Of a stretch of 64,000 nt of DNA, positions 1-64,000 are shown in pieces. The position numbers and the translations under genes were made by a program. Source of the stretch: Verrucomicrobiota bacterium. Its GTDB lineage: Bacteria > Verrucomicrobiota > Verrucomicrobiia > Chthoniobacterales > UBA10450. Where the stretch lies: NCBI GenBank assembly GCA_003218375.1, contig QHNH01000028.1:1-64000 (forward strand), in the 5' to 3' direction. Under the pieces are notes generated by a model that was given only the letters and a program-made list of their open reading frames with translations, had not been told where the DNA came from and ran no database searches. Positions within the stretch are counted from its first letter, which is position 1, and each line of letters opens with the position of its first letter.

Positions 1-46
1 TATTGGCACCAAGGCATCCATTATGTGCTCTTTGTAGCTTGATCAA
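1..46 (-). rRNA. rrl: 23S ribosomal RNA, 5' end (partial)
   Basis: The reverse complement of the first ~46 bases reads as the start of a bacterial 23S rRNA: a TGATCAAGCTACAAAG stretch followed by TAATGGATGCCTTGG, matching the well-conserved 5' region (E. coli GGTTAAGC...GGTGGATGCC). The gene runs leftward out of the window. The exact mature 5' end is uncertain by a few bases. No 16S rRNA, tRNA or spacer follows upstream (to the right on this strand); a protein gene starts at 512. Confidence 0.8.
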
Positions 47-511
47 TCTGTAGAACGCCAAACCGTTTCCAGTTCGACGCTCAAACTTGATAACTGAAAC
101 TCTCCGCAACCCCGACCAAATCGGGGCTGCATTGTTTTCAGACTCAGCTCTTAAAGTTGTATTTACTACCCTGTATGTAGATATCAAAGAACCAGCGGCC
201 TGCGCCTGTTTCAGGTCGCAAAAAAAACCCAATTTGATCTCCGATTCAGTCCGCCTTCGCCAAGGCTACGGCGGATAAACCGGGACAAAATTGAGTTCCA
301 ATTTGCAGTCCCAAAATAGGCCAGAACCAACTCTCTTGTCTTGCGACTCGGGAGTCCCGCTTCAGGCGGGGTTAGCAACGTAGCCGGGCAAACCGGACCG
401 TCAACCGTCAAAAAGCAAATTTTTGAAGAAATTGGGCCTTTTTAGAGGCCGGCGAGCCGCCAACAGCCGGAACGCATCTGCCAGTTGGCCGAGAATCGAT
501 TCTTTTTCGCC
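47..511. other. Non-coding region upstream of the 23S rRNA gene
   Basis: These 465 bases hold no convincing gene; the short open frames here have no recognisable product. Visible structures are a hairpin at 109-127 (CCCCGA, five-base loop, TCGGGG), a second hairpin at about 250-274 (CCGCC...GGCGG), and an AT-richer stretch at about 140-200 that would be a reasonable place for the minus-strand rRNA promoter. I cannot assign firm -35 and -10 boxes. Confidence 0.5.
102..131. repeat. Short hairpin repeat, copy 1
   Basis: The motif CCGCAACCCCGA-loop-TCGGGGCTG occurs here and again at about 45325-45350 with a different loop. The shared flanks outside the stem (CCGCAA before, CTG after) show a repeated unit and not a chance hairpin. 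Confidence 0.5.
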
Positions 512-1372
512 ATGCCGAAAGAGAAAAAAGTCCGTCCACCGCAGCACCAGAAACGTCAACCCGGCCGCCAATACAAGATGCGGCCGCAGCCCAGATCGGG
601 CACCAGCGATTACGTCGGCTGCGTAAAACTGCGGGACAAAGTCGCGCTGATTACCGGCGGCGACAGCGGAATCGGCCGGGCGGTGGCGGTGCTTTTCGCG
701 AAGGAAGGCGCGGACATTTCGGTCGTCTATTTCAACGAACACAAGGACGCGCGGGAAACGAAGCGCCTCGTAGAAGCGCAGGGACGAAAATGCATTTTGG
801 TTGCGGGCGATATCGGCAGGGAAACGTTCTGCCGCTCGGCGGTGACACAAACGAAGCGCGAACTGGGCGCCATCGACATCCTGGTGAACAACGCGGCAGA
901 GCAACATCCACAGGAAAACATCACCAGGGTCACGGAGAAGCAGCTCGAGCGGACTTTTCGGACGAACATTTTCGCGATGTTTTTCCTTACCAAAGCTGTC
1001 ATGCCGCATTTCAGGAAACGAGGCGTGATCATCAACACGGCATCGGTCACCGCATACCAGGGCAGCCCGGAGCTGCTGGATTATTCCGCGACGAAAGGCG
1101 CGATCGTGGCGTTCACGCGCTCACTTTCCCAAGCGTTGGCGAAGAAGAAGATCCGGGTGAATGCCGTCGCACCCGGGCCGATCTGGACGCCACTGATTCC
1201 TTCGACGTTTCCGGCGAAAGAGGTGGCGATATTTGGCTCCGACACGCCTCTCGGGCGAGCGGGCGAGCCCGAGGATGTGGCGACGTCGTTCGTTTTTTTG
1301 GCGTCGGACGATTCCTCTTACATGACGGGACAGGTGCTGCACCCGAACGGCGGGCGCGTCGTGAACGGATAG
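512..1372 (+). CDS. SDR family oxidoreductase (YhdF/YhxD-like)
   Basis: Classical short-chain dehydrogenase/reductase of 286 residues, probably a soluble NAD(P)-dependent alcohol or sugar dehydrogenase. The nucleotide-binding glycine motif TGGDSGIG lies at residues 48-55, the NNAAEQ motif follows, and the catalytic YSATK is at Y191/K195. The N-terminal tail rich in Pro, Gln and Lys (MPKEKKVRPPQHQ) is typical of the YhdF/YhxD group often annotated as general stress or glucose 1-dehydrogenase-like proteins. I chose the ATG at 512 over the upstream TTG at 485 because the family tail begins there. No clear Shine-Dalgarno is visible. The gene stands alone, with a word-repeat palindrome directly after it. 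Substrate unknown. Confidence 0.88.
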   Translation: MPKEKKVRPPQHQKRQPGRQYKMRPQPRSGTSDYVGCVKLRDKVALITGGDSGIGRAVAVLFAKEGADISVVYFNEHKDARETKRLVEAQGRKCILVAGDIGRETFCRSAVTQTKRELGAIDILVNNAAEQHPQENITRVTEKQLERTFRTNIFAMFFLTKAVMPHFRKRGVIINTASVTAYQGSPELLDYSATKGAIVAFTRSLSQALAKKKIRVNAVAPGPIWTPLIPSTFPAKEVAIFGSDTPLGRAGEPEDVATSFVFLASDDSSYMTGQVLHPNGGRVVNG

Positions 1373-1375
1373 GGA

Positions 1376-1502
1376 AAAGCTCCAAGCTCCAAGCACCAGG
1401 GAAGCTCCAAACACCAAGATCCAAAGGTGAGCCCGCTGCTTTGGTGCTTGAGATTTGGTGTTTCTCTGGAGCTTGGATGTTGGTGCTTGGTGCTTTAGCG
1501 TT
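1376..1502. repeat. Word-repeat palindrome (words CTCCAAG / CACCAAG)
   Basis: The left arm repeats CTCCAAG and CACCA(A)G several times; the right arm carries the reverse complements (CTTGGTGCTT, TTTGGTGTTT, GGAGCTTGG). Together they can fold into one long imperfect hairpin between the SDR and rph genes. No coding potential in keeping with the flanks. Confidence 0.75.
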
Positions 1503-1508
1503 GTGGCC

Positions 1509-2185
1509 ATGCAACGCACCGACGGACGCGCCGCCGACAAAATTCGCCCAATTTCTTTTGAGCTCGGGATCGCGCCGAATGCCAGCGGGTCGGTCCTGGT
1601 TTCGATGGGAAATACGCGGGTGATCTGCGGAGTGATGATCGAGGAAACGGTGCCGCGCTGGATGAAGGAACAAGGAGTCGGCGGCGGCTGGCTCACGGCG
1701 GAGTATTCGATGCTGCCCTATTCGACGAATACCCGAAAGCCACGCGACATCACCAAGGGACGGCTCGACGGACGAAGCGGACGATGTGGATCGATTGCGA
1801 TGTTTTGCAGGCGGATGGCGGAACGCGAACCGCAGCCATCACCGGGGCGAGCCTCGCGGTAGCCATCGCATGCCGGAAATTGGCCGAGGAAAAAAAGATC
1901 GAGACGCCGCCGATCCGGAAACTGGTCGCGGCGGTAAGCGCCGGTGTCCTCGGGGGCGTGACGGTGTTGGATTTGAATTACGAAGAGGACAAAGCAGTGA
2001 CGGTAGATTTCAATCTCGTCGCGACGGAGGACGGCGAATTCGTCGAGATGCAGGGCTCGGGCGAAGAGGCGACATTCTCGAGCGATGAGCTGGCAGGGAT
2101 GCTCGTTGCGTGCAAAAAAGGAATCGGAGAATTGATTGCCGCGCAACGCGCGGTGCTGGCATCATTGATGGTGGGAACGAAATGA
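1509..2185 (+). pseudogene. rph: Ribonuclease PH with internal deletion and frame change
   Basis: RNase PH trims the CCA-distal 3' end of tRNA precursors by phosphorolysis. The first part (from ATG 1509) contains the family motifs DGR, GSVLVSMGNTRVICG, GGWLTAEYSMLP and STNTRKPRD. It then changes frame near 1770-1785 and resumes as WIDCDVLQADGGTRTAAITG to the stop at 2185, which overlaps gmd. Compared with E. coli RNase PH, about 26-28 residues are missing between the GGR and the DCDVLQ motifs: the arginine-rich helix (EIQRLIxRxLR) used for phosphate and RNA binding. The deletion is not a multiple of three. The rest is well conserved, so the damage is recent or an assembly fault. If real, the gene is inactive. 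Confidence 0.8.
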
Positions 2186-3195
2186 AACGCGCGCTCATTA
2201 CCGGCATCACGGGGCAGGACGGAAGTTATCTCGCGGACCTGCTCCTTGAGAAGGGCTACGAAGTCCACGGGATCATTCGGCGGGCCAGCACGTTCAACAC
2301 ATCGCGGATCGATCATCTTTATGCCGACCCGCACATCAACGGCGTCCGGTTATTCCTTCACTACGGCGATCTCGCGGATTCGGTGAACCTCGTGAAGCTC
2401 CTTTACGAATTGAAACCGGACGAGATTTACCATCTCGGCGCGCAAAGCCACGTGCGTGTGAGCTTCGACATCCCGGAATACACCTCGGACGTCACCGGGG
2501 TGGGGACGATCCGGATCCTGGAAGCGATTCGCGAGACGGGGATCCGCTCGAAGTTTTACCAGGCCTCGAGCAGCGAAATGTTCGGCAAAGCGCAGCAGAT
2601 ACCGCAGACCGAGACCACGCCCTTCTGGCCGCGCAGTCCCTACGGGGTCGCCAAGGTATTCGCGTACTGGGCCACGGTGAACTACCGGGAAAGCTACGGA
2701 CTCATCGCGAGCAACGGCATCCTGTTCAACCACGAAAGCCCGCGACGCGGTGAAACTTTCGTGACTCGCAAGATCACGCGCGCGGTCGCGGCGATTAAGC
2801 TCGGTCTGCAAAAGGAACTTTTCCTCGGCAACCTCGACGCGAAACGCGACTGGGGTTACGCGCCGGAATACGTCGAGGGGATGTGGCGCATCATGCAGGA
2901 AGGCGCCGGCGATGATTTCGTCCTCGCGACGAACGAGACGCACACCGTGCGGGAATTTGTCGAGGCCGCGTTCGCCCGCGCGGATTTGGATTGGAAAGAA
3001 TACGTGAAGCACGACGATCGCTATGAGCGACCCGCGGAAGTGGACCTGCTGATCGGCGATGCGTCGAAGGCGAAGAAGGTCCTCGATTGGGAACCGAAGG
3101 TGCGGTTCCTCGAGCTGGTCCGCATCATGGTGGACGCCGATCTCGAATTGCTGTCGCGAACGTCGGCCCGCGAGCAACTCGGCAAATTACCGTAG
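2182..3195 (+). CDS. gmd: GDP-mannose 4,6-dehydratase
   Basis: Converts GDP-D-mannose to GDP-4-keto-6-deoxymannose, the first step to GDP-fucose, GDP-rhamnose and related surface sugars. The protein has 337 residues, close to the family length. The Rossmann motif [19 protein letters not shown] is at the N terminus, SSSEMFG and the catalytic YGVAK (P-Y-x3-K) are in the middle, and [15 protein letters not shown] and the [14 protein letters not shown] signature follow. The ATG at 2182 overlaps the TGA of rph (ATGA), so translation is probably coupled. No other GDP-sugar gene lies beside it, so the final sugar cannot be named. Confidence 0.95.
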
Positions 3196-3201
3196 TCCCA
3201 C

Positions 3202-3798
3202 TTAATGGGACGATACGGAGGTCGTCCCTCCGGGACCGGGCGCGGCCGCCATGGCTGGTAGCATCGCACCGAGAGTCTCGTTTGCGATCGTGACGCGAGC
3301 CCGTGGGCCGACGATGTCGTAAAGCTGGATGACGTCGTGAGAGCGCATGCGAATGCAGCCGAAGCTGGCGCGCGTGCCGATGTTTCGTTCTTCCGGCGTG
3401 CCGTGAATATAAATGTAGCGGCCGTAGGCGTTCGCGTTCTGGGCTTCGAGGCCGCGGAGCCATAGAATCCGCGTCACGATCGGATCGCGACCGGGCGCGT
3501 CGGGCGTCAGGATTTCGCCGGTCGGTCTGCGATCCTTGAACACCATGCCGCTCGGCGCCGAGCCCCCAATTTTTTTCACGATCTCGAGTTCACCCAGGGG
3601 CGTCCCGCGGCTACCGGGTAAATCTCCGATGGCGAACCTGGAGGTCGAGATTGGATAGGTGGCGATCAGCGCTCCGTTATCGAGCAGGGCGAGTTTCTGC
3701 TCCGGGATGCTGACCACGATGCGATGGCGCGTGTCCGGCGCCACGCAGGAGCTGATGAGAACCGCGACAGCGGCGAGGAAAAAAAGACGGCGCTTCAT
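3202..3798 (-). CDS. L,D-transpeptidase lipoprotein (YkuD domain)
   Basis: Predicted lipoprotein of 198 residues with a lipobox LISSC (lipid-bearing Cys18). The ErfK/YbiS/YcfS/YnhG (YkuD) catalytic domain spans roughly residues 26-180, with His132 in IYIHGT and the nucleophile in SFGCIRM (Cys148). Such enzymes make 3-3 cross-links in peptidoglycan or attach proteins to it. The 3' end faces gmd, with only a six-base gap and a small hairpin (GTCCC...GGGAC). The start overlaps the stop of tatD by four bases, so it is the last gene of the fabH-tatD operon. Which acyl acceptor it uses is unknown. Confidence 0.88.
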   Translation of the reverse strand: MKRRLFFLAAVAVLISSCVAPDTRHRIVVSIPEQKLALLDNGALIATYPISTSRFAIGDLPGSRGTPLGELEIVKKIGGSAPSGMVFKDRRPTGEILTPDAPGRDPIVTRILWLRGLEAQNANAYGRYIYIHGTPEERNIGTRASFGCIRMRSHDVIQLYDIVGPRARVTIANETLGAMLPAMAAAPGPGGTTSVSSH

Positions 3799-4682
3799 CG
3801 ATTGAATCGAAAAAATTTCTCCGCGGTCTCTGTGGTCGCCTCGGCGAGTTCGTTCAGCGGAATGCCCCGTGCGGCCGCGATGGTTTCCGCCACGATGCGG
3901 GTATGCGCAGGCTCGCAGCGTTTTCCGCGAAACGGCACCGGCGCCAGATACGGACAATCCGTTTCGACCATGAACTTCCAGAGCGGAACCTGGGTCGCCA
4001 CTTCGCGAACGTTGGCGCCATTCTTGAACGTGACGATGCCGGTGAAGGAGACGAGATGATCGAGGTCCAGAACTTCGTTGGCCTGTTCGATCGAACCGCC
4101 GAAGCAATGGAAAACGCCTCGCAGTTTGCCGGCGTAGGGCTGCATGATATCGATCGTGTCCTGCCACGCGTCCCGTTGGTGAATCACCACGTTCAGTCCC
4201 AATTCGACCGCGAGATCGAGCTGCTGTTCAAAGAGGCTGGCCTGTTTCGATTTGTAAGCGCCGTCGTGGATCCCGGCTTCGATTTCTTCCTCGGTTGTAT
4301 ATTGCAACGCCTTCGCCACGGCATGCGTGATTGCCTGGTGGGGAAAACTTTTCGCTCTTCGGTCTTCCAACTCCGTGCTCGGCAAGCGGTGATAATCCAG
4401 ACCCGTTTCGCCGAGCGCGACCACGCGCGGATTTGCGGCCAGTTCCCGCAACGGCGTGATCACGTCGTCGCCTGATTCCTCGACGTAAGTCGGATGGACG
4501 CCGATGACCGCGAAAACGTTCGGATGTTTTTCGGCCAATGCGACCGCGCGCAGGCTGCTCTCGATGGACGTGCCGATAGTGATGATGCGCGTGACGCCGG
4601 CTTCAGTCGCGCGTCGTAACACATCATCGAAGTCCGGCGCGAAATCCGGGTAGTCGAGATGGGCGTGGGTTTCGATGAGCAT
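3795..4682 (-). CDS. tatD: TatD family metal-dependent DNase
   Basis: TIM-barrel metallohydrolase of 295 residues, longer than the usual ~260. The metal ligands are visible as HAHLD near residue 6, ALGETGLDYH, VVIHQRD, GVFHCFGG and the late METDCPYLAP. Family members (YcfH/YabD/TatD) act as 3'-5' exonucleases on damaged DNA. A segment of about 30 extra residues after GLDYH (through ALQYTTEEEIEAGIHDGAYKS) explains the length and may be lineage-specific. It lies between fabH and the L,D-transpeptidase on the same strand and overlaps the latter (ATGA). Confidence 0.9.
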   Translation of the reverse strand: MLIETHAHLDYPDFAPDFDDVLRRATEAGVTRIITIGTSIESSLRAVALAEKHPNVFAVIGVHPTYVEESGDDVITPLRELAANPRVVALGETGLDYHRLPSTELEDRRAKSFPHQAITHAVAKALQYTTEEEIEAGIHDGAYKSKQASLFEQQLDLAVELGLNVVIHQRDAWQDTIDIMQPYAGKLRGVFHCFGGSIEQANEVLDLDHLVSFTGIVTFKNGANVREVATQVPLWKFMVETDCPYLAPVPFRGKRCEPAHTRIVAETIAAARGIPLNELAEATTETAEKFFRFNR

Positions 4683-4755
4683 TGCAGATTGCAGATTGTT
4701 GATTTCAGATTGGGAAGCAGGTCAAATCTGCGATCTGCAATCTGAATTCTGCAAT
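4683..4755. repeat. Word-repeat palindrome (word GCAGATT)
   Basis: Left arm: TGCAGATTGCAGATTG then TTTCAGATTG; right arm: CAAATCTGCGATCTGCAATC then TTCTGCAAT. It fills the whole gap between the start of tatD and the end of fabH, two genes that otherwise look like one operon. Confidence 0.75.
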
Positions 4756-4757
4756 GA

Positions 4758-5780
4758 CTACCATTCCACCACCGTGCTCGCCCACGTCAATCCGCCGCCG
4801 AAAACGACCATCAACACGTAATCGCCGCGCTTGATCCGGCCGGTGCGATTGGCTTCATCGAGCGCCATCGCCACGGCGGCCGCCGAGGTGTTGCCGTACT
4901 TGTCGAGATTCACGTAGAAACGTTCGAGCGGGATTTTCAGCCGGTCCGCGATCGCTTCGATGATGCGCAGGTTTGCCTGGTGCGGAATGACGCAGGCGAT
5001 GTCTTCCGTCGTTAGTCCGGCTTGTTCGAGCGCTTTCTTGGAGGCGTTCAGCATCGAGATCACGGCCTGTTTGTAAACTTCCTTCCCGGTCATGTGAATC
5101 GTCGCCAGGTTCATGTGCGCGTTCTCTTTTGTGATCGGGCAACGGGAACCGCCGCCGGGCATGAAAAGAATATCGGTGAACTGCCCGTCGCTGCCGATAT
5201 GGGTGCTGATCACTCCATGCGCCCGCCCGCGATGCTGCAGGACGGCCGCGCCCGCGCCGTCGCCGAAAAGCACGCAGGTGTTGCGATCGGTCCAATTCGT
5301 GATCGAGCTGAGCTTCTCCGCGCCGATGACGAGCACGGTGTTGTGAGTGTGCGAAGTGATGAATTGCTGCGCGATCTCGATGCCGAACAAAAAGCCGGCG
5401 CAGGCCGCTGAGATATCGAGACAGGCGGCGTTCTTCGCGCCGATCTTTTTTTGGACGAAGCAGGCCGTGGCGGGAAAAAGCATGTCCGGCGTCGCGGTCG
5501 CGACCAGGATGAGATCGACATCTTTCGGGGCCACTTCCGCCTGTTCGAGCGCCTTCAGCGCGGCCTTCGCGGCCATGTCGCTGGTCTGCTCATCCTTTGC
5601 GGCGATCCGGCGCTCCTTGATGCCGGTGCGAGTGGTGATCCACTCGTCAGTCGTGTCCACAATCCGCATGAGGTCGGCGTTGCTCAGGACTTTTTCCGGC
5701 GTGTAACTGCCGGTGCCGACGATCGAAACCGTGCGGTGCGACTTACTGGAGCGCGGGCTCGAGCGAGGCTGCTTTTTCAT
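4758..5780 (-). CDS. fabH: 3-oxoacyl-ACP synthase III
   Basis: Condenses acetyl-CoA with malonyl-ACP to start fatty-acid chains. The 340 residues include a ~17-residue basic N-terminal extension. The catalytic triad of the thiolase-fold KASIII family is present: Cys127 (ISAACAGF), His267 (IPHQANLR) and Asn297 (KYGNTSAA). The start lies inside the end of plsX, an overlap of 38 bases, longer than usual; there is no good later ATG before the conserved SIVGTGSYTPE segment, so the start is kept. Downstream of DUF177-rpmF-plsX, the standard order for this lipid operon. Confidence 0.95.
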   Translation of the reverse strand: MKKQPRSSPRSSKSHRTVSIVGTGSYTPEKVLSNADLMRIVDTTDEWITTRTGIKERRIAAKDEQTSDMAAKAALKALEQAEVAPKDVDLILVATATPDMLFPATACFVQKKIGAKNAACLDISAACAGFLFGIEIAQQFITSHTHNTVLVIGAEKLSSITNWTDRNTCVLFGDGAGAAVLQHRGRAHGVISTHIGSDGQFTDILFMPGGGSRCPITKENAHMNLATIHMTGKEVYKQAVISMLNASKKALEQAGLTTEDIACVIPHQANLRIIEAIADRLKIPLERFYVNLDKYGNTSAAAVAMALDEANRTGRIKRGDYVLMVVFGGGLTWASTVVEW

Positions 5781-6774
5781 GATGGCGGCTAACTTCCTCG
5801 ACGATATGCGGGTTCACCTGGTGTTCAATGGATTCGGCCGCCACCCGCAATGCGTTCTTGATCGCCTTGGGCGTGCTGGCGCCGTGGGCGATGATGCAAA
5901 TCCCATTCACCCCCAGGAGCGGCATCCCGCCGTATTCCTCGTAGTTCACCTTTTTCTTGATGGTCTTAAACGCGTTCCGCGCCAGATAAGCCCCCGCCAT
6001 CCGGGCCCCCGATTTCATCAGCTCGTGCTTAAGCCAATTGAAAATCGCGTCGCCGATCGACTCGCACGTTTTCAAAATCACGTTACCGACAAATCCGTCG
6101 CACACGACCACCTCCACGGGATCGGCAAACAGGTCGTGCCCTTCGATGTTGCCGCGGAAATTGAGGTCGCTCTGCTTGAGCATCTTGAAGACTTCCTTGG
6201 TCAGGTCGCTGCCCTTCATGTCTTCATCGCCGATCGACATCAAACCCACGCTTGGTTTTTTGTAGCGGAGCACGTGGCGGGAATAGACCGAGCCCATGAT
6301 GGCGTACTGCAGCATGTGCTCCGGCCGCGGGTCGCTATTTGCCCCGGCGTCAATCAAGACAAAGACATTAGTCTCCGATGGAATAACGGCCGCGATGCCG
6401 GGACGATCCACGCCCGGAAGGGTCCGGAGCTTTATCGTGGTGGCCGCGACAGCCGCGCCCGTGTGGCCGGCGCTGACGATGGCTGTAGCATCGCCTTTTT
6501 TCACCAGATCAACGGCGCGGCTCACCGATGAATCTTTTTTCCGGCGGACCGCATCGACCGCGCGATCACACATGTCGACGACCTGAGTGGCGTGCACGAT
6601 CTCGATCCGGCGGTCGTTGCACTTAAGCTTTTTGAGTTCTGCTTCTATCTGCGGCGTATCGCCGACCAGGAACAGCCGCTCGATATGGCGATATTCCTTT
6701 AGCGCCATCGCCGCGCCGCCAACGATGTTCGACGGGCCGAAATCGCCGCCCATCGCGTCCAAAGCGATTTTCAT
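5743..6774 (-). CDS. plsX: Phosphate acyltransferase PlsX
   Basis: Makes acyl-phosphate from acyl-ACP, the donor for PlsY in phospholipid synthesis. The 343-residue protein begins with the family signature MKIALDAMGGDFGP and contains SAGHTGA (near residue 120), VLIDAGAN and VGLMSIGDEDMKGSDL, then VCDGFVGNVILKT. Membrane-associated in other bacteria. Upstream is rpmF and downstream fabH, a conserved pairing of lipid synthesis with ribosomal protein L32. Confidence 0.95.
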   Translation of the reverse strand: MKIALDAMGGDFGPSNIVGGAAMALKEYRHIERLFLVGDTPQIEAELKKLKCNDRRIEIVHATQVVDMCDRAVDAVRRKKDSSVSRAVDLVKKGDATAIVSAGHTGAAVAATTIKLRTLPGVDRPGIAAVIPSETNVFVLIDAGANSDPRPEHMLQYAIMGSVYSRHVLRYKKPSVGLMSIGDEDMKGSDLTKEVFKMLKQSDLNFRGNIEGHDLFADPVEVVVCDGFVGNVILKTCESIGDAIFNWLKHELMKSGARMAGAYLARNAFKTIKKKVNYEEYGGMPLLGVNGICIIAHGASTPKAIKNALRVAAESIEHQVNPHIVEEVSRHHEKAASLEPALQ

Positions 6775-6830
6775 CGGAGCGGGATTTTGCGGCGTTCAAG
6801 GAGCGAATGCAAAACGAAAAAGCGGGGAAC

Positions 6831-6906
6831 GGTGAATCGAGATTCGAGAATCGTGAAGCGAAGCGCCTTGCACAGCGATTCACGGTTCTCGATTTAACGA
6901 TTCACG
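6831..6906. repeat. Word-repeat palindrome (word GAATCG/GATTC)
   Basis: Left arm GGTGAATCGAGATTCGAG and AATCGTGAAGCG; right arm GCGATTCACGGTTCTCGA and AACGATTCAC. The right arm reaches into the stop codon of rpmF (TGA, complement of 6902-6904). Confidence 0.7.
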
Positions 6907-7081
6907 CTCCCACAGATAACACCTGGCGGCCCTTGTAATAGCCGCAGGAAGGGCAGGCGGTATGCGACGCGACCGTGCTGCCGCATTGGGTGCACTTGTT
7001 TAACTGCGGCGCCTGCCAGCGATGCGACGCCTTGCGGGTGCGCAGCCGCATCTTCGAAGTTTTGCGTTTGGGAACTCCCAT
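6902..7081 (-). CDS. rpmF: 50S ribosomal protein L32
   Basis: 59-residue zinc-ribbon type L32, a component of the large ribosomal subunit. The N terminus MGVPKRKTSKMRLRTRKASH is the basic family start; two CxxC pairs (CTQCG and CPSCG) bind zinc. The ATG at 7081 is preferred to an upstream in-frame start because the extra residues would be translated from the neighbouring word repeat. The stop codon is formed by an adjacent palindrome. Confidence 0.95.
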   Translation of the reverse strand: MGVPKRKTSKMRLRTRKASHRWQAPQLNKCTQCGSTVASHTACPSCGYYKGRQVLSVGA

Positions 7082-7118
7082 GGGGCAGACAGGAAAGCAG
7101 GGTTTTTCGAAAAGACAA

Positions 7119-7211
7119 GAGAGGTTGAGAGGTTGAGTGGTTGAGCGGTTGAGAGGAAAAAGGAATGTCGCCGCAAATCCTCTCAACCCTTCAACTTCTC
7201 AACCGCTCAAC
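7119..7211. repeat. Word-repeat palindrome (word GGTTGAG)
   Basis: Left arm carries four GGTTGAG(A/T/C) units; the right arm carries CTCAACC, TTCAAC, CTCAACCG and CTCAACC. The right arm provides the TGA stop of the DUF177 gene, which reads GGT-TGA at 7207-7212. Confidence 0.8.
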
Positions 7212-7656
7212 CTAATTTCAGCTTATCCAGCGCGCTCCAGTCGGGCGTGCGCTTGCCATCCGTCTCAGCCGGTGGCGCCTCGGGCAATGCGGCCGGGCAT
7301 TTTCGGCCGCCTTCGCGATCGCAGTGCGGATGCGCGGGAAGATTCAGCAAAATGTCTTCCCGGACGTAGGGAGCGAGATCGATCAGCTCCGGTCCCGTGA
7401 GTTGGTGGTGGATGGAAAAAGCATGCACCTCGATGTCGAACCGAAACGGCTCCAGGCAACGCACGCATTTCAATTCGACCGGCTGGACAAGATTGCCCGT
7501 CACCCAGAGCGCGCCTTCCGAGATTCCGAGGTCGAGCGAATAACGCAACGGCCCGGTGCAGATCACCCCTTCCGCCGCCAGTTCGGGAATTGGGCATTCC
7601 TCTTCGCCTTCAAGATGCAGACCGTCGGCCTGGATTTGGCGGAGATGGACTTTCAT
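7207..7656 (-). CDS. DUF177 (YceD-like) protein
   Basis: 149-residue homologue of the YceD/DUF177 family, which precedes rpmF in most bacteria and is linked to 23S rRNA accumulation in plants and E. coli. The conserved CVRCLEPF motif is near residue 68, and an acidic-hydrophobic segment (ELIDLAPYVREDILLNLPAHPHC) follows. The ATG at 7656 is chosen; the longer open frame upstream is only translated word repeat. Same strand and order as rpmF-plsX-fabH, so likely co-transcribed in spite of the palindrome between. Confidence 0.85.
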   Translation of the reverse strand: MKVHLRQIQADGLHLEGEEECPIPELAAEGVICTGPLRYSLDLGISEGALWVTGNLVQPVELKCVRCLEPFRFDIEVHAFSIHHQLTGPELIDLAPYVREDILLNLPAHPHCDREGGRKCPAALPEAPPAETDGKRTPDWSALDKLKLG

Positions 7657-7659
7657 AAA

Positions 7660-7798
7660 AAAATGACGAATGACGAATGACGAATGACGAAGGAATGATG
7701 AAGCCCGAATGACGAAGAACTGCGGCTTGACCAACGTTTCGTCATTCGAGCATTCGGGCTTGTTTCGACATTCGTCATTCGTGCTTCGTCATTCGCTG
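7660..7798. repeat. Word-repeat palindrome (word GACGAAT)
   Basis: Left arm: four GACGAAT units at 7664-7690 and two relatives (GATGAAGCCCGAATGACGAAG). Right arm: TTCGTCATTCGAGCATTCGG, then CATTCGTCATTCG, then CTTCGTCATTCG. The right arm overlaps the stop codon of coaD (GAA-TGA-CGAAG on the minus strand). Confidence 0.85.
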
Positions 7799-8271
7799 AG
7801 CTTCGTTCGCAACGCCTTCGCGACTCGGGCCGGCACGAAATCCGTCACGTCGCCGCCGAGCCGCGCGATTTCCTTCACGATCCGGGAGCTAAGATAAGTG
7901 TATTCCTCCTTCGGCATCAGGAAAATCGTCTCGACGGTTGCTTCGAGCTTGCGGTTCATCAGCGCCATCTGGAATTCGAATTCGAAATCGGAAATGGCGC
8001 GCAGCCCGCGGATGACGGCGGTCGCTTTTCGGGCGATGGCGAAATTTACCAGCAAGCCGTCCAGCGGCGCGATCTCGACGTTCTTGATTTTCCCGAGGCT
8101 GTCCCGGAGAAAGGCGAGGCGTTCTTCGAGCGAAAAGAGCGGATGCTTCTGGTCGTTGTGAGCGACGGCGACGACGACTTCATCGAACAATTTCCGCGCG
8201 CGATCGATGACGTCGAGATGACCGTTCGTGACCGGGTCGAAGCTGCCCGGGTAAATGGCGCGGCGGATCAT
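7789..8271 (-). CDS. coaD: Phosphopantetheine adenylyltransferase
   Basis: Penultimate step of coenzyme A synthesis: 4'-phosphopantetheine + ATP to dephospho-CoA. 160 residues, the usual size. The nucleotidyltransferase motif YPGSFDPVTNGH is at residues 7-18, with the family segments VVAVAHNDQKHPLFSLEER, AVIRGLRAISDFEFEFQMA and the ISSRIVKEIA-type ISSxxxK/R region near the C terminus. The TGA stop falls inside the downstream word repeat. Confidence 0.96.
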   Translation of the reverse strand: MIRRAIYPGSFDPVTNGHLDVIDRARKLFDEVVVAVAHNDQKHPLFSLEERLAFLRDSLGKIKNVEIAPLDGLLVNFAIARKATAVIRGLRAISDFEFEFQMALMNRKLEATVETIFLMPKEEYTYLSSRIVKEIARLGGDVTDFVPARVAKALRTKLSE

Positions 8272-8273
8272 GG

Positions 8274-8313
8274 CAGCGAATGTCGAATGACGAATGTCGA
8301 ATGTCGAATGTCC
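8274..8313. repeat. Word repeat, single arm (GAATGTC/GAATGAC)
   Basis: Five imperfect units GCGAATGTC, GAATGAC, GAATGTC, GAATGTC, GAATGTC just upstream of coaD. No inverted partner arm is seen nearby, unlike the other copies. Confidence 0.6.
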
Positions 8314-8402
8314 CGCAACCAGCGTCTACCGCCGAATTTCAGGAAGTTTTCGCCCGCCAGTTGCCGAGCGGGGTTTATCCTCCCACAATACTTCGCGCGA
8401 AA

Positions 8403-9236
8403 ATGATCGAACCTCCTTATCGGACCGTTGCCGTGGCCAGCGCGTTTTCTCCGCGATTTCTCCAGGTGCTCGCGGAGGGGAAGCGCGTCCGGGATCGGCT
8501 TTGCCGGCAGCTTCAACTCATCTATGTCGGAACGCGCGACGACGAGACGGCCAGAAAATTTGCCGCCGCTTTTCTCGAGCTCGCGCTGCCGGAAGATTCC
8601 GCGATCCATTATCACCAGGGCGAAGATCCGGCCGCCGCCATCCTGGAAGCGGCCCGAACCAACGAGATCGATCTGCTCGTGGCTGGCGCGCTGGAGAAAG
8701 AAGTCGTCCTGCGGCCGTTTCTTGGGAATGTCGCGCGGATGCTCGTCCGCAAGGCCGACTGTTCCGTGATCCTGTTCATCAAGCCCGAGAGGGAGCCGAA
8801 GCCGCTCGGTCGAATTGTTTTCCTCGCGGATTATTCCGACCACGGACGTGCCGCGCTCCTCAAGGCGTTGCGCCTGGCCGCTCTGGAGGAATGCGAAAAA
8901 CTTTATGTGATCCGCGTTTACACCACCTTCGATGAAGCGCGGGCGAAAGCGCGCACCGATACGCCGGAAAGCGGAAGCGAAGGCGCGCGGACCCTGGAAG
9001 AAGAAGAAATCGCGCTCGAAAAATTCATCGACTCGGCGGGGCCGAACGACGTCCCGATCGAGGCGCGCTGCATCCGCGGCAACACCGGATACGCCGCGCT
9101 CGATTTCATCCAGGCGATCGACGCCTCCCTGCTCGCCGTCCCGGTCGACCCGGAAGCCTGCGGAGACGAAGGTCTGCCTTCCCATGTCGCGTGGGTAACG
9201 GACGTGATTCCCTGCAATCTCTGGGTGATTCGATAG
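8403..9236 (+). CDS. Universal stress protein-like (tandem UspA folds)
   Basis: 277 residues that look like two UspA-like halves: residues ~5-125 (YRTVAVASAFSPR ... IDLLVAGALEKE ... ADCSVILFI) and ~135-277 (LGRIVFLADYSDHG ... IDASLLAVPVDPEA ... IPCNLWVIR). The family ATP-binding motif GxxGxxG(S/T) is not present in recognisable form, so this may be a non-nucleotide-binding variant. The ATG at 8403 is chosen because the longer frame is translated word repeat. Divergent from coaD. Function in stress physiology is inferred only from the fold. Confidence 0.7.
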   Translation: MIEPPYRTVAVASAFSPRFLQVLAEGKRVRDRLCRQLQLIYVGTRDDETARKFAAAFLELALPEDSAIHYHQGEDPAAAILEAARTNEIDLLVAGALEKEVVLRPFLGNVARMLVRKADCSVILFIKPEREPKPLGRIVFLADYSDHGRAALLKALRLAALEECEKLYVIRVYTTFDEARAKARTDTPESGSEGARTLEEEEIALEKFIDSAGPNDVPIEARCIRGNTGYAALDFIQAIDASLLAVPVDPEACGDEGLPSHVAWVTDVIPCNLWVIR

Positions 9237-9275
9237 TGCTTGTCGATCCGCGGGCTCATTGATTTTATCGCGGCC

Positions 9276-9995
9276 ATGGATGCCGCCCACGCTTTTCGGC
9301 CTTTCGGGCTGGCCCATCTCATCGTGATCGCGCTCACGATTTCGCTGCCGTTCGTCTTCGCGGCCTTCGCGCGGAAAAGCCGCTGGCCCCGGAGCGAGCG
9401 AATCATTGCGCGATTGCTCGCGGGTCTCCTCCTGTTCAACTATGTCGGCTACGAAATTTATCTCGCGGTCACGGCCGGATTGGCGTGGCAGAGAGCGCTG
9501 CCCTTTCAGCTCTGCGATTGGGCCATGATCGCTATCCTGGTGGCGCTGCTCACCGGGCGCGAGCGCTGGCTGGAAGTCGCCTACTTCTGGGGAATCGGCG
9601 GGACGCTGCAGGCCATTCTCACCCCGGATTTGAAGTACGCCTTTCCCGATATTCGCTTCCTCACCTTTTTCATCGCGCATTCCGGGATCGTGGTCGCCAT
9701 CGCCTTCATGATGATCATGAAAAAATTCCGGCCGCACTGGATCTCAATCGTGCGGACGTTCATCTGGTCGGAATTGTATTTCGTCCTGGCAATCACCGTC
9801 GACCTGCTCACGGGCGAGAATTACGGATATCTTCTCCACAAACCCGCGGCCGCCTCGCTCCTGGACGCGCTCTCGGATCAACGCGTCGTTTACATTTTAC
9901 AGATGCACCTATTGGCGCTGGCGTTTTACTTCGTCCTCTATTTGCCCTTTGCGCTTTATGACCTGATAAGCAGCGCGAGGAACAAGTTGATATGA
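9276..9995 (+). CDS. YwaF/TIGR02206-family integral membrane protein
   Basis: About 239 residues with six or seven hydrophobic segments. The pattern FxxFGxxHL near the start (AFRPFGLAHLIV), the conserved PFQLCDWAMI in the middle and the polar WGIGGTLQAILTPDL match the TIGR02206 (YwaF) family of uncharacterised membrane proteins. An in-frame TTG at 9240 would add 12 residues; the ATG at 9276 matches family starts better. The stop overlaps the start of kdsA (ATGA). Role unknown. Confidence 0.75.
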   Translation: MDAAHAFRPFGLAHLIVIALTISLPFVFAAFARKSRWPRSERIIARLLAGLLLFNYVGYEIYLAVTAGLAWQRALPFQLCDWAMIAILVALLTGRERWLEVAYFWGIGGTLQAILTPDLKYAFPDIRFLTFFIAHSGIVVAIAFMMIMKKFRPHWISIVRTFIWSELYFVLAITVDLLTGENYGYLLHKPAAASLLDALSDQRVVYILQMHLLALAFYFVLYLPFALYDLISSARNKLI

Positions 9996-10804
9996 AACCG
10001 CTCAAGATTCGCTCGGTCACGATTGGGGGCGGCAAGCCGGCGTTTATCCTCGGGCCGTGCGTGATCGAGTCGGAAAAGTTTGTCTGGCGAATGGCGCGCA
10101 AAATCGCGGAAATCTGCAGGGCGGAATCGGTCCCATTCATTTTCAAGGCGTCGTACGACAAGGCGAACCGGACGTCGGTCCGGTCGTATCGCGGCATTGG
10201 GGTTGAGCAAGGCTGCGAGATCCTGGCGGCGATCGGCGCGGAATTGAAGATTCCGGTCACGACCGATGTGCATTCGCCGGCGGAAGCAGAGATCGCGGGA
10301 CATGTGATCGACGTTTTGCAGATCCCGGCGTTCCTCTGCCGGCAAACGGATTTGCTCGAGGCCGCGGCTGAAACCGGCCGCGTGATCAACGTCAAGAAAG
10401 GCCAGTTCCTCGCGCCTTGGGACGTCAAAAACATCGCCGAGAAACTGGCGGCGTTCGGAAACAAGAACTTCCTCTTCACCGAGCGCGGGACCACTTTCGG
10501 CTACAACAATCTCGTGGCCGATTTTCGTTCGCTCTACTGGATGCGGCAAGCCGGTTACCGGGTGATCTTCGATGCGACCCACTCCGTGCAACGGCCCGGC
10601 GGCGCGGGCGACGCGACTTCAGGCGATGGCGAGCTGGCGCCTGTCCTGGCCCGCGCGGCGATGGCGGCCGGCTGCGACGGCATTTTCATGGAGGTGCACG
10701 AGAACCCGGCGCGCGCTTTGTCGGACGGGCCGAACCAGGTTCCGCTAAAGCAGTTGCCGAAGCATCTTCGCATGTTAAAAGCTATTCATGCTGCCGTTTC
10801 GTAG
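9992..10804 (+). CDS. kdsA: 3-deoxy-8-phosphooctulonate synthase
   Basis: Condenses arabinose-5-phosphate and phosphoenolpyruvate to KDO-8-phosphate, committing to LPS inner core. 270 residues. Family motifs: FILGPCVIES, FKASYDKANRTS, VTTDVHSPAEAE, IPAFLCRQTDLL, KKGQFLAPWDVKN, TERGTTFGYNNLV and FDATHSVQRPGG. Overlaps the gene before it and runs into the lptC-like gene by 17 bases, giving a compact LPS block. Confidence 0.96.
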   Translation: MKPLKIRSVTIGGGKPAFILGPCVIESEKFVWRMARKIAEICRAESVPFIFKASYDKANRTSVRSYRGIGVEQGCEILAAIGAELKIPVTTDVHSPAEAEIAGHVIDVLQIPAFLCRQTDLLEAAAETGRVINVKKGQFLAPWDVKNIAEKLAAFGNKNFLFTERGTTFGYNNLVADFRSLYWMRQAGYRVIFDATHSVQRPGGAGDATSGDGELAPVLARAAMAAGCDGIFMEVHENPARALSDGPNQVPLKQLPKHLRMLKAIHAAVS

Positions 10805-11363
10805 CGGGCGCGCTGGAATCGCCAGCGTCTTTTCCGCTTTCCTGCTTCTGGGTTTTCTGACCTGCGCCGTCTTCGGGGCGGAAAAGAAGGGACCAAAATC
10901 GGAAAGCAAAAGTCCGACGCCGACCGCGACGCCCGCGGCGAAGAAGAAGTCGCGGCCGAAACCGGAGGAAGGAATCAAGGACGTGCCGATCACCGCCGGC
11001 CACGACGCGAAGGGCCTGGTGCTTCCCGACTTCGATCTCCAGGGCCGGATGCGCGGCAAACTCGAAGCCGGCGTGACCCGCCGCCTCGATGATCAGAATA
11101 TCGAATTTGAGGGCGTGAAATTCACGACGTTCGTGCCGGAGACGGAGACGCCCGATCTCGAAATCAAGATGAACAAGTCGGTCTTCAACCTCAAGACGCA
11201 GGTGCTCACTTCGAACGTTCGCTCGACGGTGAAGCGCTCGGATTTCGAAGTAGCCGGCGACACGATGAAATTCGAAATGCTGACGCGGCAGGGGACGCTG
11301 GAGGGCAACGTCAAGATGGTGGTCCGGGGCAAGGCGCGCACTCCGGAAAATGCATCGGAATGA
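10788..11363 (+). CDS. lptC: LptC-like LPS export protein
   Basis: 191-residue exported protein with an N-terminal signal or anchor (residues ~10-30, SVFSAFLLLGFLTCAVFG), a Lys/Pro-rich linker, and a beta-rich C-terminal half (GRMRGKLEAGV...NIEFEGVKFTTF...NLKTQVLTSNVRS...GTLEGNVKMVV) with the strand pattern of the LptC/OstA fold. Sequence similarity to E. coli LptC is weak; the call rests on its place between kdsA and lptA-lptB and on the repeated beta-strand pattern. Its stop overlaps the next start (ATGA). Confidence 0.7.
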   Translation: MLPFRSGRAGIASVFSAFLLLGFLTCAVFGAEKKGPKSESKSPTPTATPAAKKKSRPKPEEGIKDVPITAGHDAKGLVLPDFDLQGRMRGKLEAGVTRRLDDQNIEFEGVKFTTFVPETETPDLEIKMNKSVFNLKTQVLTSNVRSTVKRSDFEVAGDTMKFEMLTRQGTLEGNVKMVVRGKARTPENASE

Positions 11364-12031
11364 GATCCTCGCTCGCGGTTTGTGCAATGCTCTGCTTGGC
11401 AGCGCTGGCTGGAATTGCCCGCGGCCAGGGTTCCGCGCCCGCTACTCTTTCATCCCGGGCGCCGCGCTCGGCCCCAGAAAGTTCTCCTTCCGCGATCCCG
11501 AAAGCTGTAAAAGTTAGCCCCGACAAAAGTGCGACCGACAAGCCGACGCCGGCTAATTCACCCGCGCCGGAACAGATCGTCACCGAAATCTATGCGGACA
11601 AGACCGTGTTCGATTCCTCGAAGTCGATCGGGGTGTTCACCGGGCACATCATCGTGATCGATCCGCGTTTTCAAATCCAGGGAGACAAGCTCACCATTTA
11701 CATCAGCAAGAAACAAAGCGAAGGCCTGGAGACAGCCGTCGTGGAGGGGAACGTCGGCGTGATCCGCGAACGGCCGGACCCGGCCGGGGGACCGCCGAGC
11801 AAAATGGTGGGCCGATCGGACCACGCGGTTTACACGGCCAAGAACGGAAATTTCGAGCTGACCGGCAACCCGCGTGTTCAGCAGGGATTAAATACTCACG
11901 TGGCGACGAGTCCCGACACCGTCATGGTCTTGAACGAGAAGGGTGAATTGCAAACGACCGGGCCCAGCCGGACCGAAATTCGCCAGCCGCCGAAATCCGA
12001 AACCACGCCCACGCCGACACCCACACCGTGA
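11360..12031 (+). CDS. lptA: LptA/OstA-like LPS transport protein
   Basis: 223-residue periplasmic protein: signal peptide at residues 1-23, a Pro/Ser/Ala-rich spacer to about 70, then an OstA-type beta domain (IYADKTVFDSSKSIGVFTGH, FQIQGDKLTIYISKK, VEGNVGVIRER, SDHAVYTAKNGNFELTGNP) and a Pro/Thr tail. LptA homologues bridge the periplasm for LPS. It sits directly before lptB and overlaps it by four bases. The long low-complexity spacer is unusual relative to E. coli LptA. Confidence 0.8.
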   Translation: MRSSLAVCAMLCLAALAGIARGQGSAPATLSSRAPRSAPESSPSAIPKAVKVSPDKSATDKPTPANSPAPEQIVTEIYADKTVFDSSKSIGVFTGHIIVIDPRFQIQGDKLTIYISKKQSEGLETAVVEGNVGVIRERPDPAGGPPSKMVGRSDHAVYTAKNGNFELTGNPRVQQGLNTHVATSPDTVMVLNEKGELQTTGPSRTEIRQPPKSETTPTPTPTP

Positions 12032-12813
12032 CCATGCCGACTGCGACCGCGCCAACTGCCTCCCCCATTTCCGCCAAGCCGGAAGCGGAGGACTACGTCC
12101 TTTCCACGGAGCAACTCGTCAAGATCTATGGCGGGCGCGCGGTGGTGAACGGCATCGACATCAAGGTCCGCGCCGGCGAGATCGTCGGGCTGCTCGGACC
12201 GAACGGCGCGGGGAAAACGACCAGCTTCTACATGATCGTTGGACTCGTTAGGCCAAACAGCGGCCGTGTCATTTTCTCCGGCACCGACGTCACCAAATAT
12301 CCGATGTATAAACGGGCGCGGCTCGGGATGGGATATTTGCCGCAGGAAGAATCGATCTTCCGCAAGATGACGGTGGAACAAAATATCCTTGCGATTCTTG
12401 AGACCCTGCCGCTCAGCAAATACGAGCGGCGCCAGCGCTGCGACCAGTTGCTCCATCAATTCGGCATCGAGCGGATCGCGAAGAATACCGCGATCACGTT
12501 GAGCGGCGGCGAGAAGCGCCGGCTCACGATCGCGCGGTCGCTCGTGACCCAGCCGAGCCTGCTCATGCTCGACGAACCATTCAGTGGCGTCGACCCCATC
12601 GCGGTCTATGATGTTCAGCAGATCGTGGTCAATCTTCGCAAGTCCGGGCTCGCCATTCTGATCACGGACCACAACGTGCGCGAGACCCTCTCCATCGTCG
12701 ATCGCGCCTATCTCATTTTCGAGGGCCGGGTCGAGAGCGAAGGCACGAAGGATTTTCTCATCAACGATCCCATTAGCCGCCAGCTCTATCTCGGCGAGCG
12801 CTTTCAAATGTAA
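12028..12813 (+). CDS. lptB: LPS export ABC transporter ATPase LptB
   Basis: 261-residue ABC ATPase powering LPS extraction from the inner membrane with LptF/LptG. Walker A GPNGAGKTT near residues 57-65, Q-loop GYLPQEESIFRKMTVEQN, signature LSGGEKRR near 157 and Walker B LLMLDEPFSGVDPIAV. These motif variants are the LptB type. The N terminus is ~25 residues longer than usual (Ala/Thr/Pro-rich). lptFG is not in the window. Confidence 0.95.
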   Translation: MTMPTATAPTASPISAKPEAEDYVLSTEQLVKIYGGRAVVNGIDIKVRAGEIVGLLGPNGAGKTTSFYMIVGLVRPNSGRVIFSGTDVTKYPMYKRARLGMGYLPQEESIFRKMTVEQNILAILETLPLSKYERRQRCDQLLHQFGIERIAKNTAITLSGGEKRRLTIARSLVTQPSLLMLDEPFSGVDPIAVYDVQQIVVNLRKSGLAILITDHNVRETLSIVDRAYLIFEGRVESEGTKDFLINDPISRQLYLGERFQM

Positions 12814-12827
12814 GCGAAAGGAAAGAA

Positions 12828-13403
12828 GTGATAACGACCAACGCTCACCCCAACGTCAAAGTCACCGGCCGCCATTTGCCGATCACCGATGCGATCAACG
12901 ATTATTGCACCCGCAAGATCGAGAGCCTGCATCTCGATTACCCCAAGATCATCGAGGCGCACGTGATCCTCGAGGTGGAGAAATACCGGCACTCGGCCGA
13001 GATCGTTCTCGTTTGCTCGAACCACATCACGATCGAGGCCTGCGAAGAGACCGATGACATGTATGCCGCCATCGATGCGGTCGCGGACAAGGTGGCGCGG
13101 CAGATGCGGAAATATAAAACGCGGCTCATGCGGAAGCACCGTCCGCGAAAAGACATCGTCCAGCATCTCGAGGAACAGGTGCTCCATCCCGCGCCGGTCG
13201 AGGAGGACGAGCATCACGAGCACGCGGTCGTGCGAACGGAGCAGCTCCCGGTGAAGCCGATGTTCGTCGATGAAGCGGTCCTGCAACTGGAAATGTCGCA
13301 CCGGCAATTCCTCGTGTTCCTGAATGCGCGGAGCGCGCGGGTGAACGTGCTCTACCGTCGGAAGAGCGGCGATTTCGGCCTGATCGAGCCGCGGGCGAAT
13401 TGA
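12828..13403 (+). CDS. hpf: Ribosome hibernation promoting factor, long form
   Basis: 191 residues: an N-terminal HPF/YfiA domain (residues ~5-105, VKVTGRHLPITDAINDYCTRKI ... AIDAVADKVARQMRKYK), a charged His/Glu linker, and a C-terminal dimerisation domain (PMFVDEAVLQLEMSHRQFLV). Long HPF pairs 70S ribosomes into 100S dimers. The start is GTG at 12828, with GAAAGGAAAG just upstream. Placement after lptB mirrors the lptB-rpoN-hpf block of proteobacteria, without rpoN. Confidence 0.93.
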   Translation: MITTNAHPNVKVTGRHLPITDAINDYCTRKIESLHLDYPKIIEAHVILEVEKYRHSAEIVLVCSNHITIEACEETDDMYAAIDAVADKVARQMRKYKTRLMRKHRPRKDIVQHLEEQVLHPAPVEEDEHHEHAVVRTEQLPVKPMFVDEAVLQLEMSHRQFLVFLNARSARVNVLYRRKSGDFGLIEPRAN

Positions 13404-13413
13404 AATAGGCCGG

Positions 13414-14985
13414 CTACGGTTTGGTTTCCCAAATCTTCAATATGTCAGGCGAACCCTGACTGCGGATGCCGTTATCAGTCAGGATCTCGTTCGTTGCGGC
13501 GACCATTTCTGCGCGGGGAAAAACGATGGTTTCGCCGGTCGTGCGCGCGTTGAATTCGAAGGTCACAAATTCGTCCTTCAAATCGCGCAAGACTTCAACC
13601 AAGTGCGCCAGGTTTTTGATCTCATGGCCATTGACCGTCTTCACCACCTGCCAGGCCGGATTGCCGTAGCCCTTGGCGAGCTTGTGCGGAAAAAAAGGAG
13701 ATGTGACGATGACTAATCTCTCACCCTCAAAGGCTGGTTTGTCTCCGACTCTTGTGATGAGCGGACTGCCAAGAAAAGTGAGCATGCCTATCATTCCGCT
13801 GGCCTGACGGTCTCGCGCGGCCGAACCGAGGAACTCATTGGTGGCGTCGGCAAAAACCATCGGGCCGTAAACAAAGTAGGACGGGTAGCTCCCTTCGAGA
13901 TCTGGAATCACCAGGGGTCGATGGAACAAGAGGGGGAATTCGATCTTCCGCTCTTTGCCATCGCGGAAAAGAGTAAGCGGGACTTTGTTTTGCTTTGCGA
14001 GTTTTTGGATGAGATACGCGAAACGCAGCCGCAGGTTATCGCTTACTTTGATCATGCCCTGGTCGTCTACGGGCGTGTCGCCAATCTTGGTGATCAAATC
14101 CCATTCTTTGAGCAGGTAAGAAGCGTCCGTGCTGAAAGGGCGATGGACGAGGATGCCCTGAACCGATGAAGGCAAATGGAGAAACGATCGGAGGGCCGGG
14201 TTTTCCAGCGTCTGCACGTCATCATACATCGCCGGCTTGCCGTCGTAATGACCGTCCGCCACATCTCGGAGAAAAAGGTCGACCTCTTCCGTCGGAATTA
14301 TATAGCCGATGTTCTGCGCGCCGTGGAGATGGCTAAACGCGAGACCGATCATCTCATCGTTCACCACCGCGGGGCCGCCGCTATTCCCAGGATTGATCGC
14401 CGCGTCAATCTGGATGCGCAGACCGTGCGTCGACATGTTGTAACCGGTGAACTCGATGCGTGAGATGATCCCTTTGGTGATTGATAAACTCGTCCCGCCG
14501 GTCGGATAGCCGTAGACCATGACCGCGTCCTTGGCGTCCGGCAGATTCTTGCGAAACCTTAAAGGCGGATGCGAATCGAAAAACTTTTCGTCGTCGAGCT
14601 TGAGCACGGCCAAATCGATTCCGGGGGCGACCGCCTCCACGTGGACGGAAATCTTGTCGCCGGCTTGGTTTGCCTGAATCTGCACTTCACTTGCGTAAAG
14701 GATGACGTGCGCATTCGTCAGGATGCGCTTGCCGGCGATGACCACTCCGCTTCCACTGATGTCAGAGGGCGATTGTTTGCTCCACGGCTTGGCGGGATCA
14801 GGCGCACGCAGAGTGGAAAATACTTTGACCACCGAGTTCTCGACCGATTTCGAGGGCGTGACCGCTTGTGAGCTCTGTGAAGCACCAGTCGCTTCCGGCG
14901 AAGGTGATGGGGCCGGCGAGACCGGCTCGGCGAATGAGATCAGCGGCATCGCCAGGGAGATGAGGAAAAGGAAGCGCATGGTCAT
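13414..14985 (-). CDS. Deg-type serine protease (Deg9-like, PDZ-containing)
   Basis: 523-residue secreted trypsin-like protease. Signal peptide ~1-19; catalytic triad His93 (LTNAHVI), Asp124 (GIDLAVLKL), Ser202 (NPGNSGGP). After the protease domain come a PDZ-like domain (~310-410, VQGILVHRPFSTDAS) and a degenerate second PDZ ending in TVNGHEIKNLAHLVEVLRDL. This order and the last motif resemble the plant Deg2/Deg9 branch more than DegP/DegQ. Probably envelope quality control. Its start is divergent from the double FKBP gene with a 127-base shared upstream region. Ends ten bases from hpf, convergent. Confidence 0.88.
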   Translation of the reverse strand: MTMRFLFLISLAMPLISFAEPVSPAPSPSPEATGASQSSQAVTPSKSVENSVVKVFSTLRAPDPAKPWSKQSPSDISGSGVVIAGKRILTNAHVILYASEVQIQANQAGDKISVHVEAVAPGIDLAVLKLDDEKFFDSHPPLRFRKNLPDAKDAVMVYGYPTGGTSLSITKGIISRIEFTGYNMSTHGLRIQIDAAINPGNSGGPAVVNDEMIGLAFSHLHGAQNIGYIIPTEEVDLFLRDVADGHYDGKPAMYDDVQTLENPALRSFLHLPSSVQGILVHRPFSTDASYLLKEWDLITKIGDTPVDDQGMIKVSDNLRLRFAYLIQKLAKQNKVPLTLFRDGKERKIEFPLLFHRPLVIPDLEGSYPSYFVYGPMVFADATNEFLGSAARDRQASGMIGMLTFLGSPLITRVGDKPAFEGERLVIVTSPFFPHKLAKGYGNPAWQVVKTVNGHEIKNLAHLVEVLRDLKDEFVTFEFNARTTGETIVFPRAEMVAATNEILTDNGIRSQGSPDILKIWETKP

Positions 14986-15112
14986 GGGTTGGATATTAGC
15001 GCAATCAGTTTTGAATTCACCTGGAACGAATTTACAAACCGGCACTCCTTGTTTCCGGGCGCGCCTCGGGATAGATGGAGGGCGCCGGCCAATCCACCGG
15101 CCATTTACTACG

Positions 15113-15940
15113 ATGCCAAGAACGATTGCGATAGCGCTGTTGGCGATTGCCACGCTCACCTTTGCCCAAACTCCAGATCCGAAAACTATTCCCGCTCCGG
15201 ATGACGTGGCCGCGGCACCAGCGGAGGCGGAGAAAACCGCGTCCGGTCTCGCGTCGAAAGTTTTGGCGCCGGGCAAAGGCACGACCCACCCGGCGAAGAC
15301 CGACCTGGTCACGGTGCATTACAGCGGTTGGACAACCGACGGGAAAAATTTCGACAGCTCGTTGAGCGGCGGCAAGCCGGTGACGTTTCCGCTTGATAAA
15401 GTGATTGCCGGTTGGACGGAAGGCGTTCAGCTCATGGTCGCGGGGGAAAAGCGGCGCTTCTGGATTCCCGAAGAATTGGCTTACAAAGGGAAGGAAGGCC
15501 GGCCCGCCGGGGTGCTGGTCTTCGATGTCGAGCTGATTTCATTCAAGCCGGCCGCGCCGAAAGAAACTTCCGTCGATCCGACAAAAGCGCCCGACGATGT
15601 GCAGCGACCGCCGGCTGATGCGCAGCGAACGGGCACGGGACTCAGTTACAAGATCCTCAAACCCGGGGCCGGCGCGCGGCACCCCGAAGCGACCAGTTCG
15701 GTGACCGTCAATTATTCCGGCTGGACGACGGACGGGAAATTATTCGACAGCACATACGCGCGCCACGAGCCGGCCACGTTCAAATTGAATCGCGTCATCC
15801 CCGGTTGGACCGAGGGCGTGCAACTGATGGTCGAAGGCGAGAAGCGCCGCTTCTGGATTCCCGAAGCTCTCGCCTATGCCGGCAACGGCCCGGTAAGCGG
15901 CGACCTAGTGTTCGATATCGAGCTGGTGAAGATCAATTAG
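15113..15940 (+). CDS. Tandem FKBP-type peptidyl-prolyl isomerase
   Basis: 275-residue exported protein with a signal peptide (cleaved near residue 19) and two FKBP domains, ~50-140 and ~170-275. Both carry VTVHYSGWTTDGK/VTVNYSGWTTDGK, a FDSS/FDST motif, VIAGWTEGVQLM/VIPGWTEGVQLM and GEKRRFWIPE, so they are internal duplicates. Catalyses proline isomerisation during periplasmic folding. Divergent from the Deg protease gene, suggesting shared envelope-stress control, though no operator is visible. Confidence 0.9.
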   Translation: MPRTIAIALLAIATLTFAQTPDPKTIPAPDDVAAAPAEAEKTASGLASKVLAPGKGTTHPAKTDLVTVHYSGWTTDGKNFDSSLSGGKPVTFPLDKVIAGWTEGVQLMVAGEKRRFWIPEELAYKGKEGRPAGVLVFDVELISFKPAAPKETSVDPTKAPDDVQRPPADAQRTGTGLSYKILKPGAGARHPEATSSVTVNYSGWTTDGKLFDSTYARHEPATFKLNRVIPGWTEGVQLMVEGEKRRFWIPEALAYAGNGPVSGDLVFDIELVKIN

Positions 15941-16036
15941 AGACTACTCGCAGATTGCGCGGCGGCTCGAGAGCTGTGCGATGATGAGACATCCACGGTG
16001 GAAATCGCAGCCGTCTCGCGATAAAGGAGAAGGGCA

Positions 16037-17032
16037 ATGGCCGATAAAACTTCAGCCCAGGCGATCTCGTCGCGGAGTGATCTGCGGAAGAACATTCCGG
16101 TCGTCACGGTCGAGAGCTTTTACCTGGCGCACGGGGAGAAACTGCAACTGAAGCTGGAAGGCAAGCGCGTCGGCTTTCATCGCAAAATCCGGGAACCGAC
16201 CATCAACCGGCCGGGCCTGGCGCTCTCGGGGTTCTACAGTTACTTCGCCGAAAAACGCGTGCAGGTTCTCGGCGCGGCCGAGCAATCGTACCTGAAAAGC
16301 CTTTCGCGGCGCCAACGCATCCAGCGGTTTCGCAATCTGTGCGCGCAAAAAATTCCCTGCCTGGTGACTTCGCGTGGTGCGCATCTCGATGCCGATCTGC
16401 TGGCGGTGGCGGAAGAACAGCAGGTCGCGATCTTCCGCACCCCGATGGTGACGATGCGTTTCATCAATGCGGCCACGATCGCGATGGAGGTCGATTTTTC
16501 CCCGACCGTGACGGAGTTCGGCAGCATGGTCGATATTCTCGGGGTGGGCGTCTTGATTCGGGGCCAAAGCGGCATCGGGAAGAGCGAGTGCGTGCTGGGT
16601 TTGATCGAGCGCGGCTACAGCCTCGTGGCCGACGACGCGACGCGGGTAAAATCGTTCGAGGGCCGCGAGCTGGTGGCGACAGCGCCAGACCTGACGCGTT
16701 ATCACATGGAAGTGCGCGGCATCGGAATCATCAACGTGGCGTCGATTTTTGGCATCGGCAGTATTCGGATTGAGAAGCGGCTCGATATGGTGGTGACGCT
16801 CCAAGATTGGCAGGAGCTGGAAGAGGTCGACCGCATCGGGATCGACCAGGAGTTTTACGAAATCCTGAAACTGAAAGTGCCGCACGTCACGATCCCGGTT
16901 CGGCCGGGGCGCGACATCGCGCGATTGGTTGAAGTTGCGGCGATGGACCAGAAGTTGAAAGGTCTGGGACGCAATAGCGCGGCGGAGTTTAATGACAAGC
17001 TGCTGAACTTGATGGAAACGAAGGAAGACTAA
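16037..17032 (+). CDS. hprK: HPr kinase/phosphorylase
   Basis: 331 residues. Phosphorylates or dephosphorylates HPr on its regulatory serine. N-terminal domain ~1-150, then the P-loop GQSGIGKSE (residues 176-184), LVADD, and the HprK signature ARLVEVAAM preceded by RPGRDI in the C-terminal K3 region. A good ribosome-binding site (AAAGGAGAAGG) precedes the ATG. It overlaps ptsH by one base (TAATG) and forms an operon with it. No PTS permease is seen, so the role is probably regulatory. Confidence 0.95.
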   Translation: MADKTSAQAISSRSDLRKNIPVVTVESFYLAHGEKLQLKLEGKRVGFHRKIREPTINRPGLALSGFYSYFAEKRVQVLGAAEQSYLKSLSRRQRIQRFRNLCAQKIPCLVTSRGAHLDADLLAVAEEQQVAIFRTPMVTMRFINAATIAMEVDFSPTVTEFGSMVDILGVGVLIRGQSGIGKSECVLGLIERGYSLVADDATRVKSFEGRELVATAPDLTRYHMEVRGIGIINVASIFGIGSIRIEKRLDMVVTLQDWQELEEVDRIGIDQEFYEILKLKVPHVTIPVRPGRDIARLVEVAAMDQKLKGLGRNSAAEFNDKLLNLMETKED

Positions 17033-17340
17033 TGGGCCTGTTGAATCGGAGATCATCGGCGAGTGCCGGGCAGAAGATCGAGAAAGAGATCACGATCATC
17101 AACCGGCTTGGGTTGCACGCGCGGCCCGCGGCGATGTTCGTCCGGATCGCGAGCCGTTATCGCGCCGAAGTCTGGGTGGAGAAGGAAGGCGAACAGATCA
17201 ACGGCAAAAGCATCATGGGCCTGATGATGCTGGCCGCGGGCCAGGGATCGAAGCTCACCATTCGTTGCGAAGGCGCGGACGCCGACAAGGTGATGGAAGA
17301 ACTCGAAGAGCTGATCCGGAAAAAGTTTAACGAAGACTGA
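17032..17340 (+). CDS. ptsH: Phosphocarrier protein HPr
   Basis: 102 residues. The active histidine is His29 in GLHARPAA and the HprK target serine is Ser60 in INGKSIMGLMML, so both phosphorylation sites are kept. A 15-residue N-terminal extension (LLNRRSSASAGQ) precedes the core. Directly coupled to hprK; ptsI follows after a palindrome of 84 bases. Confidence 0.95.
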   Translation: MGLLNRRSSASAGQKIEKEITIINRLGLHARPAAMFVRIASRYRAEVWVEKEGEQINGKSIMGLMMLAAGQGSKLTIRCEGADADKVMEELEELIRKKFNED

Positions 17341-17343
17341 GGG

Positions 17344-17427
17344 GACGTTGAAGCGTTGAAGCGTTGAAGCGTTACAGCGTATCGCAAATGACCGCTTCAA
17401 CGCTTTATCGCTTCAACTCTTCAACCC
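17344..17427. repeat. Word-repeat palindrome (word GTTGAAGC)
   Basis: Left arm: three GTTGAAGC units and GCGTTACAGCG; right arm: CGCTTCAACGCTTTATCGCT and TCAACTCTTCAAC. Starts four bases after the ptsH stop and ends about 30 bases before ptsI, so it separates two genes of one pathway. Confidence 0.8.
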
Positions 17428-17458
17428 GCTTCCTTGACATTCGCGCTACTCTCTCTGG

Positions 17459-19225
17459 ATGAGCGGCGATAACGCAAAACCGGAGACGCGAATCCAGGGC
17501 ATCGGGGTTTCCCCCGGGGTTGCTCGCGGAGCGCTCTATGTCGCCGAGGACGATCGCGACGAAATCGCGCGCCATCGGATCGAGCCTTCGGAAATTCCGA
17601 ACGAGATCGGCCGGTTCGAGACGGCGCTGATCCAGACGCGTTCGCAGATTCTCGAGATGCAGGAGCGGATCGCGCAATCGATCGGCGCCAAGGACGCGGG
17701 CATTTTCGACGCGCACCTGCTCGTGGTCGAAGACCGGACGCTGATCGATGAAGTCCTGCGCAAGCTGCAGACCGATCTCTGCAACGTCGAATTTGTTTTT
17801 CAGGAAGTGGCGAGCCATTACGCCCATACCCTGAGTGAAATCGACGATCCCTACCTGCGCGAGCGCGCGCTCGATATCCAGGACGTAACCAAGCGGGTGG
17901 TGCGCAATCTCCAAGGCAAAGCGCCCAAGGATTTCCTCGCCCTGACGCATCCGCACATTCTTCTCGCGCATAACATCACGCCCTCCGACACGGCGACGAT
18001 GAATCGGCAGTACGTCCTCGGGCTGGCCACGGACCTCGGCAGCCGGACGTCGCACACCGCGATCATGGCGCGGTCGCTCAACATTCCGGCCGTCGTCGGG
18101 TTGCATGACGCCAGCGAAAAGCTGGAGAGCGGCCGCGAAGTGCTGCTCGATGGTTACAACGGCCTGCTCATTCTCGATCCAACGCCGGAAACGCTCTGGC
18201 ATTACGGCGAATTGGAACACAAGCGCTCGCTCGTGGCGGAGCAGCTCACCGGTTTGCGCGAAACCAAATCGACTACGCGCGACGGCCGCCACATCGTCCT
18301 TTCCGCGAACATCGAGCTGCCGGAGGAAGTGGAAGCCGCTCCGCGCAATGGCGCCGAGGGGATCGGTCTTTACCGCACGGAATTTCTCTATCTCAACCGC
18401 AACACCCTTCCGACCGAAGAAGAACAGTACGCGACTTATCGCAAAGTGGCCGAACAAGTGCAGCCGCATCCGTTGATCATCCGCACGTTCGACCTGGGCG
18501 GCGACAAACTGGCGGACGCGCTCGATGGCGATGACGAGATGAATCCATTCCTCGGCCATCGCGCCATCCGCTTCTCGCTCGAGCGCCTCGATATTTTCAA
18601 GGCACAGCTCCGCGCGATCGTCCGAGCCAGTGCGGTCGGAAACGTAAAGGTGATGTTCCCGATGATCTCGGGGTTGGAGGAACTTAATCGTGCCCTCGAG
18701 GTTTTCGAAGAATGCAAAAGGGAGTTGGAGAAGGAAGGTCACGAGTTCGATCCGAAAACGGAAGTCGGCGCGATGATCGAAATCCCGAGCGCCGCGATGT
18801 GCGCCGAGCGGCTCGCGCGCGAGATCGATTTTTTCAGCATCGGCACGAACGATTTGATCCAGTACGGGATTGCGGTCGATCGCACCAACGAGCGGGTGGC
18901 GCATCTGTATCAGCCCACCCATCCCGCCGTGGTGCGCCTTTTGAAAATGGTGGCCGATGCCGGCCACGAGCACGACATCTGGGTGGGCGTGTGCGGCGAG
19001 ATGGCCGGCGATCTCGCACTCACGCCGCTGCTGCTCGGTTTGGGAATGGACGAGCTAAGCGTCGGTGCGTCGATCGTCCCCCGCGTAAAGCGCGCCGTGC
19101 AAAGCCTCACTCACGGCGAATGCCAGAAGCTGGTAAGCGACTCGCTGGAACTCGACACGCCCTCCGCGATCCTCGCGCTCTGTACCGAGATGGCGCAGGC
19201 GCATTATGGGGAGTTGCTGGGGTAA
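17459..19225 (+). CDS. ptsI: Phosphoenolpyruvate-protein phosphotransferase (Enzyme I)
   Basis: 588 residues, full length. Transfers phosphate from PEP to HPr. N-terminal HPr-binding region (GIGVSPGVARG start), phospho-histidine His199 in GSRTSHTAIMAR, and the PEP-binding barrel with GIGLYRTEFLY, KVMFPMISG, GAMIEIPSAA, FFSIGTNDLIQY and catalytic Cys512 (VGVCGEMAGD). Together with hprK and ptsH it makes a complete phosphorelay input with no EIIA, EIIB or EIIC gene in the window. Confidence 0.96.
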   Translation: MSGDNAKPETRIQGIGVSPGVARGALYVAEDDRDEIARHRIEPSEIPNEIGRFETALIQTRSQILEMQERIAQSIGAKDAGIFDAHLLVVEDRTLIDEVLRKLQTDLCNVEFVFQEVASHYAHTLSEIDDPYLRERALDIQDVTKRVVRNLQGKAPKDFLALTHPHILLAHNITPSDTATMNRQYVLGLATDLGSRTSHTAIMARSLNIPAVVGLHDASEKLESGREVLLDGYNGLLILDPTPETLWHYGELEHKRSLVAEQLTGLRETKSTTRDGRHIVLSANIELPEEVEAAPRNGAEGIGLYRTEFLYLNRNTLPTEEEQYATYRKVAEQVQPHPLIIRTFDLGGDKLADALDGDDEMNPFLGHRAIRFSLERLDIFKAQLRAIVRASAVGNVKVMFPMISGLEELNRALEVFEECKRELEKEGHEFDPKTEVGAMIEIPSAAMCAERLAREIDFFSIGTNDLIQYGIAVDRTNERVAHLYQPTHPAVVRLLKMVADAGHEHDIWVGVCGEMAGDLALTPLLLGLGMDELSVGASIVPRVKRAVQSLTHGECQKLVSDSLELDTPSAILALCTEMAQAHYGELLG

Positions 19226-19229
19226 CTTC

Positions 19230-19302
19230 TGTAGCAGCGGCCCTGTGGGCCGCTTTGGGAAATCGACGCCGCGCTCGAGCGGCCCGCAGGGCCGCTGCTA
19301 CA
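19230..19302. repeat. TGTAGC...GCTACA palindrome, copy 1
   Basis: Starts TGTAGCAGCGGCCCTGTGGG and ends with the reverse complement (GGGCCGCTGCTACA). Two GC-rich hairpins around a short centre. Lies four bases after the ptsI stop and seven before the stop of the facing nuclease gene, so it may act as a two-way terminator. Confidence 0.85.
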
Positions 19303-19308
19303 GAAGAA

Positions 19309-19803
19309 TCACTCTTCTTCCGTCGATTCGGATTCTGACTCCGATTCGACATCCGGCTTGAGCCCGTCCTCTTCCATCTTCCGCAGCACGTCGCTCATGT
19401 CGTCGACTTCGTCCCAGACTTCCTGGCTGACGTACATCGGCGCTTTTTGCTGCGTCGCCATCGCGATGCAATCGCTCGGGCGGCCATCCAGCTCGATGAT
19501 TTTCTTCTGCTGCAATTCGTTTTCCGCGCGGATGATCATGCGCGCGTAATAGGTCGCATTCTTGAGATCGTTGATGATGACGCGCTCCACTTTCGCGCCG
19601 AGCGCCGTCATGAGATGTCCCATCAAATCGTGGGTGAGCGGACGTTCCTTCGAGACATCGCGCATGAACATGGTGATCGCGCTGCCCACCGTCTGGTCGA
19701 CGTAAATGATGAAGACTTTGTCGTTGTTCCCGAGGAAAACGGCGCAGCCGCCGCTCGTCGGCAACACCGCCCGGACTTGCACCTCGATGACCGTCTTGTT
19801 CAT
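19309..19803 (-). CDS. Bifunctional nuclease family protein (DUF151)
   Basis: 164 residues. Family core (residues ~1-135): EVQVRAVLPTSGGCAVFLGN, IYVDQTVGSAI, RPLTHDLMGHLMTALGAKVERVIINDL, TYYARMII and ELDGRPSDCIAMA, the DUF151/BFN signature seen in bacterial and plant bifunctional nucleases. The tail is an acidic SES repeat (ESESESESTEEE). The ATG at 19803 is chosen; the longer frame runs through a palindrome. Convergent with ptsI. Confidence 0.9.
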   Translation of the reverse strand: MNKTVIEVQVRAVLPTSGGCAVFLGNNDKVFIIYVDQTVGSAITMFMRDVSKERPLTHDLMGHLMTALGAKVERVIINDLKNATYYARMIIRAENELQQKKIIELDGRPSDCIAMATQQKAPMYVSQEVWDEVDDMSDVLRKMEEDGLKPDVESESESESTEEE

Positions 19804-19840
19804 CCGCGCAAACCGTATCAGCCCGGTTACGAAAAACAAC

Positions 19841-19916
19841 TGTAGCCGTCGCCCTGTGGGCGACGCGGGAGAGAAGATATTGTTTGTTCCCGCGCTTCGC
19901 ATAGCGAAGCGCTACA
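19841..19916. repeat. TGTAGC...GCTACA palindrome, copy 2
   Basis: Left half TGTAGCCGTCGCCCTGTGGG is shared with the copy inside moaA; right half GCTTCGCATAGCGAAGCGCTACA. Two unlike hairpins joined by about 25 bases, with complementary ends. In the divergent gap between the nuclease gene and speA. Confidence 0.85.
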
Positions 19917-19966
19917 GGCTGAGATTTTCACGATGCGTGCTTGCATGTCCGCAGCGCTGATTGATT

Positions 19967-21955
19967 ATGCGCTCTGCGGCCGCGGCCGCGCGCGAAGAAA
20001 TGAAGAACGAGTGGGACGTCGAAGCCGCTATTTCCACCTACAACGTGGACGGCTGGGGGACCGGTTACTTCACCATTAACGCCGCGGGCAATGCGGAGGT
20101 CCGGCCGCTCAAGGAAAAAGGCGGCGCGATCGACATTCTCGACGTCGTCAACGAAGCGCGTAATCGCGGCCTGGGTTTTCCGCTTGTGATTCGGTTCCAG
20201 GATCTGCTCCGGCATCGGGTGGAGTCGGTCAACTGCGCCTTTCAGAAAGCGATCGAGGAGTTCGGCTACAAGAACAATTATCGCGGCGTTTTCCCGATCA
20301 AGGTGAACCAGCTCCGCGAAGTCATCGAAGAAATCGTCGATGCCGGCCAGGAGTTTCACTTCGGACTCGAAGCCGGCAGTAAACCGGAGCTCGTGGCCGC
20401 GCTCGCGATGCACAAGGATCCCGAGAGCCTGATCATCTGCAACGGTTACAAGGACCGCGCTTTTATTCGGATCGCCTTACTTGGCCGAAAGCTGGGCAAG
20501 TCGGTGATCATCGTTGTCGAGAAATTGGAGGAACTGGAGCAGGCGATCCGCGCCTCGAAGGAAGTCGGGGTCGAGCCGCTCATCGGGATCCGGGTTCGGC
20601 TCTACAGCAAAGGCTCCGGGAAATGGTCACCCAGCGGCGGCGAGAACGCGAAGTTCGGACTCGATACGACGAGCCTCGTCGCGGCCAGTGAGATGTTAAA
20701 AGCAGCGGGCCTCGGCCATTGTTTCAAGCTGGTCCATTTCCACGTTGGCTCGCAGGTGCCGGACATTTCCACGATCAAACGCGCGGTCCGCGAGGCGGCT
20801 CGCTACTACGCGAAGCTTTGCAAACTCGGCCACGAACTCGGTTATCTGGATGTCGGCGGCGGATTGGGTGTCGACTACGACGGTTCGCGGAGCGACTTCG
20901 ACAGCTCGGCTAACTATTCGCTCCAGGAATACGCCAACGACGTCGTCTGGAACATCATGGACGTGTGCGATTCCGAGGACGTCGCCCATCCTGCAATCGT
21001 CAATGAAGGTGGGCGCGCGATCGTGGCCCATCATTCCGTGCTCGTGGTAGAAGCGTTCAGCTCGATCGAAAAAACGGCGCCGAAGCTCAAGGTCGATGTC
21101 AGCGAGAAGGACCACAAACTGGTCCGCGACATTCTCGACGTGAAGCAGCGCCTCAAACGCGGGAACCGGCTCGAGAGTTTGCACGACATCCAGCAGATCA
21201 AGGAGGAAGCGCAGCAGACTTTTACCCTCGGTCACCTCGATCTCGAATCGAAGGCGAAGATCGATTGCGTTTACTGGCAGCTCGCCCAGCAGATCGTGAA
21301 TATGCATCGCGGCCTGCGTTACGTGCCTGAGGAAGTGAAAGAGCTGGAGACGGCGCTGGGCGACCAATACATCTGCAACTTCTCCGTGTTCCAATCGCTC
21401 CTCGACCACTGGGCGCTCGGCCAGTTGTTCCCGATCATGCCGATCCATCGCCTCACCACGCCGCCGGACCGCAACGGCATGCTGGTCGATATCACCTGCG
21501 ACTCGGACGGCAAGGTGTCGAAGTTCATCGATCTCCAGGATGTGAAGTACACGCTGCCCCTGCATCGGATCGTGCCGGGCGAGATTTATTACCTCGGCGT
21601 TTTCATGGTGGGTGCCTACCAGGACATCATGGGCGACCTGCACAATCTCTTTGGCCGCGTGACCGAGGCCCATGTCTTCCTCGATGCTGATGAAGAGTTA
21701 GGCTGGTATATCGAGGAGGTCATCGAAGGCAGCACGATCGGCGAAGTGCTCGCCATGACCCAATGGGACAAGGTGGAGCTCATGCGTCTGCTCAAGACCC
21801 AGGTGGACGGCGCCATCAAAGGCGACCGGCTCAAGCCTAACGACGCCATGAAGCTGTTGTCCGATTACGAGCGGCTCCTGCACGAATACACTTACCTCTC
21901 GCTCACCGAAGGTAAGCCACCGCCGCAACCGGGTAATTGGCTTCCGCTAAGTTGA
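19967..21955 (+). CDS. speA: Biosynthetic arginine decarboxylase
   Basis: PLP-dependent enzyme of about 662 residues that decarboxylates arginine to agmatine for polyamine synthesis. The family pattern is clear: IDSYNVDGWG-like ISTYNVDGWGTGYF at the start, the PLP lysine in YRGVFPIKVNQ, GLEAGSKPEL, HFHVGSQ, LDVGGGLGVDYDG and the late PIHRL, SDGK and MVGAYQDIMGDLHNLFG. The start could be TTG 19961, ATG 19967 or ATG about 35 bases later; ATG 19967 is taken. No agmatine-processing gene is adjacent. Confidence 0.95.
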   Translation: MRSAAAAAREEMKNEWDVEAAISTYNVDGWGTGYFTINAAGNAEVRPLKEKGGAIDILDVVNEARNRGLGFPLVIRFQDLLRHRVESVNCAFQKAIEEFGYKNNYRGVFPIKVNQLREVIEEIVDAGQEFHFGLEAGSKPELVAALAMHKDPESLIICNGYKDRAFIRIALLGRKLGKSVIIVVEKLEELEQAIRASKEVGVEPLIGIRVRLYSKGSGKWSPSGGENAKFGLDTTSLVAASEMLKAAGLGHCFKLVHFHVGSQVPDISTIKRAVREAARYYAKLCKLGHELGYLDVGGGLGVDYDGSRSDFDSSANYSLQEYANDVVWNIMDVCDSEDVAHPAIVNEGGRAIVAHHSVLVVEAFSSIEKTAPKLKVDVSEKDHKLVRDILDVKQRLKRGNRLESLHDIQQIKEEAQQTFTLGHLDLESKAKIDCVYWQLAQQIVNMHRGLRYVPEEVKELETALGDQYICNFSVFQSLLDHWALGQLFPIMPIHRLTTPPDRNGMLVDITCDSDGKVSKFIDLQDVKYTLPLHRIVPGEIYYLGVFMVGAYQDIMGDLHNLFGRVTEAHVFLDADEELGWYIEEVIEGSTIGEVLAMTQWDKVELMRLLKTQVDGAIKGDRLKPNDAMKLLSDYERLLHEYTYLSLTEGKPPPQPGNWLPLS

Positions 21956-21957
21956 GC

Positions 21958-22101
21958 GTGACTTCCTCGCGACGTTTAGCGGCCGCATTGTTGATCGCGT
22001 GCGCGTCTTTGCTCCTAACGTCGTGCGCGGGAACGACGGCCGCGGTTGGTGTCACTACCACTCAGAACGCCGACGCGGCAGACAAACATCTGCACGAATA
22101 G
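21958..22101 (+). CDS. Very small lipoprotein (47 residues)
   Basis: An open frame too short for common gene finders: GTG start two bases after the speA stop, 47 codons, TAG at 22099-22101. It encodes a perfect short lipoprotein: positive N terminus (MTSSRR), hydrophobic stretch (LAALLIACASLLL), lipobox LTSCAG with Cys at residue 23, then about 24 polar residues rich in Thr, Ala and Asp. Mature form would be only ~25 residues. Likely co-transcribed with speA. Function unknown; entericidin-like small lipoproteins are similar in layout but no family is claimed. Confidence 0.6.
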   Translation: MTSSRRLAAALLIACASLLLTSCAGTTAAVGVTTTQNADAADKHLHE

Positions 22102-22190
22102 CATCGCTCTTGCCCTCACTTGGCGCTGCGCGTCCTTTTCTTCCGCTGGGAGAGAAAGGAGCCGATACTATGAAGCATGCGAGATAAGTT

Positions 22191-22223
22191 CCTTCTCCCT
22201 GAGGGAGAAGGTTAGGATGAGGG
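22191..22223. repeat. GGGAGAAGG-type REP hairpin
   Basis: Perfect hairpin CCTTCTCCCTGAGGGAGAAGG followed by TTAGGATGAGGGT, the layout of a REP-like element common in many bacteria. Its tail supplies the stop codon (TAA) and last residues of the hydrolase gene on the minus strand. Confidence 0.7.
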
Positions 22224-22829
22224 TCCGCGGAGACGGCCTTGAATCCATTTGTCGAACTCGGCGATAGCTCTTAGCACTCGCTCATCGACTTCGTCTTGCG
22301 TCTCATCTGCGCTTTTAAGCTGGCGCTTCGCCACGAGCAACGAATGGTCGCCGCCTTCGACGACGTGAAGAAAATTCGGCGCTTTCATTTCCTTCCGCAC
22401 ACTTTCGAGCAATTCGAGCGGGCAGAGCGGATCGCGCGTTCCTTGCACGAATAAGATAGGCGTCCGCAAATCGCGCAGAACTTTATCCCGCAGCCGTTTT
22501 GGATCTCCGCCGCCACAGAGCGGATACCCGAGGCAAACCAGGCCCGCGACCGATTCTTCCAGCGCAACGTGACATCCGATCCGTCCCCCCATGCTTTTTC
22601 CGATCAGGATGACGGATTGGGTTTCGTCCTTTCGCGCGTCGCGTAAAACCCGGCGATGCGCGGCGATCAGGATCGCCGGAGGATCAGGCCGGCGCCGGCC
22701 TTCGCGCAGGTAGTCATAGTCGAAAGTGCGAACATCCCCGATGGCGATGAGTCGTTCCGCCCACGCCCGCATCCAGGGATGAGACGAAGGCGCGCCCGCC
22801 CCGGGTGCGAAGAGCAGGAGAGGTGTCAT
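22212..22829 (-). CDS. Alpha/beta hydrolase (KANL3/Tex30-type)
   Basis: 205 residues, a small alpha/beta hydrolase. The oxyanion region is LLLFAPGAGAPSSHPWM; the nucleophile is Ser79 in GKSMGG; an acid is in VQGTRDPLCP and the catalytic His is in VEGGDHSL. The early motif and size match the KANL3/Tex30-type dienelactone-hydrolase relatives. The ATG at 22829 is preferred to the much longer frame upstream, which overlaps the next gene's promoter. The C-terminal residues are encoded by a REP-like repeat. Substrate unknown. Confidence 0.82.
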   Translation of the reverse strand: MTPLLLFAPGAGAPSSHPWMRAWAERLIAIGDVRTFDYDYLREGRRRPDPPAILIAAHRRVLRDARKDETQSVILIGKSMGGRIGCHVALEESVAGLVCLGYPLCGGGDPKRLRDKVLRDLRTPILFVQGTRDPLCPLELLESVRKEMKAPNFLHVVEGGDHSLLVAKRQLKSADETQDEVDERVLRAIAEFDKWIQGRLRGPSS

Positions 22830-22947
22830 GTGTCGCGCGTTAGAATATCGAGAGGATTTGCGCCAATTGGTCCGCGAATGGTACATCTCCCGATTTTTGC
22901 TTGCATAGCAACACCACCCAGGAATAAAAAGCTCCGTTCCCCTCGTC

Positions 22948-25900
22948 ATGGACAAATCCACCGCCTCTCTCGGAAATTTGTGGCTACCGTATGTTGTCGC
23001 AGTGGCCGTGGTAGCCGTTGGCATTTTCGGAGGACCCCGTTCGGCGCCTATTCGGCCGGGTTTTGCCGAGGTCGGTATTGGCGAACCCTCCCAGGATGCG
23101 CAGAGTATCCCAGCGCGCTTGTGGCAAGACCCGCTGGAAGCAACTGAAGCTATCCGTCGGAATTTGCATGCCGGACAGTCCACTGGCACGACAGGTGGAA
23201 ACGTAATCCCTCTCGATCAACTCATCTATCGTCACACGTATTGGGATCCAGTTTTCACAAAGAACGGGACGATCGACTATTTGAGTGAACCGCATCACGT
23301 GCTGTTTCAGTTTGTGTCGCTACAGTCAGAGGCTTATCCAGAAAACGGCGAACAGCGGATTCGAGCACGCGTTGCTGTTGTGTCGGCTTTATCCACGGCC
23401 GGGTATCGACCAGCTAATGCGTCGCGGCTGGGCGTAACGTTGTGGGATCCGACGCCGGAACCGCCCATGACGACGCAAATTGCCTATCCATTCGAAGTTT
23501 TCGAACTAGATCCTGTCCGGAAATTATTGTCAGAAGCAAAGCAACCGGCGGTGATGTTTGACGAAGTGATTGTCGTTTATGTGGAGGACGGAGCCCTCCA
23601 AGCCGTGGATCAATTCGAATGGCTCAAGCGGGTTTCGCTGCTGCTGGCAAGGTCATCACCAAAACAACGGTTCACGCGACAAAATCCGTGGGTCCGTGCT
23701 TGTTGGCTCGGCCCACTTACCTCCGATCGCCTCGTCGCGCTTTTGCGCTCCGTAAGCGCGGAATATGCCGATGGTAAGGATTTGGAACCGTCCCAAGATG
23801 ACGTTGTACCGATAACTATACTATCAGCTCGGCCGACGATCGATCCAGGCTTCCTCAATCGGATTGTGAATCCGAGAAAACCTGGCGATCACCTCTTTCC
23901 GGAGTCGCCATGGGCGCGGTTTGTGATAGCGCTTACGAATGGATCGAACCAGATCGACCTGGCCAAGCGTTGCGATGAACGCGGAAAATGGACATCCTGG
24001 ATAAGCCTTGAACGTCTTGGCTGTAACGATGGACTCTTTGCAAAAGCGCTTGTGCATGAGTTGACGCTTCGCAGGCCAGGCCTTTTCACTCGTACGAAAA
24101 AAGGCGCAGTCGTTTTGCTCAGTGAGTGGGATACGCTCTATGGAAGCGCCCTACCCGAGAGTTTCGCTAAGGAATTTCGGAAAGCAGAGGGCGACGAGAA
24201 TGATATCAAACGGTATACTTACCTGCGTGGACTAGACGGACAAATCTCTGGCGGGCCAGAAAAATCCGCCCCGACAGACAAGCAAAAAACGGACTTAACA
24301 AAGCCTCCGGATTCAGCAGAGCTGTTTCGCCAGCTGCTCAAGTCCCACGCTCCAAGTATCGCTTTCGGTCGCACGCAGGTGGATTACATAGATCGCCTCG
24401 CATCGCAGATGCGCACATTCCAACGAGCAGACGCAACTCGACGTCTAGAAGCCATCGGAATATTAGGCAGCGACCCTTATGACAAACTCCTGATCCTGCA
24501 AGGACTGCGAAAAGTTTTCCCAAGCGTTCAATATTTTACGACTGAAATGGATGCCTCGCTCTTTGCACCCGAAAATTACGACGTAACGCGCAATCTTATT
24601 GTGGTGAGTGGATTCGATCTCCATCTTCACGAGAAATACCAGCAAAAAATTCTCCCCTTTCGCGATTCAGCGCAAGCCTCGCTTTATTTCGCCACACTCC
24701 AAGCAACGGAGTATCTCACAATGCAAAGAAATAAAGAGATCGTCGGGCCGCCTTTTGCGCTATGGCAGCCTTCGGTGGTCGAGATTGGGCGAAACGGTCC
24801 CTGTCTAATGAAAACCGAACCGCCCGCAGGCTCGGCACTGCCTGATTTGGCCTCAACCGAAGCCGCATCCTCTACCAAACACTCTGCCCTGCTCGCAGAA
24901 AATGTCACTGACCGTGAGACATGGCAGCGCTGGCTTGTCCCACTAGTTGCCGTGGCGATTGTTGCCGTCAGCACAGTGACGCATTTCGGCCGGCTGGCTG
25001 TTGGACATGCGATTCAGGCGAGCGTGCTGGCATGCCGTCAGTTCTTTCGGTTCTTGCGGCACCGCGGGAAGCGGTCGATCCTCCGGCGCTTGTACTTGCG
25101 CATACGTAGTGACCTTGCGGTCTGGCTGCTCATTCTTGCAACCCTGATGTTCGTTTGGGTCGCATTCTGCATTCCGAGGATTGCTCAAATGCCGGACCAA
25201 GAGCCTTTCTTTGTCGCGGAAGGAATAAGCTCTTGGCCGGCAACTTGGCTTCGCGCTTTGGGCGTCTTTCTTTGTGGATGTTATTTTTGGATCATTGCCT
25301 GGCAATTTAGGCATGCACTCGGAAATGCCAGCCGTGAGTTAGCGCTAACCGCACCCGATTGTTGTCCGACGGGCCAGCGTCCCCCACGGCCCACACCATG
25401 CAAAGCCTGGGACCATTTTCGCCGAAGGAGCCGCAGTGGGAGAATGAAACTTGTCATAATACTTACTTGGATGAGCTATGTTGGCCTGGCGTTTCTGCTC
25501 TTTAGACATCTCGAACTTCCAGCTCAAGTCACTCGTGGTCCGATCAGTATTGCATGGGAACAAGGCGTATTATTCTGTGCAGTGTTTTCAATCAATCTAC
25601 TGATTATTTACGGCGTCGTTCATAACCTTTCCTGTTCCTTCTTTGTTCGGAAGGTGGCCGATTGGCTTGGCAATCCAGACGCTTTTGCCGAGAGCGACGA
25701 GCCGCTGCACACTGCTCTAATGCGTAGTATTGGCTACGTCGCCGGAGCCATGACGCAAATGATCTACTATCCTTTTACTCTTCTTTTCCTGCTTATGGCG
25801 GCACGACACTCTCTCTTTGATAATTTCGACTGGCCCGTTTTATTGATCACAGTGTTTGCCATCAGCTCAGGTGTTCTCCTTGCTTCAACCCTTGTCTTGC

Positions 25901-26181
25901 GGCGAAGTGCTGATCAAGCGCGGAAGAATGCTGTAACCTGGCTGCAAAACCGAATCGCATCGCTCAATTGGCAAATGACCGCACAGACGACGGCAGCGGT
26001 TCGTCGGAGAGGGCAGGTTGCACTGCAACGGGCCGAGTGGCAACTGGGGCAGGTTAATCAGGTTGGCGGAGCGGCGCTGACAGAGGGCATTTTTTCTAAT
26101 CCATTACTGCGCGCCGTACTCATTCCAATTGGCGGTACAGGATTGCTTCAACTCATGGAAGTTGCAGGCAAGGCTTTGTGA
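22948..26181 (+). CDS. Large membrane protein of unknown function (1077 residues)
   Basis: I do not recognise a characterised family. Topology: one transmembrane helix at residues ~11-28, about 630 residues probably outside the cytoplasm, then about seven hydrophobic segments near 660-680, 723-743, 770-790, 832-852, 872-892, 934-952 and 961-982, and a ~95-residue C-terminal part rich in Arg, Gln and Ala. The soluble part has a segment GILGSDPYDKLLILQGLR ... DVTRNLIVVSGFD (near 505-560) that looks like an alternating beta-alpha fold, and a segment near 385-400 (AVVLLSEWDTLYG) of the same kind; a ligand-binding Rossmann-like or periplasmic-binding-like fold is a guess. Base composition is visibly less GC-rich than its neighbours and rare codons are used freely, suggesting transfer. 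It stands alone between divergent and convergent genes. Confidence 0.85.
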   Translation: MDKSTASLGNLWLPYVVAVAVVAVGIFGGPRSAPIRPGFAEVGIGEPSQDAQSIPARLWQDPLEATEAIRRNLHAGQSTGTTGGNVIPLDQLIYRHTYWDPVFTKNGTIDYLSEPHHVLFQFVSLQSEAYPENGEQRIRARVAVVSALSTAGYRPANASRLGVTLWDPTPEPPMTTQIAYPFEVFELDPVRKLLSEAKQPAVMFDEVIVVYVEDGALQAVDQFEWLKRVSLLLARSSPKQRFTRQNPWVRACWLGPLTSDRLVALLRSVSAEYADGKDLEPSQDDVVPITILSARPTIDPGFLNRIVNPRKPGDHLFPESPWARFVIALTNGSNQIDLAKRCDERGKWTSWISLERLGCNDGLFAKALVHELTLRRPGLFTRTKKGAVVLLSEWDTLYGSALPESFAKEFRKAEGDENDIKRYTYLRGLDGQISGGPEKSAPTDKQKTDLTKPPDSAELFRQLLKSHAPSIAFGRTQVDYIDRLASQMRTFQRADATRRLEAIGILGSDPYDKLLILQGLRKVFPSVQYFTTEMDASLFAPENYDVTRNLIVVSGFDLHLHEKYQQKILPFRDSAQASLYFATLQATEYLTMQRNKEIVGPPFALWQPSVVEIGRNGPCLMKTEPPAGSALPDLASTEAASSTKHSALLAENVTDRETWQRWLVPLVAVAIVAVSTVTHFGRLAVGHAIQASVLACRQFFRFLRHRGKRSILRRLYLRIRSDLAVWLLILATLMFVWVAFCIPRIAQMPDQEPFFVAEGISSWPATWLRALGVFLCGCYFWIIAWQFRHALGNASRELALTAPDCCPTGQRPPRPTPCKAWDHFRRRSRSGRMKLVIILTWMSYVGLAFLLFRHLELPAQVTRGPISIAWEQGVLFCAVFSINLLIIYGVVHNLSCSFFVRKVADWLGNPDAFAESDEPLHTALMRSIGYVAGAMTQMIYYPFTLLFLLMAARHSLFDNFDWPVLLITVFAISSGVLLASTLVLRRSADQARKNAVTWLQNRIASLNWQMTAQTTAAVRRRGQVALQRAEWQLGQVNQVGGAALTEGIFSNPLLRAVLIPIGGTGLLQLMEVAGKAL

Positions 26182-26196
26182 TCCATATCGACATAA

Positions 26197-26691
26197 TCAA
26201 GGCGGGCAGCCACTCTTCAGATGGAGGGCTGCCGCCAGCCGATCGAGAAAAGCAATCTGCGCTTCGTTGATCTTGCGCTTCGCTTCTTCGACAGGAAAAA
26301 ACTCGACGCGATCGATCTCAGGGAACTGCTGGATTCGGCCGGAGCGCGGCGGCCATTCCATCTCGAACGTGTTCGGGGCCGCGACGAAATCCACGGGGCA
26401 ATCGCCTTCGAGCGCCCAGGCGTGCACCGTCTTTCCGCCCTTCTGCTTCACGCTTCCCAGCTCGATCCAATTCGTCGCCGTCGGCGCTCGGATTCCCAGT
26501 TCTTCTTCAAATTCGATGCGCGCGCGCGCGAGCAAGTCCTCGCCTTCGGCGACTTCGCCTTTCGGGATGGTCCATGCTCCCTGATCTTTGTTCCGAAAAT
26601 AGGGACCGCCCGGATGAACGAGCAAGACCTCCAGTTGCCCGCGACTCTTCCGGAACATCAGCAGGCCTGCACTGGTTCTCGATCGTTTCAT
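26197..26691 (-). CDS. NUDIX hydrolase
   Basis: 164 residues. Hydrolyses a nucleoside diphosphate linked to some other moiety. The NUDIX box runs GEVAEGEDLLARARIEFEEE and then LGI: the Gly, Glu and EExG metal ligands are in place, but the usual Arg of the RExxEE core is Ile, a deviation. The N terminus (SAGLLMFRKSRGQLEVLLVHPGGP) is typical of the DR1168-like/diadenosine-type group. Convergent with the large membrane protein gene; start at 26691 opposite the next gene. Confidence 0.88.
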   Translation of the reverse strand: MKRSRTSAGLLMFRKSRGQLEVLLVHPGGPYFRNKDQGAWTIPKGEVAEGEDLLARARIEFEEELGIRAPTATNWIELGSVKQKGGKTVHAWALEGDCPVDFVAAPNTFEMEWPPRSGRIQQFPEIDRVEFFPVEEAKRKINEAQIAFLDRLAAALHLKSGCPP

Positions 26692-26736
26692 GGCAAAGGC
26701 AATGGACGCTTGACGCGTCGCGCTCCGCAATACCTT

Positions 26737-27390
26737 ATGCCGCTAATGTCGCGTTGCTTTTCTTTTCCTTTGGGACTTCGAATGGCCGGGCTCTTCGTTG
26801 CTCTCACCGCTTTCGCCGCTGGAGCGCACGCGCGAAAGAAAGATCCGGCGTTCGCCACCGGCCCAGATGACCCGGTGTTGCGCGGACAAATCGCCGCCCT
26901 CGGCCCGACCGTGGACCCGCAGGAAGCCCGGCGCGTGGCCGAGATTGCCTACACCACCGGCCGCGATTTGAAACGGGAGTGGAGAATGACCTGGCCGCCC
27001 GGCTTGCACAATTTCCTCGTGAACACCGGGAAGCGGAAAGGAGGCCTTTGTTTTCAATTTGCGGAGGCGTTGTTGCTGCGGCTGAGCGAGAAGAAGTGGG
27101 AGACGCTCGAATTCCATTGGGCGGAATCCTTTGAGCGAACCATGTCGGAGCACAACGTCATCGTGGTGACTGCGAAGGGTCAGCATTTCTCGCGCGGAAT
27201 TATTCTTGATAACTGGCGTTACGGTGGCCGGCTTGTCTGGGGCCAGGTTATCGACGATCCGCATTACCGGTGGCATGAGAATAAGGGGCAGTTCGACAAG
27301 GTCCTGAGCAAGAGGGTGCACCCGGCTTCTTCGCCGAGTTCTTCTGCCAGTTCCGCCTCGCCCACTCCTGCGGCAGAGCCACGCGAGTGA
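26737..27390 (+). CDS. Exported protein with possible Cys-His-Asp triad
   Basis: 217 residues: signal peptide (~residues 10-35, LRMAGLFVALTAFAAGAHA), then a compact domain with GGLCFQFAEALLLRL, SEHNVIVVTA and GIILDNWRYGG. The Cys, His and Asp in that order are what a transglutaminase-like or NlpC-like cysteine hydrolase would have, but I cannot name a family. The tail is Ser/Ala/Pro-rich. The stop overlaps the GTG start of the DoxX gene. A second possible ATG is at 26746. Confidence 0.65.
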   Translation: MPLMSRCFSFPLGLRMAGLFVALTAFAAGAHARKKDPAFATGPDDPVLRGQIAALGPTVDPQEARRVAEIAYTTGRDLKREWRMTWPPGLHNFLVNTGKRKGGLCFQFAEALLLRLSEKKWETLEFHWAESFERTMSEHNVIVVTAKGQHFSRGIILDNWRYGGRLVWGQVIDDPHYRWHENKGQFDKVLSKRVHPASSPSSSASSASPTPAAEPRE

Positions 27391-27848
27391 GCACGGAAAG
27401 TCAGCGTAGCTGGGCGGTGCTCTTCGCCCGGCTCGTTCTCGGCCTGATCTTTTTCATGGCCGGCTTCTGGAAGGTCTTTCAACTAGGACCGCTGGAGCAC
27501 GCCCGAAAATATTTCCTGCCCTTTGCCGATACCTTTCTCCCGGTTTGGTCTCTTTGGCTTGTGGGAGTAACGATCCCATTCGTAGAGCTACTTGGCGGGG
27601 CGTTGCTGCTTCTCGGTCTCCGCGTTCGCGAAGCCCTCATCGCTCTCGGCGGCGTCCTCGTCATCGTTACCTTCGGCCACCTCTTGCATGATCCGCTCTT
27701 TAACTTCAGCGGCCACGTCATTCCGAGACTGGCGCTATTGCTTTTCCTTCTGTGGTGCCCGCGAGAAGTTGACTGGTTATCGTTGGATTATCTTTTGGCT
27801 AGGAAAAGAAACCCGTTATCTGAAGCACGAGAGCCAGAGAGGCTCTAG
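27387..27848 (+). CDS. DoxX family membrane protein
   Basis: 153 residues, four transmembrane segments. The start RLVLGLIFFMAGFWKVFQL is the DoxX pattern (LARLxLGxxFxxxGxxK), with GVTIPFVELLGGALLLLGL in the middle and WCPREVDWLSLDYLL near the end. GTG start overlapping the previous stop (GTGA). DoxX-like proteins are associated with redox and quinone functions; role here unknown. Confidence 0.85.
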   Translation: MSTESQRSWAVLFARLVLGLIFFMAGFWKVFQLGPLEHARKYFLPFADTFLPVWSLWLVGVTIPFVELLGGALLLLGLRVREALIALGGVLVIVTFGHLLHDPLFNFSGHVIPRLALLLFLLWCPREVDWLSLDYLLARKRNPLSEAREPERL

Positions 27849-27851
27849 TGA

Positions 27852-28559
27852 TCAGTTAATCTCGTATTCGACATCCACTACAACCCGGACAACTTTGCGC
27901 TCGGGGGTGGCGGCGTCGCGATTCTCGATCTGGAACCAGCCTTGGGTAGCATTGCGCAGTTTCCCCAGGGTTGTTTGCGAGTCGCGGGAGAATTGTTCCG
28001 CGGCGATGCGCGCGTTCTTCGTCGCTTCCTGAATCATGGCGGGCTTGATTTCGTTGACCTGATTAAAGATGTAGGTAGGCTCCGATTTACCGGAGAGTAA
28101 CACGCCGCTCACCATGAGGTTGGAGGCTAAGGCCAGAGCGGGCTTGATCAGGTCGACCTTGGAGGTTCGTAACAGAACCGATTGATAGGCCTTATACCGT
28201 TCTGGCGGCGGAGGGACATCCTTCTCGCGAACTTCCATGGTGGTGTCCTCCAGCGAAGGTGGTTGGACTGCTAAGTCAGCCTCCGCGAAGCCTGCTTCCT
28301 TTAAGAAGGCGGTGACCGCCTTGGTGCTATCGGCCAGCTTCTTATTGATCTCGCCCAAGTCGTTTCCATTTGCGGAATAACCTATCGTCCAGGTAGCGAC
28401 GCTCGCCGGAACCTCCCGTTCCGAAAGGCCTTTCACGGAAATGATGCGACGGCCAGCGCTCCTTTCCGAAATGCCGTGTCCTACAAAGTATCCTCCCGTA
28501 GCCAGGCCCAGGGCAACGAGGAGTGCTGCCATCACCGAAGAAGAACGGAAGGAAGTCAC
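27852..28559 (-). CDS. SIMPL-domain (DUF541) protein
   Basis: 235 residues, one N-terminal transmembrane segment (~10-28), then a SIMPL domain: ISVKGLSEREVPASVATWTIG, an alternating region with LADSTKAVTAFLKEAGF and the C-terminal KARIAAEQFSRDSQ-like helix followed by VRVVVDVEYEIN. DUF541 proteins such as E. coli YggE and BP26 are periplasmic and form rings or affect oxidative stress. Convergent with the DoxX gene, three bases apart. Confidence 0.88.
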   Translation of the reverse strand: MTSFRSSSVMAALLVALGLATGGYFVGHGISERSAGRRIISVKGLSEREVPASVATWTIGYSANGNDLGEINKKLADSTKAVTAFLKEAGFAEADLAVQPPSLEDTTMEVREKDVPPPPERYKAYQSVLLRTSKVDLIKPALALASNLMVSGVLLSGKSEPTYIFNQVNEIKPAMIQEATKNARIAAEQFSRDSQTTLGKLRNATQGWFQIENRDAATPERKVVRVVVDVEYEIN

Positions 28560-28580
28560 GAAGCTAAGAGTGAGTAATCC

Positions 28581-29561
28581 TTACCTTATTGGTGGAGGCG
28601 TCGGCGTTGGCTTTTTCGTGACCTTCTTTGTGTTGGTGGTGGTCTGGTTCGGAGGGGTGTAGGTCTGGTTGGGAACGTTACGGGTTATCACCGGCGGAGG
28701 AGTCGGAGTGTTAGCAGGAGGAGGCGGCTTGGTCGTGCCGGGAGGCTGGTTGATGGGATGAGTAGTTGTCGTGGTGGGAGGTTTCGTGGTTGGCGGTGTC
28801 CTGGTTGGATGCGGACCGCGGTTAGGCCCAAGGTTAGGCCCGAAGTTAATTACCGGCAGGATGGATATTGTCGGTCCGCTGTAAGACGGCGGTGGCGCTT
28901 GCGGTTGCGACTGTTGGGCGGCGGCCATGATGAGCGGCTGGCTCGGCAGCGGTTTGAAATCGGTAATCAATGGATGGGTCCGCATCAATTGATTCAGATC
29001 GATGTTTACCGGCATCGGCAGCGTGGTCGCGCCCGCGGGAACATCGAGCATTTGCCCGGCAAGCACGTTCCGAAATTGTTTCGGATTCTTCTTCAACGAG
29101 ACCCGCGAGCTACCTTCGAGCGTGATCAATTTGCTCCGCCCGCCGCGGCTGCCTTCAAAAATCACGGTCGTTCCGGTTACGGCCACGGTGACGGCGCTGC
29201 TCCGGATGGAGCCGCCGCCGGAATCCTTGGGCACGCGGAGCAGGATCGACCCAGTCTCGACGTTGGCCGTCCTTCCCGACTTGCTGAAACTGAAGATCGT
29301 GTTCGCGCCCAGGCGCGTGATCGTGAGATCCGGAAAGGTTAGCTCGGAACGCGAATCGCCGCCGGTGCGCACGCCGGTATCCTCGGCAACTTTGTCGTTC
29401 AACGCCGCCTCGCGCGCGGCTTTGTCGGTGGGCAGCAGCTTGACCTCGCGAATGATTTGGGTGACTCGCGCCTCTTTCGAGCCCGCGCCAATCGACGGAT
29501 CAGGCAGGAGAAATGCAAGGCTCGCGATGGAACCGGCCAGGATTTTGGATGTGATTTTCAT
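28581..29561 (-). CDS. FecR-domain protein with Pro/Thr-rich C terminus
   Basis: 326 residues. Signal peptide (to about residue 25), a FecR-like beta domain (~35-185: ALNDKVAEDTGVRTGGDSRS ... LGANTIFSFSKSG ... GSILLRVPKDSGG ... VAVTGTTVIFEG), then a low-complexity tail of Pro, Thr and Asn (TPPTTKPPTTTT and similar). In this context FecR domains are usually envelope or polysaccharide-binding, not sigma regulators; no sigma factor gene is adjacent. Upstream is an FHA gene on the same strand. Confidence 0.82.
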   Translation of the reverse strand: MKITSKILAGSIASLAFLLPDPSIGAGSKEARVTQIIREVKLLPTDKAAREAALNDKVAEDTGVRTGGDSRSELTFPDLTITRLGANTIFSFSKSGRTANVETGSILLRVPKDSGGGSIRSSAVTVAVTGTTVIFEGSRGGRSKLITLEGSSRVSLKKNPKQFRNVLAGQMLDVPAGATTLPMPVNIDLNQLMRTHPLITDFKPLPSQPLIMAAAQQSQPQAPPPSYSGPTISILPVINFGPNLGPNRGPHPTRTPPTTKPPTTTTTHPINQPPGTTKPPPPANTPTPPPVITRNVPNQTYTPPNQTTTNTKKVTKKPTPTPPPIR

Positions 29562-29632
29562 ATGGCTGATGTGGTTCGGGTTGACCCGAGAATGGGCGGT
29601 TCCCAGAAAAATGTCGAGCGTAAAGGCGCAAA

Positions 29633-30142
29633 TCAGAAGCTCGGTGTCTTCATCAAGGCGAGCGCGACCAGGCTGATGAGGAACGCGAGAAACGCCAGGA
29701 CCGCGGCCGCGAAGACCGCGGTGCGGGCCGGGTCCCTTTTCACTTTCCGGCTTTGAAACGGCGATGCGTTCGCGAAATCGGCGGGGCGCGCGCTCGACTC
29801 GGCCGGGCGCGCTTCGGCTTCTTCCAGGCGCGGCAGAGGTTGGGCGGCGCTGGCGACTTCGCATTCGAAACACGCCTCGACTTTGCCGAACCGGATTCGG
29901 TCGCCGGCGTGGAGTTGCACCTCTTTGGCAGGCTGGCCGTTCACGAGGGTGCCGTTGGTCGACCCGAGATCCTTGAGATAACAATTTTCCGCCACCATCG
30001 CGAGTTCGGCGTGCCGGCCCGAGACGGACGTGTCGTCGAGCCGGATCGAGCTCTCCGGCGCACGGCCGATCGTGTAAGTTTCCTCGACGAGATCGTGCGA
30101 GACCGATTCGCCGATCTCGGAACGAATGGTGAGTTTCGGCAT
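29633..30142 (-). CDS. FHA-domain protein with C-terminal membrane anchor
   Basis: 169 residues. FHA domain at ~1-95 with the phosphothreonine-binding motifs YTIGRAPESSIRL, SVSGRHAEL and DLGSTNGTLVNG; a charged Ala/Glu/Arg linker; and one C-terminal transmembrane helix (AVFAAAVLAFLAFLISLVAL). Probably a cytoplasmic reader of Ser/Thr phosphorylation tethered to the membrane. Same strand as the FecR protein gene, 71 bases upstream of it. Confidence 0.9.
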   Translation of the reverse strand: MPKLTIRSEIGESVSHDLVEETYTIGRAPESSIRLDDTSVSGRHAELAMVAENCYLKDLGSTNGTLVNGQPAKEVQLHAGDRIRFGKVEACFECEVASAAQPLPRLEEAEARPAESSARPADFANASPFQSRKVKRDPARTAVFAAAVLAFLAFLISLVALALMKTPSF

Positions 30143-30280
30143 GGTTAGGATTTGATAGCAGGACCGCGCGGAAGGCAATCCTTCTCGCTCTTCTTCCTGA
30201 TCTTGCTCTTTCTGGCTGCACCGCAACCGGCGACCCTCATCTCCGGGTGTTAAGCGCCAACGGCGCGGCACTCATTATCA

Positions 30281-30448
30281 GCCTGGGGCGACGCCCCAGG
30301 TTCCATGGAATATCAAAGCACCAGCGCTGAAAGCGCGATTCATCCCAAGAGCGACCTGCGACGATAATTGTCCCTGGAGCGGTGTCTTGAAGCGCGCTTT
30401 CAGCGCTGATTCACTATCCAATCGGATTCCTGGGGCGTTGCCCCAGGC
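30281..30448. repeat. Nested palindrome (CCTGGGGC / GCGCTGAAAGCGC)
   Basis: Outer hairpins CCTGGGGCGACGCCCCAGG (30282-30300) and CCTGGGGCGTTGCCCCAGG (30429-30447). Inner arms CAGCGCTGAAAGCGCG (~30322) and its exact reverse complement (~30392). The 458-base gap between the FHA gene and lepA (30143-30600) holds this element, two smaller hairpins (GCGCCAACGGCGC near 30254 and GCGCGCCTGTGGCGCG near 30458) and the lepA leader; no gene seen. Confidence 0.8.
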
Positions 30449-30600
30449 TTGGATGAGAGCGCGCCTGTGGCGCGTCAACAGGCGACCGGAAGCCGACAGA
30501 CGTCGGGCGCGAGGATCACGATCACGAGCACGAGCAAGAGGAGCGCAGAGGGCTGCGCTCATTGACCCATCCTGTGCACACCCGCATAGTGCTGCGCTTT

Positions 30601-32397
<1,797 letters not shown>

Positions 32398-32417
32398 TCG
32401 CAAATGCTGTTTCGTAA

Positions 32418-32855
32418 CCGTTCACAGGCGGCGGCACGGCGGTCCTGCATGGCTGGCGCGACACTACGATTGACCTCGACCTCAAGGCGGAGCCCGAACC
32501 CTCTGGTTTCTTCGAGGCCATTGCCGCGCTCAAGGACGAGATGGATCTTAATATCGAGCTGGCTTCGCCGGACGATTTCCTTCCGCCGCTGCCGGAGTGG
32601 AAGGAGCGCAGTGTTTTTATCGCACGCCGCGGCGATCTCGATTTTTATCATTACGATCTTTACGCGCAGGCCCTGTCAAAGATCGAACGCGGTCATGCTC
32701 GTGATCTGGAGGACGTCCAGGCGCTTCTGGCGCGCCAACTCATCTTTCCCGAGCGGTTGTTGGAGTTGTTTCAGGGCATCGAGCCGGAGTTGATTCGTTA
32801 TCCCGCAGTCGATCCATCTTTTCTGCGCGCGGCAGTTCTTGCGCTTATCGAATGA
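32418..32855 (+). pseudogene. Nucleotidyltransferase-like protein, 5' end missing
   Basis: Open frame of 145 residues after an in-frame TAA at 32415, with no start at its natural N terminus: it opens in the middle of a motif, GGGTAVLHGWRDTTIDLDL, that usually follows a further ~30 residues (LVGGTAL-type motif of MNT/AbiEii-like or DUF6036 nucleotidyltransferases). A later ATG (32541) gives 104 residues. The gene is cut exactly beside the lepA stop codon, so insertion removed its start. Its stop overlaps the next gene (ATGA), keeping the two-gene layout of a toxin-antitoxin-type pair. Function inferred from the motif only. Confidence 0.6.
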
Positions 32856-33190
32856 CCGCAGCAACCTTACCAGCGATGATTGACTCGACCACCGTGTCAC
32901 GCTTTCCCGGGGCGGAGCTGGTCTTGCCCGGTTTGGAGGACCTGGCGGCAGGCCGGCTGACGATCGCGGCCTGCCTGGTCAGCATGGCGCGTCCGACGAT
33001 CGAGAAAAGCGGTCTAGCGGAAGGTTTTCGTCCGCTTCGCTACGTAAGCGTCCCTGAGCAGACGCTCTATAGGCTGCTGCGCGCGGAAGGCGGCGATCCT
33101 TACGGCCGCTATAACTCGCTTTCGCGTCGGCTCGTCAGCTTTGAGCGCGCCTTACGCCGAACCCTCTCAGCTCGCAATCGACAATCCTAA
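32852..33190 (+). CDS. Unknown protein paired with the nucleotidyltransferase remnant
   Basis: 112 residues, no family recognised. It is Leu/Arg/Ala-rich, with AACLVSMARPTIEKSGLA in the middle and a basic C-terminal half (YNSLSRRLVSFERALRRTLSARNRQ). Its ATG overlaps the stop of the truncated gene before it. Typical of the second gene of a two-gene addiction-type module; this is inferred from layout alone. The stop is immediately followed by the second copy of the lepA 3' end. Confidence 0.6.
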   Translation: MTAATLPAMIDSTTVSRFPGAELVLPGLEDLAAGRLTIAACLVSMARPTIEKSGLAEGFRPLRYVSVPEQTLYRLLRAEGGDPYGRYNSLSRRLVSFERALRRTLSARNRQS

Positions 33191-33278
33191 ATCAAAAGAA
33201 GACAGAGAGCGCTTGAAAAGCACTGGCAAGATCCACGTCCCCCAGCAAGCCTTCATCCAGGTCCTCAGGGCGGAGTAG
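33189..33278 (+). repeat. Second, diverged copy of the lepA 3' end
   Basis: 90 bases aligned without gaps to the last 90 bases of lepA (32308-32397) with about 15 mismatches by eye. The reading frame and stop are kept: KSTGKIHVPQQAFIQVLRAE versus KSIGKINIPQEAFIQVLRAQ. It lacks the rest of lepA. It marks the right edge of the ~790-base inserted module. Confidence 0.9.
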
Positions 33279-33492
33279 GACTCTGCAGACTAAGATGGTT
33301 GTTGATTGTGGTCTCGATGGCTTCAAACCAATCGATGTAATCGCCGACGGACTTTCCAACCACAGCGATTTCTCTGTCGCTTAAGTTCCGCCCTAATACT
33401 TCCGTTGCGACTCGCTGCAAATCAGCAACGGATATTTCGTAAACGCTTCTTTCCATCTCGGTTCTCATAACTTGTTCTCGAATCACTGACAA
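33265..33492 (-). CDS. Small protein of unknown function (75 residues)
   Basis: Acidic and hydrophobic residues alternate (YEISVADLQRVATEVLGRNLSDREIAVVGKSVGDYIDWFEAIE), consistent with a small helical protein; a shorter start at Met14 is possible. Its 5' end overlaps the end of the broken HNH gene by ten bases, so it would be the second gene of that operon, and its last codons lie in the lepA-end copy. AT-richer than the core genes. No family recognised. Confidence 0.5.
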   Translation of the reverse strand: MSVIREQVMRTEMERSVYEISVADLQRVATEVLGRNLSDREIAVVGKSVGDYIDWFEAIETTINNHLSLQSPTPP

Positions 33493-34421
33493 AAAACGAA
33501 CTGGCGATGCCAGCGGAGAGCATTGATATGCGGATAGAGTTCGCGATTGCCTGGCAAGCGAATTGCCCTTCTGCCTTTGGTCAGCGTGTGAATCACCTCA
33601 TGATCACCCATGCGTCCGAAATCAGAGGGTAGGCGAGGGAGCTTGGATGAAACGCAAATCTTGTAGTTGTCGAGTACCGCAAACCAACCAACATCAAAAG
33701 CCCAATGGTGAAAACGGCATAGGCCGATTCCATTGAAGAGATCGTCGCGACCGAATGAACCGTGCGGAACGATGTGGGCAGCCTCAACCTCCCAGCACAA
33801 CGAATCCGGCGAATTCATTTTTCAGTCCGCACACTGCGCAGCGAAAGTCGTAAACCTCAATTACGGCTTGGCGAAACCCTCGCGTCCTGAGTGTGGTTTC
33901 TCTCACCGTTTTGACGATTTTTCGGGTTGTGTCGAACAGTTGATAATTTGCCGGTCTTCGAGTCTCAAGAAGTTTCTTTACCACTTTTTGGACTTCGTAC
34001 GATTTGATCGGCAGTAAATCCTTTTCTGCAGTTGGTATTCGCGAAATTCTTAGCGCCTCGTCAAATCCCTTTTCCGTTAGCATCCATTCTCTCTTTTTCG
34101 TTAATTGAAATGTTTGCGTCGGTCGCGAAACAAATCCTTCATTTGCGAGTGAGTCAGCAGCGCGAAAAAGCAATCGATGCCAGAGAAGTGCTTCTTAAGA
34201 CGGTTTTGCTTGCGATATACAGTTTCCAAGGCGGCGGTTCGGTGGGGTTCGCTCAATTCAAAATAATCAGCAATCTCCTCGACAACTTGCTGGCCGGCCC
34301 CGAATTCCTTCACGGCACCTCCGTGTTTTAGAAGTGTGCGAAGAAGGGCGTGTCGAACTTGAGTCCGAGTTGGCATCGCCAACTGGTCGAGCATTCGCTT
34401 TTCGTAGCTAGTGTCAGCCAT
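33483..34421 (-). pseudogene. HNH endonuclease with winged-helix N terminus, two frameshifts
   Basis: Three pieces in two frames join into one ~310-residue protein. Piece 1 (34421 to ~34180): MADTSYEKRMLDQLAMP, then a winged-helix region. Piece 2 (~34175 to ~33800): LFRAADSLANEGFVSRP ... WMLTEKGFDEALRIS ... VYDFRCAVCGL. Piece 3 (~33815 to 33483): AAHIVPHGSFGRDDLFNG, LCRFHHWAFDVGW. CxxC, AHI.P and N-x-LC-x2-HH-x2-FD form an HNH_2-type nuclease site as in restriction enzymes. The breaks are a missing base near 34175 and an extra A in a five-A run near 33823. No methyltransferase is beside it. Confidence 0.75.
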
Positions 34422-34730
34422 CTTCAGCGCTGAGAATTTCTAGTCGATGATCTTGGATGAAGGCGTTGCCCGACAAAAGTTACGCAGACACTCCGTCCTT
34501 TGTGACAAAAACCAATCCACGTACGGGTCCGGCTTGATCTCGCCATAAGTTGGCGCGCAGCCGAATTTCGCATTTCGTTTCCGCCATGTTCCTTATTCTA
34601 TGCGGTGAACTTCGAAACGCGAGCGTCGATGTTTAATCAAACATGTCGATCCTGCAGTCCCGAGAGACCGCAAGCGCTCCCAAGACAATCCTGTTTGCAA
34701 AGCGGACGGAACGGTTACGTTCGGCTTTTC
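34422..34730. other. Region between the HNH gene and lepB without a firm gene
   Basis: 309 bases. On the minus strand there is a 35-codon frame (34480-34587) starting MAETKCEIRLRANLWRD; it is upstream of the HNH gene on the same strand and might be a small gene or a remnant, but there is not enough to call it. The lepB promoter must lie here; no convincing boxes seen. Confidence 0.4.
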
Positions 34731-35948
34731 ATGTTCACCAAGAAATACATTAAACACGGGCATCTTCTGATTCGGCATTCGGAGAAGCTGGTCCGCTACC
34801 GCCGGGACGTTTTGAGCGAGAGCGCGATCGGGGACTTCAAGTTGCAGGTCGAGGCGTTGCGCCAGAGTTTGAAGAACCGGGACGAAACCAAGGCGAAGGA
34901 AGAATCCGACCGCCTCCACGATCTCTACACCCAATATCTTCCGGCGCCGAAGGACGCGGCCTGGCGGGAGAACGTGGAAGTGATCCTCGTCGCTGTCGTC
35001 GTCGCGGTCGCTGTCCGTTCCTATTTTCTCCAGCCGTTCAAAATCCCAACCGGCTCCATGCAGCCGACGCTGAACGGCATCATCGGGCACCGCGCCTTCG
35101 TGGCCCGGGAAGAAGACATCCCGGCCGACCAGAAGCCGGGCTACGAGAAGCATGCGGACGGCTGGTACTGGAAGAGCTATCCCGCGGACGGCTCCAGGCC
35201 GAACATTCTGCGGCAGGCCGCGGAATTTTTCGTGCTCGGCCGCAATTACATCAATGTTGTATCCGCGCAGGACGACGTGATCGAACAGATCATCCCGAGG
35301 AAGATCGGTTTTTCGTTCTGGCGTTGGAGTTTCCACATCCCGTTCTTTGCTTTCTCTGACATCGTTTGCCAAAAGCAGCGCTTCAATTTCGTTTACGCGT
35401 CGCCCGACACATTGCGCCAGGATTTCAAAGTGTTACCCGGCGGGCATTACAATAAAGGAGACGTGATCGCGCGCGGCGGCGTCGATACCGGCGACCAGGT
35501 TTTCGTGGACAAGTTCACTTACAATTTCATTAGCCCGCACCGCGGCGATGTCTTCGTTTTTCGCACCGACGACATCCCGGCGATCCCGGGCGATCCCGAG
35601 ACGGGCGAACACTCTTTTTACATCAAGCGTTTGGCCGGCGTGCCGGGCGACAGCTTGCGCATCGATCCGCCCCTTCTTTATGCGAACGGGAAAGTCGCCG
35701 AAGGTTTTGGTTTCGCGCGGGTGATGGCGGCCAAGCTGCCGTATCGCGGTTATGCGCCGGGTCATGCTTACCTGGCCGATCCGGCAAAGCCTTACACGGT
35801 GCCGGCCCACAGTTACTTCGCGATGGGCGACAACAGCTACAATAGCTTCGACAGCCGCTACTGGGGCCCGGTCCCGGAGCCGAACCTGGTCGGGCGCGGC
35901 CTCTTTGTTTACTGGCCGTTCACCTGGCACTGGGGATTGATTCGTTAG
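34731..35948 (+). CDS. lepB: Signal peptidase I
   Basis: 405 residues, much longer than E. coli (324) or Gram-positive forms (~180). N-terminal cytoplasmic region (~85 residues, Lys/Glu-rich) then one transmembrane segment (VEVILVAVVVAVAVRSYF). Catalytic Ser in IPTGSMQPTL and Lys in YIKRLAGVPGDSL; the late GDNSYNSFDSRYWG motif is present. An insertion of roughly 130 residues lies between the Ser and Lys boxes, including RQAAEFFVLGRNYINVV and a large loop. The ATG at 34731 follows a long upstream frame that I reject. Two following genes are on the same strand. Confidence 0.92.
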   Translation: MFTKKYIKHGHLLIRHSEKLVRYRRDVLSESAIGDFKLQVEALRQSLKNRDETKAKEESDRLHDLYTQYLPAPKDAAWRENVEVILVAVVVAVAVRSYFLQPFKIPTGSMQPTLNGIIGHRAFVAREEDIPADQKPGYEKHADGWYWKSYPADGSRPNILRQAAEFFVLGRNYINVVSAQDDVIEQIIPRKIGFSFWRWSFHIPFFAFSDIVCQKQRFNFVYASPDTLRQDFKVLPGGHYNKGDVIARGGVDTGDQVFVDKFTYNFISPHRGDVFVFRTDDIPAIPGDPETGEHSFYIKRLAGVPGDSLRIDPPLLYANGKVAEGFGFARVMAAKLPYRGYAPGHAYLADPAKPYTVPAHSYFAMGDNSYNSFDSRYWGPVPEPNLVGRGLFVYWPFTWHWGLIR

Positions 35949-35957
35949 GCGACGCCG

Positions 35958-37139
35958 ATGCTTTCGAGCATTCCGCGCATCTATCCGCTGCTCGGACTTT
36001 GCACCGGATATCTCGTCGTCCTTTTCTTTAACCCGATCCGATTGGCCCTGCGCGACGGCTTGCGCTGCATTCTGCGCTTTAAACGCATCTGGCTGACCTT
36101 CGTCCTGCTCGGCTTCGGTTACTCAGTCTTCGATTTCGCCACCTCGGCCTCCCTGCATGGACCGGTCGAGCTGGATTTCAGCCAGATTACGGCGCCGGGC
36201 AGTTGGGAATGGCCGGGTTTTTTCGATATCTGGAGCGCAGTGCCGTTGCGCATGCTCGAAGGCGTCGCCGGAATTTTCGATAACGCGACGACGACCTATC
36301 CGCTCTCGGTCCTGGCCGCGGTGTTGCTGCTGATAAACTGGCGGGGCTTGCATGGCGCCTTGGTGCGCGCGTTGGCAAAGCGATACCGCGCGTGGGGCTA
36401 CCTGATTTATCTCGTGGTGCTCATCAGCGCGTTGGCGACGCTGTGTAAACCGATTATTTTTTGGAAGCTCAGCACCTGGATGTCCGGCCCTGGCGCCGCT
36501 TCATGGTTGAAACGGTCCGCCATCGTGATTCCGACCGCGGAAATTTTCGAATATTTCTTCGGCGTTTACATCCAGGTCTATCTGATCGCGGTGTGTCTGG
36601 CCTGGATCAAAGGGCTGAGTTTCAGCGAGGGCGAGTTGTTTCGGTTCGCGATGCGCCGGTTCAGCTACGTTCTGGAATGGGCGGGCATCGTCGCTATCGT
36701 GAGCACGCTGATTATCCGGGCGCCGTTGCTCGCGGGATTTTTCGGGGAAGCGCCCAATGTTTTCGATTACGCCCGCTTCATCATGAGCGGGTTCATTATT
36801 ATTTTCGGTTCCGTCCAGGTGTCGCTGGTACTGCATAACGAGAAGTTGCGGGCCGCGCTCCAGGCCCATAAGGAATTCGTTCGCACGAACCTGTTTCGGT
36901 TCGGCTGGTTTCTTCTTATCGCCGCGCTCCATTATTTCTTTCTCATCACCTGCGACGCCATCGTGCTGGGCGCCGTGGCCGATCGGCCGGTGGGCGTGAT
37001 AGCGTGGAGAATTATTTATGTGGGCGCGCGGGGACTGATCACGGGCTGGCTCCTGGCTTCGTGGGTCTGTCTCTTCCGCCAATGCGAAACGCGGCGCGCG
37101 AACCAGGAAAGGTGGATCCAATCCGAGATCCAGTATTAA
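35958..37139 (+). CDS. Multi-pass membrane protein of unknown function
   Basis: 393 residues with about eight hydrophobic segments (for example YPLLGLCTGYLVVLFF, FVLLGFGYSVFDFA, YLIYLVVLISALATL, WAGIVAIVSTLIIRAPLL, FGWFLLIAALHYFFLI). No motif I can assign. It sits nine bases after lepB and ten before the prenyl synthase gene and is probably co-transcribed with both. Confidence 0.75.
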   Translation: MLSSIPRIYPLLGLCTGYLVVLFFNPIRLALRDGLRCILRFKRIWLTFVLLGFGYSVFDFATSASLHGPVELDFSQITAPGSWEWPGFFDIWSAVPLRMLEGVAGIFDNATTTYPLSVLAAVLLLINWRGLHGALVRALAKRYRAWGYLIYLVVLISALATLCKPIIFWKLSTWMSGPGAASWLKRSAIVIPTAEIFEYFFGVYIQVYLIAVCLAWIKGLSFSEGELFRFAMRRFSYVLEWAGIVAIVSTLIIRAPLLAGFFGEAPNVFDYARFIMSGFIIIFGSVQVSLVLHNEKLRAALQAHKEFVRTNLFRFGWFLLIAALHYFFLITCDAIVLGAVADRPVGVIAWRIIYVGARGLITGWLLASWVCLFRQCETRRANQERWIQSEIQY

Positions 37140-37149
37140 CCGCCCGACC

Positions 37150-37986
37150 GTGAACGCAGCCAAGATCACACGCGACAGCAAGTCGAACCTGGCGCTCGCC
37201 TTCGTCGCGCTCGGGCGCGAACGCCGCAACGACATCACGATCTTCTACGCCTTTTGCCGTGTCATCGACGATATCGCCGATTCCGCGGAAACCTCTGCCG
37301 AAGAAAAAGCGAGCGCGTTAAAGGCGTGGAGGAAATGGATTCGCGAAAGCACGCCGGACGAGCCGGCTCTCGCCGGCGATGTCCGCGGTCTGTACGCGAA
37401 GTATGCGATCGCGCCCGCGATGCTCGACGAGATCATCGATGGTGTGGAAATGGATTTGGGGAGCGTTCGATACGAGACGTTCGAAGAGCTGCGACTCTAC
37501 TGTTATCGAGTGGCGAGCGCCGTCGGGCTCGTGAGCATCGAGATTTTCGGCTTCCGCAACGCCGGCTGCCGCGATTATGCGATCCAACTGGGGTTAGCGT
37601 TGCAGATGACAAATATCATCCGCGACGTCGGCAAAGATCTGGGCAATGAACGAATCTATCTGCCGCGGGAAGATCTCGCACGCTTCGGTTATTCCGAGGC
37701 TGATCTCCGCGCGCGCCGGCATAACGACGCGTTCGTTCGGCTGATGCAATTCGAAGCTTCACGCGCCGAGGATTTTTTTTTCCGCGCCGCGGCCGTGCTG
37801 CCGCGAGAAGACCGGCGCTCGATGGTCGCCGCGGAAATCATGGCTTCCGTCTATCACGCCTTGCTGCGGCGCATGAAGAGGGATCGTTTTCGCGTCTTCG
37901 ATAAAGAATACAGGCTCAGCAAGATCGAAAAAAGCGGCCGGATCGCGGGGCAACTTTTGCGACTTTGCTTGAATGCGCGGCGCTGA
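37150..37986 (+). CDS. Squalene/phytoene synthase family (HpnD/CrtB-like)
   Basis: 278 residues. Head-to-head condensation of two prenyl diphosphates. First aspartate motif VIDDIADS, second NIIRDVGKDLGNERIYLP, with LALQMTN before it. The sequence fits the HpnC/HpnD/CrtB group; product (presqualene diphosphate, hydroxysqualene or phytoene) cannot be decided because no squalene-hopene cyclase or desaturase gene is in the window. GTG start at 37150. Confidence 0.88.
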   Translation: MNAAKITRDSKSNLALAFVALGRERRNDITIFYAFCRVIDDIADSAETSAEEKASALKAWRKWIRESTPDEPALAGDVRGLYAKYAIAPAMLDEIIDGVEMDLGSVRYETFEELRLYCYRVASAVGLVSIEIFGFRNAGCRDYAIQLGLALQMTNIIRDVGKDLGNERIYLPREDLARFGYSEADLRARRHNDAFVRLMQFEASRAEDFFFRAAAVLPREDRRSMVAAEIMASVYHALLRRMKRDRFRVFDKEYRLSKIEKSGRIAGQLLRLCLNARR

Positions 37987-38029
37987 GTCTCCGTCAGAAT
38001 TCTTCTCGAACACTTTTTCTCGGACCATC

Positions 38030-38422
38030 ATGAAGAAGCATCTCTTACTCATCATTTCGATCGCGCTCTTTGTCGCGTTTGCCTTCACGTCATGTGAAAC
38101 CGCGACCGGCCAGGGCGCGGGTTGGGGTGCCGCCACCGGCGCCGTTCTCGGCGCTGTGGCTACAGGCAATGCCCGCGGCGCCGCCGTCGGCGCTTTGATC
38201 GGCGCGAACACGGGCGCAATTATCGGCGCCTCAATCGATGAAGCGCACGCGCTGCGGTACGGTCCGCCTCCGCGCGATGGTTTTCCTTATGCGAGCCCGA
38301 CTGACCAGCCCGGCTTTTACGTGAGCCCGTATCCGCCGCACCAGATCTACAATTTGCGCCACGTCCCGCACGGCGGCCTCGTCGACGACGCGGTCGGCGG
38401 CGGCTATTTTCGAAAACCGTAG
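38030..38422 (+). CDS. Glycine-zipper lipoprotein (YMGG-like)
   Basis: 130 residues. Lipoprotein signal with lipobox FTSCE (Cys22), followed by a glycine zipper (GAGWGAATGAVLGAVATGNA, then GAAVGALIGANTGAIIGASI) of the kind found in YMGG/OmpA-like outer-membrane-associated proteins, then a Pro/Tyr-rich tail (YVSPYPPHQIYNL). A structural or lipid-interacting envelope protein is likely. Ends at a palindrome shared with ubiD. Confidence 0.82.
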   Translation: MKKHLLLIISIALFVAFAFTSCETATGQGAGWGAATGAVLGAVATGNARGAAVGALIGANTGAIIGASIDEAHALRYGPPPRDGFPYASPTDQPGFYVSPYPPHQIYNLRHVPHGGLVDDAVGGGYFRKP

Positions 38423-38425
38423 CGC

Positions 38426-38502
38426 GGTAGGGCGGGACGCTGTCGAGCCACCGAGGGTTTGGCGTGTTTCTCCGGGTCGGCTCGGCCGCGTCTCGCCCTA
38501 CC
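38426..38502. repeat. GGTAGGGC...GCCCTACC palindrome
   Basis: Left arm GGTAGGGCGGGACGCTGTCG, right arm GCCGCGTCTCGCCCTACC; pairs as a long hairpin between two convergent genes. The TAG in the right arm (complement of 38498-38500) is the stop codon of ubiD. Confidence 0.8.
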
Positions 38503-39979
38503 TTTTCCGCAGCGCATCGACGATCGCCTGCGCTTCGTCGGTCATCTTCAGCAGCTCCGGCCAGGAGCGGTGGTAGTTTTCGCCGGGTAATTTCCGCGTC
38601 GCGTCGAACCCCATGTGCGACCCGATGTTTTGCGAGGTCGGCGCGTGATCGAGCGAATCGCTCGGGTTGCGGATGATGGTGCTGTCGCGTTCCGGATCGG
38701 TGTTCGCGCAGAGACGAAAGAGCACTTCGCTCGTGTTATGCACGTCGCAATCCTCGTCCACGACCACGATGTATTTGCTGAACATCATCTGGCCCATCCC
38801 CCACAGACCGTGCATGACCTTGAAGGCTTGATACGGATATTGTTTCCGGATGCTGACGAAGACCAGATTGTGAAAGACGCCCTCGGGCGGCAGCGTCATG
38901 TCCACCAGTTCCGGGAAATTCATTTTGAAAACGGGGAGGAAAATCCGGACCGTCGCGTCGCCCATGTAGAAATCTTCCATCGGCGGAATGCCGACGATAG
39001 TTGTCGGATAAATCGCGTCGCGGCGGTGGGTGATCGCGGCGAGATGGAATACCGGGTAATCCTCGACCGCGGTATAGAATCCGGTGTGATCGCCGAACGG
39101 TCCTTCCGGCCGCATCTCACCCGGTTGGACATATCCTTCGAGGACGAAATCAACGTCGCCCGGCACTTCGAGATCGATCGTCTTGCACGGCACCAGCTCG
39201 ACTGATTTTTTGCGGATGAATCCCGCGAAAAGAATTTCGTCGAGTCCATCCGGCAACGGCGCCGTGGCCGCGAAGGTGTAAGCCGGATCGCCGCCGAGAC
39301 AGATCGCCACCGGCATCCGCTCGCCGCGTTCGTAATAACGCTTCCCGTGCCGCGCCCCGACCTTGTGCACCTGCCAATGCATTCCAGTCGTTAGGCCATC
39401 GTAAACCTGCATCCGGTACATGCCCACATTGCGCGCCCCCGTTTCCGGGTCGCGCGTATGCACATTCGGCAGCGTCACGAAGCGCCCCCCGTCCTTCGGC
39501 CAGCATTTCAGGATCGGCAGGTCGGAAAGGGAGGTTTGAGGTTTGAGGTTTGAGGTTTGATTTGGGTCGAACGTATGGACGACTTCCTGGCATGCTCCCT
39601 CCTTCGCGTGTTTCGGACGGGCGTGGAGCAAATTGAGTCCTTGTTTGAGGAGGCTCCAGCCTTCCCGCAGATCGGTCGGCGGTTTTGCCTTGAGGATCAG
39701 CTGAATTTCCTGCGCGAGATCTTCAACGCTGTTTAGCTTAAGCGCTATCGCCATCCGCCTGCGCGATCCCATCGTATTGATCGCCACCGGAAACTGTGAT
39801 GGTTTGCCGTCCACCGTCGGTTTCTCGAAGAGCAACGCTTTCCCGCCCTCCGGCGATTTCATCTCGCGGTTCGCCCATTCGCTGATGACCAGGTCCGTCT
39901 CGACCGGGACGGTGATCCGCGTCAGCTCGCCCGCCTGATCGAGCGCCTCGACGAATTGCCGGAATGAGCCGTAAGCCAT
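38498..39979 (-). CDS. ubiD: UbiD family decarboxylase
   Basis: 493 residues, close to E. coli UbiD (497). Prenylated-FMN dependent decarboxylase of 3-octaprenyl-4-hydroxybenzoate or of another aromatic acid in menaquinone synthesis. Motifs: YGSFRQFVEALDQAGELTRI, LFEKP, VTLPNVHTRDPETGARNVG, the MPVAICLGGDP region, GEMRPEGPFGDHTGFYT, HNTSEVLFRLCANTDPERDS and GSHMGFDATRK. A repeat of four AACCTCA words is embedded at about residues 139-150 (NQTSNLKPQTS), in frame, in a loop not conserved in the family. No ubiX gene is in the window. Stop codon provided by a palindrome. Confidence 0.92.
   Translation of the reverse strand: MAYGSFRQFVEALDQAGELTRITVPVETDLVISEWANREMKSPEGGKALLFEKPTVDGKPSQFPVAINTMGSRRRMAIALKLNSVEDLAQEIQLILKAKPPTDLREGWSLLKQGLNLLHARPKHAKEGACQEVVHTFDPNQTSNLKPQTSLSDLPILKCWPKDGGRFVTLPNVHTRDPETGARNVGMYRMQVYDGLTTGMHWQVHKVGARHGKRYYERGERMPVAICLGGDPAYTFAATAPLPDGLDEILFAGFIRKKSVELVPCKTIDLEVPGDVDFVLEGYVQPGEMRPEGPFGDHTGFYTAVEDYPVFHLAAITHRRDAIYPTTIVGIPPMEDFYMGDATVRIFLPVFKMNFPELVDMTLPPEGVFHNLVFVSIRKQYPYQAFKVMHGLWGMGQMMFSKYIVVVDEDCDVHNTSEVLFRLCANTDPERDSTIIRNPSDSLDHAPTSQNIGSHMGFDATRKLPGENYHRSWPELLKMTDEAQAIVDALRKR
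39531..39563. repeat. Word repeat inside ubiD (word GAGGTTT)
   Basis: Four consecutive GAGGTTT units and a partial one, single arm, within the ubiD reading frame. On the coding strand it reads AACCTCA repeats and adds about 11 residues. Confidence 0.75.
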
Positions 39980-40032
39980 CGCGTCAAGATGGCGTTTCCC
40001 CAGCGGAACAACAAGCCCGACCGCAGCTGCGT

Positions 40033-40557
40033 TTAGTAGCGCGGCTGAGTCAGGACCTGGATCGAAATGACGCGGCCGTTCGAGAACGTCACCGTCTTCG
40101 ATGGATAAGCGACTCGCGGCGGAATGTAGGAATAATAGAACGGATCGTAGAACGGGTCGCCGATGATCGCGAACCGGTGCGGGCCGTGATGATGAAAGAT
40201 CACCCGGCCGCCGAAATAGCCGCCGTAACCGAACGGTCCGTACGGATAAGGATAGGGCGCATTCGCATACGTGTATTCGTTGTAGATCCAGGTCTCGACC
40301 GGACGCCCGCGCGCGACGCCGGTGGCTTTCTGGTCCGGCGCGCCCCAGGCGAGCCAAACCGCGTTCTGCGACATGCCTTCGCGAATCTTGCCCGCTTGGA
40401 CCAAGGCCTGGTCGCTCGGCGAGAGCGTTTGGAAAATCTCAGGATGATCGGAAATGCGGGTCTCAGTCGTGGAACAACTCGTGAGGACGATGGCGCTGGC
40501 GGCAAGGACCAGAGTCAGCGCCCATGGGAAAATTTGACGCTTCATGTTTAAAATCAT
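40033..40557 (-). CDS. Lipoprotein with His/Tyr/Gly-rich middle
   Basis: 174 residues. A strong ribosome-binding site (AAAGGAG, eight bases away) supports the ATG at 40557. Lipobox VLTSCS. The body contains LSPSDQALVQAGKIREGMSQ and AVWLAWGAPD, a SmpA/BamE-like motif (GMS...V...G.P), then a PYPYPYGPFGYGGYFGG region. BamE-like fold is a reasonable guess; function unknown. Divergent from moaA. Confidence 0.8.
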   Translation of the reverse strand: MILNMKRQIFPWALTLVLAASAIVLTSCSTTETRISDHPEIFQTLSPSDQALVQAGKIREGMSQNAVWLAWGAPDQKATGVARGRPVETWIYNEYTYANAPYPYPYGPFGYGGYFGGRVIFHHHGPHRFAIIGDPFYDPFYYSYIPPRVAYPSKTVTFSNGRVISIQVLTQPRY

Positions 40558-40628
40558 ACGACGCTCCTTTCGTGAGTCAATCGGTCCATCTTGATTCAAC
40601 CCGGCCGCGACGGTAACGTTGCGCGTTC

Positions 40629-41699
40629 ATGGAAGATCGATACGGCCATCGCATTTCGTATTTGCGCGTCTCGATCACGGACCGCTGCAACGAGCGCTGC
40701 ACTTACTGCATGCCGCGAGAGTTGCAGGAATGGCTCGCCCGCGAAGACGTGCTCAGCTACGAGGAAACGCTGCGCCTGATCCGGATCGCGGCGGGAATGG
40801 GCGTGTCGAAAGTGCGGATCACCGGTGGAGAGCCGCTGACGCGCCGCGATGTGCTCGGGTTTTTCCAGCAGTTGCCGGCGATCCCCGGCATCAACGACAT
40901 CGGTATCTCGACGAATGGGTCATTGCTGTCTCGCTGTAGCCGTCGCCCTGTGGGCGACGTGGGAGCGGCGTTGCAGGATCTCTCTCACGCTTCGCACAGC
41001 GAAGCGGCTACAGAAGAGAAAACGATGGCGCGGGCGTTGCGCGAGGCAGGCGTAAATTCGGTCAACATTTCGCTCGATACGCTGGACCGCGAAGCTTATG
41101 CGGCAACGACCGGCCGCGATTTTCTGCCTCAGGTTCTTGAAGGAATCGACGCCGCCATCGCCGCGAAGTTCCCGCTCATCAAACTGAATTGCGTCCTGAT
41201 GCGCGGTCGCAATGAGGACCAGTTAATCCCGCTCGCGGAATTCGCCGCCGCGCGCAACCTCATCCTCCGCTTCATCGAGTTGATGCCCGTGAGCCACAGC
41301 GACGTTCTCGATGAGAGCAATTTTTTGCCGATCGCCGAAGCGCGCCGAAATCTCGAAAGCCATTTCGGTCCGCTCATTCCCGAGCCGGGGTTCCGGACCA
41401 ACGGGCCGTCGACCTACTACAAAGTCGCCGGGCGGGAGCAGCGCCTCGGTTTTATCGGCGCGATGACGAACCTGCATTTCTGCGAGAGCTGCAACAAACT
41501 CCGCCTCACCTGCGATGGAAAACTGCGGCCCTGCCTCGGCAGTTATCTCGAGTTCGACATCATGAAAGTAATGCGCGCCGGCGCGACCGACGCGGAGCTG
41601 AGGCGCTTCTTCCTCGACGTCGTCGAACGGAAACCCGAACAGCACGATTTCCGCGAAAACTATCAACCCGGCCGAATGATGGTAGCGATCGGCGGGTGA
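40629..41699 (+). CDS. moaA: GTP 3',8-cyclase MoaA carrying a 78-base palindromic insertion
   Basis: 356 residues (family ~330). Radical SAM enzyme making 3',8-cH2GTP, first step of molybdenum cofactor synthesis. N-terminal 4Fe-4S cluster Cys20, Cys24, Cys27 (DRCNERCTYCMP), ITGGEPLTRRD, and the second cluster Cys285, Cys288 and Cys302 (FCESCNKLRL...RPC). Ends MMVAIGG, the conserved GG tail. After ISTNGSLLS a palindrome of exactly 26 codons (40935-41012) is inserted before the conserved ALREAGVNSVNISLDTLD. The frame is open throughout. The insert lies in a surface helix region and may be tolerated. Overlaps moaC (GTGA). Confidence 0.92.
   Translation: MEDRYGHRISYLRVSITDRCNERCTYCMPRELQEWLAREDVLSYEETLRLIRIAAGMGVSKVRITGGEPLTRRDVLGFFQQLPAIPGINDIGISTNGSLLSRCSRRPVGDVGAALQDLSHASHSEAATEEKTMARALREAGVNSVNISLDTLDREAYAATTGRDFLPQVLEGIDAAIAAKFPLIKLNCVLMRGRNEDQLIPLAEFAAARNLILRFIELMPVSHSDVLDESNFLPIAEARRNLESHFGPLIPEPGFRTNGPSTYYKVAGREQRLGFIGAMTNLHFCESCNKLRLTCDGKLRPCLGSYLEFDIMKVMRAGATDAELRRFFLDVVERKPEQHDFRENYQPGRMMVAIGG
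40935..41012. repeat. TGTAGC...GCTACA palindrome inside moaA, copy 3
   Basis: 78 bases: TGTAGCCGTCGCCCTGTGGG at the left (same as copy 2), GCTTCGCACAGCGAAGCGGC then TACA at the right. Length divisible by three and free of stop codons in the moaA frame. Confidence 0.9.
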
Positions 41700-42160
41700 A
41701 ACATCTCACCCACATCGCCGCCGATGGCCGCGCGCAGATGGTCGACGTCTCGGCCAAGCCGTTGAGCGCCCGGACCGCGGTCGCGAAAGGACGAATCACA
41801 CTGGCGAAAGAAACGGTCGCATTGGTCCGCAAAAACGAGATCGCCAAAGGCGACGTCATCGCGACCGCGCGGATCGCTGGGATCCAGGCGGCGAAACGAA
41901 CCGCGCACATGATTCCGCTCTGTCACACCATTCCGCTCAGCGAAGTGAAGATCGACATCGAGTTGTCCGCCGCCGCCGCCGAAGTCACCTGCTCCGCGCG
42001 AACCGTTGCCCAAACCGGCGTGGAAATGGAAGCGCTGACTGGCGTCACGGTCGCGCTGCTCACGATCTACGACATGTGCAAGGCCGTGGATAAACAGATG
42101 GTGATTCGCGACGTGCGGTTGGTCGAAAAAACAAAGCGCGCCGTGAGTCGTCGCGAATGA
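41696..42160 (+). CDS. moaC: Cyclic pyranopterin monophosphate synthase
   Basis: 154 residues. Converts 3',8-cH2GTP to cPMP. Motifs: LTHIAADGRAQMVDVSAKP, KGDVIATARIAGIQAAKRTAHMIPLCHTIPL (catalytic and substrate region), GVEMEALTGVTVALLTIYDMCKAVDK. GTG start overlapping moaA. The stop is TGA in the word GAATGACGAAG of the next repeat. Confidence 0.95.
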   Translation: MKHLTHIAADGRAQMVDVSAKPLSARTAVAKGRITLAKETVALVRKNEIAKGDVIATARIAGIQAAKRTAHMIPLCHTIPLSEVKIDIELSAAAAEVTCSARTVAQTGVEMEALTGVTVALLTIYDMCKAVDKQMVIRDVRLVEKTKRAVSRRE

Positions 42161-42293
42161 CGAAGCTCGAATGAGGAATGACGAAGAAATGACGAAAGCC
42201 GAAGTCCGAAACCGGAGCGGCACAATTTCTTCGTCATTCGTGCTTCGCCATTGTTTCGTCATTCGTCATTCGTCATTCGTCATTTCGCTCTCC
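42154..42293. repeat. Word-repeat palindrome (word GACGAA)
   Basis: Left arm: GAATGACGAAGCTCGAATGA, GGAATGACGAAG, AATGACGAAAGCCGAA. Right arm: TTCTTCGTCATTCGTGCTTC, then TTTCGTCATTCGTCATTCGT repeated. Same word as the 7.7-kb copy. Contains the moaC stop codon. Confidence 0.85.
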
Positions 42294-42300
42294 TGACGCC

Positions 42301-42783
42301 ATGCAGATCCCCGTTGGTATCATCACCGTTTCCGATCGCGCGACGACCGGTGAATACGATGATCTCGGCGGACCGGCGCTGAAAGAGGCGGCGCAGAAAT
42401 ATGGCTGGCAAGTCCTGAGCGAGGCGATCGTGCCGGATGAGACGGCGCGGATCCAGGAAACGATCCGCGCATTTTCCGACCAGGGATGTGCCTTGATCCT
42501 GGCGACCGGCGGAACGGGCGTCGCGGTCCGCGATGTAACGCCGGAAGCGATTCGCGCGATCATGCGCGTGGAAATTCCCGGGTTCGGCGAGGCGATGCGG
42601 CGCGAATCGATGAAGATCACGCCGAACGCGATCTTGTCGCGCAGCCTGGGCGCGATCGTCGAGCGCTCCCTTGTGATTGCGCTTCCCGGCAAACCATCAG
42701 GCGCGGTCGAGTGTCTCAGCTTTGTCGTGGGCGCGATTCCGCATGCGGTGGCGCTCGCCCAACGCGTCCCGACTTCGTGCTAA
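42301..42783 (+). CDS. mog: MogA/MoaB family molybdopterin protein
   Basis: 160 residues. Activates molybdopterin by adenylylation or binds it. Motifs: VGIITVSDRATTGEYDD, DETARIQETIRAF, LATGGTGVAVRDVTPEA (the MPT-binding TGGTG) and LPGKPSGAVECL. Third gene of a moa cluster; separated from moaC by a 130-base palindrome. MogA versus MoaB type not decided. Confidence 0.92.
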   Translation: MQIPVGIITVSDRATTGEYDDLGGPALKEAAQKYGWQVLSEAIVPDETARIQETIRAFSDQGCALILATGGTGVAVRDVTPEAIRAIMRVEIPGFGEAMRRESMKITPNAILSRSLGAIVERSLVIALPGKPSGAVECLSFVVGAIPHAVALAQRVPTSC

Positions 42784-42801
42784 GTTCGCTGCGCTTTCTT
42801 C

Positions 42802-42877
42802 TGTAGCCGCTTCGCTGTGTGAAGCGTCGGAAGGCGCCGACGATTGTCCTCGCGCCGCCCACAGGGCGGCGGCTACA
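42802..42877. repeat. TGTAGC...GCTACA palindrome, copy 4
   Basis: TGTAGCCGCTTCGCTGTGTG and GAAGCG at the left; CGCCGCCCACAGGGCGGCGG and CTACA at the right. Here the two hairpin types are in the opposite order to copies 2 and 3. Between two convergent genes. Confidence 0.85.
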
Positions 42878-42885
42878 GAAGAAAA

Positions 42886-43644
42886 TCAGATCGTGACCAG
42901 CGTCAGCTCGGGGCGGCAATTCCAGCGGAACGGAATTCGATACGTGCCGATGCCCGCATTGACATAGAGGGGCCCGCCGGGCGTTTCGTAAAAACCGTGT
43001 TCGTAAGGGCGGACACCTTTGGGCAAAATGATTGCGCCCACCAGCGGCAATCGGATTTGCCCGCCGTGAGAATGGCCGGCGAGAATGAGATCGAATCGGC
43101 GTCCCAGACCATTTGCCATTTGCGGATAATGCATCAGCAGAACCTGGCGCGCGGCCTGTGGCGCACTGAAAGCGTGCACGCTGCGAGGACCGAAACCGAC
43201 CAGCTCCAGATCGTGTTCCGGCAAAATCGCACTACGGTCTGGGAGCCAGGCGCCGCCCGTCGCGGCGAAGGCCACGGCAAAATCCGAAAACAGAACGCCA
43301 CTTTGGAAATCGTGGTTACCGGGAATGCCGTAGACCGGAACATTGATCTGGCGAATGAACTCGAATGCCGCCGGAGCGAACCGCGCCTCTTCGACCAGGT
43401 CGCCGGTGAAACAAACGAGGTTCGGCGCCAGCTCGTTGATCGTGCGGACCACTTCGGCTGCGTAATCGGGGTCGCCTCGATAATGGAAATCGCTGAAGTG
43501 AACGAGGCGACATGGACCTGGGCCGTGATTGAGTTTGGTGACGCGTAATGTGTTCGTTTCGAAAGCAGAGGAATCCGCGCCCAAGGCCGCCGGCAACGCC
43601 AGCGCACTGAGTCCCAGAAATTTTCGACGGGTGATCCTGCTCAT
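42886..43644 (-). CDS. Metallophosphoesterase with Tat signal
   Basis: 252 residues. The N terminus SRITRRKFLGLSALALPAAL is a twin-arginine signal. Calcineurin-like metal sites are all seen: VHFSDFHYRGD, VCFTGDLVE, YGIPGNHDF, LMHYP, LAGHSHGGQ. It belongs to the YkuE-like group acting on envelope phosphoesters, perhaps lipid A or UDP-diacylglucosamine-like substrates. Ribosome site CAGGAG precedes the ATG at 43644. Confidence 0.9.
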   Translation of the reverse strand: MSRITRRKFLGLSALALPAALGADSSAFETNTLRVTKLNHGPGPCRLVHFSDFHYRGDPDYAAEVVRTINELAPNLVCFTGDLVEEARFAPAAFEFIRQINVPVYGIPGNHDFQSGVLFSDFAVAFAATGGAWLPDRSAILPEHDLELVGFGPRSVHAFSAPQAARQVLLMHYPQMANGLGRRFDLILAGHSHGGQIRLPLVGAIILPKGVRPYEHGFYETPGGPLYVNAGIGTYRIPFRWNCRPELTLVTI

Positions 43645-43705
43645 GCTGTGCTCCTGGAGAGCATAGGACATTCTAGTTCCGCTGGGAAGCGGCCCCACCG
43701 CCAAT

Positions 43706-43806
43706 TAAGAAAACGCTGAACGCCCAACGCTGAACGCCCAATGTCGAATTCAGAGCCTCTGCATTTCTGCCGATTCGGCGTTGGACGTTGGGCGTTCGGC
43801 GTTTTC
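43706..43806. repeat. Word-repeat palindrome (word CAACGCTGAACGCC)
   Basis: Left arm: GAAAACGCTGAACGCCCAAC then GCTGAACGCCCAATG; right arm: CGGCGTTGGACGTTGGGCGT then TCGGCGTTTTC. Situated in the gap between the esterase start and the end of the M23 peptidase gene, both on the minus strand. Confidence 0.8.
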
Positions 43807-43814
43807 TTCCTCTG

Positions 43815-44846
43815 TTAGTCTGGAAACACCAGCAGCCGCATGAACTGCTTCCCTTTTTCCGTGAGCCGGGCGTTCGCGCCGTGCCCGGAAATTCGGTCGC
43901 TGGTGAGAACACCGGCATTCACCCCGCTCGGTTTCATATAAGACAACTCCGGCTGCGACACCGGCTTCGCGTTCGGCTGGATCTTCAGCGGCACGCCCGC
44001 GCGATTGAACGACACTTCCCAGCTCGCCGGTTCGCCCGCCGCTTTTTCCCTGACCATCCAGGGATAAAACTTCGCGAGGTCAAAATTTTTCGAGGCCGGT
44101 ACCAATACGCGATAAAGCGTTTCCTCCTCGGCCAGAAATTCCGGGATCGTCAGCGTCGGCCGTTTCTGGAGCGCGAGATACAATCGCGCGATGTCGATCC
44201 CCACCAAATTCAGTCCGTTGTAGAGCCCGTGGTGGTTCGGTTCGTTCGGGAAAAATGTGGCATGCCACGATTCGAACTGACGGCTCAACATCAGGTTCAA
44301 CTCCAAGTGCACATGGGCCCGCGCCTGGTTTAAGCCTTCGCCGGTGTGCCCCATCACACCGAGCTGGTCGCGTTGCTGCACCCGCTGCCCGCTGCGAACC
44401 GCGATCGAGTTGAGATGGCCGTAGAGGCTGTAGTATTTGCACCCATCGAAGCGATGCTCGACGACAACGTAGCGGCCGTAGTTCGAGTATCCCGCCATCT
44501 GGCTCGCGTGCACGACCACGCCGGGAGCAATCGCGCGCACGGCATCGAGCGGCTCGCCGTTCGCGTCGCGCTGAAGCGGACGGATATCGATCCCCTCATG
44601 CAAACGCGTGTAGATGATTCCCGCCGAGGTCTCGACCGGATTGCGCACAAAGCCATACCGGCCGCCTTCCCATGGCGTTGATTTTTCCCCGTGATAATCG
44701 CGCTCGATGTATTGGTAGAACTCTTCGCCGGCGCCGCGAAACAGCGCGTCGTTATCCGTCGGCAAGACGAGATTCAACGGCTCGGCGGCGCGGGTGGCGG
44801 CGATCGCCATCAGGCCGCCCAGAAAAACGAGTGCACGCGGTCGCAT
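43815..44846 (-). CDS. M23 family metallopeptidase (LytM-like)
   Basis: 343 residues, exported (signal peptide to about residue 20). Zinc ligands of LytM/lysostaphin-type peptidases: His83 and Asp87 (RLHEGIDI) and His180 (ARAHVHLEL) with His144 and His178 nearby; VVVEHRFDGCKYYSLYGHL lies between. Probably cleaves peptidoglycan cross-bridges. The C-terminal ~150 residues are not part of the catalytic domain and I do not recognise them. Follows a small secreted-protein gene by one base, so an operon. Confidence 0.88.
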   Translation of the reverse strand: MRPRALVFLGGLMAIAATRAAEPLNLVLPTDNDALFRGAGEEFYQYIERDYHGEKSTPWEGGRYGFVRNPVETSAGIIYTRLHEGIDIRPLQRDANGEPLDAVRAIAPGVVVHASQMAGYSNYGRYVVVEHRFDGCKYYSLYGHLNSIAVRSGQRVQQRDQLGVMGHTGEGLNQARAHVHLELNLMLSRQFESWHATFFPNEPNHHGLYNGLNLVGIDIARLYLALQKRPTLTIPEFLAEEETLYRVLVPASKNFDLAKFYPWMVREKAAGEPASWEVSFNRAGVPLKIQPNAKPVSQPELSYMKPSGVNAGVLTSDRISGHGANARLTEKGKQFMRLLVFPD

Positions 44847-44847
44847 C

Positions 44848-45294
44848 CTATTTCCGCGTTGGCCAATCCTTCTTCAGCAGGTCGAGGTCGTTCGCGGTCA
44901 GACCCGAAGCGATGTAGATCTTGCCGTCGGAAACGCGTCGATCGATCTGGAGTTCCGTGATCGGCCGGCCATTGATGAAAACGAAAAGCGAACCGCCGCG
45001 CCGGTCGACGCTCAGCGAATCGAGCGCCAGGCGCCCGTGCTCGTTCAACTGGAAGAGCGCGCCATGAGTTCCATCCGCGGCGCGATAAGTTTGGAGTCCG
45101 GTTACGTCGTTCTCCGAAAGCGTCGGCACTTTTTCGATCGTCACGATCCGGCCGAACAACTGAAGTTGCGTGCTGAAGGCGGGACCGTTCTTCGGATTCG
45201 CTTCCGCGTGGATGCGAAACGTGGAATGTTGTTTCGCTTCGCCCAGCGACGCGACGGCGAGACCGACAAAAACGGCGAGCGCGGCGCGACGCAT
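44848..45294 (-). CDS. Secreted protein, possibly SecDF P1-head-like
   Basis: 148 residues, signal peptide ~1-20. The end (LFVFINGRPITELQIDRRVSDGKIYIASGLTAND) resembles the P1-head subdomain of SecD (LD...I...I.SGLT..EA), but the match is short. It precedes the M23 peptidase by one base. Function unknown. Confidence 0.7.
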   Translation of the reverse strand: MRRAALAVFVGLAVASLGEAKQHSTFRIHAEANPKNGPAFSTQLQLFGRIVTIEKVPTLSENDVTGLQTYRAADGTHGALFQLNEHGRLALDSLSVDRRGGSLFVFINGRPITELQIDRRVSDGKIYIASGLTANDLDLLKKDWPTRK

Positions 45295-45321
45295 GGCGGA
45301 CTGATAAAGGGTTTGACAATT

Positions 45322-45352
45322 TCCGCAACCCCGAAAGCTTTCGGGGCTGATT
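45322..45352. repeat. Short hairpin repeat, copy 2
   Basis: CCGCAACCCCGA, loop AAGCTT, TCGGGGCTG. Second copy of the element seen at 102-131. In the divergent 66-base gap between a secreted-protein gene and the BsuPI-like gene. Confidence 0.5.
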
Positions 45353-45360
45353 AGCCGCTC

Positions 45361-45888
45361 ATGAGCCGTTCGCTTGCATTTGCTCTCGTCACTTTGGCGT
45401 TGGCGGCTCGTTTGTCCGCGGAGGAACCGACGCCTACGCCGGAAAAGCGCGGCTGGTTTAGTCGGTTGCTTCATCCGTTCGGGTCTTCGAACCCGGCGCC
45501 GAATTACAAGGACGCCCGGCTCCGCGGTCTCGTCCTGGAGCTGTCGCTTTCGCCCGAGCCGGTGAAACTCTCGGAGGTCCGGCAATTGCAGGTGAACCTG
45601 ACGCTGAAAAATGTCTCCAAGCGCGCCGTTGTCCTCGATTTTCCGAGCGAGCAACGGTTCGAGATTTACCTCCGCAATTCGACCGAAGCGATCCTCACGA
45701 TCTGGTCCGACAATCACGCCTTTGAAGACAAGCCCGCGACGGTGCTGATCAATCCACAGGAGCACATTGATTATCCCGCCACCATCGCGACCCGCGATCT
45801 CTCCCCGAACAAAGTCTTCATCGCCGAAGTTTTTTTCCCGCAATATCCCGAGCTGCGCATCCGGCAGAAGTTTTTGACCGCGCCATAG
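45361..45888 (+). CDS. BsuPI-domain-like secreted protein
   Basis: 175 residues, signal peptide ~1-20, then a Pro-rich linker and an Ig-like beta domain from ~55: LELSLSPEPVKL, LQVNLTLKNVSKRAVVLDFPSEQRFEIYLRN, ILTIWSDNHAF and ATVLINPQEHIDYPATI. The order 'Q-x-F-E-I-x-L ... W-S ... P-x-E' matches the BsuPI (intracellular proteinase inhibitor) domain PF12690, which in many bacteria is exported. The stop TAG is one base before a palindrome. Confidence 0.75.
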   Translation: MSRSLAFALVTLALAARLSAEEPTPTPEKRGWFSRLLHPFGSSNPAPNYKDARLRGLVLELSLSPEPVKLSEVRQLQVNLTLKNVSKRAVVLDFPSEQRFEIYLRNSTEAILTIWSDNHAFEDKPATVLINPQEHIDYPATIATRDLSPNKVFIAEVFFPQYPELRIRQKFLTAP

Positions 45889-45889
45889 C

Positions 45890-45955
45890 TGTAGCCGGGA
45901 TCCGATGATCCCGGCCGCTCAAATGCCATGACCGGGATCACCGATCCCGGCTACA
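45890..45955. repeat. TGTAGC...GCTACA palindrome, copy 5
   Basis: TGTAGCCGGGATCCGATGAT and CCCGGC, then ACCGGGATCACCGATCCCGG and CTACA. Between two genes on the plus strand. Confidence 0.8.
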
Positions 45956-45958
45956 ACT

Positions 45959-46750
45959 TTGAACTTGTTCTCCGACTATCACACCCACCCACAGGGACAT
46001 CGCGTCCAGCCTTATTGTCAGACGCTGCTCCAGCCGTGGATCGATAGCGCCCGCGCCCGCGGGCTGACCGACATCGCGTTCACCGATCACGATCGTTACC
46101 ACGCCGGAATTGATTTCGATGAGATCGATAAACTGCGCGCGGCGAATCCCGACATCAAAATTCGCGCCGGGCTCGAGCTGGATAACGATCCGGAAACATC
46201 CGCCGTCGGTCGCGAGTGGGTGGAGAAAAACTGGGCCCGGCTCGATTTCGTCCTCGGTTCCGTCCACTACCTCGATCGAGCCGATCAAATGTTCGACAGC
46301 GTTCCAGCCGGCGCCGAACAATTCGCCGACCGCAAGATCGACGAGATTTATGCCGATTATTTTCGCCGCGTCCGCGAGGTCGCAGCGACGGGCCTGGTCG
46401 ATTGCCTGTCGCATCTCGACCTGATCAAGATCCATGGCCATCGCCCGAAAGCGCCGATCGTCTATCTTGTGTCCGAGACGCTCGACTTCATCTCCACTCG
46501 CGGACTCGCCATCGAACTTTCCACCGCGGGCTGGCGTAAGCCGGTGAACGAACTTTATCCGTCTGACGAAATCATCCGGCTCGCGGTCGAAAAAAGAATT
46601 CCATTCACGACGGCGTCCGATGCCCATTCACACGCGCAACTCGGCGAGAACTATTCGCGGCTTGCGGAGAAAATGCAGCAGCTCGGGATCTCCGAAGTTT
46701 GTGTGTTCGAGCGACACAAACATCGCGTGCGTGCGCTCAGTGATTTGTAG
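45959..46750 (+). CDS. PHP-domain phosphoesterase (histidinol-phosphatase-like)
   Basis: 263 residues. PHP metal motifs: FSDYHTHPQGH near residue 4, FTDHDRYH, RAGLELDND, FVLGSVHYLD, CLSHLDLIKI and ITTASDAHSH (here FTTASDAHSH). This matches the HisK/HisJ-type histidinol-phosphatase family, but no other his gene is near, so the substrate is not certain. The start is TTG, just after a palindrome. The TAG stop is in the next palindrome. Confidence 0.85.
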   Translation: MNLFSDYHTHPQGHRVQPYCQTLLQPWIDSARARGLTDIAFTDHDRYHAGIDFDEIDKLRAANPDIKIRAGLELDNDPETSAVGREWVEKNWARLDFVLGSVHYLDRADQMFDSVPAGAEQFADRKIDEIYADYFRRVREVAATGLVDCLSHLDLIKIHGHRPKAPIVYLVSETLDFISTRGLAIELSTAGWRKPVNELYPSDEIIRLAVEKRIPFTTASDAHSHAQLGENYSRLAEKMQQLGISEVCVFERHKHRVRALSDL

Positions 46751-46804
46751 GGCAGGCGCTCCGCCTGCCAATGTTCCAACGGCAAGCGATGCGCTTGCCC
46801 TACA
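46746..46804. repeat. TGTAGGGC...GCCCTACA palindrome
   Basis: TGTAGGGCAGGCGCTCCGCC and TGCC, then GGCAAGCGATGCGCTTGCCC and TACA. Related in its end sequence to the TGTAGC family. Contains the TAG stop of the PHP gene at 46748-46750 and lies three bases from the ebfC stop. Confidence 0.8.
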
Positions 46805-46807
46805 ATT

Positions 46808-47119
46808 TTACAAACCGAGTCCTCCGATACCCAGCCCGCCGGTGATCTTCGTCATCTCGGATTGGGCGACTTCCTTGCCCTGAGCGATCGCCTGCTTCAC
46901 GCCGCTCAGCACGGCTTCCTCGAGAAATTCGACATCCTCGGGATCAACAATCTCTTTCGCGATCTTGATCGACATCACGTCGCCCGAACCGTTCGCGACC
47001 ACCGTCACTTTTCCGCCCGCCGCCTGGACCTCGACGGTTTTGTCTTCGAGCTCGGCCTGGGTCTTCGCCATTTGCTCCTGCATCTTCTGGGCCTGCTTCA
47101 TCAACTTGTTGAGATTCAT
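46808..47119 (-). CDS. ebfC: Nucleoid-associated protein YbaB/EbfC
   Basis: 103 residues. MNLNKLMKQAQKMQEQMAKTQ is the coiled-coil family start; EVQAAGGKVTVVANGSGDV is the core. DNA-binding protein regularly encoded beside dnaX, as here (15 bases between). The usual next gene recR is absent; instead a palindrome and the PHP gene follow. Confidence 0.95.
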   Translation of the reverse strand: MNLNKLMKQAQKMQEQMAKTQAELEDKTVEVQAAGGKVTVVANGSGDVMSIKIAKEIVDPEDVEFLEEAVLSGVKQAIAQGKEVAQSEMTKITGGLGIGGLGL

Positions 47120-47133
47120 AATCGGTCAGTCGC

Positions 47134-48768
47134 TCAGGTTGTTATTTCGCCCTTAAAAATTTCCAGCGCTTCGCGGATCAGCGGGTCATCCTTGAACGTC
47201 GCCTGCGTCTCGGGCTTTTTCGGAGCCGCGGTTTCGACTGGGGTCGCAACGGGCAGCCCTTCCTTCACCACGAACTTAATTTTCCAATCCTGGCCGCTGA
47301 TTTCCTTCAACACCGCATCGAGATAGTCGCGCGTCTTTGGAATGGAAAGGGATTCCATCGCCGTCTTCTGCTCCGGCGGAAAACCGACCGTCAGAAAACG
47401 GCCCTCGATCCCCAACGCCGTTCCGGCTTCGACCCAGCCCGCGATCAACTTTCGCGTCGCACGGACTTTTTCGACTGTCTTTTGCCAGACTTCTTTGTAA
47501 TCGACAGGCGGTGGTGCTGTTTTGGGTTCCGCCGTCGAAGTTTTTTCTGCGACGCGCGCTGTTTCTGGCTTCGTGGAGGGTGTGGGACGCGCGGAAGCGC
47601 GTCCCTCCGAGGAGGATGACGACGGCGCTTTCCCGTCGCGCAAGGCGGCGAGGTTCTCGATCACTTCATTCAGCGTCACCTGGTTCAAAGTCTGGATCGC
47701 CTTGATTACGGCGACCTCGAAATGGAGGCGCTTGTTCGGCGCCCATTTCATTCGGCCCTCGGCGGCGGCGAATTGATCGATCAATTCGAGAAGCCGGTCG
47801 GTCTCGATCAGCGCGGCCTGGCTTTCGAGCGACTTCTGCAGGTCGGGATTCAAATCGTCGGCCAGCGCTTCTGGTTTGACTTTGCCGACGAGTAAATCGC
47901 GCAGATACGAAATCAGGTCGGACATCAACTTCATCATGTCCTTGCCGCTGTCGGCTTCGGCATGGAGCAGCTCGAGCGCTTCCGGGGTTTCGCCGCGCAA
48001 AATTTTTTCGGTAAACTGGGCGACCGTTTGCTCACTCGTGAAACCGAAGACACTCAGCACATCCGGCTCGGCGATCTTGTCGCCGCAAAACGCCACCAGC
48101 TGATCGAGCATCGATTCCGCATCGCGCAATCCACCGTCCGCGCCTTTCGCGATCGCATGCGCGGCCGCGGGATCGAGCGCGATCTTTTCCTTTCCAGAGA
48201 TGAACTGGAGATGTTGCGCGATCAGGTTCGCCGGGATCCGATGAAGATCGAACCGCTGGCAGCGGCTCAGGATCGTGGGCAAAACTTTTTGCGGCTCGGT
48301 CGTGGCGAAGATGAACTTCACGTGCGGCGGCGGTTCCTCGAGCGTCTTGAGGAGCGCGTTGAACGCCGCCGAGGTGAGCATGTGCACTTCATCGATGATG
48401 TAGATTTTGAAGTGCCCTTTGCTCGGCGCGTAACGAACGTTGTCGCGCAGCTCGCGTACCTGCTCCACGCCGTTGTTGCTCGCCCCGTCGATCTCGAGCA
48501 CATCGAGGCTATTGCCGCCGGTGATTTCCTTGCAGCTGTCGCAAACCCCGCACGGCGTCACCGTCGGTCCGTTCACGCAATTGAGCGCTTTCGCCAGGAT
48601 CCGGGCCGTCGACGTTTTCCCGATCCCCCGCGGCCCCACGAAAAGATAAGCGTGGGCCAGCCGGTTCTGCTCGACCGCGTTCTTAAGCGTCCGCGTCACA
48701 TGCGCCTGCCCGACGAGATCGTCGAACGTCTGCGGCCGATATTTGCGCGCGAATACCTGATAGCTCAC
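47134..48768 (-). CDS. dnaX: DNA polymerase III subunit gamma/tau
   Basis: 544 residues. Clamp-loader ATPase: Walker A GPRGIGKT (45-52), zinc Cys64, Cys73, Cys76, Cys79, DEVHMLTSAAFNALLKTLEEPPPHVKF and SRCQRFDL. After the ATPase region (~370) comes a variable linker containing an inserted half-palindrome (residues ~385-395, SEGRASARP), then a C-terminal domain (YKEVWQKTVEKVRATRKLIAGWVEAG). No slippery A-rich frameshift site was noticed. Confidence 0.96.
   Translation of the reverse strand: MSYQVFARKYRPQTFDDLVGQAHVTRTLKNAVEQNRLAHAYLFVGPRGIGKTSTARILAKALNCVNGPTVTPCGVCDSCKEITGGNSLDVLEIDGASNNGVEQVRELRDNVRYAPSKGHFKIYIIDEVHMLTSAAFNALLKTLEEPPPHVKFIFATTEPQKVLPTILSRCQRFDLHRIPANLIAQHLQFISGKEKIALDPAAAHAIAKGADGGLRDAESMLDQLVAFCGDKIAEPDVLSVFGFTSEQTVAQFTEKILRGETPEALELLHAEADSGKDMMKLMSDLISYLRDLLVGKVKPEALADDLNPDLQKSLESQAALIETDRLLELIDQFAAAEGRMKWAPNKRLHFEVAVIKAIQTLNQVTLNEVIENLAALRDGKAPSSSSSEGRASARPTPSTKPETARVAEKTSTAEPKTAPPPVDYKEVWQKTVEKVRATRKLIAGWVEAGTALGIEGRFLTVGFPPEQKTAMESLSIPKTRDYLDAVLKEISGQDWKIKFVVKEGLPVATPVETAAPKKPETQATFKDDPLIREALEIFKGEITT
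47584..47612. repeat. Half-palindrome inside dnaX (CTCGGAGGGACG family)
   Basis: On the coding strand CCTCGGAGGGACGCGCTTCC followed by GCGCGTCCC. Same as the left half of the element at 55411 with two differences. In frame; encodes SEGRASARP in a linker. Confidence 0.8.
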
Positions 48769-48821
48769 TCGCTGAATCTAATCCGCTTCAATCCCGCGCG
48801 AAAACAGAAAACGGAAAATCG

Positions 48822-48852
48822 AGACAGGATTAACAGGATTTATTGGATTGGG
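48822..48852. repeat. Word repeat, single arm (ACAGGATT)
   Basis: ACAGGATTAACAGGATTTAT and TGGATTGGG: three imperfect units in the gap between dnaX and the P1 peptidase gene, with no inverted partner nearby. Confidence 0.5.
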
Positions 48853-48879
48853 AGAGGCATTCGAGGTTTGTTGCCTGAT

Positions 48880-50070
48880 ATGAATGCGACCTCGCGACTC
48901 GTTGCCGTGGCTTTTCTTGCCTGTAGCGCGCTAACACAAGGGCGCGAACCGCAAACCTCGCCACCGCCCACGCAACATCCCCGCGCGCGAGACCTTGGCA
49001 TTCCCTTCGACGGCACGCCCGGAACGCTGAACGCCATCACTGATGTTCCCGGCGTAGAAGTCGGATACACCACGCTGGTCAGCGGCGACGGAAAACTCGA
49101 AGTCGGCAAAGGGCCCATCCGCACTGGGGTAACGGCGATTCTGCCGCGCGGGAAAACCGACGATCCGGTTTACGCCGGTGTTTTCAGTCTCAATGGCAAT
49201 GGCGAGATGACCGGCACGGCATGGCTGGAAGAAGGCGGATTCCTCGAGGGCCCGATCGCCATCACGAACACGCACAGTGTCGGCGTGGTGCGCGACGCGA
49301 TCATTGACTGGCGCGTGAAAAAGGGCGGCGCTGATCCGGGCGGTTTTTACTGGAGCTTGCCCGTAGTGGCCGAGACCTGGGACGGCTGGCTCAACGACGT
49401 GAACGGCTTCCATGTTAAGCCCGAACATGTCTTCAACGCGCTCAACACCGCGCACGGCGGCGCGATCGACGAGGGGAGTGTGGGCGGAGGAACGGGAATG
49501 GTTTGTTACGAATTCAAAGGGGGGACCGGAACTTCTTCCCGCCGGATCGAGATGAAGGAAAAGAAAGACGCCGCGCCGCGCACGTTCACCGTCGGAGTTC
49601 TGGTCCAGGCGAACTTCGGCCGGCGGCCGCAGTTCACGATCGCGGGAATGCCGGTGGGAAAAGAAATTCCTGGCCAGGTTTATCCGAAGGAAAACGGTTC
49701 GTGCATCGCAGTCGTAGCGACGGATGCGCCGCTCTTGCCTCATCAGCTTAAGCGACTCGCCCGCCGCGTTTCCCTCGGGCTCGCCCGGACTGGCACCGTT
49801 TCCGGGAATGGTTCCGGCGATTTGTTCCTCGCCTTTTCAACTGCAAATCCCGAGGCGTCGAACGCGGACAAGCTCACCCGATCTGTGGAAACCATCCCGA
49901 ACGATCTGCTCGATCCTGTTTTCGACGCGGTAGTTCAGGCGACCGAAGAAGCGGTCGTGAACGCGCTGATCGACAATCAAAGCATGATCGGCCGCGACGA
50001 TCACAAAGTCGAAGCGCTCTCGCACGACCGGGTGCGCGAGCTGTTGAAGAAGTACAACCGCGCGCGTTAA
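48880..50070 (+). CDS. P1 family peptidase (DmpA/aminopeptidase)
   Basis: 396 residues, signal peptide ~1-21. Self-processing Ntn hydrolase of the DmpA/L-aminopeptidase D-Ala-esterase family. Conserved segments: RARDLGIPFDGTPGTLNAITDVPGVEVGYTT, GNGEMTGTAWLEEGG, NTHSVGVVRDA, HGGAIDEGSVGGGTGM and the nucleophile region VSGNGSGDLFLAFST (cleavage before Ser). Export suggests cell-wall peptide turnover. Confidence 0.92.
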   Translation: MNATSRLVAVAFLACSALTQGREPQTSPPPTQHPRARDLGIPFDGTPGTLNAITDVPGVEVGYTTLVSGDGKLEVGKGPIRTGVTAILPRGKTDDPVYAGVFSLNGNGEMTGTAWLEEGGFLEGPIAITNTHSVGVVRDAIIDWRVKKGGADPGGFYWSLPVVAETWDGWLNDVNGFHVKPEHVFNALNTAHGGAIDEGSVGGGTGMVCYEFKGGTGTSSRRIEMKEKKDAAPRTFTVGVLVQANFGRRPQFTIAGMPVGKEIPGQVYPKENGSCIAVVATDAPLLPHQLKRLARRVSLGLARTGTVSGNGSGDLFLAFSTANPEASNADKLTRSVETIPNDLLDPVFDAVVQATEEAVVNALIDNQSMIGRDDHKVEALSHDRVRELLKKYNRAR

Positions 50071-50330
50071 GCGAGCAGATGGCGTCCAGCGCCGTGGAGC
50101 AGCGATCCGGACGATTTCTTAAGAATGCCGGCGAGCGGTTTGCCGGAGCTGATTCTTACGCTCACGCACGAGTCGCTCGGATCGTTGCCGGCGAAATGGG
50201 CCTCCCATCGAGTCCGGGCCGATGCCAGAACCCGTGCGTAGTTCATATCGAGGGCATGCCTCAATCCGGTAACAAGCCGGCGGCTATCAATGATACTGTC
50301 ATGGAGGGCATGGGTCTGAGAGCTATTCAT
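50067..50330 (-). CDS. Small hypothetical protein (87 residues)
   Basis: Plausible helical protein (LHDSIIDSRRLVTGLRHALDMNYARVLASARTRWEAHFAG) with a basic C terminus. Its stop overlaps that of the P1 peptidase gene. The opposite strand has an equally long frame with poorer protein character, so the strand is not certain. Confidence 0.4.
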   Translation of the reverse strand: MNSSQTHALHDSIIDSRRLVTGLRHALDMNYARVLASARTRWEAHFAGNDPSDSCVSVRISSGKPLAGILKKSSGSLLHGAGRHLLA

Positions 50331-50370
50331 GGCGGACCCTGAAAAAGCAGGATTTGCGCCTCAGTTTTTT

Positions 50371-50410
50371 AAACTCGAAATCCGAAGCTCGAAATGCGAA
50401 ACAAATTCGA
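50371..50410. repeat. Left word-repeat arm of the four-helix-bundle cassette
   Basis: AAACTCGAAATCCGAAGCTC and GAAATGCGAAACAAATTCGA: words CGAAAT(C/G)CGAA. It ends at the first base of the enclosed gene and is the inverted partner of 50805-50833. Confidence 0.85.
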
Positions 50411-50770
50411 ATGCCCCAGGACGAAAATCCGAAACGGTTTGATCTCGAGGACCGTACCTACGCATTTGCGAAGCGCGCGCGGGCCTTCGTCAAAACACTA
50501 CCAAAAACTATTGGCAACATCGAAGATGCGCGACAACTCATTCGCTCTTCGGGATCCGTCGGCGCTAATTATATCGAAGCGAACGAAGCGTTGAGTAAAA
50601 AGGATTTCGTTTGTCGCATTAAGATCTGCCGCAAAGAGTCAAAGGAAACTCGCTATTGGCTACGATTGGTAGAAGCCGACGAGAGAGCGGAAAAAGAGCG
50701 CGATGAACTGATCCAGGAGGCGCAAGAACTAATGAACATTTTCGGGGCGATTGTTCGGAAGAGCGAGTGA
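50411..50770 (+). CDS. Four-helix-bundle protein (S23/IVP, TIGR02436 type)
   Basis: 119 residues. The pattern FDLEDRTYAFAKRARAF, IGNIEDARQLIRSSGSVGANYIEANEALSKKDFVCRIKICRKESKETRYWLRLV and the amphipathic C terminus match the four-helix-bundle proteins encoded in 23S rRNA intervening sequences (S23/IVP) and related to the accessory protein Avd of diversity-generating retroelements. Those proteins are usually basic RNA- or DNA-binding pentamers. The ATG is at the edge of the left word-repeat arm; the right arm begins 35 bases after the stop. No retroelement is near. Confidence 0.9.
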   Translation: MPQDENPKRFDLEDRTYAFAKRARAFVKTLPKTIGNIEDARQLIRSSGSVGANYIEANEALSKKDFVCRIKICRKESKETRYWLRLVEADERAEKERDELIQEAQELMNIFGAIVRKSE

Positions 50771-50782
50771 TCGGTGTTTTGA

Positions 50783-51028
50783 TCATTCCTTTTCCGGACT
50801 TGGTAATTGTTTCGGATTTCGGATTTCGAGTTTCGAAATTTCCTCTTCGAGCTCCTTCTTCAAATGCCGGCGCGCGGATTTCTTGATGGCGCGGCGTGCG
50901 GTCGCCACAGCTTGTTTTTCGGCCTGCCGTTCCTTGCGTGTCCGTGTTTCCACAGCGCTCGGCAAATGGAAAATCTTCGGGCGATTCGCGCCGACCTTCT
51001 TTTCGCTGGGTTTGGCGTAGGGATCCAT
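50783..51028 (-). CDS. Small basic coiled-coil protein (81 residues)
   Basis: Strongly charged helix: RTRKERQAEKQAVATARRAIKKSARRHLKKELEEEI, with an N-terminal MDPYAKPSEKKVGANRPKIF. The last ~18 residues (SKLEIRNPKQLPSPEKE) come from the right arm of the four-helix-bundle cassette, so the cassette is inserted in the 3' end of this gene. No family recognised. Confidence 0.6.
   Translation of the reverse strand: MDPYAKPSEKKVGANRPKIFHLPSAVETRTRKERQAEKQAVATARRAIKKSARRHLKKELEEEISKLEIRNPKQLPSPEKE
50805..50833. repeat. Right word-repeat arm of the four-helix-bundle cassette
   Basis: AATTGTTTCGGATTTCGGAT then TTCGAGTTT. Aligns to the reverse complement of 50371-50410 with one six-base gap and two changes. 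Both arms face the enclosed gene. Confidence 0.85.
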
Positions 51029-51107
51029 GTCGGCAAGGAACGATTCTGGCGATTCGGCAATTTAGCGAGTGGAAATCAGCCATCACTTCTTTAGGATTGC
51101 GGCCGGA

Positions 51108-51620
51108 ATGAATTGGGAAGCAATTAGCGCGGTCTCGCAGCTGATCGGCTCGGTCGCCGTGGTGGTCTCGGTGTTGTACCTGGCAGTGCAATTGCGCGGG
51201 AGCACGCGCGTGGCCAAGGTCGCTGCGCAAGATGCTGCCGCGACCGCCTTGCGCGATGTGACGAAACCGTTCATGGAAAACGCCGAGCTCGCCCGCATCT
51301 GGCGCACGGGGCTGGAAAATCTCAAGGCCTTGTCCGCGGAAGATCAGGCGCGGTTCTTTCACGCGGCTTACCAATTCATGAAGGCGCTCGAGACGATCCA
51401 TTACCATTACGTTTACGGATTGCTCGATGCCCAGCTCTGGGAAGGTTGGAGTGAACTTTTGCAGCACTATGTCGCCACGCCGGGCATCCATTATTATTTG
51501 ACCGAGCGAGGGCCGGTTTTCTCCCGACGGTTTCGCGAATTCATCGCGACGCTGGAGCCGGTCTCGCAGCGCATGACGGTCGGCAATCTTTTTGGAAAGG
51601 AAACGCGTCCCGACGTTTGA
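51108..51620 (+). CDS. Hypothetical protein with N-terminal membrane segment
   Basis: 170 residues. An N-terminal transmembrane helix (~10-28, LIGSVAVVVSVLYLAVQLRG) precedes a soluble helical domain (NAELARIWRTGLENLKALSAEDQARFFHAAYQFMKALETIHYHY...LWEGWSELLQHYVATPG). This pattern belongs to a widespread family of uncharacterised proteins. The stop is two bases before the next ATG. Confidence 0.72.
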   Translation: MNWEAISAVSQLIGSVAVVVSVLYLAVQLRGSTRVAKVAAQDAAATALRDVTKPFMENAELARIWRTGLENLKALSAEDQARFFHAAYQFMKALETIHYHYVYGLLDAQLWEGWSELLQHYVATPGIHYYLTERGPVFSRRFREFIATLEPVSQRMTVGNLFGKETRPDV

Positions 51621-51622
51621 CC

Positions 51623-52573
51623 ATGTCCCTCGATCTGGCCGCCATCCGCATCGCGCACGATCGCATCCGTCCGCACATCCATCGCACGCCGGTCCTGACG
51701 AGCGAGCGGCTCGATGCCGCGAGTGGCGCGTCGCTCTTTTTCAAGTGCGAGAACTTCCAGAAGGTCGGCGCGTTCAAGGCGCGTGGAGCGACGAACGCGG
51801 TGTTCGCGCTCGATGACGAAACCGCGCGGCGCGGGGTGGCGACCCATTCTTCCGGCAACCATGCGGCGGCTCTCTCCCGCGCGGCGAAGCTTCGAGGGAT
51901 CGCGGCCCACATCGTGATGCCGTCGAACTCGCCGAAGGTGAAAGTGCGCGCCGTCGAGGGCTACGGCGGCCGGATCGTTTTCTGCGAGCCGAATCAGCGG
52001 GCGCGCGAAGAAGCTTGCGCGCGCGTCCTCGCGGAAACGAGCGCGACCCTGATTCACCCATTCGAAAACGAAGATGTCATGGCGGGGCAGGGGACGATCG
52101 CCGTCGAGTTGCTGGAGGACGTTCCCGATCTCGATCTTCTTCTCTGCCCGGTGGGCGGCGGTGGCGTTCTCTGCGGGACGGCGGTCGCCGCGAAAACATT
52201 GCGCCCCAGCATTAAAGTCATCGCGACCGAGCCCGCCGGGGCGGACGACGCCGCGCGATCGTTCCACGAGCACCGCCTCGTTTACCAGGAACAAAAAAAC
52301 ACGATCGCCGATGGTCTGCGGACGAATCTCGGGGCAGTTAACTTCGCGCTCATCCAGCGTTACGTCGATGACGTGATCACCGTAAGCGATGAAGCAATCA
52401 TCGCAGCGATGCGCGCGCTCTGGGAGACGATGAAGACCATCGTCGAGCCGTCCGGAGCCGTTCCGTATGCTGCGATCCTCGAGGAGAAAGTGGACGTGTG
52501 CGGGAAGCGCGCCGGCATCATTCTCACCGGCGGCAACGTCGATCTCGACGCCCTGCCTTGGATGAAGTTTTGA
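51623..52573 (+). CDS. Threonine dehydratase/serine racemase-type PLP lyase
   Basis: 316 residues, catalytic domain only (no ACT domain), as in serine racemase, catabolic threonine dehydratase and hydroxyaspartate lyases. PLP lysine in FKCENFQKVGAFKARGA, substrate loop SSGNHAAALS, and glycine cradle PVGGGGVLCG. The C-terminal SGAVPYAAIL follows EPS. A TTG six bases earlier is possible. Reaction not decided. Confidence 0.88.
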   Translation: MSLDLAAIRIAHDRIRPHIHRTPVLTSERLDAASGASLFFKCENFQKVGAFKARGATNAVFALDDETARRGVATHSSGNHAAALSRAAKLRGIAAHIVMPSNSPKVKVRAVEGYGGRIVFCEPNQRAREEACARVLAETSATLIHPFENEDVMAGQGTIAVELLEDVPDLDLLLCPVGGGGVLCGTAVAAKTLRPSIKVIATEPAGADDAARSFHEHRLVYQEQKNTIADGLRTNLGAVNFALIQRYVDDVITVSDEAIIAAMRALWETMKTIVEPSGAVPYAAILEEKVDVCGKRAGIILTGGNVDLDALPWMKF

Positions 52574-52610
52574 GTCGCCGCGCTGATCGTCATCTCGTTA
52601 TTCTGGCCAG

Positions 52611-53069
52611 ATGCTAAAAAACATTGTCGCGATCATCGTCAGTTACATCGCCATGTTCGTTCTCTTAATGGCGATCTTCACCGGTCTTTACTTCGCCCTC
52701 GGCGTCGAGCGCGTATTTCAACCGGACAGTTACGAGGTCTCGATGCTGTGGATTATGCTCATGCTGGTAATCGCATTGCTCGGCACGATGTTCGCCGGCT
52801 ATCTCTGCGCGGCCATCAGCAAGAGCTGGCGCACCTGCCAGGTCTTCGCGCTCATCGTTTTTCTCCTTGCCCTGTGGCATTGTTTTTCGGCGGTGCGGCG
52901 CGATTCCGAGGGACCGAACGTCCGCGCCGGCGACGTGACTTATCTCGAGGCGATGGGTCACGTGGTCACGCCGATGTGGCTACACTTCGCCAATCCCGTC
53001 ATCGCCGGCGTCGGTGTTCTTCTCGGCGCACGAATGAAACGGCGCGGGCTAGTGAGTCCCGCGGTGTAA
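52611..53069 (+). CDS. Small membrane protein of unknown function
   Basis: 152 residues with four hydrophobic segments (IVAIIVSYIAMFVLLMAIFTGLYF, MLWIMLMLVIALLGTMFAGYLCA, FALIVFLLALWHCF, and WLHFANPVIAGVGVLLGARM). No family motif seen. It lies 17 bases before the first pilT gene. Confidence 0.75.
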   Translation: MLKNIVAIIVSYIAMFVLLMAIFTGLYFALGVERVFQPDSYEVSMLWIMLMLVIALLGTMFAGYLCAAISKSWRTCQVFALIVFLLALWHCFSAVRRDSEGPNVRAGDVTYLEAMGHVVTPMWLHFANPVIAGVGVLLGARMKRRGLVSPAV

Positions 53070-53086
53070 TGATCGCGCTTTAGTCC

Positions 53087-54151
53087 ATGGCAGCGTCCGC
53101 CGCGAACGATCAGGGTAAACTCGCTCACGTCGATGAATATCTTGCCGTCGGACAGGAGGGCGGCGCGTCGGATGTTCATCTTGGTGTAAACGCGCCGCCG
53201 ATCTGGCGCCTCCACGGAATTCTCCAGCCGATCTGGCCCGACGCCGCGAAGCTGGTGAGCGATGAAACCGCCGCCCTCGCCGAAGGGTTCCTGACCGACG
53301 TGCAAAAAATCCAGCTCAACGAGCGCGGCGACGCGGACTTCGCCTATGCGAATGCGCTTGGCCGCTTCCGGGCCAGTGTCGTGCGGCAGCGGCTCGGGAT
53401 CGATCTGGTGTTTCGCATCATCAACACAAAGGTGCGAACGATGGATGAGCTGGGCTTGCCGGAGAGCCTCAAATTGCTGACTCGCTACCAGAATGGGCTC
53501 ATCCTGGTGACCGGCCCGGTCGGCAGCGGCAAATCGACGACGCTGGCCGCCCTCGTCGAGCAGGTAAATCTCGAGCGGCGCGAGCACATCATCACGCTCG
53601 AGGACCCGATCGAATACATTTTCGAGCCGAAAGGCTGCCACATCACTCAACGCGAAGTGCACACCCACACCCGCTCGTTCGGCGCGGCCTTGCGCGGCGC
53701 GCTCCGCGAAGATCCCGATGTCATTATGGTGGGCGAAATGCGCGACCTGGAAACGATCTCGCTTGCCATCACCGCGGCGGAAACGGGGCACCTGGTTCTC
53801 GGGACCCTTCACACGAGCAACGCCTCGCGCACGCTGGATCGCCTGCTCGATGTTTTCCCGGTCGATCAACAGGAACAAATCCGGATCATGGTGAGCGAAT
53901 CGCTCCGCGGAATTATCAGCCAGCAACTGGTGCCGCGCGCCGACGGCAAAGGCCGCGTCCTGGCGCTGGAAACGCTGACCAATACGCCGGCTGTCGCGAA
54001 CGTGATTCGCGAAGCGAAAACCTACATGCTCCCCGGCATTATCCAGACCGGCAAGAAACAGGGAATGCAGGCGATGGACGATGCGCTGGCGGCGCTGGCC
54101 GAGCGCGGACTTGTTGCCGCCGAAGAAGCCGACGCGCGGCTAAAAGGATGA
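53087..54151 (+). CDS. pilT: Type IV pilus retraction ATPase PilT (copy 1)
   Basis: 354 residues. Hexameric motor that disassembles type IV pili. GGASDVHLGVNAPPIWRLHG N-terminal region, Walker A GPVGSGKSTT, the Asp box LEDPIEYIFEPK, Walker B region ALREDPDVIMVGEMRDLETI, His box TGHLVLGTLHTSNAS. Ends at a word repeat whose GGATGA supplies the stop. A second pilT-type gene follows. No pilB or pilC in the window. Confidence 0.95.
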   Translation: MAASAANDQGKLAHVDEYLAVGQEGGASDVHLGVNAPPIWRLHGILQPIWPDAAKLVSDETAALAEGFLTDVQKIQLNERGDADFAYANALGRFRASVVRQRLGIDLVFRIINTKVRTMDELGLPESLKLLTRYQNGLILVTGPVGSGKSTTLAALVEQVNLERREHIITLEDPIEYIFEPKGCHITQREVHTHTRSFGAALRGALREDPDVIMVGEMRDLETISLAITAAETGHLVLGTLHTSNASRTLDRLLDVFPVDQQEQIRIMVSESLRGIISQQLVPRADGKGRVLALETLTNTPAVANVIREAKTYMLPGIIQTGKKQGMQAMDDALAALAERGLVAAEEADARLKG

Positions 54152-54236
54152 AGGAGGAAGGATGAAGGATGAAAGATGAAAGAAGAGTGAAGGTTTCCCG
54201 GTTTCATCCTTCATCCCTCATCCTTCATCCTTTCTG
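54147..54236. repeat. Word-repeat palindrome (word GGATGAA)
   Basis: Left arm: GGATGAAGGAGGAAGGATGA then AGGATGAAAGATGAAAG; right arm: TTTCATCCTTCATCCCTCAT then CCTTCATCCTTT. The stop TGA of pilT copy 1 is the first word. It fills the whole gap between the two pilT genes. Confidence 0.85.
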
Positions 54237-54239
54237 ACC

Positions 54240-55397
54240 ATGCCCTACATCGACCAATTCCTTTCCGTCATCGTCGCGCAAAACGGCTCGGATCTGCACA
54301 TCGGCGAAGGGCAGCCGCCGAAAATGAGGCGGCACGGTGACGTGAAACCGATCCGCGCCGAGCCGGTGACGCGCGATGAGGCCGTGGGAATGCTGAGCGA
54401 GATTTGCGGGGCGCAAAGCTGGGAGCTGTTCGAGGAACGGGGCGACCTGGATTTTGCCTACGAGATGGATGAGCGGTCGCGCTTTCGCTGCAATTTTCTC
54501 AAGCAGACCAACGGCTACGGTGCCGTTTTTCGTTTGATCCCGACGAAGATTGCGACCCTGGACCAACTGGGGATCCCGCCGGTAGTGAAACGCTTCGGAC
54601 ATCTGCGCGGCGGACTTGTCCTGGTGACGGGACCGACAGGCTCGGGCAAATCGACGACGCTGGCCGCGTTGATCGACTACATTAACGATAACTTTTCCCG
54701 GCACATCGTCACGGTCGAGGAGCCGATCGAGTTCGTGCACAGCAACAAGCGCAGCATCATCACCCAGCGGGAAGTGCCGGTGGATTGCATCTCGTTTCCG
54801 GACGGATTGAAAGCGGCCTTGCGCGAGGATGCCGACATCGTGCTCGTGGGCGAGATGCGCGATCTCGAGACGATCTCGCTCGCGCTCACCGCCGCAGAGA
54901 CCGGGCTCCTGGTTTTCGGAACGCTGCACACGAACAATGCGCGCAAGACGATCGACCGCATGGTCGACGTGTTCCCCGCGAACAAACAGGCGCAGGCCAG
55001 GACGATGTTGGCCAATTCGCTCCGCGGCGTGCTCGCGCAATTACTCCTGAAAAAAGCGGACGGTTCCGGCCGGCTGGCCGTGAATGAAATCCTGATCGCG
55101 AGCCCGGCGGTCTCGGCCATTATTCGCGAAGGCGCGACCCAGAAACTTCAGGACGTGATCGTTTCCGGCAAAGGGCAGGGAATGCAATTCATGGACGACG
55201 CCATCCACGCCTTGCTCGAGACTGGCGCTGTTTCGCCGCATGAGGCGTTCATGAAAGCGATCGACAAAAACCGGTTCAAGCAATTCCTGCCGCCAGACGA
55301 AGCTGCGCTCAGCAATTCCGCCGGGGCCGCCCCGGACGATGCGAAGCGCGCCCCGGGCGATTTTGTGAAACCACGGGAGCGCCGGCGCGGAACATAG
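54240..55397 (+). CDS. PilT/PilU-type retraction ATPase (copy 2)
   Basis: 385 residues, paralogue of the gene before it. Walker A GPTGSGKSTT, VEEPIEFVHSNKRSII, LREDADIVLVGEMRDLETI and TGLLVFGTLHTNNA. The C-terminal ~60 residues are a low-complexity, Pro/Ala-rich extension not found in copy 1. PilU-type partners work together with PilT; the assignment is by context only. Confidence 0.93.
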   Translation: MPYIDQFLSVIVAQNGSDLHIGEGQPPKMRRHGDVKPIRAEPVTRDEAVGMLSEICGAQSWELFEERGDLDFAYEMDERSRFRCNFLKQTNGYGAVFRLIPTKIATLDQLGIPPVVKRFGHLRGGLVLVTGPTGSGKSTTLAALIDYINDNFSRHIVTVEEPIEFVHSNKRSIITQREVPVDCISFPDGLKAALREDADIVLVGEMRDLETISLALTAAETGLLVFGTLHTNNARKTIDRMVDVFPANKQAQARTMLANSLRGVLAQLLLKKADGSGRLAVNEILIASPAVSAIIREGATQKLQDVIVSGKGQGMQFMDDAIHALLETGAVSPHEAFMKAIDKNRFKQFLPPDEAALSNSAGAAPDDAKRAPGDFVKPRERRRGT

Positions 55398-55410
55398 GCT
55401 TCTAGCCGGC

Positions 55411-55503
55411 CTCGGAGGGACGTGCTTCCGCACGTCAGACTATTTTCGCCGTCGCTCTGAGGCTCAGAAAAGATGGGACGTGCAGAAGCACGTCCCTCCG
55501 AGA
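55411..55503. repeat. CTCGGAGGGACG palindrome
   Basis: Starts CTCGGAGGGACGTGCTTCCG and CACGTC; ends GGGACGTGCAGAAGCACGTC and CCTCCGAG. Each half is a hairpin and the ends are complementary. Its left half recurs inside dnaX. Gap between pilT copy 2 and the prepilin gene (convergent). Confidence 0.85.
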
Positions 55504-55504
55504 G

Positions 55505-55540
55505 TAAAAAACACAAAAGGCAGGCTTGCGCCTGCCTTCG
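55505..55540 (-). terminator. Rho-independent terminator of the prepilin gene
   Basis: On the minus strand: AAGGCAGGCGCAAGCCTGCC followed by TTTTGTGTTTTTT. A perfect seven-base-pair GC stem with a four-base loop and a T-run 30 bases after the prepilin stop. Confidence 0.85.
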
Positions 55541-55569
55541 TGCGTTTCAGAAATGAGTCTTGTCGCGTC

Positions 55570-55968
55570 TTAGTTGTAGGGAGACCAGAAGGCGACGTCC
55601 GTCACGTCGGAGAGCGCGGTCTTGCTGGTCGCGGGAACCTGCGGAAGCACGTCCACCGTCTGCGGGCCGTACGAGTTACCCAGAATGTCCAGCCCCGTGG
55701 AATACAGGTTGGTGCCCTTCTTGAGATAATTCGTCCAGTCCGTGACCGCGACGGGATCGCCGCTCTTCTTGGCGGTTTCGATCGCGTACTGGTCGACGGC
55801 GGAGTCGATGAGGCGAAGATCGTTAATGATGCGGCTGGCCTGGGAGCGTTTGCGGGCCCGGAGAAAACCGGGAACAGCGATGGCGGCCAACAGGGCGATG
55901 ATGGCCACGACAATCATGATTTCAACCAGGGTAAAACCGGTCCGGCGCGAACTGAGATTCATTTTCAT
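55570..55968 (-). CDS. Type IV prepilin / type II pseudopilin
   Basis: 132 residues. Class III signal: RRTG|FTLVEIMIVVAIIALLAAIA, cleavage after Gly11 with Glu5 of the mature protein (Glu16). Then an alpha helix (RARKRSQASRIINDLRLIDSAVDQY) and a short beta region. GspG-like pseudopilins look alike; major pilin versus pseudopilin not decided. Located next to two PilT ATPases, which favours the pilus. The ATG at 55968 is preferred to 55992. Confidence 0.9.
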   Translation of the reverse strand: MKMNLSSRRTGFTLVEIMIVVAIIALLAAIAVPGFLRARKRSQASRIINDLRLIDSAVDQYAIETAKKSGDPVAVTDWTNYLKKGTNLYSTGLDILGNSYGPQTVDVLPQVPATSKTALSDVTDVAFWSPYN

Positions 55969-56091
55969 TGTTCCAGAAATTATAGCAACCATTGTGCCAA
56001 CGTATCGACGGCCGATATATTATTCCCACAGCTTAAAAATCTCTTTTTTTGAGCTATACAGGAAAATTACCTTCCGTTAATTATTGCCCGC

Positions 56092-56505
56092 GTGACACCC
56101 GAGTTGCACCCGGAGGATTACGACGCGCTCGCCACTTTCCGCTACGAGCTCCGAAAGTTTCTCAGCTTCAGTAAGCGGGCTTTGGCCGCCGAAGCCGAGC
56201 TGACCCCGGAGCAATACGAAGCGCTTCTCGCCCTGAAGGCGTTCTCAAGTTCGACCGGCCTCAGCATCGGAGATTTAAGCGAACGGCTGCAGGTGAAACA
56301 TCACACCGCGGTAAGCCTGGTCGATAAACTCGAGCAACTTCAATTTGTCCATCGAGAGCAAGGGACCGCGGATCGGCGACAGGTTTTCGTTACCCTGACC
56401 CCGGCTGGCTCCCGCGTGCTGGCGAAAGTCGCGGTGCTTCACCGGCGCGAGATGCGGATCCGAAGCCCGGAGATGATCGAAGCGTTGCTCCGGCTGCGGA
56501 AGTGA
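56092..56505 (+). CDS. MarR family transcriptional regulator
   Basis: 137 residues. Winged helix: ELTPEQYEALLALKAF, LSIGDLSERLQVKHHTAVSLVDKLEQLQFV (recognition helix) and the wing REQGTADRRQVFVTLTPAGSRVL with the DxRxxxLxLT motif in variant form. GTG start. It may control its own divergent gap with the prepilin gene (123 bases); no palindromic operator was identified. Confidence 0.88.
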   Translation: MTPELHPEDYDALATFRYELRKFLSFSKRALAAEAELTPEQYEALLALKAFSSSTGLSIGDLSERLQVKHHTAVSLVDKLEQLQFVHREQGTADRRQVFVTLTPAGSRVLAKVAVLHRREMRIRSPEMIEALLRLRK

Positions 56506-56552
56506 CGGCGCCGGGAACCCATCTGGCCCCGTGAAAGATACGTTGCGCCTCG

Positions 56553-57212
56553 TTGACAGAAAAAATCGCGGGTGATACCGTCGCCGCAATTTACGCAAAG
56601 GTGCAGACGCTACTCAATAGTCAGGTGCTGGTGCTCAACCGTCTGTGGCAGGCGGTCAATATCTGCTCGGCGCGCCGCGCGTTCACCTTGCTTTATCAAG
56701 GCCACGCCCAAGTGGTATCTTCCGATCCGGCCAACAATTTTCTGACCCATGACTTCGACAGCTGGCGCGATTTCTCGGTGGCGGCGCCGGACCACGAAGT
56801 CGTTACCACCATCTCGTGGAAGATTCGGGTGCCACGGGTCATCGTCCTGCTTTTGTTCGATCGGTTGCCGAAAAAGGAAGTGAAGTTCACCCGGCACAAC
56901 GTTTTCGAGCGGGACAAGAACACCTGCCAGTATTGCGGCGCAATTTTTGAGCGGACGGATTTGAACCTCGATCACGTGCTGCCGCGGGACCGCGGCGGGC
57001 TGACGACGTGGGAGAATGTGGTCTGCTCGTGCATCGCGTGTAATACGCGGAAGGGTAACCGCCTCCCGCACGAAGCCCACATGACGCTGATCCGCCGGCC
57101 GAAGCGCCCGAAGTGGCGGCCGTTCGTGCACGTGACGTTCAGCTCGCAGCATCACGAGAGCTGGCGGCACTTCGTCGATCTCGCTTACTGGAACGTCGAG
57201 TTGAGCGATTAA
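56553..57212 (+). CDS. HNH endonuclease family protein
   Basis: 219 residues from TTG 56553, or 203 from GTG 56601, which starts near the usual family start (LLNSQVLVLNRLWQAVNICSARRAFTLLYQGHA). HNH region: CQYCGAIFERTDLNLDHVLPRDRGGLTTWENVVCSCIACNTRKGNRLP, with two CxxC zinc pairs, the DHVLPR histidine and the N-x8-C-x2-CN end. This PF14279-type family is common, often chromosomal and not part of restriction systems. Its last 35 bases recur at 63047-63081. Confidence 0.88.
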   Translation: MTEKIAGDTVAAIYAKVQTLLNSQVLVLNRLWQAVNICSARRAFTLLYQGHAQVVSSDPANNFLTHDFDSWRDFSVAAPDHEVVTTISWKIRVPRVIVLLLFDRLPKKEVKFTRHNVFERDKNTCQYCGAIFERTDLNLDHVLPRDRGGLTTWENVVCSCIACNTRKGNRLPHEAHMTLIRRPKRPKWRPFVHVTFSSQHHESWRHFVDLAYWNVELSD

Positions 57213-57214
57213 GG

Positions 57215-57304
57215 AGCGGTTGAAGCGTTGATGAGTTAAAGCGTTGCAGCGAATCGCCTTTTCTCCCACTTCAACGCTTTAACTCTTCAACGAATCAACG
57301 CGCT
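57215..57304. repeat. Word-repeat palindrome (word GTTGAAGC)
   Basis: Left arm: CGGTTGAAGCGTTGATGAGT and TAAAGCGTTGCAGCG; right arm: CACTTCAACGCTTTAACTCT and TCAACGAATCAACGCG. Same word family as 17344-17427. Its right arm provides the stop codon (TGA) of the nuoN fragment. Confidence 0.8.
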
Positions 57305-57460
57305 TAACACCGGCTGCGGATAGATCCCGAGAAGGATGATGCCCGCTATCATCGCGAGCACCGCCAGCCGCGAGGTGCCGCCCAACGGGTCCGCGCCATC
57401 GGTGGCTCGACCGGCCAGGGCGACTGGAGCGATCCTGTCTCCCACCGGGCGATGTAAAAG
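57287..57460 (-). pseudogene. Fragment of a nuoN 3' end (first copy)
   Basis: The minus strand encodes about 55 residues ending GTSRLAVLAMIAGIILLGIY and PQPVLSALIR, the end of a NuoN protein. The intact copy at the window's right end reads GISRLAMLAMMAGIIVLGIY and PQPVVNSLRR. Upstream the frame decays into unrelated sequence near 57440-57460. It has no start. Confidence 0.85.
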
Positions 57461-57480
57461 CGACACAGTGAGTATGCGAA

Positions 57481-57511
57481 ACGGGCGGGTTCACATCCCG
57501 CCCGTTTTGTT
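57481..57511 (+). terminator. Rho-independent terminator
   Basis: ACGGGCGGG-TTCACAT-CCCGCCCGT followed by TTTTGTT. Perfect nine-base-pair stem with a T-tract on the plus strand. No complete plus-strand gene ends right here; it may have come with the insertion or may serve the minus-strand small genes from the other side. Confidence 0.75.
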
Positions 57512-57583
57512 ATCCTGAGAACAAGTAAAGAGTTCGATGACTTTCGCCGAGATTCACAGACTGACCCTCTGTCACCATTCGAG

Positions 57584-58084
57584 TTATTGCTCCAAGAGAG
57601 TGCGTTTTTGATTAAGCCCCTCCATCCAATAGGAGAACTTTGCGGGCATCGGTACCACATTTCCGACATCTGTGACGTTAAACTCAGACTCAATCGTAGG
57701 AGGATTCTTCTCATGAAATGTTGTGCGCACCTCCGCTGGATTTCTCAGGTCGATAATCCAAACGGCACTTCCATCCAGGATCGCCACATATTTTGCCGTT
57801 TCACCTTGGCAGAGTGCCACGAAGCATCCGGTTCCGCCGGTATTGCTCGGCATTGGCGAACACCACACGCGTTTAATGCGTTTGCCGGCAACAAATATGT
57901 CGACCGACCGACTAAAGAATTCGCCAGAAGCTCTATCCTCGTGACGAGTAATTAGAAGCGCGACGGAATCTGAGAGCGTCACTTTGGTTGTGAGAACACC
58001 GCCTAACGAATACAAATACAATACAGTACTGGCCGCGATGACGAGTGCCAACGCAATCTTATATGGAAAGCAGTTAATTCTCAT
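57584..58084 (-). CDS. Membrane-anchored small protein, Rhs-locus gene 3
   Basis: 166 residues: an N-terminal transmembrane segment (IALALVIAASTVLYLYSLG) and a probably periplasmic domain with VALLITRHEDRASGEFFSRSVDIFVAGKRI, CSPMPSNTGGTGCFVALCQ and AILDGSAVWIIDLRNPAEVR. Not recognised. The ATG lies inside the end of the preceding reading frame (11 bases overlap if its frameshift is repaired), so it is the last of three coupled genes: rhs, gene 2, gene 3. AT-rich. An immunity or accessory role is possible from position only. Confidence 0.65.
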   Translation of the reverse strand: MRINCFPYKIALALVIAASTVLYLYSLGGVLTTKVTLSDSVALLITRHEDRASGEFFSRSVDIFVAGKRIKRVWCSPMPSNTGGTGCFVALCQGETAKYVAILDGSAVWIIDLRNPAEVRTTFHEKNPPTIESEFNVTDVGNVVPMPAKFSYWMEGLNQKRTLLEQ

Positions 58085-58566
58085 CGAATTGGATACGCGG
58101 TTGTGAATTCAGAGTAATCGGTTGACGTAGTATTTCCCCCCAGAAGTCGAATACTCTCGTTTGCACGACTGAGCCTTGATCTTTGCGGCTCCTGCATACG
58201 ACCCAATGTCCCTTATCTATCGTGACGGTTGGCTTCGGTCTCCGGGAAATGCTGTTGAACTATATTGAGGGCTTCGGCTTCGCCCGGTAAGTTGAATTTC
58301 AATTCATCCTTCGCTTTTCGATAGCGAGTAAGAGAGCTCCTAATACTGCGATCGAGTGTTGAGATCGCTTTGTCATTACGTCCTTGAACTAAATCGTCCC
58401 GAATCGTCGCCAAAACGCTCGCGTTCGAAAGCCCAGACATAGCATCGCTGGCTTCCAAAAGGCGCGCTGCCTCTACGTCTCGATGGTACAGGAAAAATCC
58501 TTCGAGCACACATGCTCCGAAAAGCAATACAATGACTAACCTAGTTATTTTGTTTGCAATACTCAT
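58074..58566 (-). pseudogene. Membrane-anchored small protein, Rhs-locus gene 2, frameshifted
   Basis: ATG at 58566 overlaps the rhs C-terminal frame by 26 bases. First frame (to 58213): MSIANKITRLVIVLLFGACV anchor, then a charged helical domain (SVLATIRDDLVQGRNDKAISTLDRSIRSSLTRYRKAKDELKFNLPG). After QQHFPET it hits a stop, while a second frame continues KPTVTIDKGHWVVCRSRKDQ and on to a TAA at 58074-58076 inside the next gene's start. One extra base in ACCGAAG near 58238 explains it. Position directly after a Rhs C terminus is where immunity genes sit. Confidence 0.6.
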
Positions 58567-61500
58567 AAAGTTTCTCGCACCGATCAAGGCACCTCTGTTG
58601 CTGAGCGGAGGGTACGCACGATGATGATAGACAGCACGCTGAACACGCGTTGCGCGCAGCGACGCAGGCGGCGATTCGATTCATCATGCCTTTCACAAAT
58701 GGATTAAAGATCCTTCGTCCAGGTATGAAGGGTAATGTCATAGTCAATCCAGGGTTGTCTCCAGGCCAACAATCTTCGAGCCCGAGCGGATCAACCAGAT
58801 AAACGGGGTTATTTCTAACATACTGATAAAGATTCAGACCGCCATTCTCGCCAATGGGATCGCGACTAATCCACCGTCCAATTGTCGGATCGTAAGCTCG
58901 GTACATTGCGAGATAAAGATTGCTCGCCGTATGCCGGTAGTCACACTTCCCGCGCCATCCGTTAGCTCACGAATGCTCCCCAAGTGATCCTTCGCGTAAT
59001 AATAAACATCAGTTCCTGTTCCGCCGATTCGCTCCTCGCCGTTCGCGAAGTAGCGACGCGTCACGACATTGTTGCCGTCTCTTTCTTCCGCGATGCGGTT
59101 GCCGATCCAGACAAACTGTTTCGTGCTGGTTACCGTCGAGCCAGTTTTCTCGACGATCTTCTTGCGGTGACTCAATCCGTCGTAAGTGAACTCGGTCCGG
59201 TTATCGTTACCGGTGTAATTGATGGCGACGAGCCGGTTTGCCGCGTCCCATTCAAATGTGTTCCCGCCTCCTCGCCAATAAACCCGTCCAGTTAGATTGC
59301 CGCTTCGATCGTAATTGTAGATGTCGGCTGGCGGTGGCGGTGGCGGGTCGCCTTCACCTGGCTCGATCGGTCCCGGCCCGGGCGGTGGAGTCAAACCGTT
59401 TCCTGCCACCGAGTTGAGTTCATTCATCAGATTATCATAGTTTTCATCCTTCCGATCTTCGCTGGCGTCTCCGAACCCGCCGGGGTAAACATCGTAGATA
59501 TCGGTCTTCCGATTGCCGGCCTGGTCGTAGGTAAGGGCGTGGTCGTAGCCGCCGAACCTGAGAGGAGCCGTGCTGTTCTTCCAATCCACCAACTGGTCGG
59601 CCCCATCATATTGCAGATAGAGCGGCTGCGCCGCGGCGGCGTCGCTCTGTTTCGTCCATTGCGTGATCATGTGCTCTTTGTCATAGACATAATCAAACTT
59701 GGACAGGTTGCTCAGATTGGGGCGAAGATTTTGTAGTGTCTGCAACTGTTTGTCCCCGCTGTTGGGATAATAACTATAATTGGAGGTCTGTCCATTTGGG
59801 TAATGGAGCGTCTGCGGCCGGTTCGTAACGCCCACGTAAGTGTAGTCGGAGGTGCCGAGGTTGTTTACTTCACCATTCGTTCTGCCCAGACTGTCAAAAC
59901 CCACGGTGCTCGAGTTCGCTGTGCCATTGATCGAGCGATTTGTCGTCCGTCCCAGCTCATCATAACCGAACGTGACTGTATCATCAGTCAATGGCCCATC
60001 AACTGAGGCGAGTTGCCCGGCGCCAAGCGTCGGCGGTACAGTGATCGGATTATAGCCATAGGTCGTCGGGCCCGTGCCATCCGTCATGGTGGAGACCCGG
60101 TTGTAGTTCGGGTCGTAGGTGTAGCTGACGGTAGACGTGGGCGGATTCAGGGATTGCCCGCCAGCCGTAGTGTAGCTAACCTCTTTGAGGGTATCGTCCG
60201 CGAAATAAAGATAATTTGTTCGCTGGCTCTTGGCATCGGTCGATGATGTGAGCCGGCTCGTGGCACCGACGGTGTTTGGCAGCGTCTGGCCCTCGTAGAG
60301 GTAATCGATCGTGGTGCCATCCTGGAAAACCTTCTGGTAGATGCGGCTCTGGATATCGCGATAAAAGGTAGTGGTCTGATCCTTCGGATCTTTGATGCCG
60401 GTGAGCGAGCCACAAGTGCACCAGATATATTGCGTGGTTCGATTCTCCGGGTCTTTGATCGAATCCATGTGCTGGTTGCCATCATAATGCCGGTAAGTCC
60501 AGAGGCCGCGCCGGTCTCGGCTGCCGGTCAGGTCGAGCGTCATGGCCCCGGTGACATTGTCCGCGTATTGGAATTGCTCGAACGTAGTGTCGGGATACGT
60601 GACTTTGATCTTGCGATCGAGGTTGTCGTAATCAGTGATCGTAGCGTAGCCGTCCGTATCTGTGACGGTCTGAACCCGATTGAATGTATCGTAGCGGAAT
60701 GTTGTGACCGCCGAATTGCCGTTAAAAGGAGGGCTAGTTATCGATTCGAGATAGCCGACCGGCTTGGTGGGGGTGCCATCGCCGTAGGCGTAGGTTGTCA
60801 TCTCATTCTTGGCGTTGGTTCGCGTGAGAACCTGACCCTGTCCGTCATAAGTTTGGGTCGTGGGCTGGCCGGCCGCGTCCGTATCTGTGAGGGGTTCATG
60901 CAAAGAATTGTAGGTGGATTTCCGCAACAGCTCATTATTTGTGCCGGTCTTTTGCCGGATTTCGAGCAGGTCGATCTGATTGGTGTCGTACGTGTAACTT
61001 AGGACTCGGCCAACCGGATCGATGCTTTTCGTCGTTTTTCCAATACTGTTGTATTCGAACTGAGAAAGCTGCGTAGTTCCGTCCCCCAGCACTCGGGCGA
61101 CCTGCGAAGGGTTCGCGCTTGGCCCCGCATGCAAGTAGTCCGGTTGCCCAAGATAAGTAAACCAGACGCGGTTTTCGAGCGGCTGCTTCTTGCTCGATAC
61201 AATACCGGAGGTCGTGCCATCGGCGTTGAGGAGCCAATGCGTAATCTGAGCCTGGGTATAATCACCCGGCGCGACCAGCATTGCTTTCTTGTCCCAGTAA
61301 AATGTGTTCGCGGTGTTAAGGCCGGCATTCGTGATTCCGGGCGCATTGGGAGCAACTGGATCGCTCGCACTGATCTGCGACGTATTATCGCGGTATTCGA
61401 CACGCTCTTTGCCTCCTAGCGGATCAGTCGCCTCGATCTAGCGACTCGCGCTATCTTGCCCGCTGATGAATGTCGTAGGGCCGTAGGGCGTCGTAAGCGA

Positions 61501-62850
61501 AGCGATGGAATCCGTCCCCGAGGCGTAGGTGAAGCTGGATTGAATGCCGATCTCGTCGGTGATCTTCGTCAATTGCCCGTTCGTATACTCAAAAGTGGCG
61601 AATCGGCCGAAAGGATCAGTGATCTTAGTTATTTTGTATGGATCTGCTGTTAGTTCGTAGGAAACAAGAGTCTCTTTCAGAAGTGCATCTGTGATTTTCG
61701 TGACCCGAAGATTAGTATCATATTCAATGGCGAGCCTGTTGTTGGCCGGATCGTACATTTCGGTCATGAAGATCCTGCGCGGGTAAGAAGTGGCACCATC
61801 GCTTTTTTCGAAAACTTGTTTCGAACCATCGGGCATCCAACGCTCATAGCGATTTGCATTGATTTTGACGAGAACCGCATGGCTTTGAGGATCAGCCCTG
61901 AAAGTCTGTGAAACTGAATCGAAGCCAAAGACCTCGGCGCCGCCGCCCGGCATATATACGTTCGTCAGAGGCAATTGCCTGGTGGGATCGTCACTCACAT
62001 ACGAGAGCCAACCGAAGGTCCATTTAGGACCGAGGTTGGAGTAGGTGAAAGTCGATGGCTGCAGAGTATCCTTCTGGTTGTAGGTGACTGTGAGATTGAC
62101 CGCCGGGCCGTAGGCGGGCGAATAGCGCAGGGGCGTATCCTGGATGTTAAGGCTGACGAGCATCGCATGAATGCTATAGCGCGCCATCGCAACAGCCGGC
62201 GGCGTATTGCCGCCGCCGCAACTCGTGCAAGTTGGCTGATTACCGGCGACCCTTTCATCCGTACATGTAAGATTTGTGCCCTGTGCTGGAGCAGGACCGG
62301 CATAGACGGTCCAAATCTGATCCCCGCCGCTTGATTTCTGGCTGCCACACACCGGGTTGCACCCATTAAATCCGCCGTTACCGCTCTTGGTATAGGTGAA
62401 AGCCCAACCACCGCCGCGGGCGTCGCCGACGTAGGGATTGGGATCGCCATAATAGGTCTCAATGTGATGAGGAAAACCGAATCTGGATGTCGGGGTACCG
62501 ATGGCGTCAAACCGCTGCTGGCTCCCGAAAAATGTAATGGTGTAGACGGTAGTGCCCTGGGGCGTGCCCTGCGGAATATTGATGCCGGAGATGATCACAC
62601 GTCCTTGATCATCAATGATCCGAACGTTCGTCGTACCCACATTATTGTAAGGCCAATTCGGCGTGCCCGTCACGATGGATACAGTGCTGCTCGACGCATA
62701 ATCGAAAGCTGTTGCGGGCGCGTCGTAGTATGGTCGCTGTGAGTGATCATCCAGCGTCACAGCAACCTCCGCGACCACTTGCGGCGTAGCCGCCAATGCG
62801 AGAAACAGTATGGGTAGGAGTCGGACGGCGAAATTCATCAAGGAGGTCAT
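58541..62850 (-). pseudogene. Rhs/YD-repeat protein, stop codon and frame change
   Basis: Signal peptide (MTSLMNFAVRLLPILFLALA) then a ~450-residue N-terminal region, an in-frame TAG at 61438-61440 after GQDSASR, and the same frame continuing through YD repeats (YTYDTNQIDLLEIRQ, YGDGTPTKPVGYLESI, TFGYDELGRTTNRSI and others) to the core end DHLGSIRELTDG. Near 58938 the frame changes with loss of the usual YDPYGR segment and resumes LYLAMYRAYDPTIGRWISRD, then GLNLYQYVRNNPVYLVDPLGL. The last ~78 residues are a tip with nine cysteines. Repaired length is about 1430 residues. Such proteins carry polymorphic toxins at their tips. The coding parts look well preserved, so decay is recent. Confidence 0.85.
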
Positions 62851-63046
62851 GAGCGTGTGGCGAAAGTGCGTGCACTAACGCAGGGAGTCAGGTGCGGGGT
62901 TTTGGAGGTGTAGAGGTGTGATTCTAGAGGGCTGCTGTTCTGGAGTCGGCGTGTTTTAGCCGGTCGCGCGAGACATGCAAGAACTTTCTTTGCGAATTTC
63001 AAAAAAAGTCTTTAGCGACGACTTTTCGGATTGCGGGGCATTTCGT
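62851..63046. other. Upstream region of the rhs gene
   Basis: About 200 bases with no gene. It should hold the rhs promoter on the minus strand; an A-rich stretch near 62998-63010 is seen but no clear boxes. Its right edge is the junction with the second copy of the HNH gene end. Confidence 0.4.
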
Positions 63047-63081
63047 CGATCTCGCCTACTGGAACGTTGAGCTGAGCGATT
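63047..63081 (+). repeat. Second copy of the HNH gene 3' end
   Basis: GCATTTCGTCGATCTCGCCT through GAGCGATTAG aligns with the last ~35 bases of the HNH gene (57170-57212) with about five differences. The encoded end HFVDLAYWNVELSD is unchanged. Nothing upstream of it belongs to the gene, so it is an insertion boundary. Confidence 0.88.
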
Positions 63082-63086
63082 AGCTC

Positions 63087-63200
63087 CGGAACACAGGCAT
63101 TTTGCCTGTGTGGCAGCGGACATTCTGTCCGCTGTCTTAGTCGTAAATCATCAGCGGGCTGCAAGCCCGCTGGCCGCACAGGCTGAAAGCCTGTGTTCCG
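63087..63200. repeat. CGGAACACAGG...CCTGTGTTCCG palindrome
   Basis: Outer arms CGGAACACAGGCATTTTGCC and GGCTGAAAGCCTGTGTTCCG; inner hairpins CAGCGGACATTCTGTCCGCT and AGCGGGCTGCAAGCCCGCT. Overlaps the end of nuoN and appears to encode its last ~15 residues. Confidence 0.85.
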
Positions 63201-64000
63201 TAGTCCGCCGCAACGAGTTCACGACCGGCTGCGGATAGATTCCCAGAACTATGATGCCCGCCATCATTGCGAGCATCGCTAGCCGCGAGATGCCGCTGAC
63301 GGGAACCGCGACGTCGGCGGCCGGTGCTTCCCAATACATCGCGCGGACGACTTTGAAATAGTAATAGAATCCGCAGGCAACGGTGATCACGCCGACGACG
63401 ATCAGCGCGGTCTGTTGGTGGGCGATCGCGGCATTGAAGATATAGAATTTTCCGAGGAAACCGGCGGTAAACGGCAGGCCGGCGAGCGAAGCCATCGCGA
63501 TCAGCATGGCGAACGCGAGGAAAGGAGAACGCTTGGCCAGGCCATTGAAGTCTTCGATGTTTTCCCCGGTTTGCTGCGCTACCACGACGAGAACGGCGAA
63601 ACTCAGGAGCGTCATGAGCAGATAGGCGACGAGATAAAACACCACCGCTTCGCCGGCCAGGCAGACGACGCCGATGAGCAGGTAGCCAGCGTGAGCGATG
63701 CTCGAATAGGCGAGGAGCCGCTTGAGGTTGGTCTGGGGAAGCGCGGCGAGATTGCCGTAGATCAATGTGCCGAGTGCGACCAGGACGAGGAGACGTTCCA
63801 TTTGGGGCATGACCAGAAACGGTTGCAGGACCCGCAGCAGGACCACGAAGCCGGCGGCCTTCGAGCCGACGGAAAGGAAGGCCGTCACCGGAGTGGGCGC
63901 GCCCTGGTAAACGTCGGGCACCCAGATTTGGAACGGCACGGCGGCGATCTTGAAGCCGAGCGCGACGAGCACGAGCAGCATTCCGAAAAGGGCAGGAGCG
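63151..64000 (-). CDS. nuoN: NADH-quinone oxidoreductase subunit N (partial)
   Basis: C-terminal ~280 residues; the reading frame stays open past the right window edge. Membrane subunit of complex I that takes part in proton pumping. Antiporter-like motifs: FKIAAVPFQIWVPDVYQGAPTPVTAFLSVGSKAAGF, LKRLLAYSSIAHAGYLLIG and SLAGLPFTAGFLGKFYIFNAA. The end ...PQPVVNSLRRTT is followed by EHRLSACAASGLAAR, translated from a palindrome, so the protein is about 15 residues longer than its natural end. Confidence 0.95.
   Translation of the reverse strand, partial: APALFGMLLVLVALGFKIAAVPFQIWVPDVYQGAPTPVTAFLSVGSKAAGFVVLLRVLQPFLVMPQMERLLVLVALGTLIYGNLAALPQTNLKRLLAYSSIAHAGYLLIGVVCLAGEAVVFYLVAYLLMTLLSFAVLVVVAQQTGENIEDFNGLAKRSPFLAFAMLIAMASLAGLPFTAGFLGKFYIFNAAIAHQQTALIVVGVITVACGFYYYFKVVRAMYWEAPAADVAVPVSGISRLAMLAMMAGIIVLGIYPQPVVNSLRRTTEHRLSACAASGLAAR

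Follow-up and report, generated by a model that had tools for sequence, protein, structure and literature searches.

An in-frame GTAG REP dimer within a verrucomicrobial moaA gene and repeat-filled protein loops among its relatives

The stretch of DNA analyzed here (the window, 64,000 nt; G000:C22:1-64000) comes from a verrucomicrobial draft genome of 3.96 Mb in 52 contigs and carries a moaA gene (40629..41699, + strand) that codes for a GTP 3′,8-cyclase of 356 aa, an in-frame insert included. It is followed on the same strand by an ORF at 41696..42160, which we take to be moaC-like, and a further ORF at 42301..42783, presumably moaB/mog-like. The protein scores above the cut-off of the curated MoaA model (TIGR02666, 331.7 bits against 284.05) in two matching stretches, the better one spanning residues 131-356, and also matches PF04055 and PF06463; in a phmmer comparison with 1tv7, the match is interrupted at residues 103/135. 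The cysteines of both Fe-S sites, namely the N-terminal radical-SAM triad C20, C24 and C27 (40686..40709, +) and the C-terminal triad C285, C288 and C302 (41481..41534, +), are invariant in an alignment (A1) of 43 MoaA proteins, made up of the window protein and those from 42 of 80 loci. With the curated model, the two cysteine triads and the MoaA fold (see below) all present, the window protein is a MoaA, and the insert-bearing enzyme presumably still works. The description given in an earlier sequence-only reading, of 78 bases at 40935-41012 forming 26 stop-free codons in frame in moaA, with conserved MoaA sequence on both sides and both iron-sulfur sites intact, is borne out. For comparison we used a panel of 83 genomes of the same family (G-numbers, with G000 for the window's genome; L-numbers denote loci), 76 of which have a MoaA match. 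The window's genus has eight members, G000 and G020 to G026, among them G020 (palsa_1414, PLCM01) and G024 (AV89, QHMY01); every genome used is a draft assembly, and the named sisters are MAGs.

The insert, CSRRPVGDVGAALQDLSHASHSEAAT (40935..41012, +; MoaA residues 103-128), is bounded by TGTAGC...GCTACA, begins at codon phase 0 and folds into two hairpins; it is absent from MoaA of five sister genomes and from nearly all of the 43 aligned proteins. Its first REP (40936..40959, +) has a GTAG tag (40936-40939) beside an 8-bp hairpin, CGTCGCCC/GGGCGACG, with a 3-nt loop, and its second REP (40988..41011, -) is in the opposite orientation, with an 8-bp hairpin, CGCTTCGC/GCGAAGCG, and a CTAC tag, giving two inverted REPs on either side of a variable spacer. 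The sequence-only reading had taken TGTAGC...GCTACA as the element ends; this holds as a pattern, but the usual ends are longer, as the consensus of 234 element ends in the genome is TCTTC-TGTAGC...GCTACA-GAAGA. The moaA copy has the right GAAGA extension (41013..41017, +) and lacks the left TCTTC, and no target-site consensus beyond these extensions was found in the flanks of the 234 ends. The architecture is that of a GTAG REP dimer (REPIN), the class to which we assign the insert because of its hairpins and tags, its copy number and the presence of a RAYT gene flanked by REPINs.

The strict pattern TGTAGCN{50,75}GCTACA has 5 copies in the window, where 0.01 would be expected (0 of 100 shuffles reach 5), and 132 matches dispersed over many contigs of the genome, against 31 for a backward control pattern. 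We studied 117 distinct copies, out of these 132 matches, with their surroundings: 113 have both hairpins, 3 have one and 1 has none. The other four copies in the window are intergenic, as had been read from the sequence, but they are not all one element with the moaA copy. The one at 19841..19916 (+; pattern and hairpins) has both arm types of the moaA copy (CGTCGCC/CGCTTCG), that at 42802..42877 (+; pattern and hairpins) has the arms CGCTTCG/CGCCGCC, and those at 19230..19302 and 45890..45955 (both +; pattern) have the different arm types AGCGGCC and CGGGATC, respectively. Given these several arm types, the copies represent several related families. The genome has 12 Y1_Tnp matches, and at one of these loci (L042) a Y1_Tnp gene with an HUH motif is flanked by two REPINs, of which one has both arm types of the moaA insert and the other has one arm type in common with it; such an arrangement is named REPtron in PMC3733652. 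The proximity and the shared arms indicate that the REPIN is probably moved by this RAYT. Further Y1 transposase genes (L040, L043) have different GTAG hairpin families (GTAGAGGCGCTTG; GTAGCGGCGGTG) close by, and several REP systems seem to coexist in the genome.

The AlphaFold model of the window MoaA (pLDDT 82.1, pTM 0.84) superposes on the solved 1tv7_A with a Z of 33.2 and an rmsd of 2.9 over 312 residues. Residues 107-127, with a strand (90-95) before them and a helix (133-139) after, have a pLDDT below 50; accordingly, the modelling that the sequence-only reading had proposed predicts the insert to be disordered, in the loop that links the TNG strand to the following helix. Between G000 and G020, 13 of the 78 bases of the insert differ. 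The insert has a nonsynonymous divergence of 0.15 and the remainder of moaA one of 0.031 (Fisher p 9e-4), which fits a weakly constrained loop; the synonymous divergence of the insert is 0.23, compared with 0.54 in the rest of the gene (p 0.008), which is not what simple neutrality would predict and may reflect hairpin maintenance or conversion between copies.

Within the genus, G020 and G024 have the insert at the same codon as G000, with the same orientation and arm types, and in the other five members (G021, G022, G023, G025 and G026) the site has no insert and a loop of 7 residues. These comparisons dispose of the two conditions under which the sequence-only reading was to be abandoned, an assembly error (the insert is at this codon in two sister species with assemblies of their own) and an ancient part of MoaA (five members of the genus lack it). 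G020 retains a loop of the native 7 residues after the insert and has an extra in-frame duplication. The insert is open in all three carriers, and its lengths differ by whole codons; therefore, the indels that followed insertion came as whole codons. When the loop columns are omitted, a single-gene tree of 28 MoaA proteins rejects a clade uniting G000, G020 and G024 (p-AU 2.8e-5), and the 5 insert-bearing rows require 4 changes on it. Further, a member of another genus (G002, L010) has a REPIN with other arms in the same MoaA loop, 2 nt further along and in another reading frame. This loop is the sole place with inserts of more than 4 aa among the 43 aligned proteins, and the chance that two more hits fall within 2 nt of the first, if spread evenly over 1001 nt, is ~2.5e-5, a rough figure that ignores how the cases were found. 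Because the tree rejects a single clade of carriers and a different REPIN lies 2 nt away in G002, the sequences point to a MoaA loop that has probably been hit at least three times; gene conversion between lineages could alternatively have carried the insert. As a separate observation, the moaA of G007 (L009) has a loop 9 residues longer, the DNA of which is palindrome-like and not of the GTAG type.

Very probably, then, a non-autonomous GTAG REPIN landed in moaA, kept the frame in a tolerant loop and persists as nearly neutral protein-coding DNA. A Y1/HUH transposase (RAYT) of the same genome would move the REPIN as single-stranded hairpins, and one such REPIN would have landed in moaA, where the frame survived because a strand usually has two of its three phases open and the length of this copy divides by three. 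Extra residues would be tolerated in this loop, which joins the TNG strand to the helix that follows, so that MoaA function would be kept; the loop has probably been filled again in other lineages, either through selection purging insertions at other places in moaA or through a preference for the site. A single insertion could instead date back to the ancestor of the genus and have been excised precisely from several of its lineages. This would account for the codon, orientation and arm types common to the three carriers and for the 7-residue loop after the insert in G020, which has the length found in the empty copies; moreover, IS200/IS605-type single-strand transposases are capable of precise excision. 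Nevertheless, on the MoaA tree this history costs the genus a gain plus four or more losses, against two gains otherwise, the spacer in G024 does not obviously match the one in G000 and G020, and the different REPIN in the loop of G002 indicates that repeat hits do happen, making the single insertion unlikely.

Exaptation of the insert for a new MoaA function would agree with a frame kept through whole-codon indels in three species and with synonymous sites less diverged than expected; however, at nonsynonymous sites the insert has diverged about five times as much as the rest of MoaA, the model has no structure in the insert and most relatives do without it, and we regard this alternative as highly improbable. 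A decaying moaA pseudogene with an accidental frame would be in keeping with the damage that insertions usually do to genes, but the rest of the gene has a dN of 0.032 against a dS of 0.95 between G000 and G020, all Fe-S cysteines are retained and there is no second full-length MoaA among the G000 matches listed, leaving very little room for this view. An artefact of assembly or binning is hardly credible at all: repeats do tend to be misassembled and this draft genome has 52 contigs, but an insert of the same type at the same site recurs in the PLCM01 palsa_1414 and QHMY01 AV89 assemblies, with the frame held despite diverged sequence. Thus, the best reading is a selfish insertion that was filtered for frame and loop position and is, as we infer, nearly neutral.

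The moaA copy is one of six among the 117 copies in the genome that lie in frame within a longer ORF. The five others are in tgt (TIGR00430, 497 bits), thiC (NF006763, 1007 bits), a uvrA fragment (NF001503, 533 bits, below whole-protein cut-offs), a helicase-like gene (PF00271) and an ORF without a family match; one in-frame locus (L057) was entered by hand for its long ORF, not by score. By inspection, no gene-breaking copy was seen among the 117, and none of the 15 listed copies with same-frame coding flanks and a closed element reads, by eye, as one interrupted gene. Across both strands of the 117 copies (234 in all), phases 1, 2 and 3 are open in 170, 127 and 0, respectively, and the length is a multiple of three in 45 of 117 copies. 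These phase and length counts suggest that most random insertions within genes would be destructive and that the survivors have passed selection.

Several of the genes with in-frame copies have such a repeat-filled loop in other members of the family. A Tgt match is present in 70 of the 83 genomes, and we read the Tgt loop before FGIVQG in 31 family loci, including L245 and L248, which have internal stops and were left out of the Tgt alignment (A2) together with the G024 tgt, which is in two contig pieces. The stem score of the loop exceeds the best of 30 shuffles in 13 of these 31 loci, exact self-match runs of at least 12 at a short shift occur in 11 (a count made without a shuffled control), and one or the other signal is found in 21. 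Within the genus, the loop is filled by GTAG REPINs (G000, G026), a long palindrome (G022, G024) or tandem heptamers (G020, G021, G023). The long palindrome has 78 matches in G022, 74 in G020 and 76 in G024, whereas the remaining five genomes have between 1 and 11 each, in counts that may include both-strand matches, so that the places are fewer than the matches. The loop after AIRE in ThiC has about five kinds of filler across seven genus members (the thiC of G024, L139, not being among them); a second repeat-filled loop is seen after DDGYLS in these thiC genes (L132-L138). By alignment to solved homologues, on which the loop positions rest in both proteins (the AlphaFold model of Tgt has a mean pLDDT of only 41.6), the Tgt loop has 27 residues in the query versus 8 in the solved Tgt, and the ThiC loop has 37 versus 6. 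In UvrA, the loop after LNYR has a REPIN common to G000 and G020; G026 has a variant of it, G024 has a tandem type, and the loop is short in four members.

Two further observations concern the uvrA genes of this genus. That of G020 has the HPERS palindrome in its open frame (G020:C27:100036-100130), between the two aligned parts of the gene. That of G000 is split (L075, G000:C21:33201-35174 and 36312 onward) into frames of 677 and 1222 aa, compared with 1690-1993 aa in the sisters, and the break comes after another coding repeat (ARASRAGFGAS...GEGAIASTRGACAPQ) with many copies in the genus.

The palindromes in the same MoaA loop of related species suggest that a few permissive loops serve as landing sites. 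We lean towards the view that the loops of MoaA (after TNGxLLxR), Tgt, ThiC and UvrA are standing landing sites in this verrucomicrobial family, filled in frame repeatedly and independently (independence having been checked by tree for MoaA only) by unrelated intergenic repeats, including several GTAG REPIN types, the long palindrome, which is of the HPERS type, and tandem heptamers, which would make such repeats a continuing source of protein segments at fixed places. The literature searched, outside which many subscription papers lie, yielded no report of shared landing loops. The moaA locus allows the passage of non-coding mobile DNA into protein to be studied by comparison, as some relatives have the site empty, others have diverged copies and one has a different element there. 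If the loops are recurrent landing sites, one could ask directly what determines where such new segments appear, whether the transposase favours certain targets or selection acts on what the protein tolerates, and the loops could be used as ready-made permissive insertion sites.

In the REPIN/RAYT systems of Pseudomonas and E. coli, two inverted REPs form the unit and a Y1/HUH transposase is encoded nearby; the moaA insert is like them in both its inverted REP pair and the nearby Y1/HUH transposase. The sequence-only reading had likened the insert to the Rickettsia palindromic elements (RPEs), which lie in frame within conserved genes that tolerate them (as described in PMC10969869 and PMC2229807). 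The likeness stands for a mobile-type palindrome read in frame in a protein gene; the architecture, in contrast, is that of a GTAG REPIN, and the RPE label was rejected, as RPEs, according to PMC2229807, are single long stem-loops of 105-146 bp with their own ORF and have no GTAG two-hairpin organization, against the 78 bp and two short hairpins here. REPs are called extragenic in PMC8049555, whereas six of the 117 copies here read as in coding frame. That such an element can become protein-coding DNA, as had been proposed, was already known for REP dimers: the sections seen of PMC3733652 (BMC Genomics 2013) describe REP monomers and dimers inside ORFs in many species, with dimers or grouped repeats encoding 20-30 aa, and recB genes of X. 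campestris and X. oryzae with different REPs at about the same site. Those sections report that intragenic GTAG repeats are most numerous in the verrucomicrobium Opitutus terrae, where both uvrA genes are included, and, like the moaA insert, these intragenic REPs combine a GTAG tag with a hairpin and occur as dimers within ORFs; that text mentions neither moaA nor molybdenum. The moaA insertion is therefore of a kind already published, Verrucomicrobia included, and relative to what these sections of PMC3733652 cover, the repeated filling of one loop across genera, the tree test and the several unrelated repeat types at such loops are contributed here.

Follow-up and report, generated by a model that had tools for sequence, protein, structure and literature searches.

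An S23 gene enclosed by inverted heptamer arrays

The window analysed here, the whole stretch of 64,000 nucleotides, contains towards its end a compact cassette in which a small gene is enclosed by two inverted arrays of short words. Its components are:

50366–50411, + strand: left (5′) arm, AAACTCG-AAATCCG-AAGCTCG-AAATGCG-(AAACA)-AATTCGAA, heptamers with one phase break; pairs with 50800–50838
50411–50770, + strand: S23/IVP four-helix-bundle gene, 119 aa, with its ATG at 50411, the inner edge of the left arm
50800–50842, − strand: right (3′) arm, an inverted copy of the word array (TTTCGGATTTCGGATTTCGAGTTTCGAAA)
50783–51028, − strand: neighbour gene, 81 aa, its C-terminal tail encoded by the right arm

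Both arms are built of CGAAATCC-type (AAATCCG-type) heptamers and are complementary at 83% over 29 nt (50366–50394 with 50810–50838) or, in a longer register, at 76% over 37 nt (50375–50411 with 50800–50836). The initial annotation, which had described inverted arms, an S23/IVP-type four-helix-bundle gene starting at the edge of the left arm and a right arm running into the 3′ end of the next gene, was thus correct on each point. The protein encoded by that next gene ends in ...EEEISKLEIRNPKQLPSPEKE* in the window, and in species whose site lacks a word hairpin its tails are shorter and different (...EEMAEN*, ...ELEEDE*, ...LDETSV* and ...LEETV*).

The enclosed protein matches TIGR02436 (71 bits against a cut-off of 24), PF05635 (23S_rRNA_IVP; E 1e-13, 51.7 against a cut-off of 33.8) and PDB entry 2rld (E 4e-12). 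Its AF2 model has four helices with a pLDDT of 93.9, and Foldseek returned 2rld and 2gsc as the best matches to this model (TM up to 0.77), with Avd (4dwl/8ub7) also found; the predicted fold is that of 2RLD, 2GSC and Avd. Profile matches of the protein were to PF05635 and TIGR02436, with no transposase domain, and Rfam gave no match anywhere in the window on either strand, the cassette being located between protein-coding genes.

Inverted arms around S23 genes in this genome, its relatives and other phyla

This genome (3.96 Mb in 52 contigs) has 13 TIGR02436 genes, and inspection showed nearly all to be flanked by mirrored arrays of short words, each gene with a word of its own: GATTCAG, AATTCGG, GGATGAG, AAGTAGG, GTTGAAGC (L005, where one arm side is hidden by an N gap), TCGATTT and AATCGTG for the first seven, and ATTTCAG, the octamer GAAAAGCT, AAATCCG, AAGCTCC, GGATGAA (L012) and AATGACG for the eighth to thirteenth. 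By score no word is common to any two of the 13, those of L003 and L012 looking alike by eye only. L012 (G000:C8:52789–52989) is a truncated S23 gene with AAGGATG-type arms, possibly an intermediate on the way from full cassette to gene-less hairpin. A peculiarity of the clade formed by L010, L011 and L013 is a phase break after several heptamers in both arms, an 11-nt step (CAGAGAA, GAAGGAATGACG, GAAACAAATTCG) that is kept in gene-less copies. Resident paralogues that are 60–76% identical usually carry different words, so that either specificity drifts fast or the arms drift alone, and this counts against the explanation that we favour below.

TIGR02436 was present in 32 of the 39 genomes that we searched, a count that includes this one. 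Arms were scored for 147 S23 genes, drawn from this genome and 29 relatives (30 genomes), by aligning the 250 nt upstream of each gene to the reverse-complemented 300 nt downstream. The score was at least 28 in 82% within the locus compared to 3.6% between loci, 0.35–0.5% at randomly chosen positions with identical geometry and 0.6% for ORF-anchored controls; when each site cluster contributed a single value, 79% of 66 clusters reached this score. The random-position and ORF-anchored controls rule out chance or generic intergenic repeats as an explanation. The best arm period, determined for 120 loci, was 7 in 75, 14 in 21, 8 in 12 and 6 in 7. S23 genes with flanks common to different species amount to 163 pairs, which indicates that most gene-bearing copies are passed on at a fixed site and seldom move themselves; duplication within one genome is rare. 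The gene is under purifying selection, with a median dN/dS of 0.065 in the 56 pairs for which dS was finite (0.077 when only non-orthologous ones are taken); synonymous sites were saturated in the majority of pairs.

In a wider survey, a scan of 84,980 species genomes yielded at least 579 relatives, of which we took the best 80, a set biased to the classic S23 subfamily; these belong to Acidobacteriota, Bacteroidota, Pseudomonadota, Planctomycetota, Patescibacteria, Chloroflexota, an archaeon and others. Among the 79 that could be scored, 71% had a score of at least 30 within the locus versus 2.9% between loci. Heptamer arms were also found at all ten plasmid S23 loci inspected, mostly cyanobacterial (GGGAGTA, CAGGAGT, GGGAACA, GGGTGTA, AGGTGAC), and at 87% of 30 S23 loci in the family set of a Lysobacterales (Xanthomonadaceae-type) genome, many with GGGATTC/GGGAATC. 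No relative turned up in viral contigs searched with the window protein. We therefore regard the inverted-arm architecture around S23 genes as established beyond reasonable doubt. The initial annotation had held that the same architecture exists outside rRNA, which proves true and is not limited to this lineage, and had named as its refutation other TIGR02436 genes without arms. That condition fails, since nearly all of these genes do have arms, whether in this genome, in its relatives or in other phyla.

Two of the plasmid cassettes interrupt recognizable gene sets, one lying between cas6 and cas4 (L332, Anabaena sp. 90) and the other between nrdB and nrdA, in opposite orientation to the operon (L333, Nostoc edaphicum). 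S23 genes in CRISPR loci have been noted as functional candidates (PMC3936711); in the one case here, cas6/cas4, insertion may be the simpler reading.

Arm words and protein lineage

Neighbours on the protein tree carry similar words (AACGYCC, GTTGAGA, GTGACAT, CTCGTG, ATTTCAG, ATTTGCG, AAACCGG, AAGGATG, AAGTAGG, GCTGAAA and others). We quantified this by pairing the upstream arm at each locus with downstream arms from other loci, a design in which shared gene leaders do not produce a cross-arm signal. With flank-homologous pairs excluded, protein identity correlated with cross-arm score (Mantel rho 0.18, against a maximum of 0.03 in 200 permutations), and at non-orthologous sites a cross-arm score of at least 28 was reached by 84 of 312 pairs with protein identity of 60% or more but only 16 of 8217 below 40%. 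The word tracks the protein clade at unrelated sites. The mean arm score was nonetheless 42.5 within a locus versus 26.9 for same-clade loci elsewhere; arms within a locus being more alike than same-clade arms, they also change together locally. That each copy has its own word, and that the word follows the protein clade, goes beyond what the initial annotation proposed.

Gene-less hairpins in the window and the genome

Ten word hairpins without a gene occur in the window, eight of which carry words of resident S23 genes (coordinates without strand):

1377–1495: AAGCTCC, the word of resident L011, with the same CAGAGAA phase break
4680–4756: ATTGCAG/ATTTCAG, the word of resident L008
6825–6911: GAATCGT/GAATCGA, the word of resident L007
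7122–7213: octamer GGTTGAGA, carried by no resident gene; matched best by the S23 arm L123, from a different genus
7662–7793: AATGACG, the word of resident L013
17347–17417: octamer GTTGAAGC, the word of resident L005
42156–42284: AATGACG, the word of L013
43707–43808: AACGCCC/AACGCTG, S23 clade L109/L144; not found with any resident gene
54143–54233: AAGGATG, the word of resident L003
57215–57304: octamer of GTTGAAGC type, the word of L005

For the hairpins at 7122 and 43707, matching S23 arms come only from other genomes; the one at 43707 folds far better than shuffled sequence (z −7.9). Two heptamer arrays at 8277–8312 (CGAATGT, five units) and 39531–39560 (GAGGTTT, four units), for which no mirrored partner was detected, are possibly decayed or half hairpins. 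The window also has GC-rich palindromes of a REP/REPIN-like kind (19226–19306, 42795–42884, 45884–45961, 46745–46805, 55411–55502 and 63084–63203), several of the GC-rich ones with GTAG-type ends (CTTCTGTAGC..., TTGTAGGGC...), and the genome has 12 Y1 transposase matches, so that a second, RAYT-type hairpin system may coexist.

In a 464-kb sample, about one-eighth of the genome, 35 word hairpins passed our filter (75 per Mb), at least one of them, L274:19290, being an apparent false positive; 200 kb of block-shuffled sequence gave none. Densities elsewhere were 7.5 per Mb in the congener G003 and 2.5 per Mb in G019, where the single match resembles a REP rather than a heptamer hairpin. A resident S23 gene was the best match for 23 of the 35 hairpins and tied for two, the mean best score being 51.6 against resident S23 arms versus about 21–28 against those from other genomes. 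Of three hairpins in G003, a single one had a resident gene as its best match. Word counts vary strongly among congeners: matches to AATGACG numbered 146 here and 101 in G005, with none in G003 or G007. The AACGCCC and GGTTGAGA families have no cognate gene in this genome, which implies that resident genes are not needed for hairpins to persist.

Gene-less and empty forms at orthologous sites

The flanks of the window cassette could be located in all seven congeners. Four of these (G001, G002, G004 and G007) have no hairpin at the orthologous site, and two others, G003 and G006, have gene-less hairpins with the word of the window cassette. In the G003 form the cassette leader survives as far as roughly codon ten of the S23 gene, and the G006 form retains sequence resembling the 3′ end of the gene. 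Our reading is that both arose by internal deletion, although these are only two cases and the alignments do not formally exclude the reverse order, gain of a gene. In G005 (L171:1358–1500 on G005:C23, equivalent to window 50360–50838), an unrelated hairpin (TCATCCCGAGCGAAGTCGAGGGATCCCG...) takes the place of the S23 cassette, suggesting that the site is a shared hot spot for hairpin elements.

Near-clean empty sites were found in G019 for two gene-less hairpins of this genome. The GTTGAGAG hairpin lies behind a stop codon, and the AGGTTTCAG hairpin (L289:14868–14955 on G000:C10) is in frame inside dxr (DXP reductoisomerase), where it adds ~30 residues, an arrangement reminiscent of the Rickettsia palindromic elements in ORFs. 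At these two junctions, the best and only clean ones, judged between species, no target-site duplication is visible, and no target-site signature was found, the between-species junctions being too diverged. The comparison of sites with and without the cassette that the initial annotation called for could thus be met in part: empty and gene-less sites exist between species, but there was no near-identical strain pair for a gene-bearing copy, and the clean empty sites it anticipated are near-clean and belong to gene-less hairpins. Its suggestion that the gene-less palindromes are non-autonomous relatives of the cassette gains support from the gene-less forms at the same site, word identity with resident arms and the empty sites, and that the gene-less copies derive from the S23 element appears to us very probable.

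Proposed mechanism and alternative explanations

The reading that we favour, with a probability of about 0.7, is a mobile hairpin element made of two inverted short-word arrays (usually of 7 nt), with an S23 gene in the full form and MITE-like gene-less derivatives, in which binding and movement are both inferred. The S23 protein would bind the heptamer arrays of its own lineage and help the hairpin multiply, with gene-less hairpins being copied in trans, as MITEs or REPINs are. The solved S23 homologue 2GSC is reportedly a pentamer, going by the title of its paper. For the copying itself, enzymes of host replication or repair would use the extruded single-strand hairpin and place new copies mostly between genes, with no long duplication of the target; at such sites the hairpin may be tolerated as a transcript end or RNase III site, and the gene would mostly stay in place while hairpins multiply, as with RAYTs. 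Recognition of the word by the S23 protein seems likely to us in the absence of binding data, and the protein would then be a word-specific and probably non-enzymatic one. Copying by host enzymes is favoured because the element has no enzyme domain and the genome neither a reverse transcriptase nor a consistent Y1 transposase; with no transposition data, this step is tentative. Besides the divergent words of similar paralogues, points against the overall reading are the hairpin families that have no cognate gene here, the rarity of movement by gene-bearing copies, the lack of a target-site signature and the G003 hairpins, most of which are not matched best by a resident gene.

A different assignment of roles would make the hairpins the mobile part, moved by unrelated machinery, and the S23 genes guests that insert into the loops of existing hairpins. 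Gene-less hairpins are indeed far more numerous than genes, some words have no resident gene, and fairly similar S23 paralogues of one genome differ in word. A guest would, however, be expected to have mixed words, whereas words track protein clades at non-orthologous sites, and the gene-less hairpins at the orthologous site retain pieces of the S23 gene, which leaves this possibility improbable. Selection could alternatively act on RNA, as in 23S intervening sequences (IVSs), with the transcript folding and being cut by RNase III, S23 protecting or chaperoning the RNA, and arms kept for RNA pairing instead of DNA recognition. S23/IVP genes owe their name to intervening elements of 23S rRNA, RNase III cuts the 28-bp stem that bounds the IVS of Coxiella (PMC4990558), and some of the elements here lie directly behind a stop codon. 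An RNA stem should favour G-U pairs; yet mismatches in the arms, read on the gene strand, comprise 112 G-U and 121 A-C, and without such strand asymmetry we reject selection on an RNA stem. Neither the S23 genes that oppose the operon they interrupt (nrdB/nrdA in Nostoc) nor the lineage-specific words fit an RNA-level role, which we consider unlikely.

Were S23 instead a repressor-like protein acting on its own arms to control its own expression, with the scattered hairpins resulting from ordinary repeat instability or recombination, one gene per word and the divergent words of paralogues would fit insulation between regulators, and the strong purifying selection is also in its favour. This would leave unexplained the tens to hundreds of gene-less hairpins at new sites that share the same irregular arm features, the in-frame dxr insertion included, and we give it little credence. 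There remains an enzyme acting in trans. The likeness of S23 to its structural homologue Avd would point to a reverse transcriptase, and the RAYT-REPIN parallel to a Y1/HUH transposase; for the latter, the numbers of Y1 and S23 genes are correlated across 39 relatives (rho 0.72). The reverse transcriptase was rejected as unlikely since PF00078 is absent from this genome (98% complete) and likewise from 13 others that each have five or more S23 genes. As for Y1, it was not detected in one S23-bearing relative, and in a second family went undetected at about equal rates in S23-positive (10 of 42) and S23-negative (25 of 75) genomes; the correlation among relatives thus has no counterpart there, and this partner too was rejected. 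Of the explanations considered, a trans-acting enzyme is the one to which we give least weight.

The mobile hairpin element that we favour may extend further. Heptamer repeats have been described in X. campestris, where GGGAATC occurs in 186 dispersed arrays and 70 mirrored pairs with no general association with known mobile elements, and in Nostoc (GGGGAYT; both PMC4692102), and others of unknown origin are cyanobacterial STRRs (PMC2670836), repeats in the trnL P6b stem (PMC4476775) and TAACTGA of Beggiatoaceae (PMC4679880). In word, the GGGAATC repeats of Xanthomonas match the S23 arms of the Xanthomonadaceae family, and only for that family is such identity apparent; STRRs, trnL P6b repeats and TAACTGA are candidates, their identity with S23 words being inferred. 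In its broadest form, S23/IVP would be the word-reading part of a bacteria-wide class of enzyme-less mobile hairpins with its own heptamer in each lineage, a protein-to-DNA code readable from genome sequences, and most unexplained heptamer repeats (STRRs, GGGAATC, TAACTGA, trnL P6b and perhaps 23S IVSs) would be its remains, a generalization that we hold to be possible but short of an even chance.

The proposal provides a testable role for a widespread family in which solved members carry either an unknown-function annotation or a name taken from their ribosomal context, and it suggests an origin for the heptamer tandem repeats reported, without one, in cyanobacteria since the 1990s and later in Xanthomonas and Beggiatoaceae. 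The hundreds of protein-word pairs are a natural data set for learning a recognition code, and the question is raised of how an element without an enzyme spreads.

Comparison with known systems

Our search of the open-licence literature turned up no report of a link between S23 genes and heptamer repeats; subscription work on cyanobacterial tandem heptamers, including studies of small mobile repeats in Nostoc, may touch on parts of the finding. The heptamer repeats discussed above (GGGAATC, GGGGAYT, STRRs, trnL P6b and TAACTGA) resemble the arms in their 7-nt unit, mostly intergenic location and frequent mirroring into hairpins but, as far as searched, were described without an S23 gene. The closest precedent in gene content is the S23/IVP ORF in IVS stems of Leptospira and Coxiella 23S rRNA, proposed to be selfish and horizontally moved (PMC4990558). 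There, too, inverted arms pair into a stem that carries the ORF in its loop; known IVSs, however, occupy fixed 23S rRNA helices, whereas the element here lies between or in protein genes and has word-array arms, lineage-specific words and many gene-less copies. With REPIN-RAYT systems (PMC3116915) it shares short mirrored repeats in many, largely intergenic copies, each repeat family having a single cognate gene that for the most part stays at its inherited site, a likeness limited by the word families that lack such a gene. RAYTs, on the other hand, are Y1/HUH (PF01797) transposases and S23 is a PF05635 protein with no known catalytic site, and a REP is a single short palindrome with a GTAG-type tag, unlike these arms of tandem heptamers. 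As in MITEs, gene-less forms keep the inverted ends of the gene-bearing element (G003, G006 and the shared arms), but here there is no transposase parent, and neither a defined terminal inverted repeat nor a target duplication was found. Avd of diversity-generating retroelements (4DWL, 8UB7) has the four-helix-bundle fold in common with S23 but works with a reverse transcriptase, which this genome lacks. Because the element fails a defining feature of each of IVSs, REPIN-RAYT systems and MITEs, we class it as none of them. The findings as a whole suggest a hitherto unrecognized class of mobile hairpin element.
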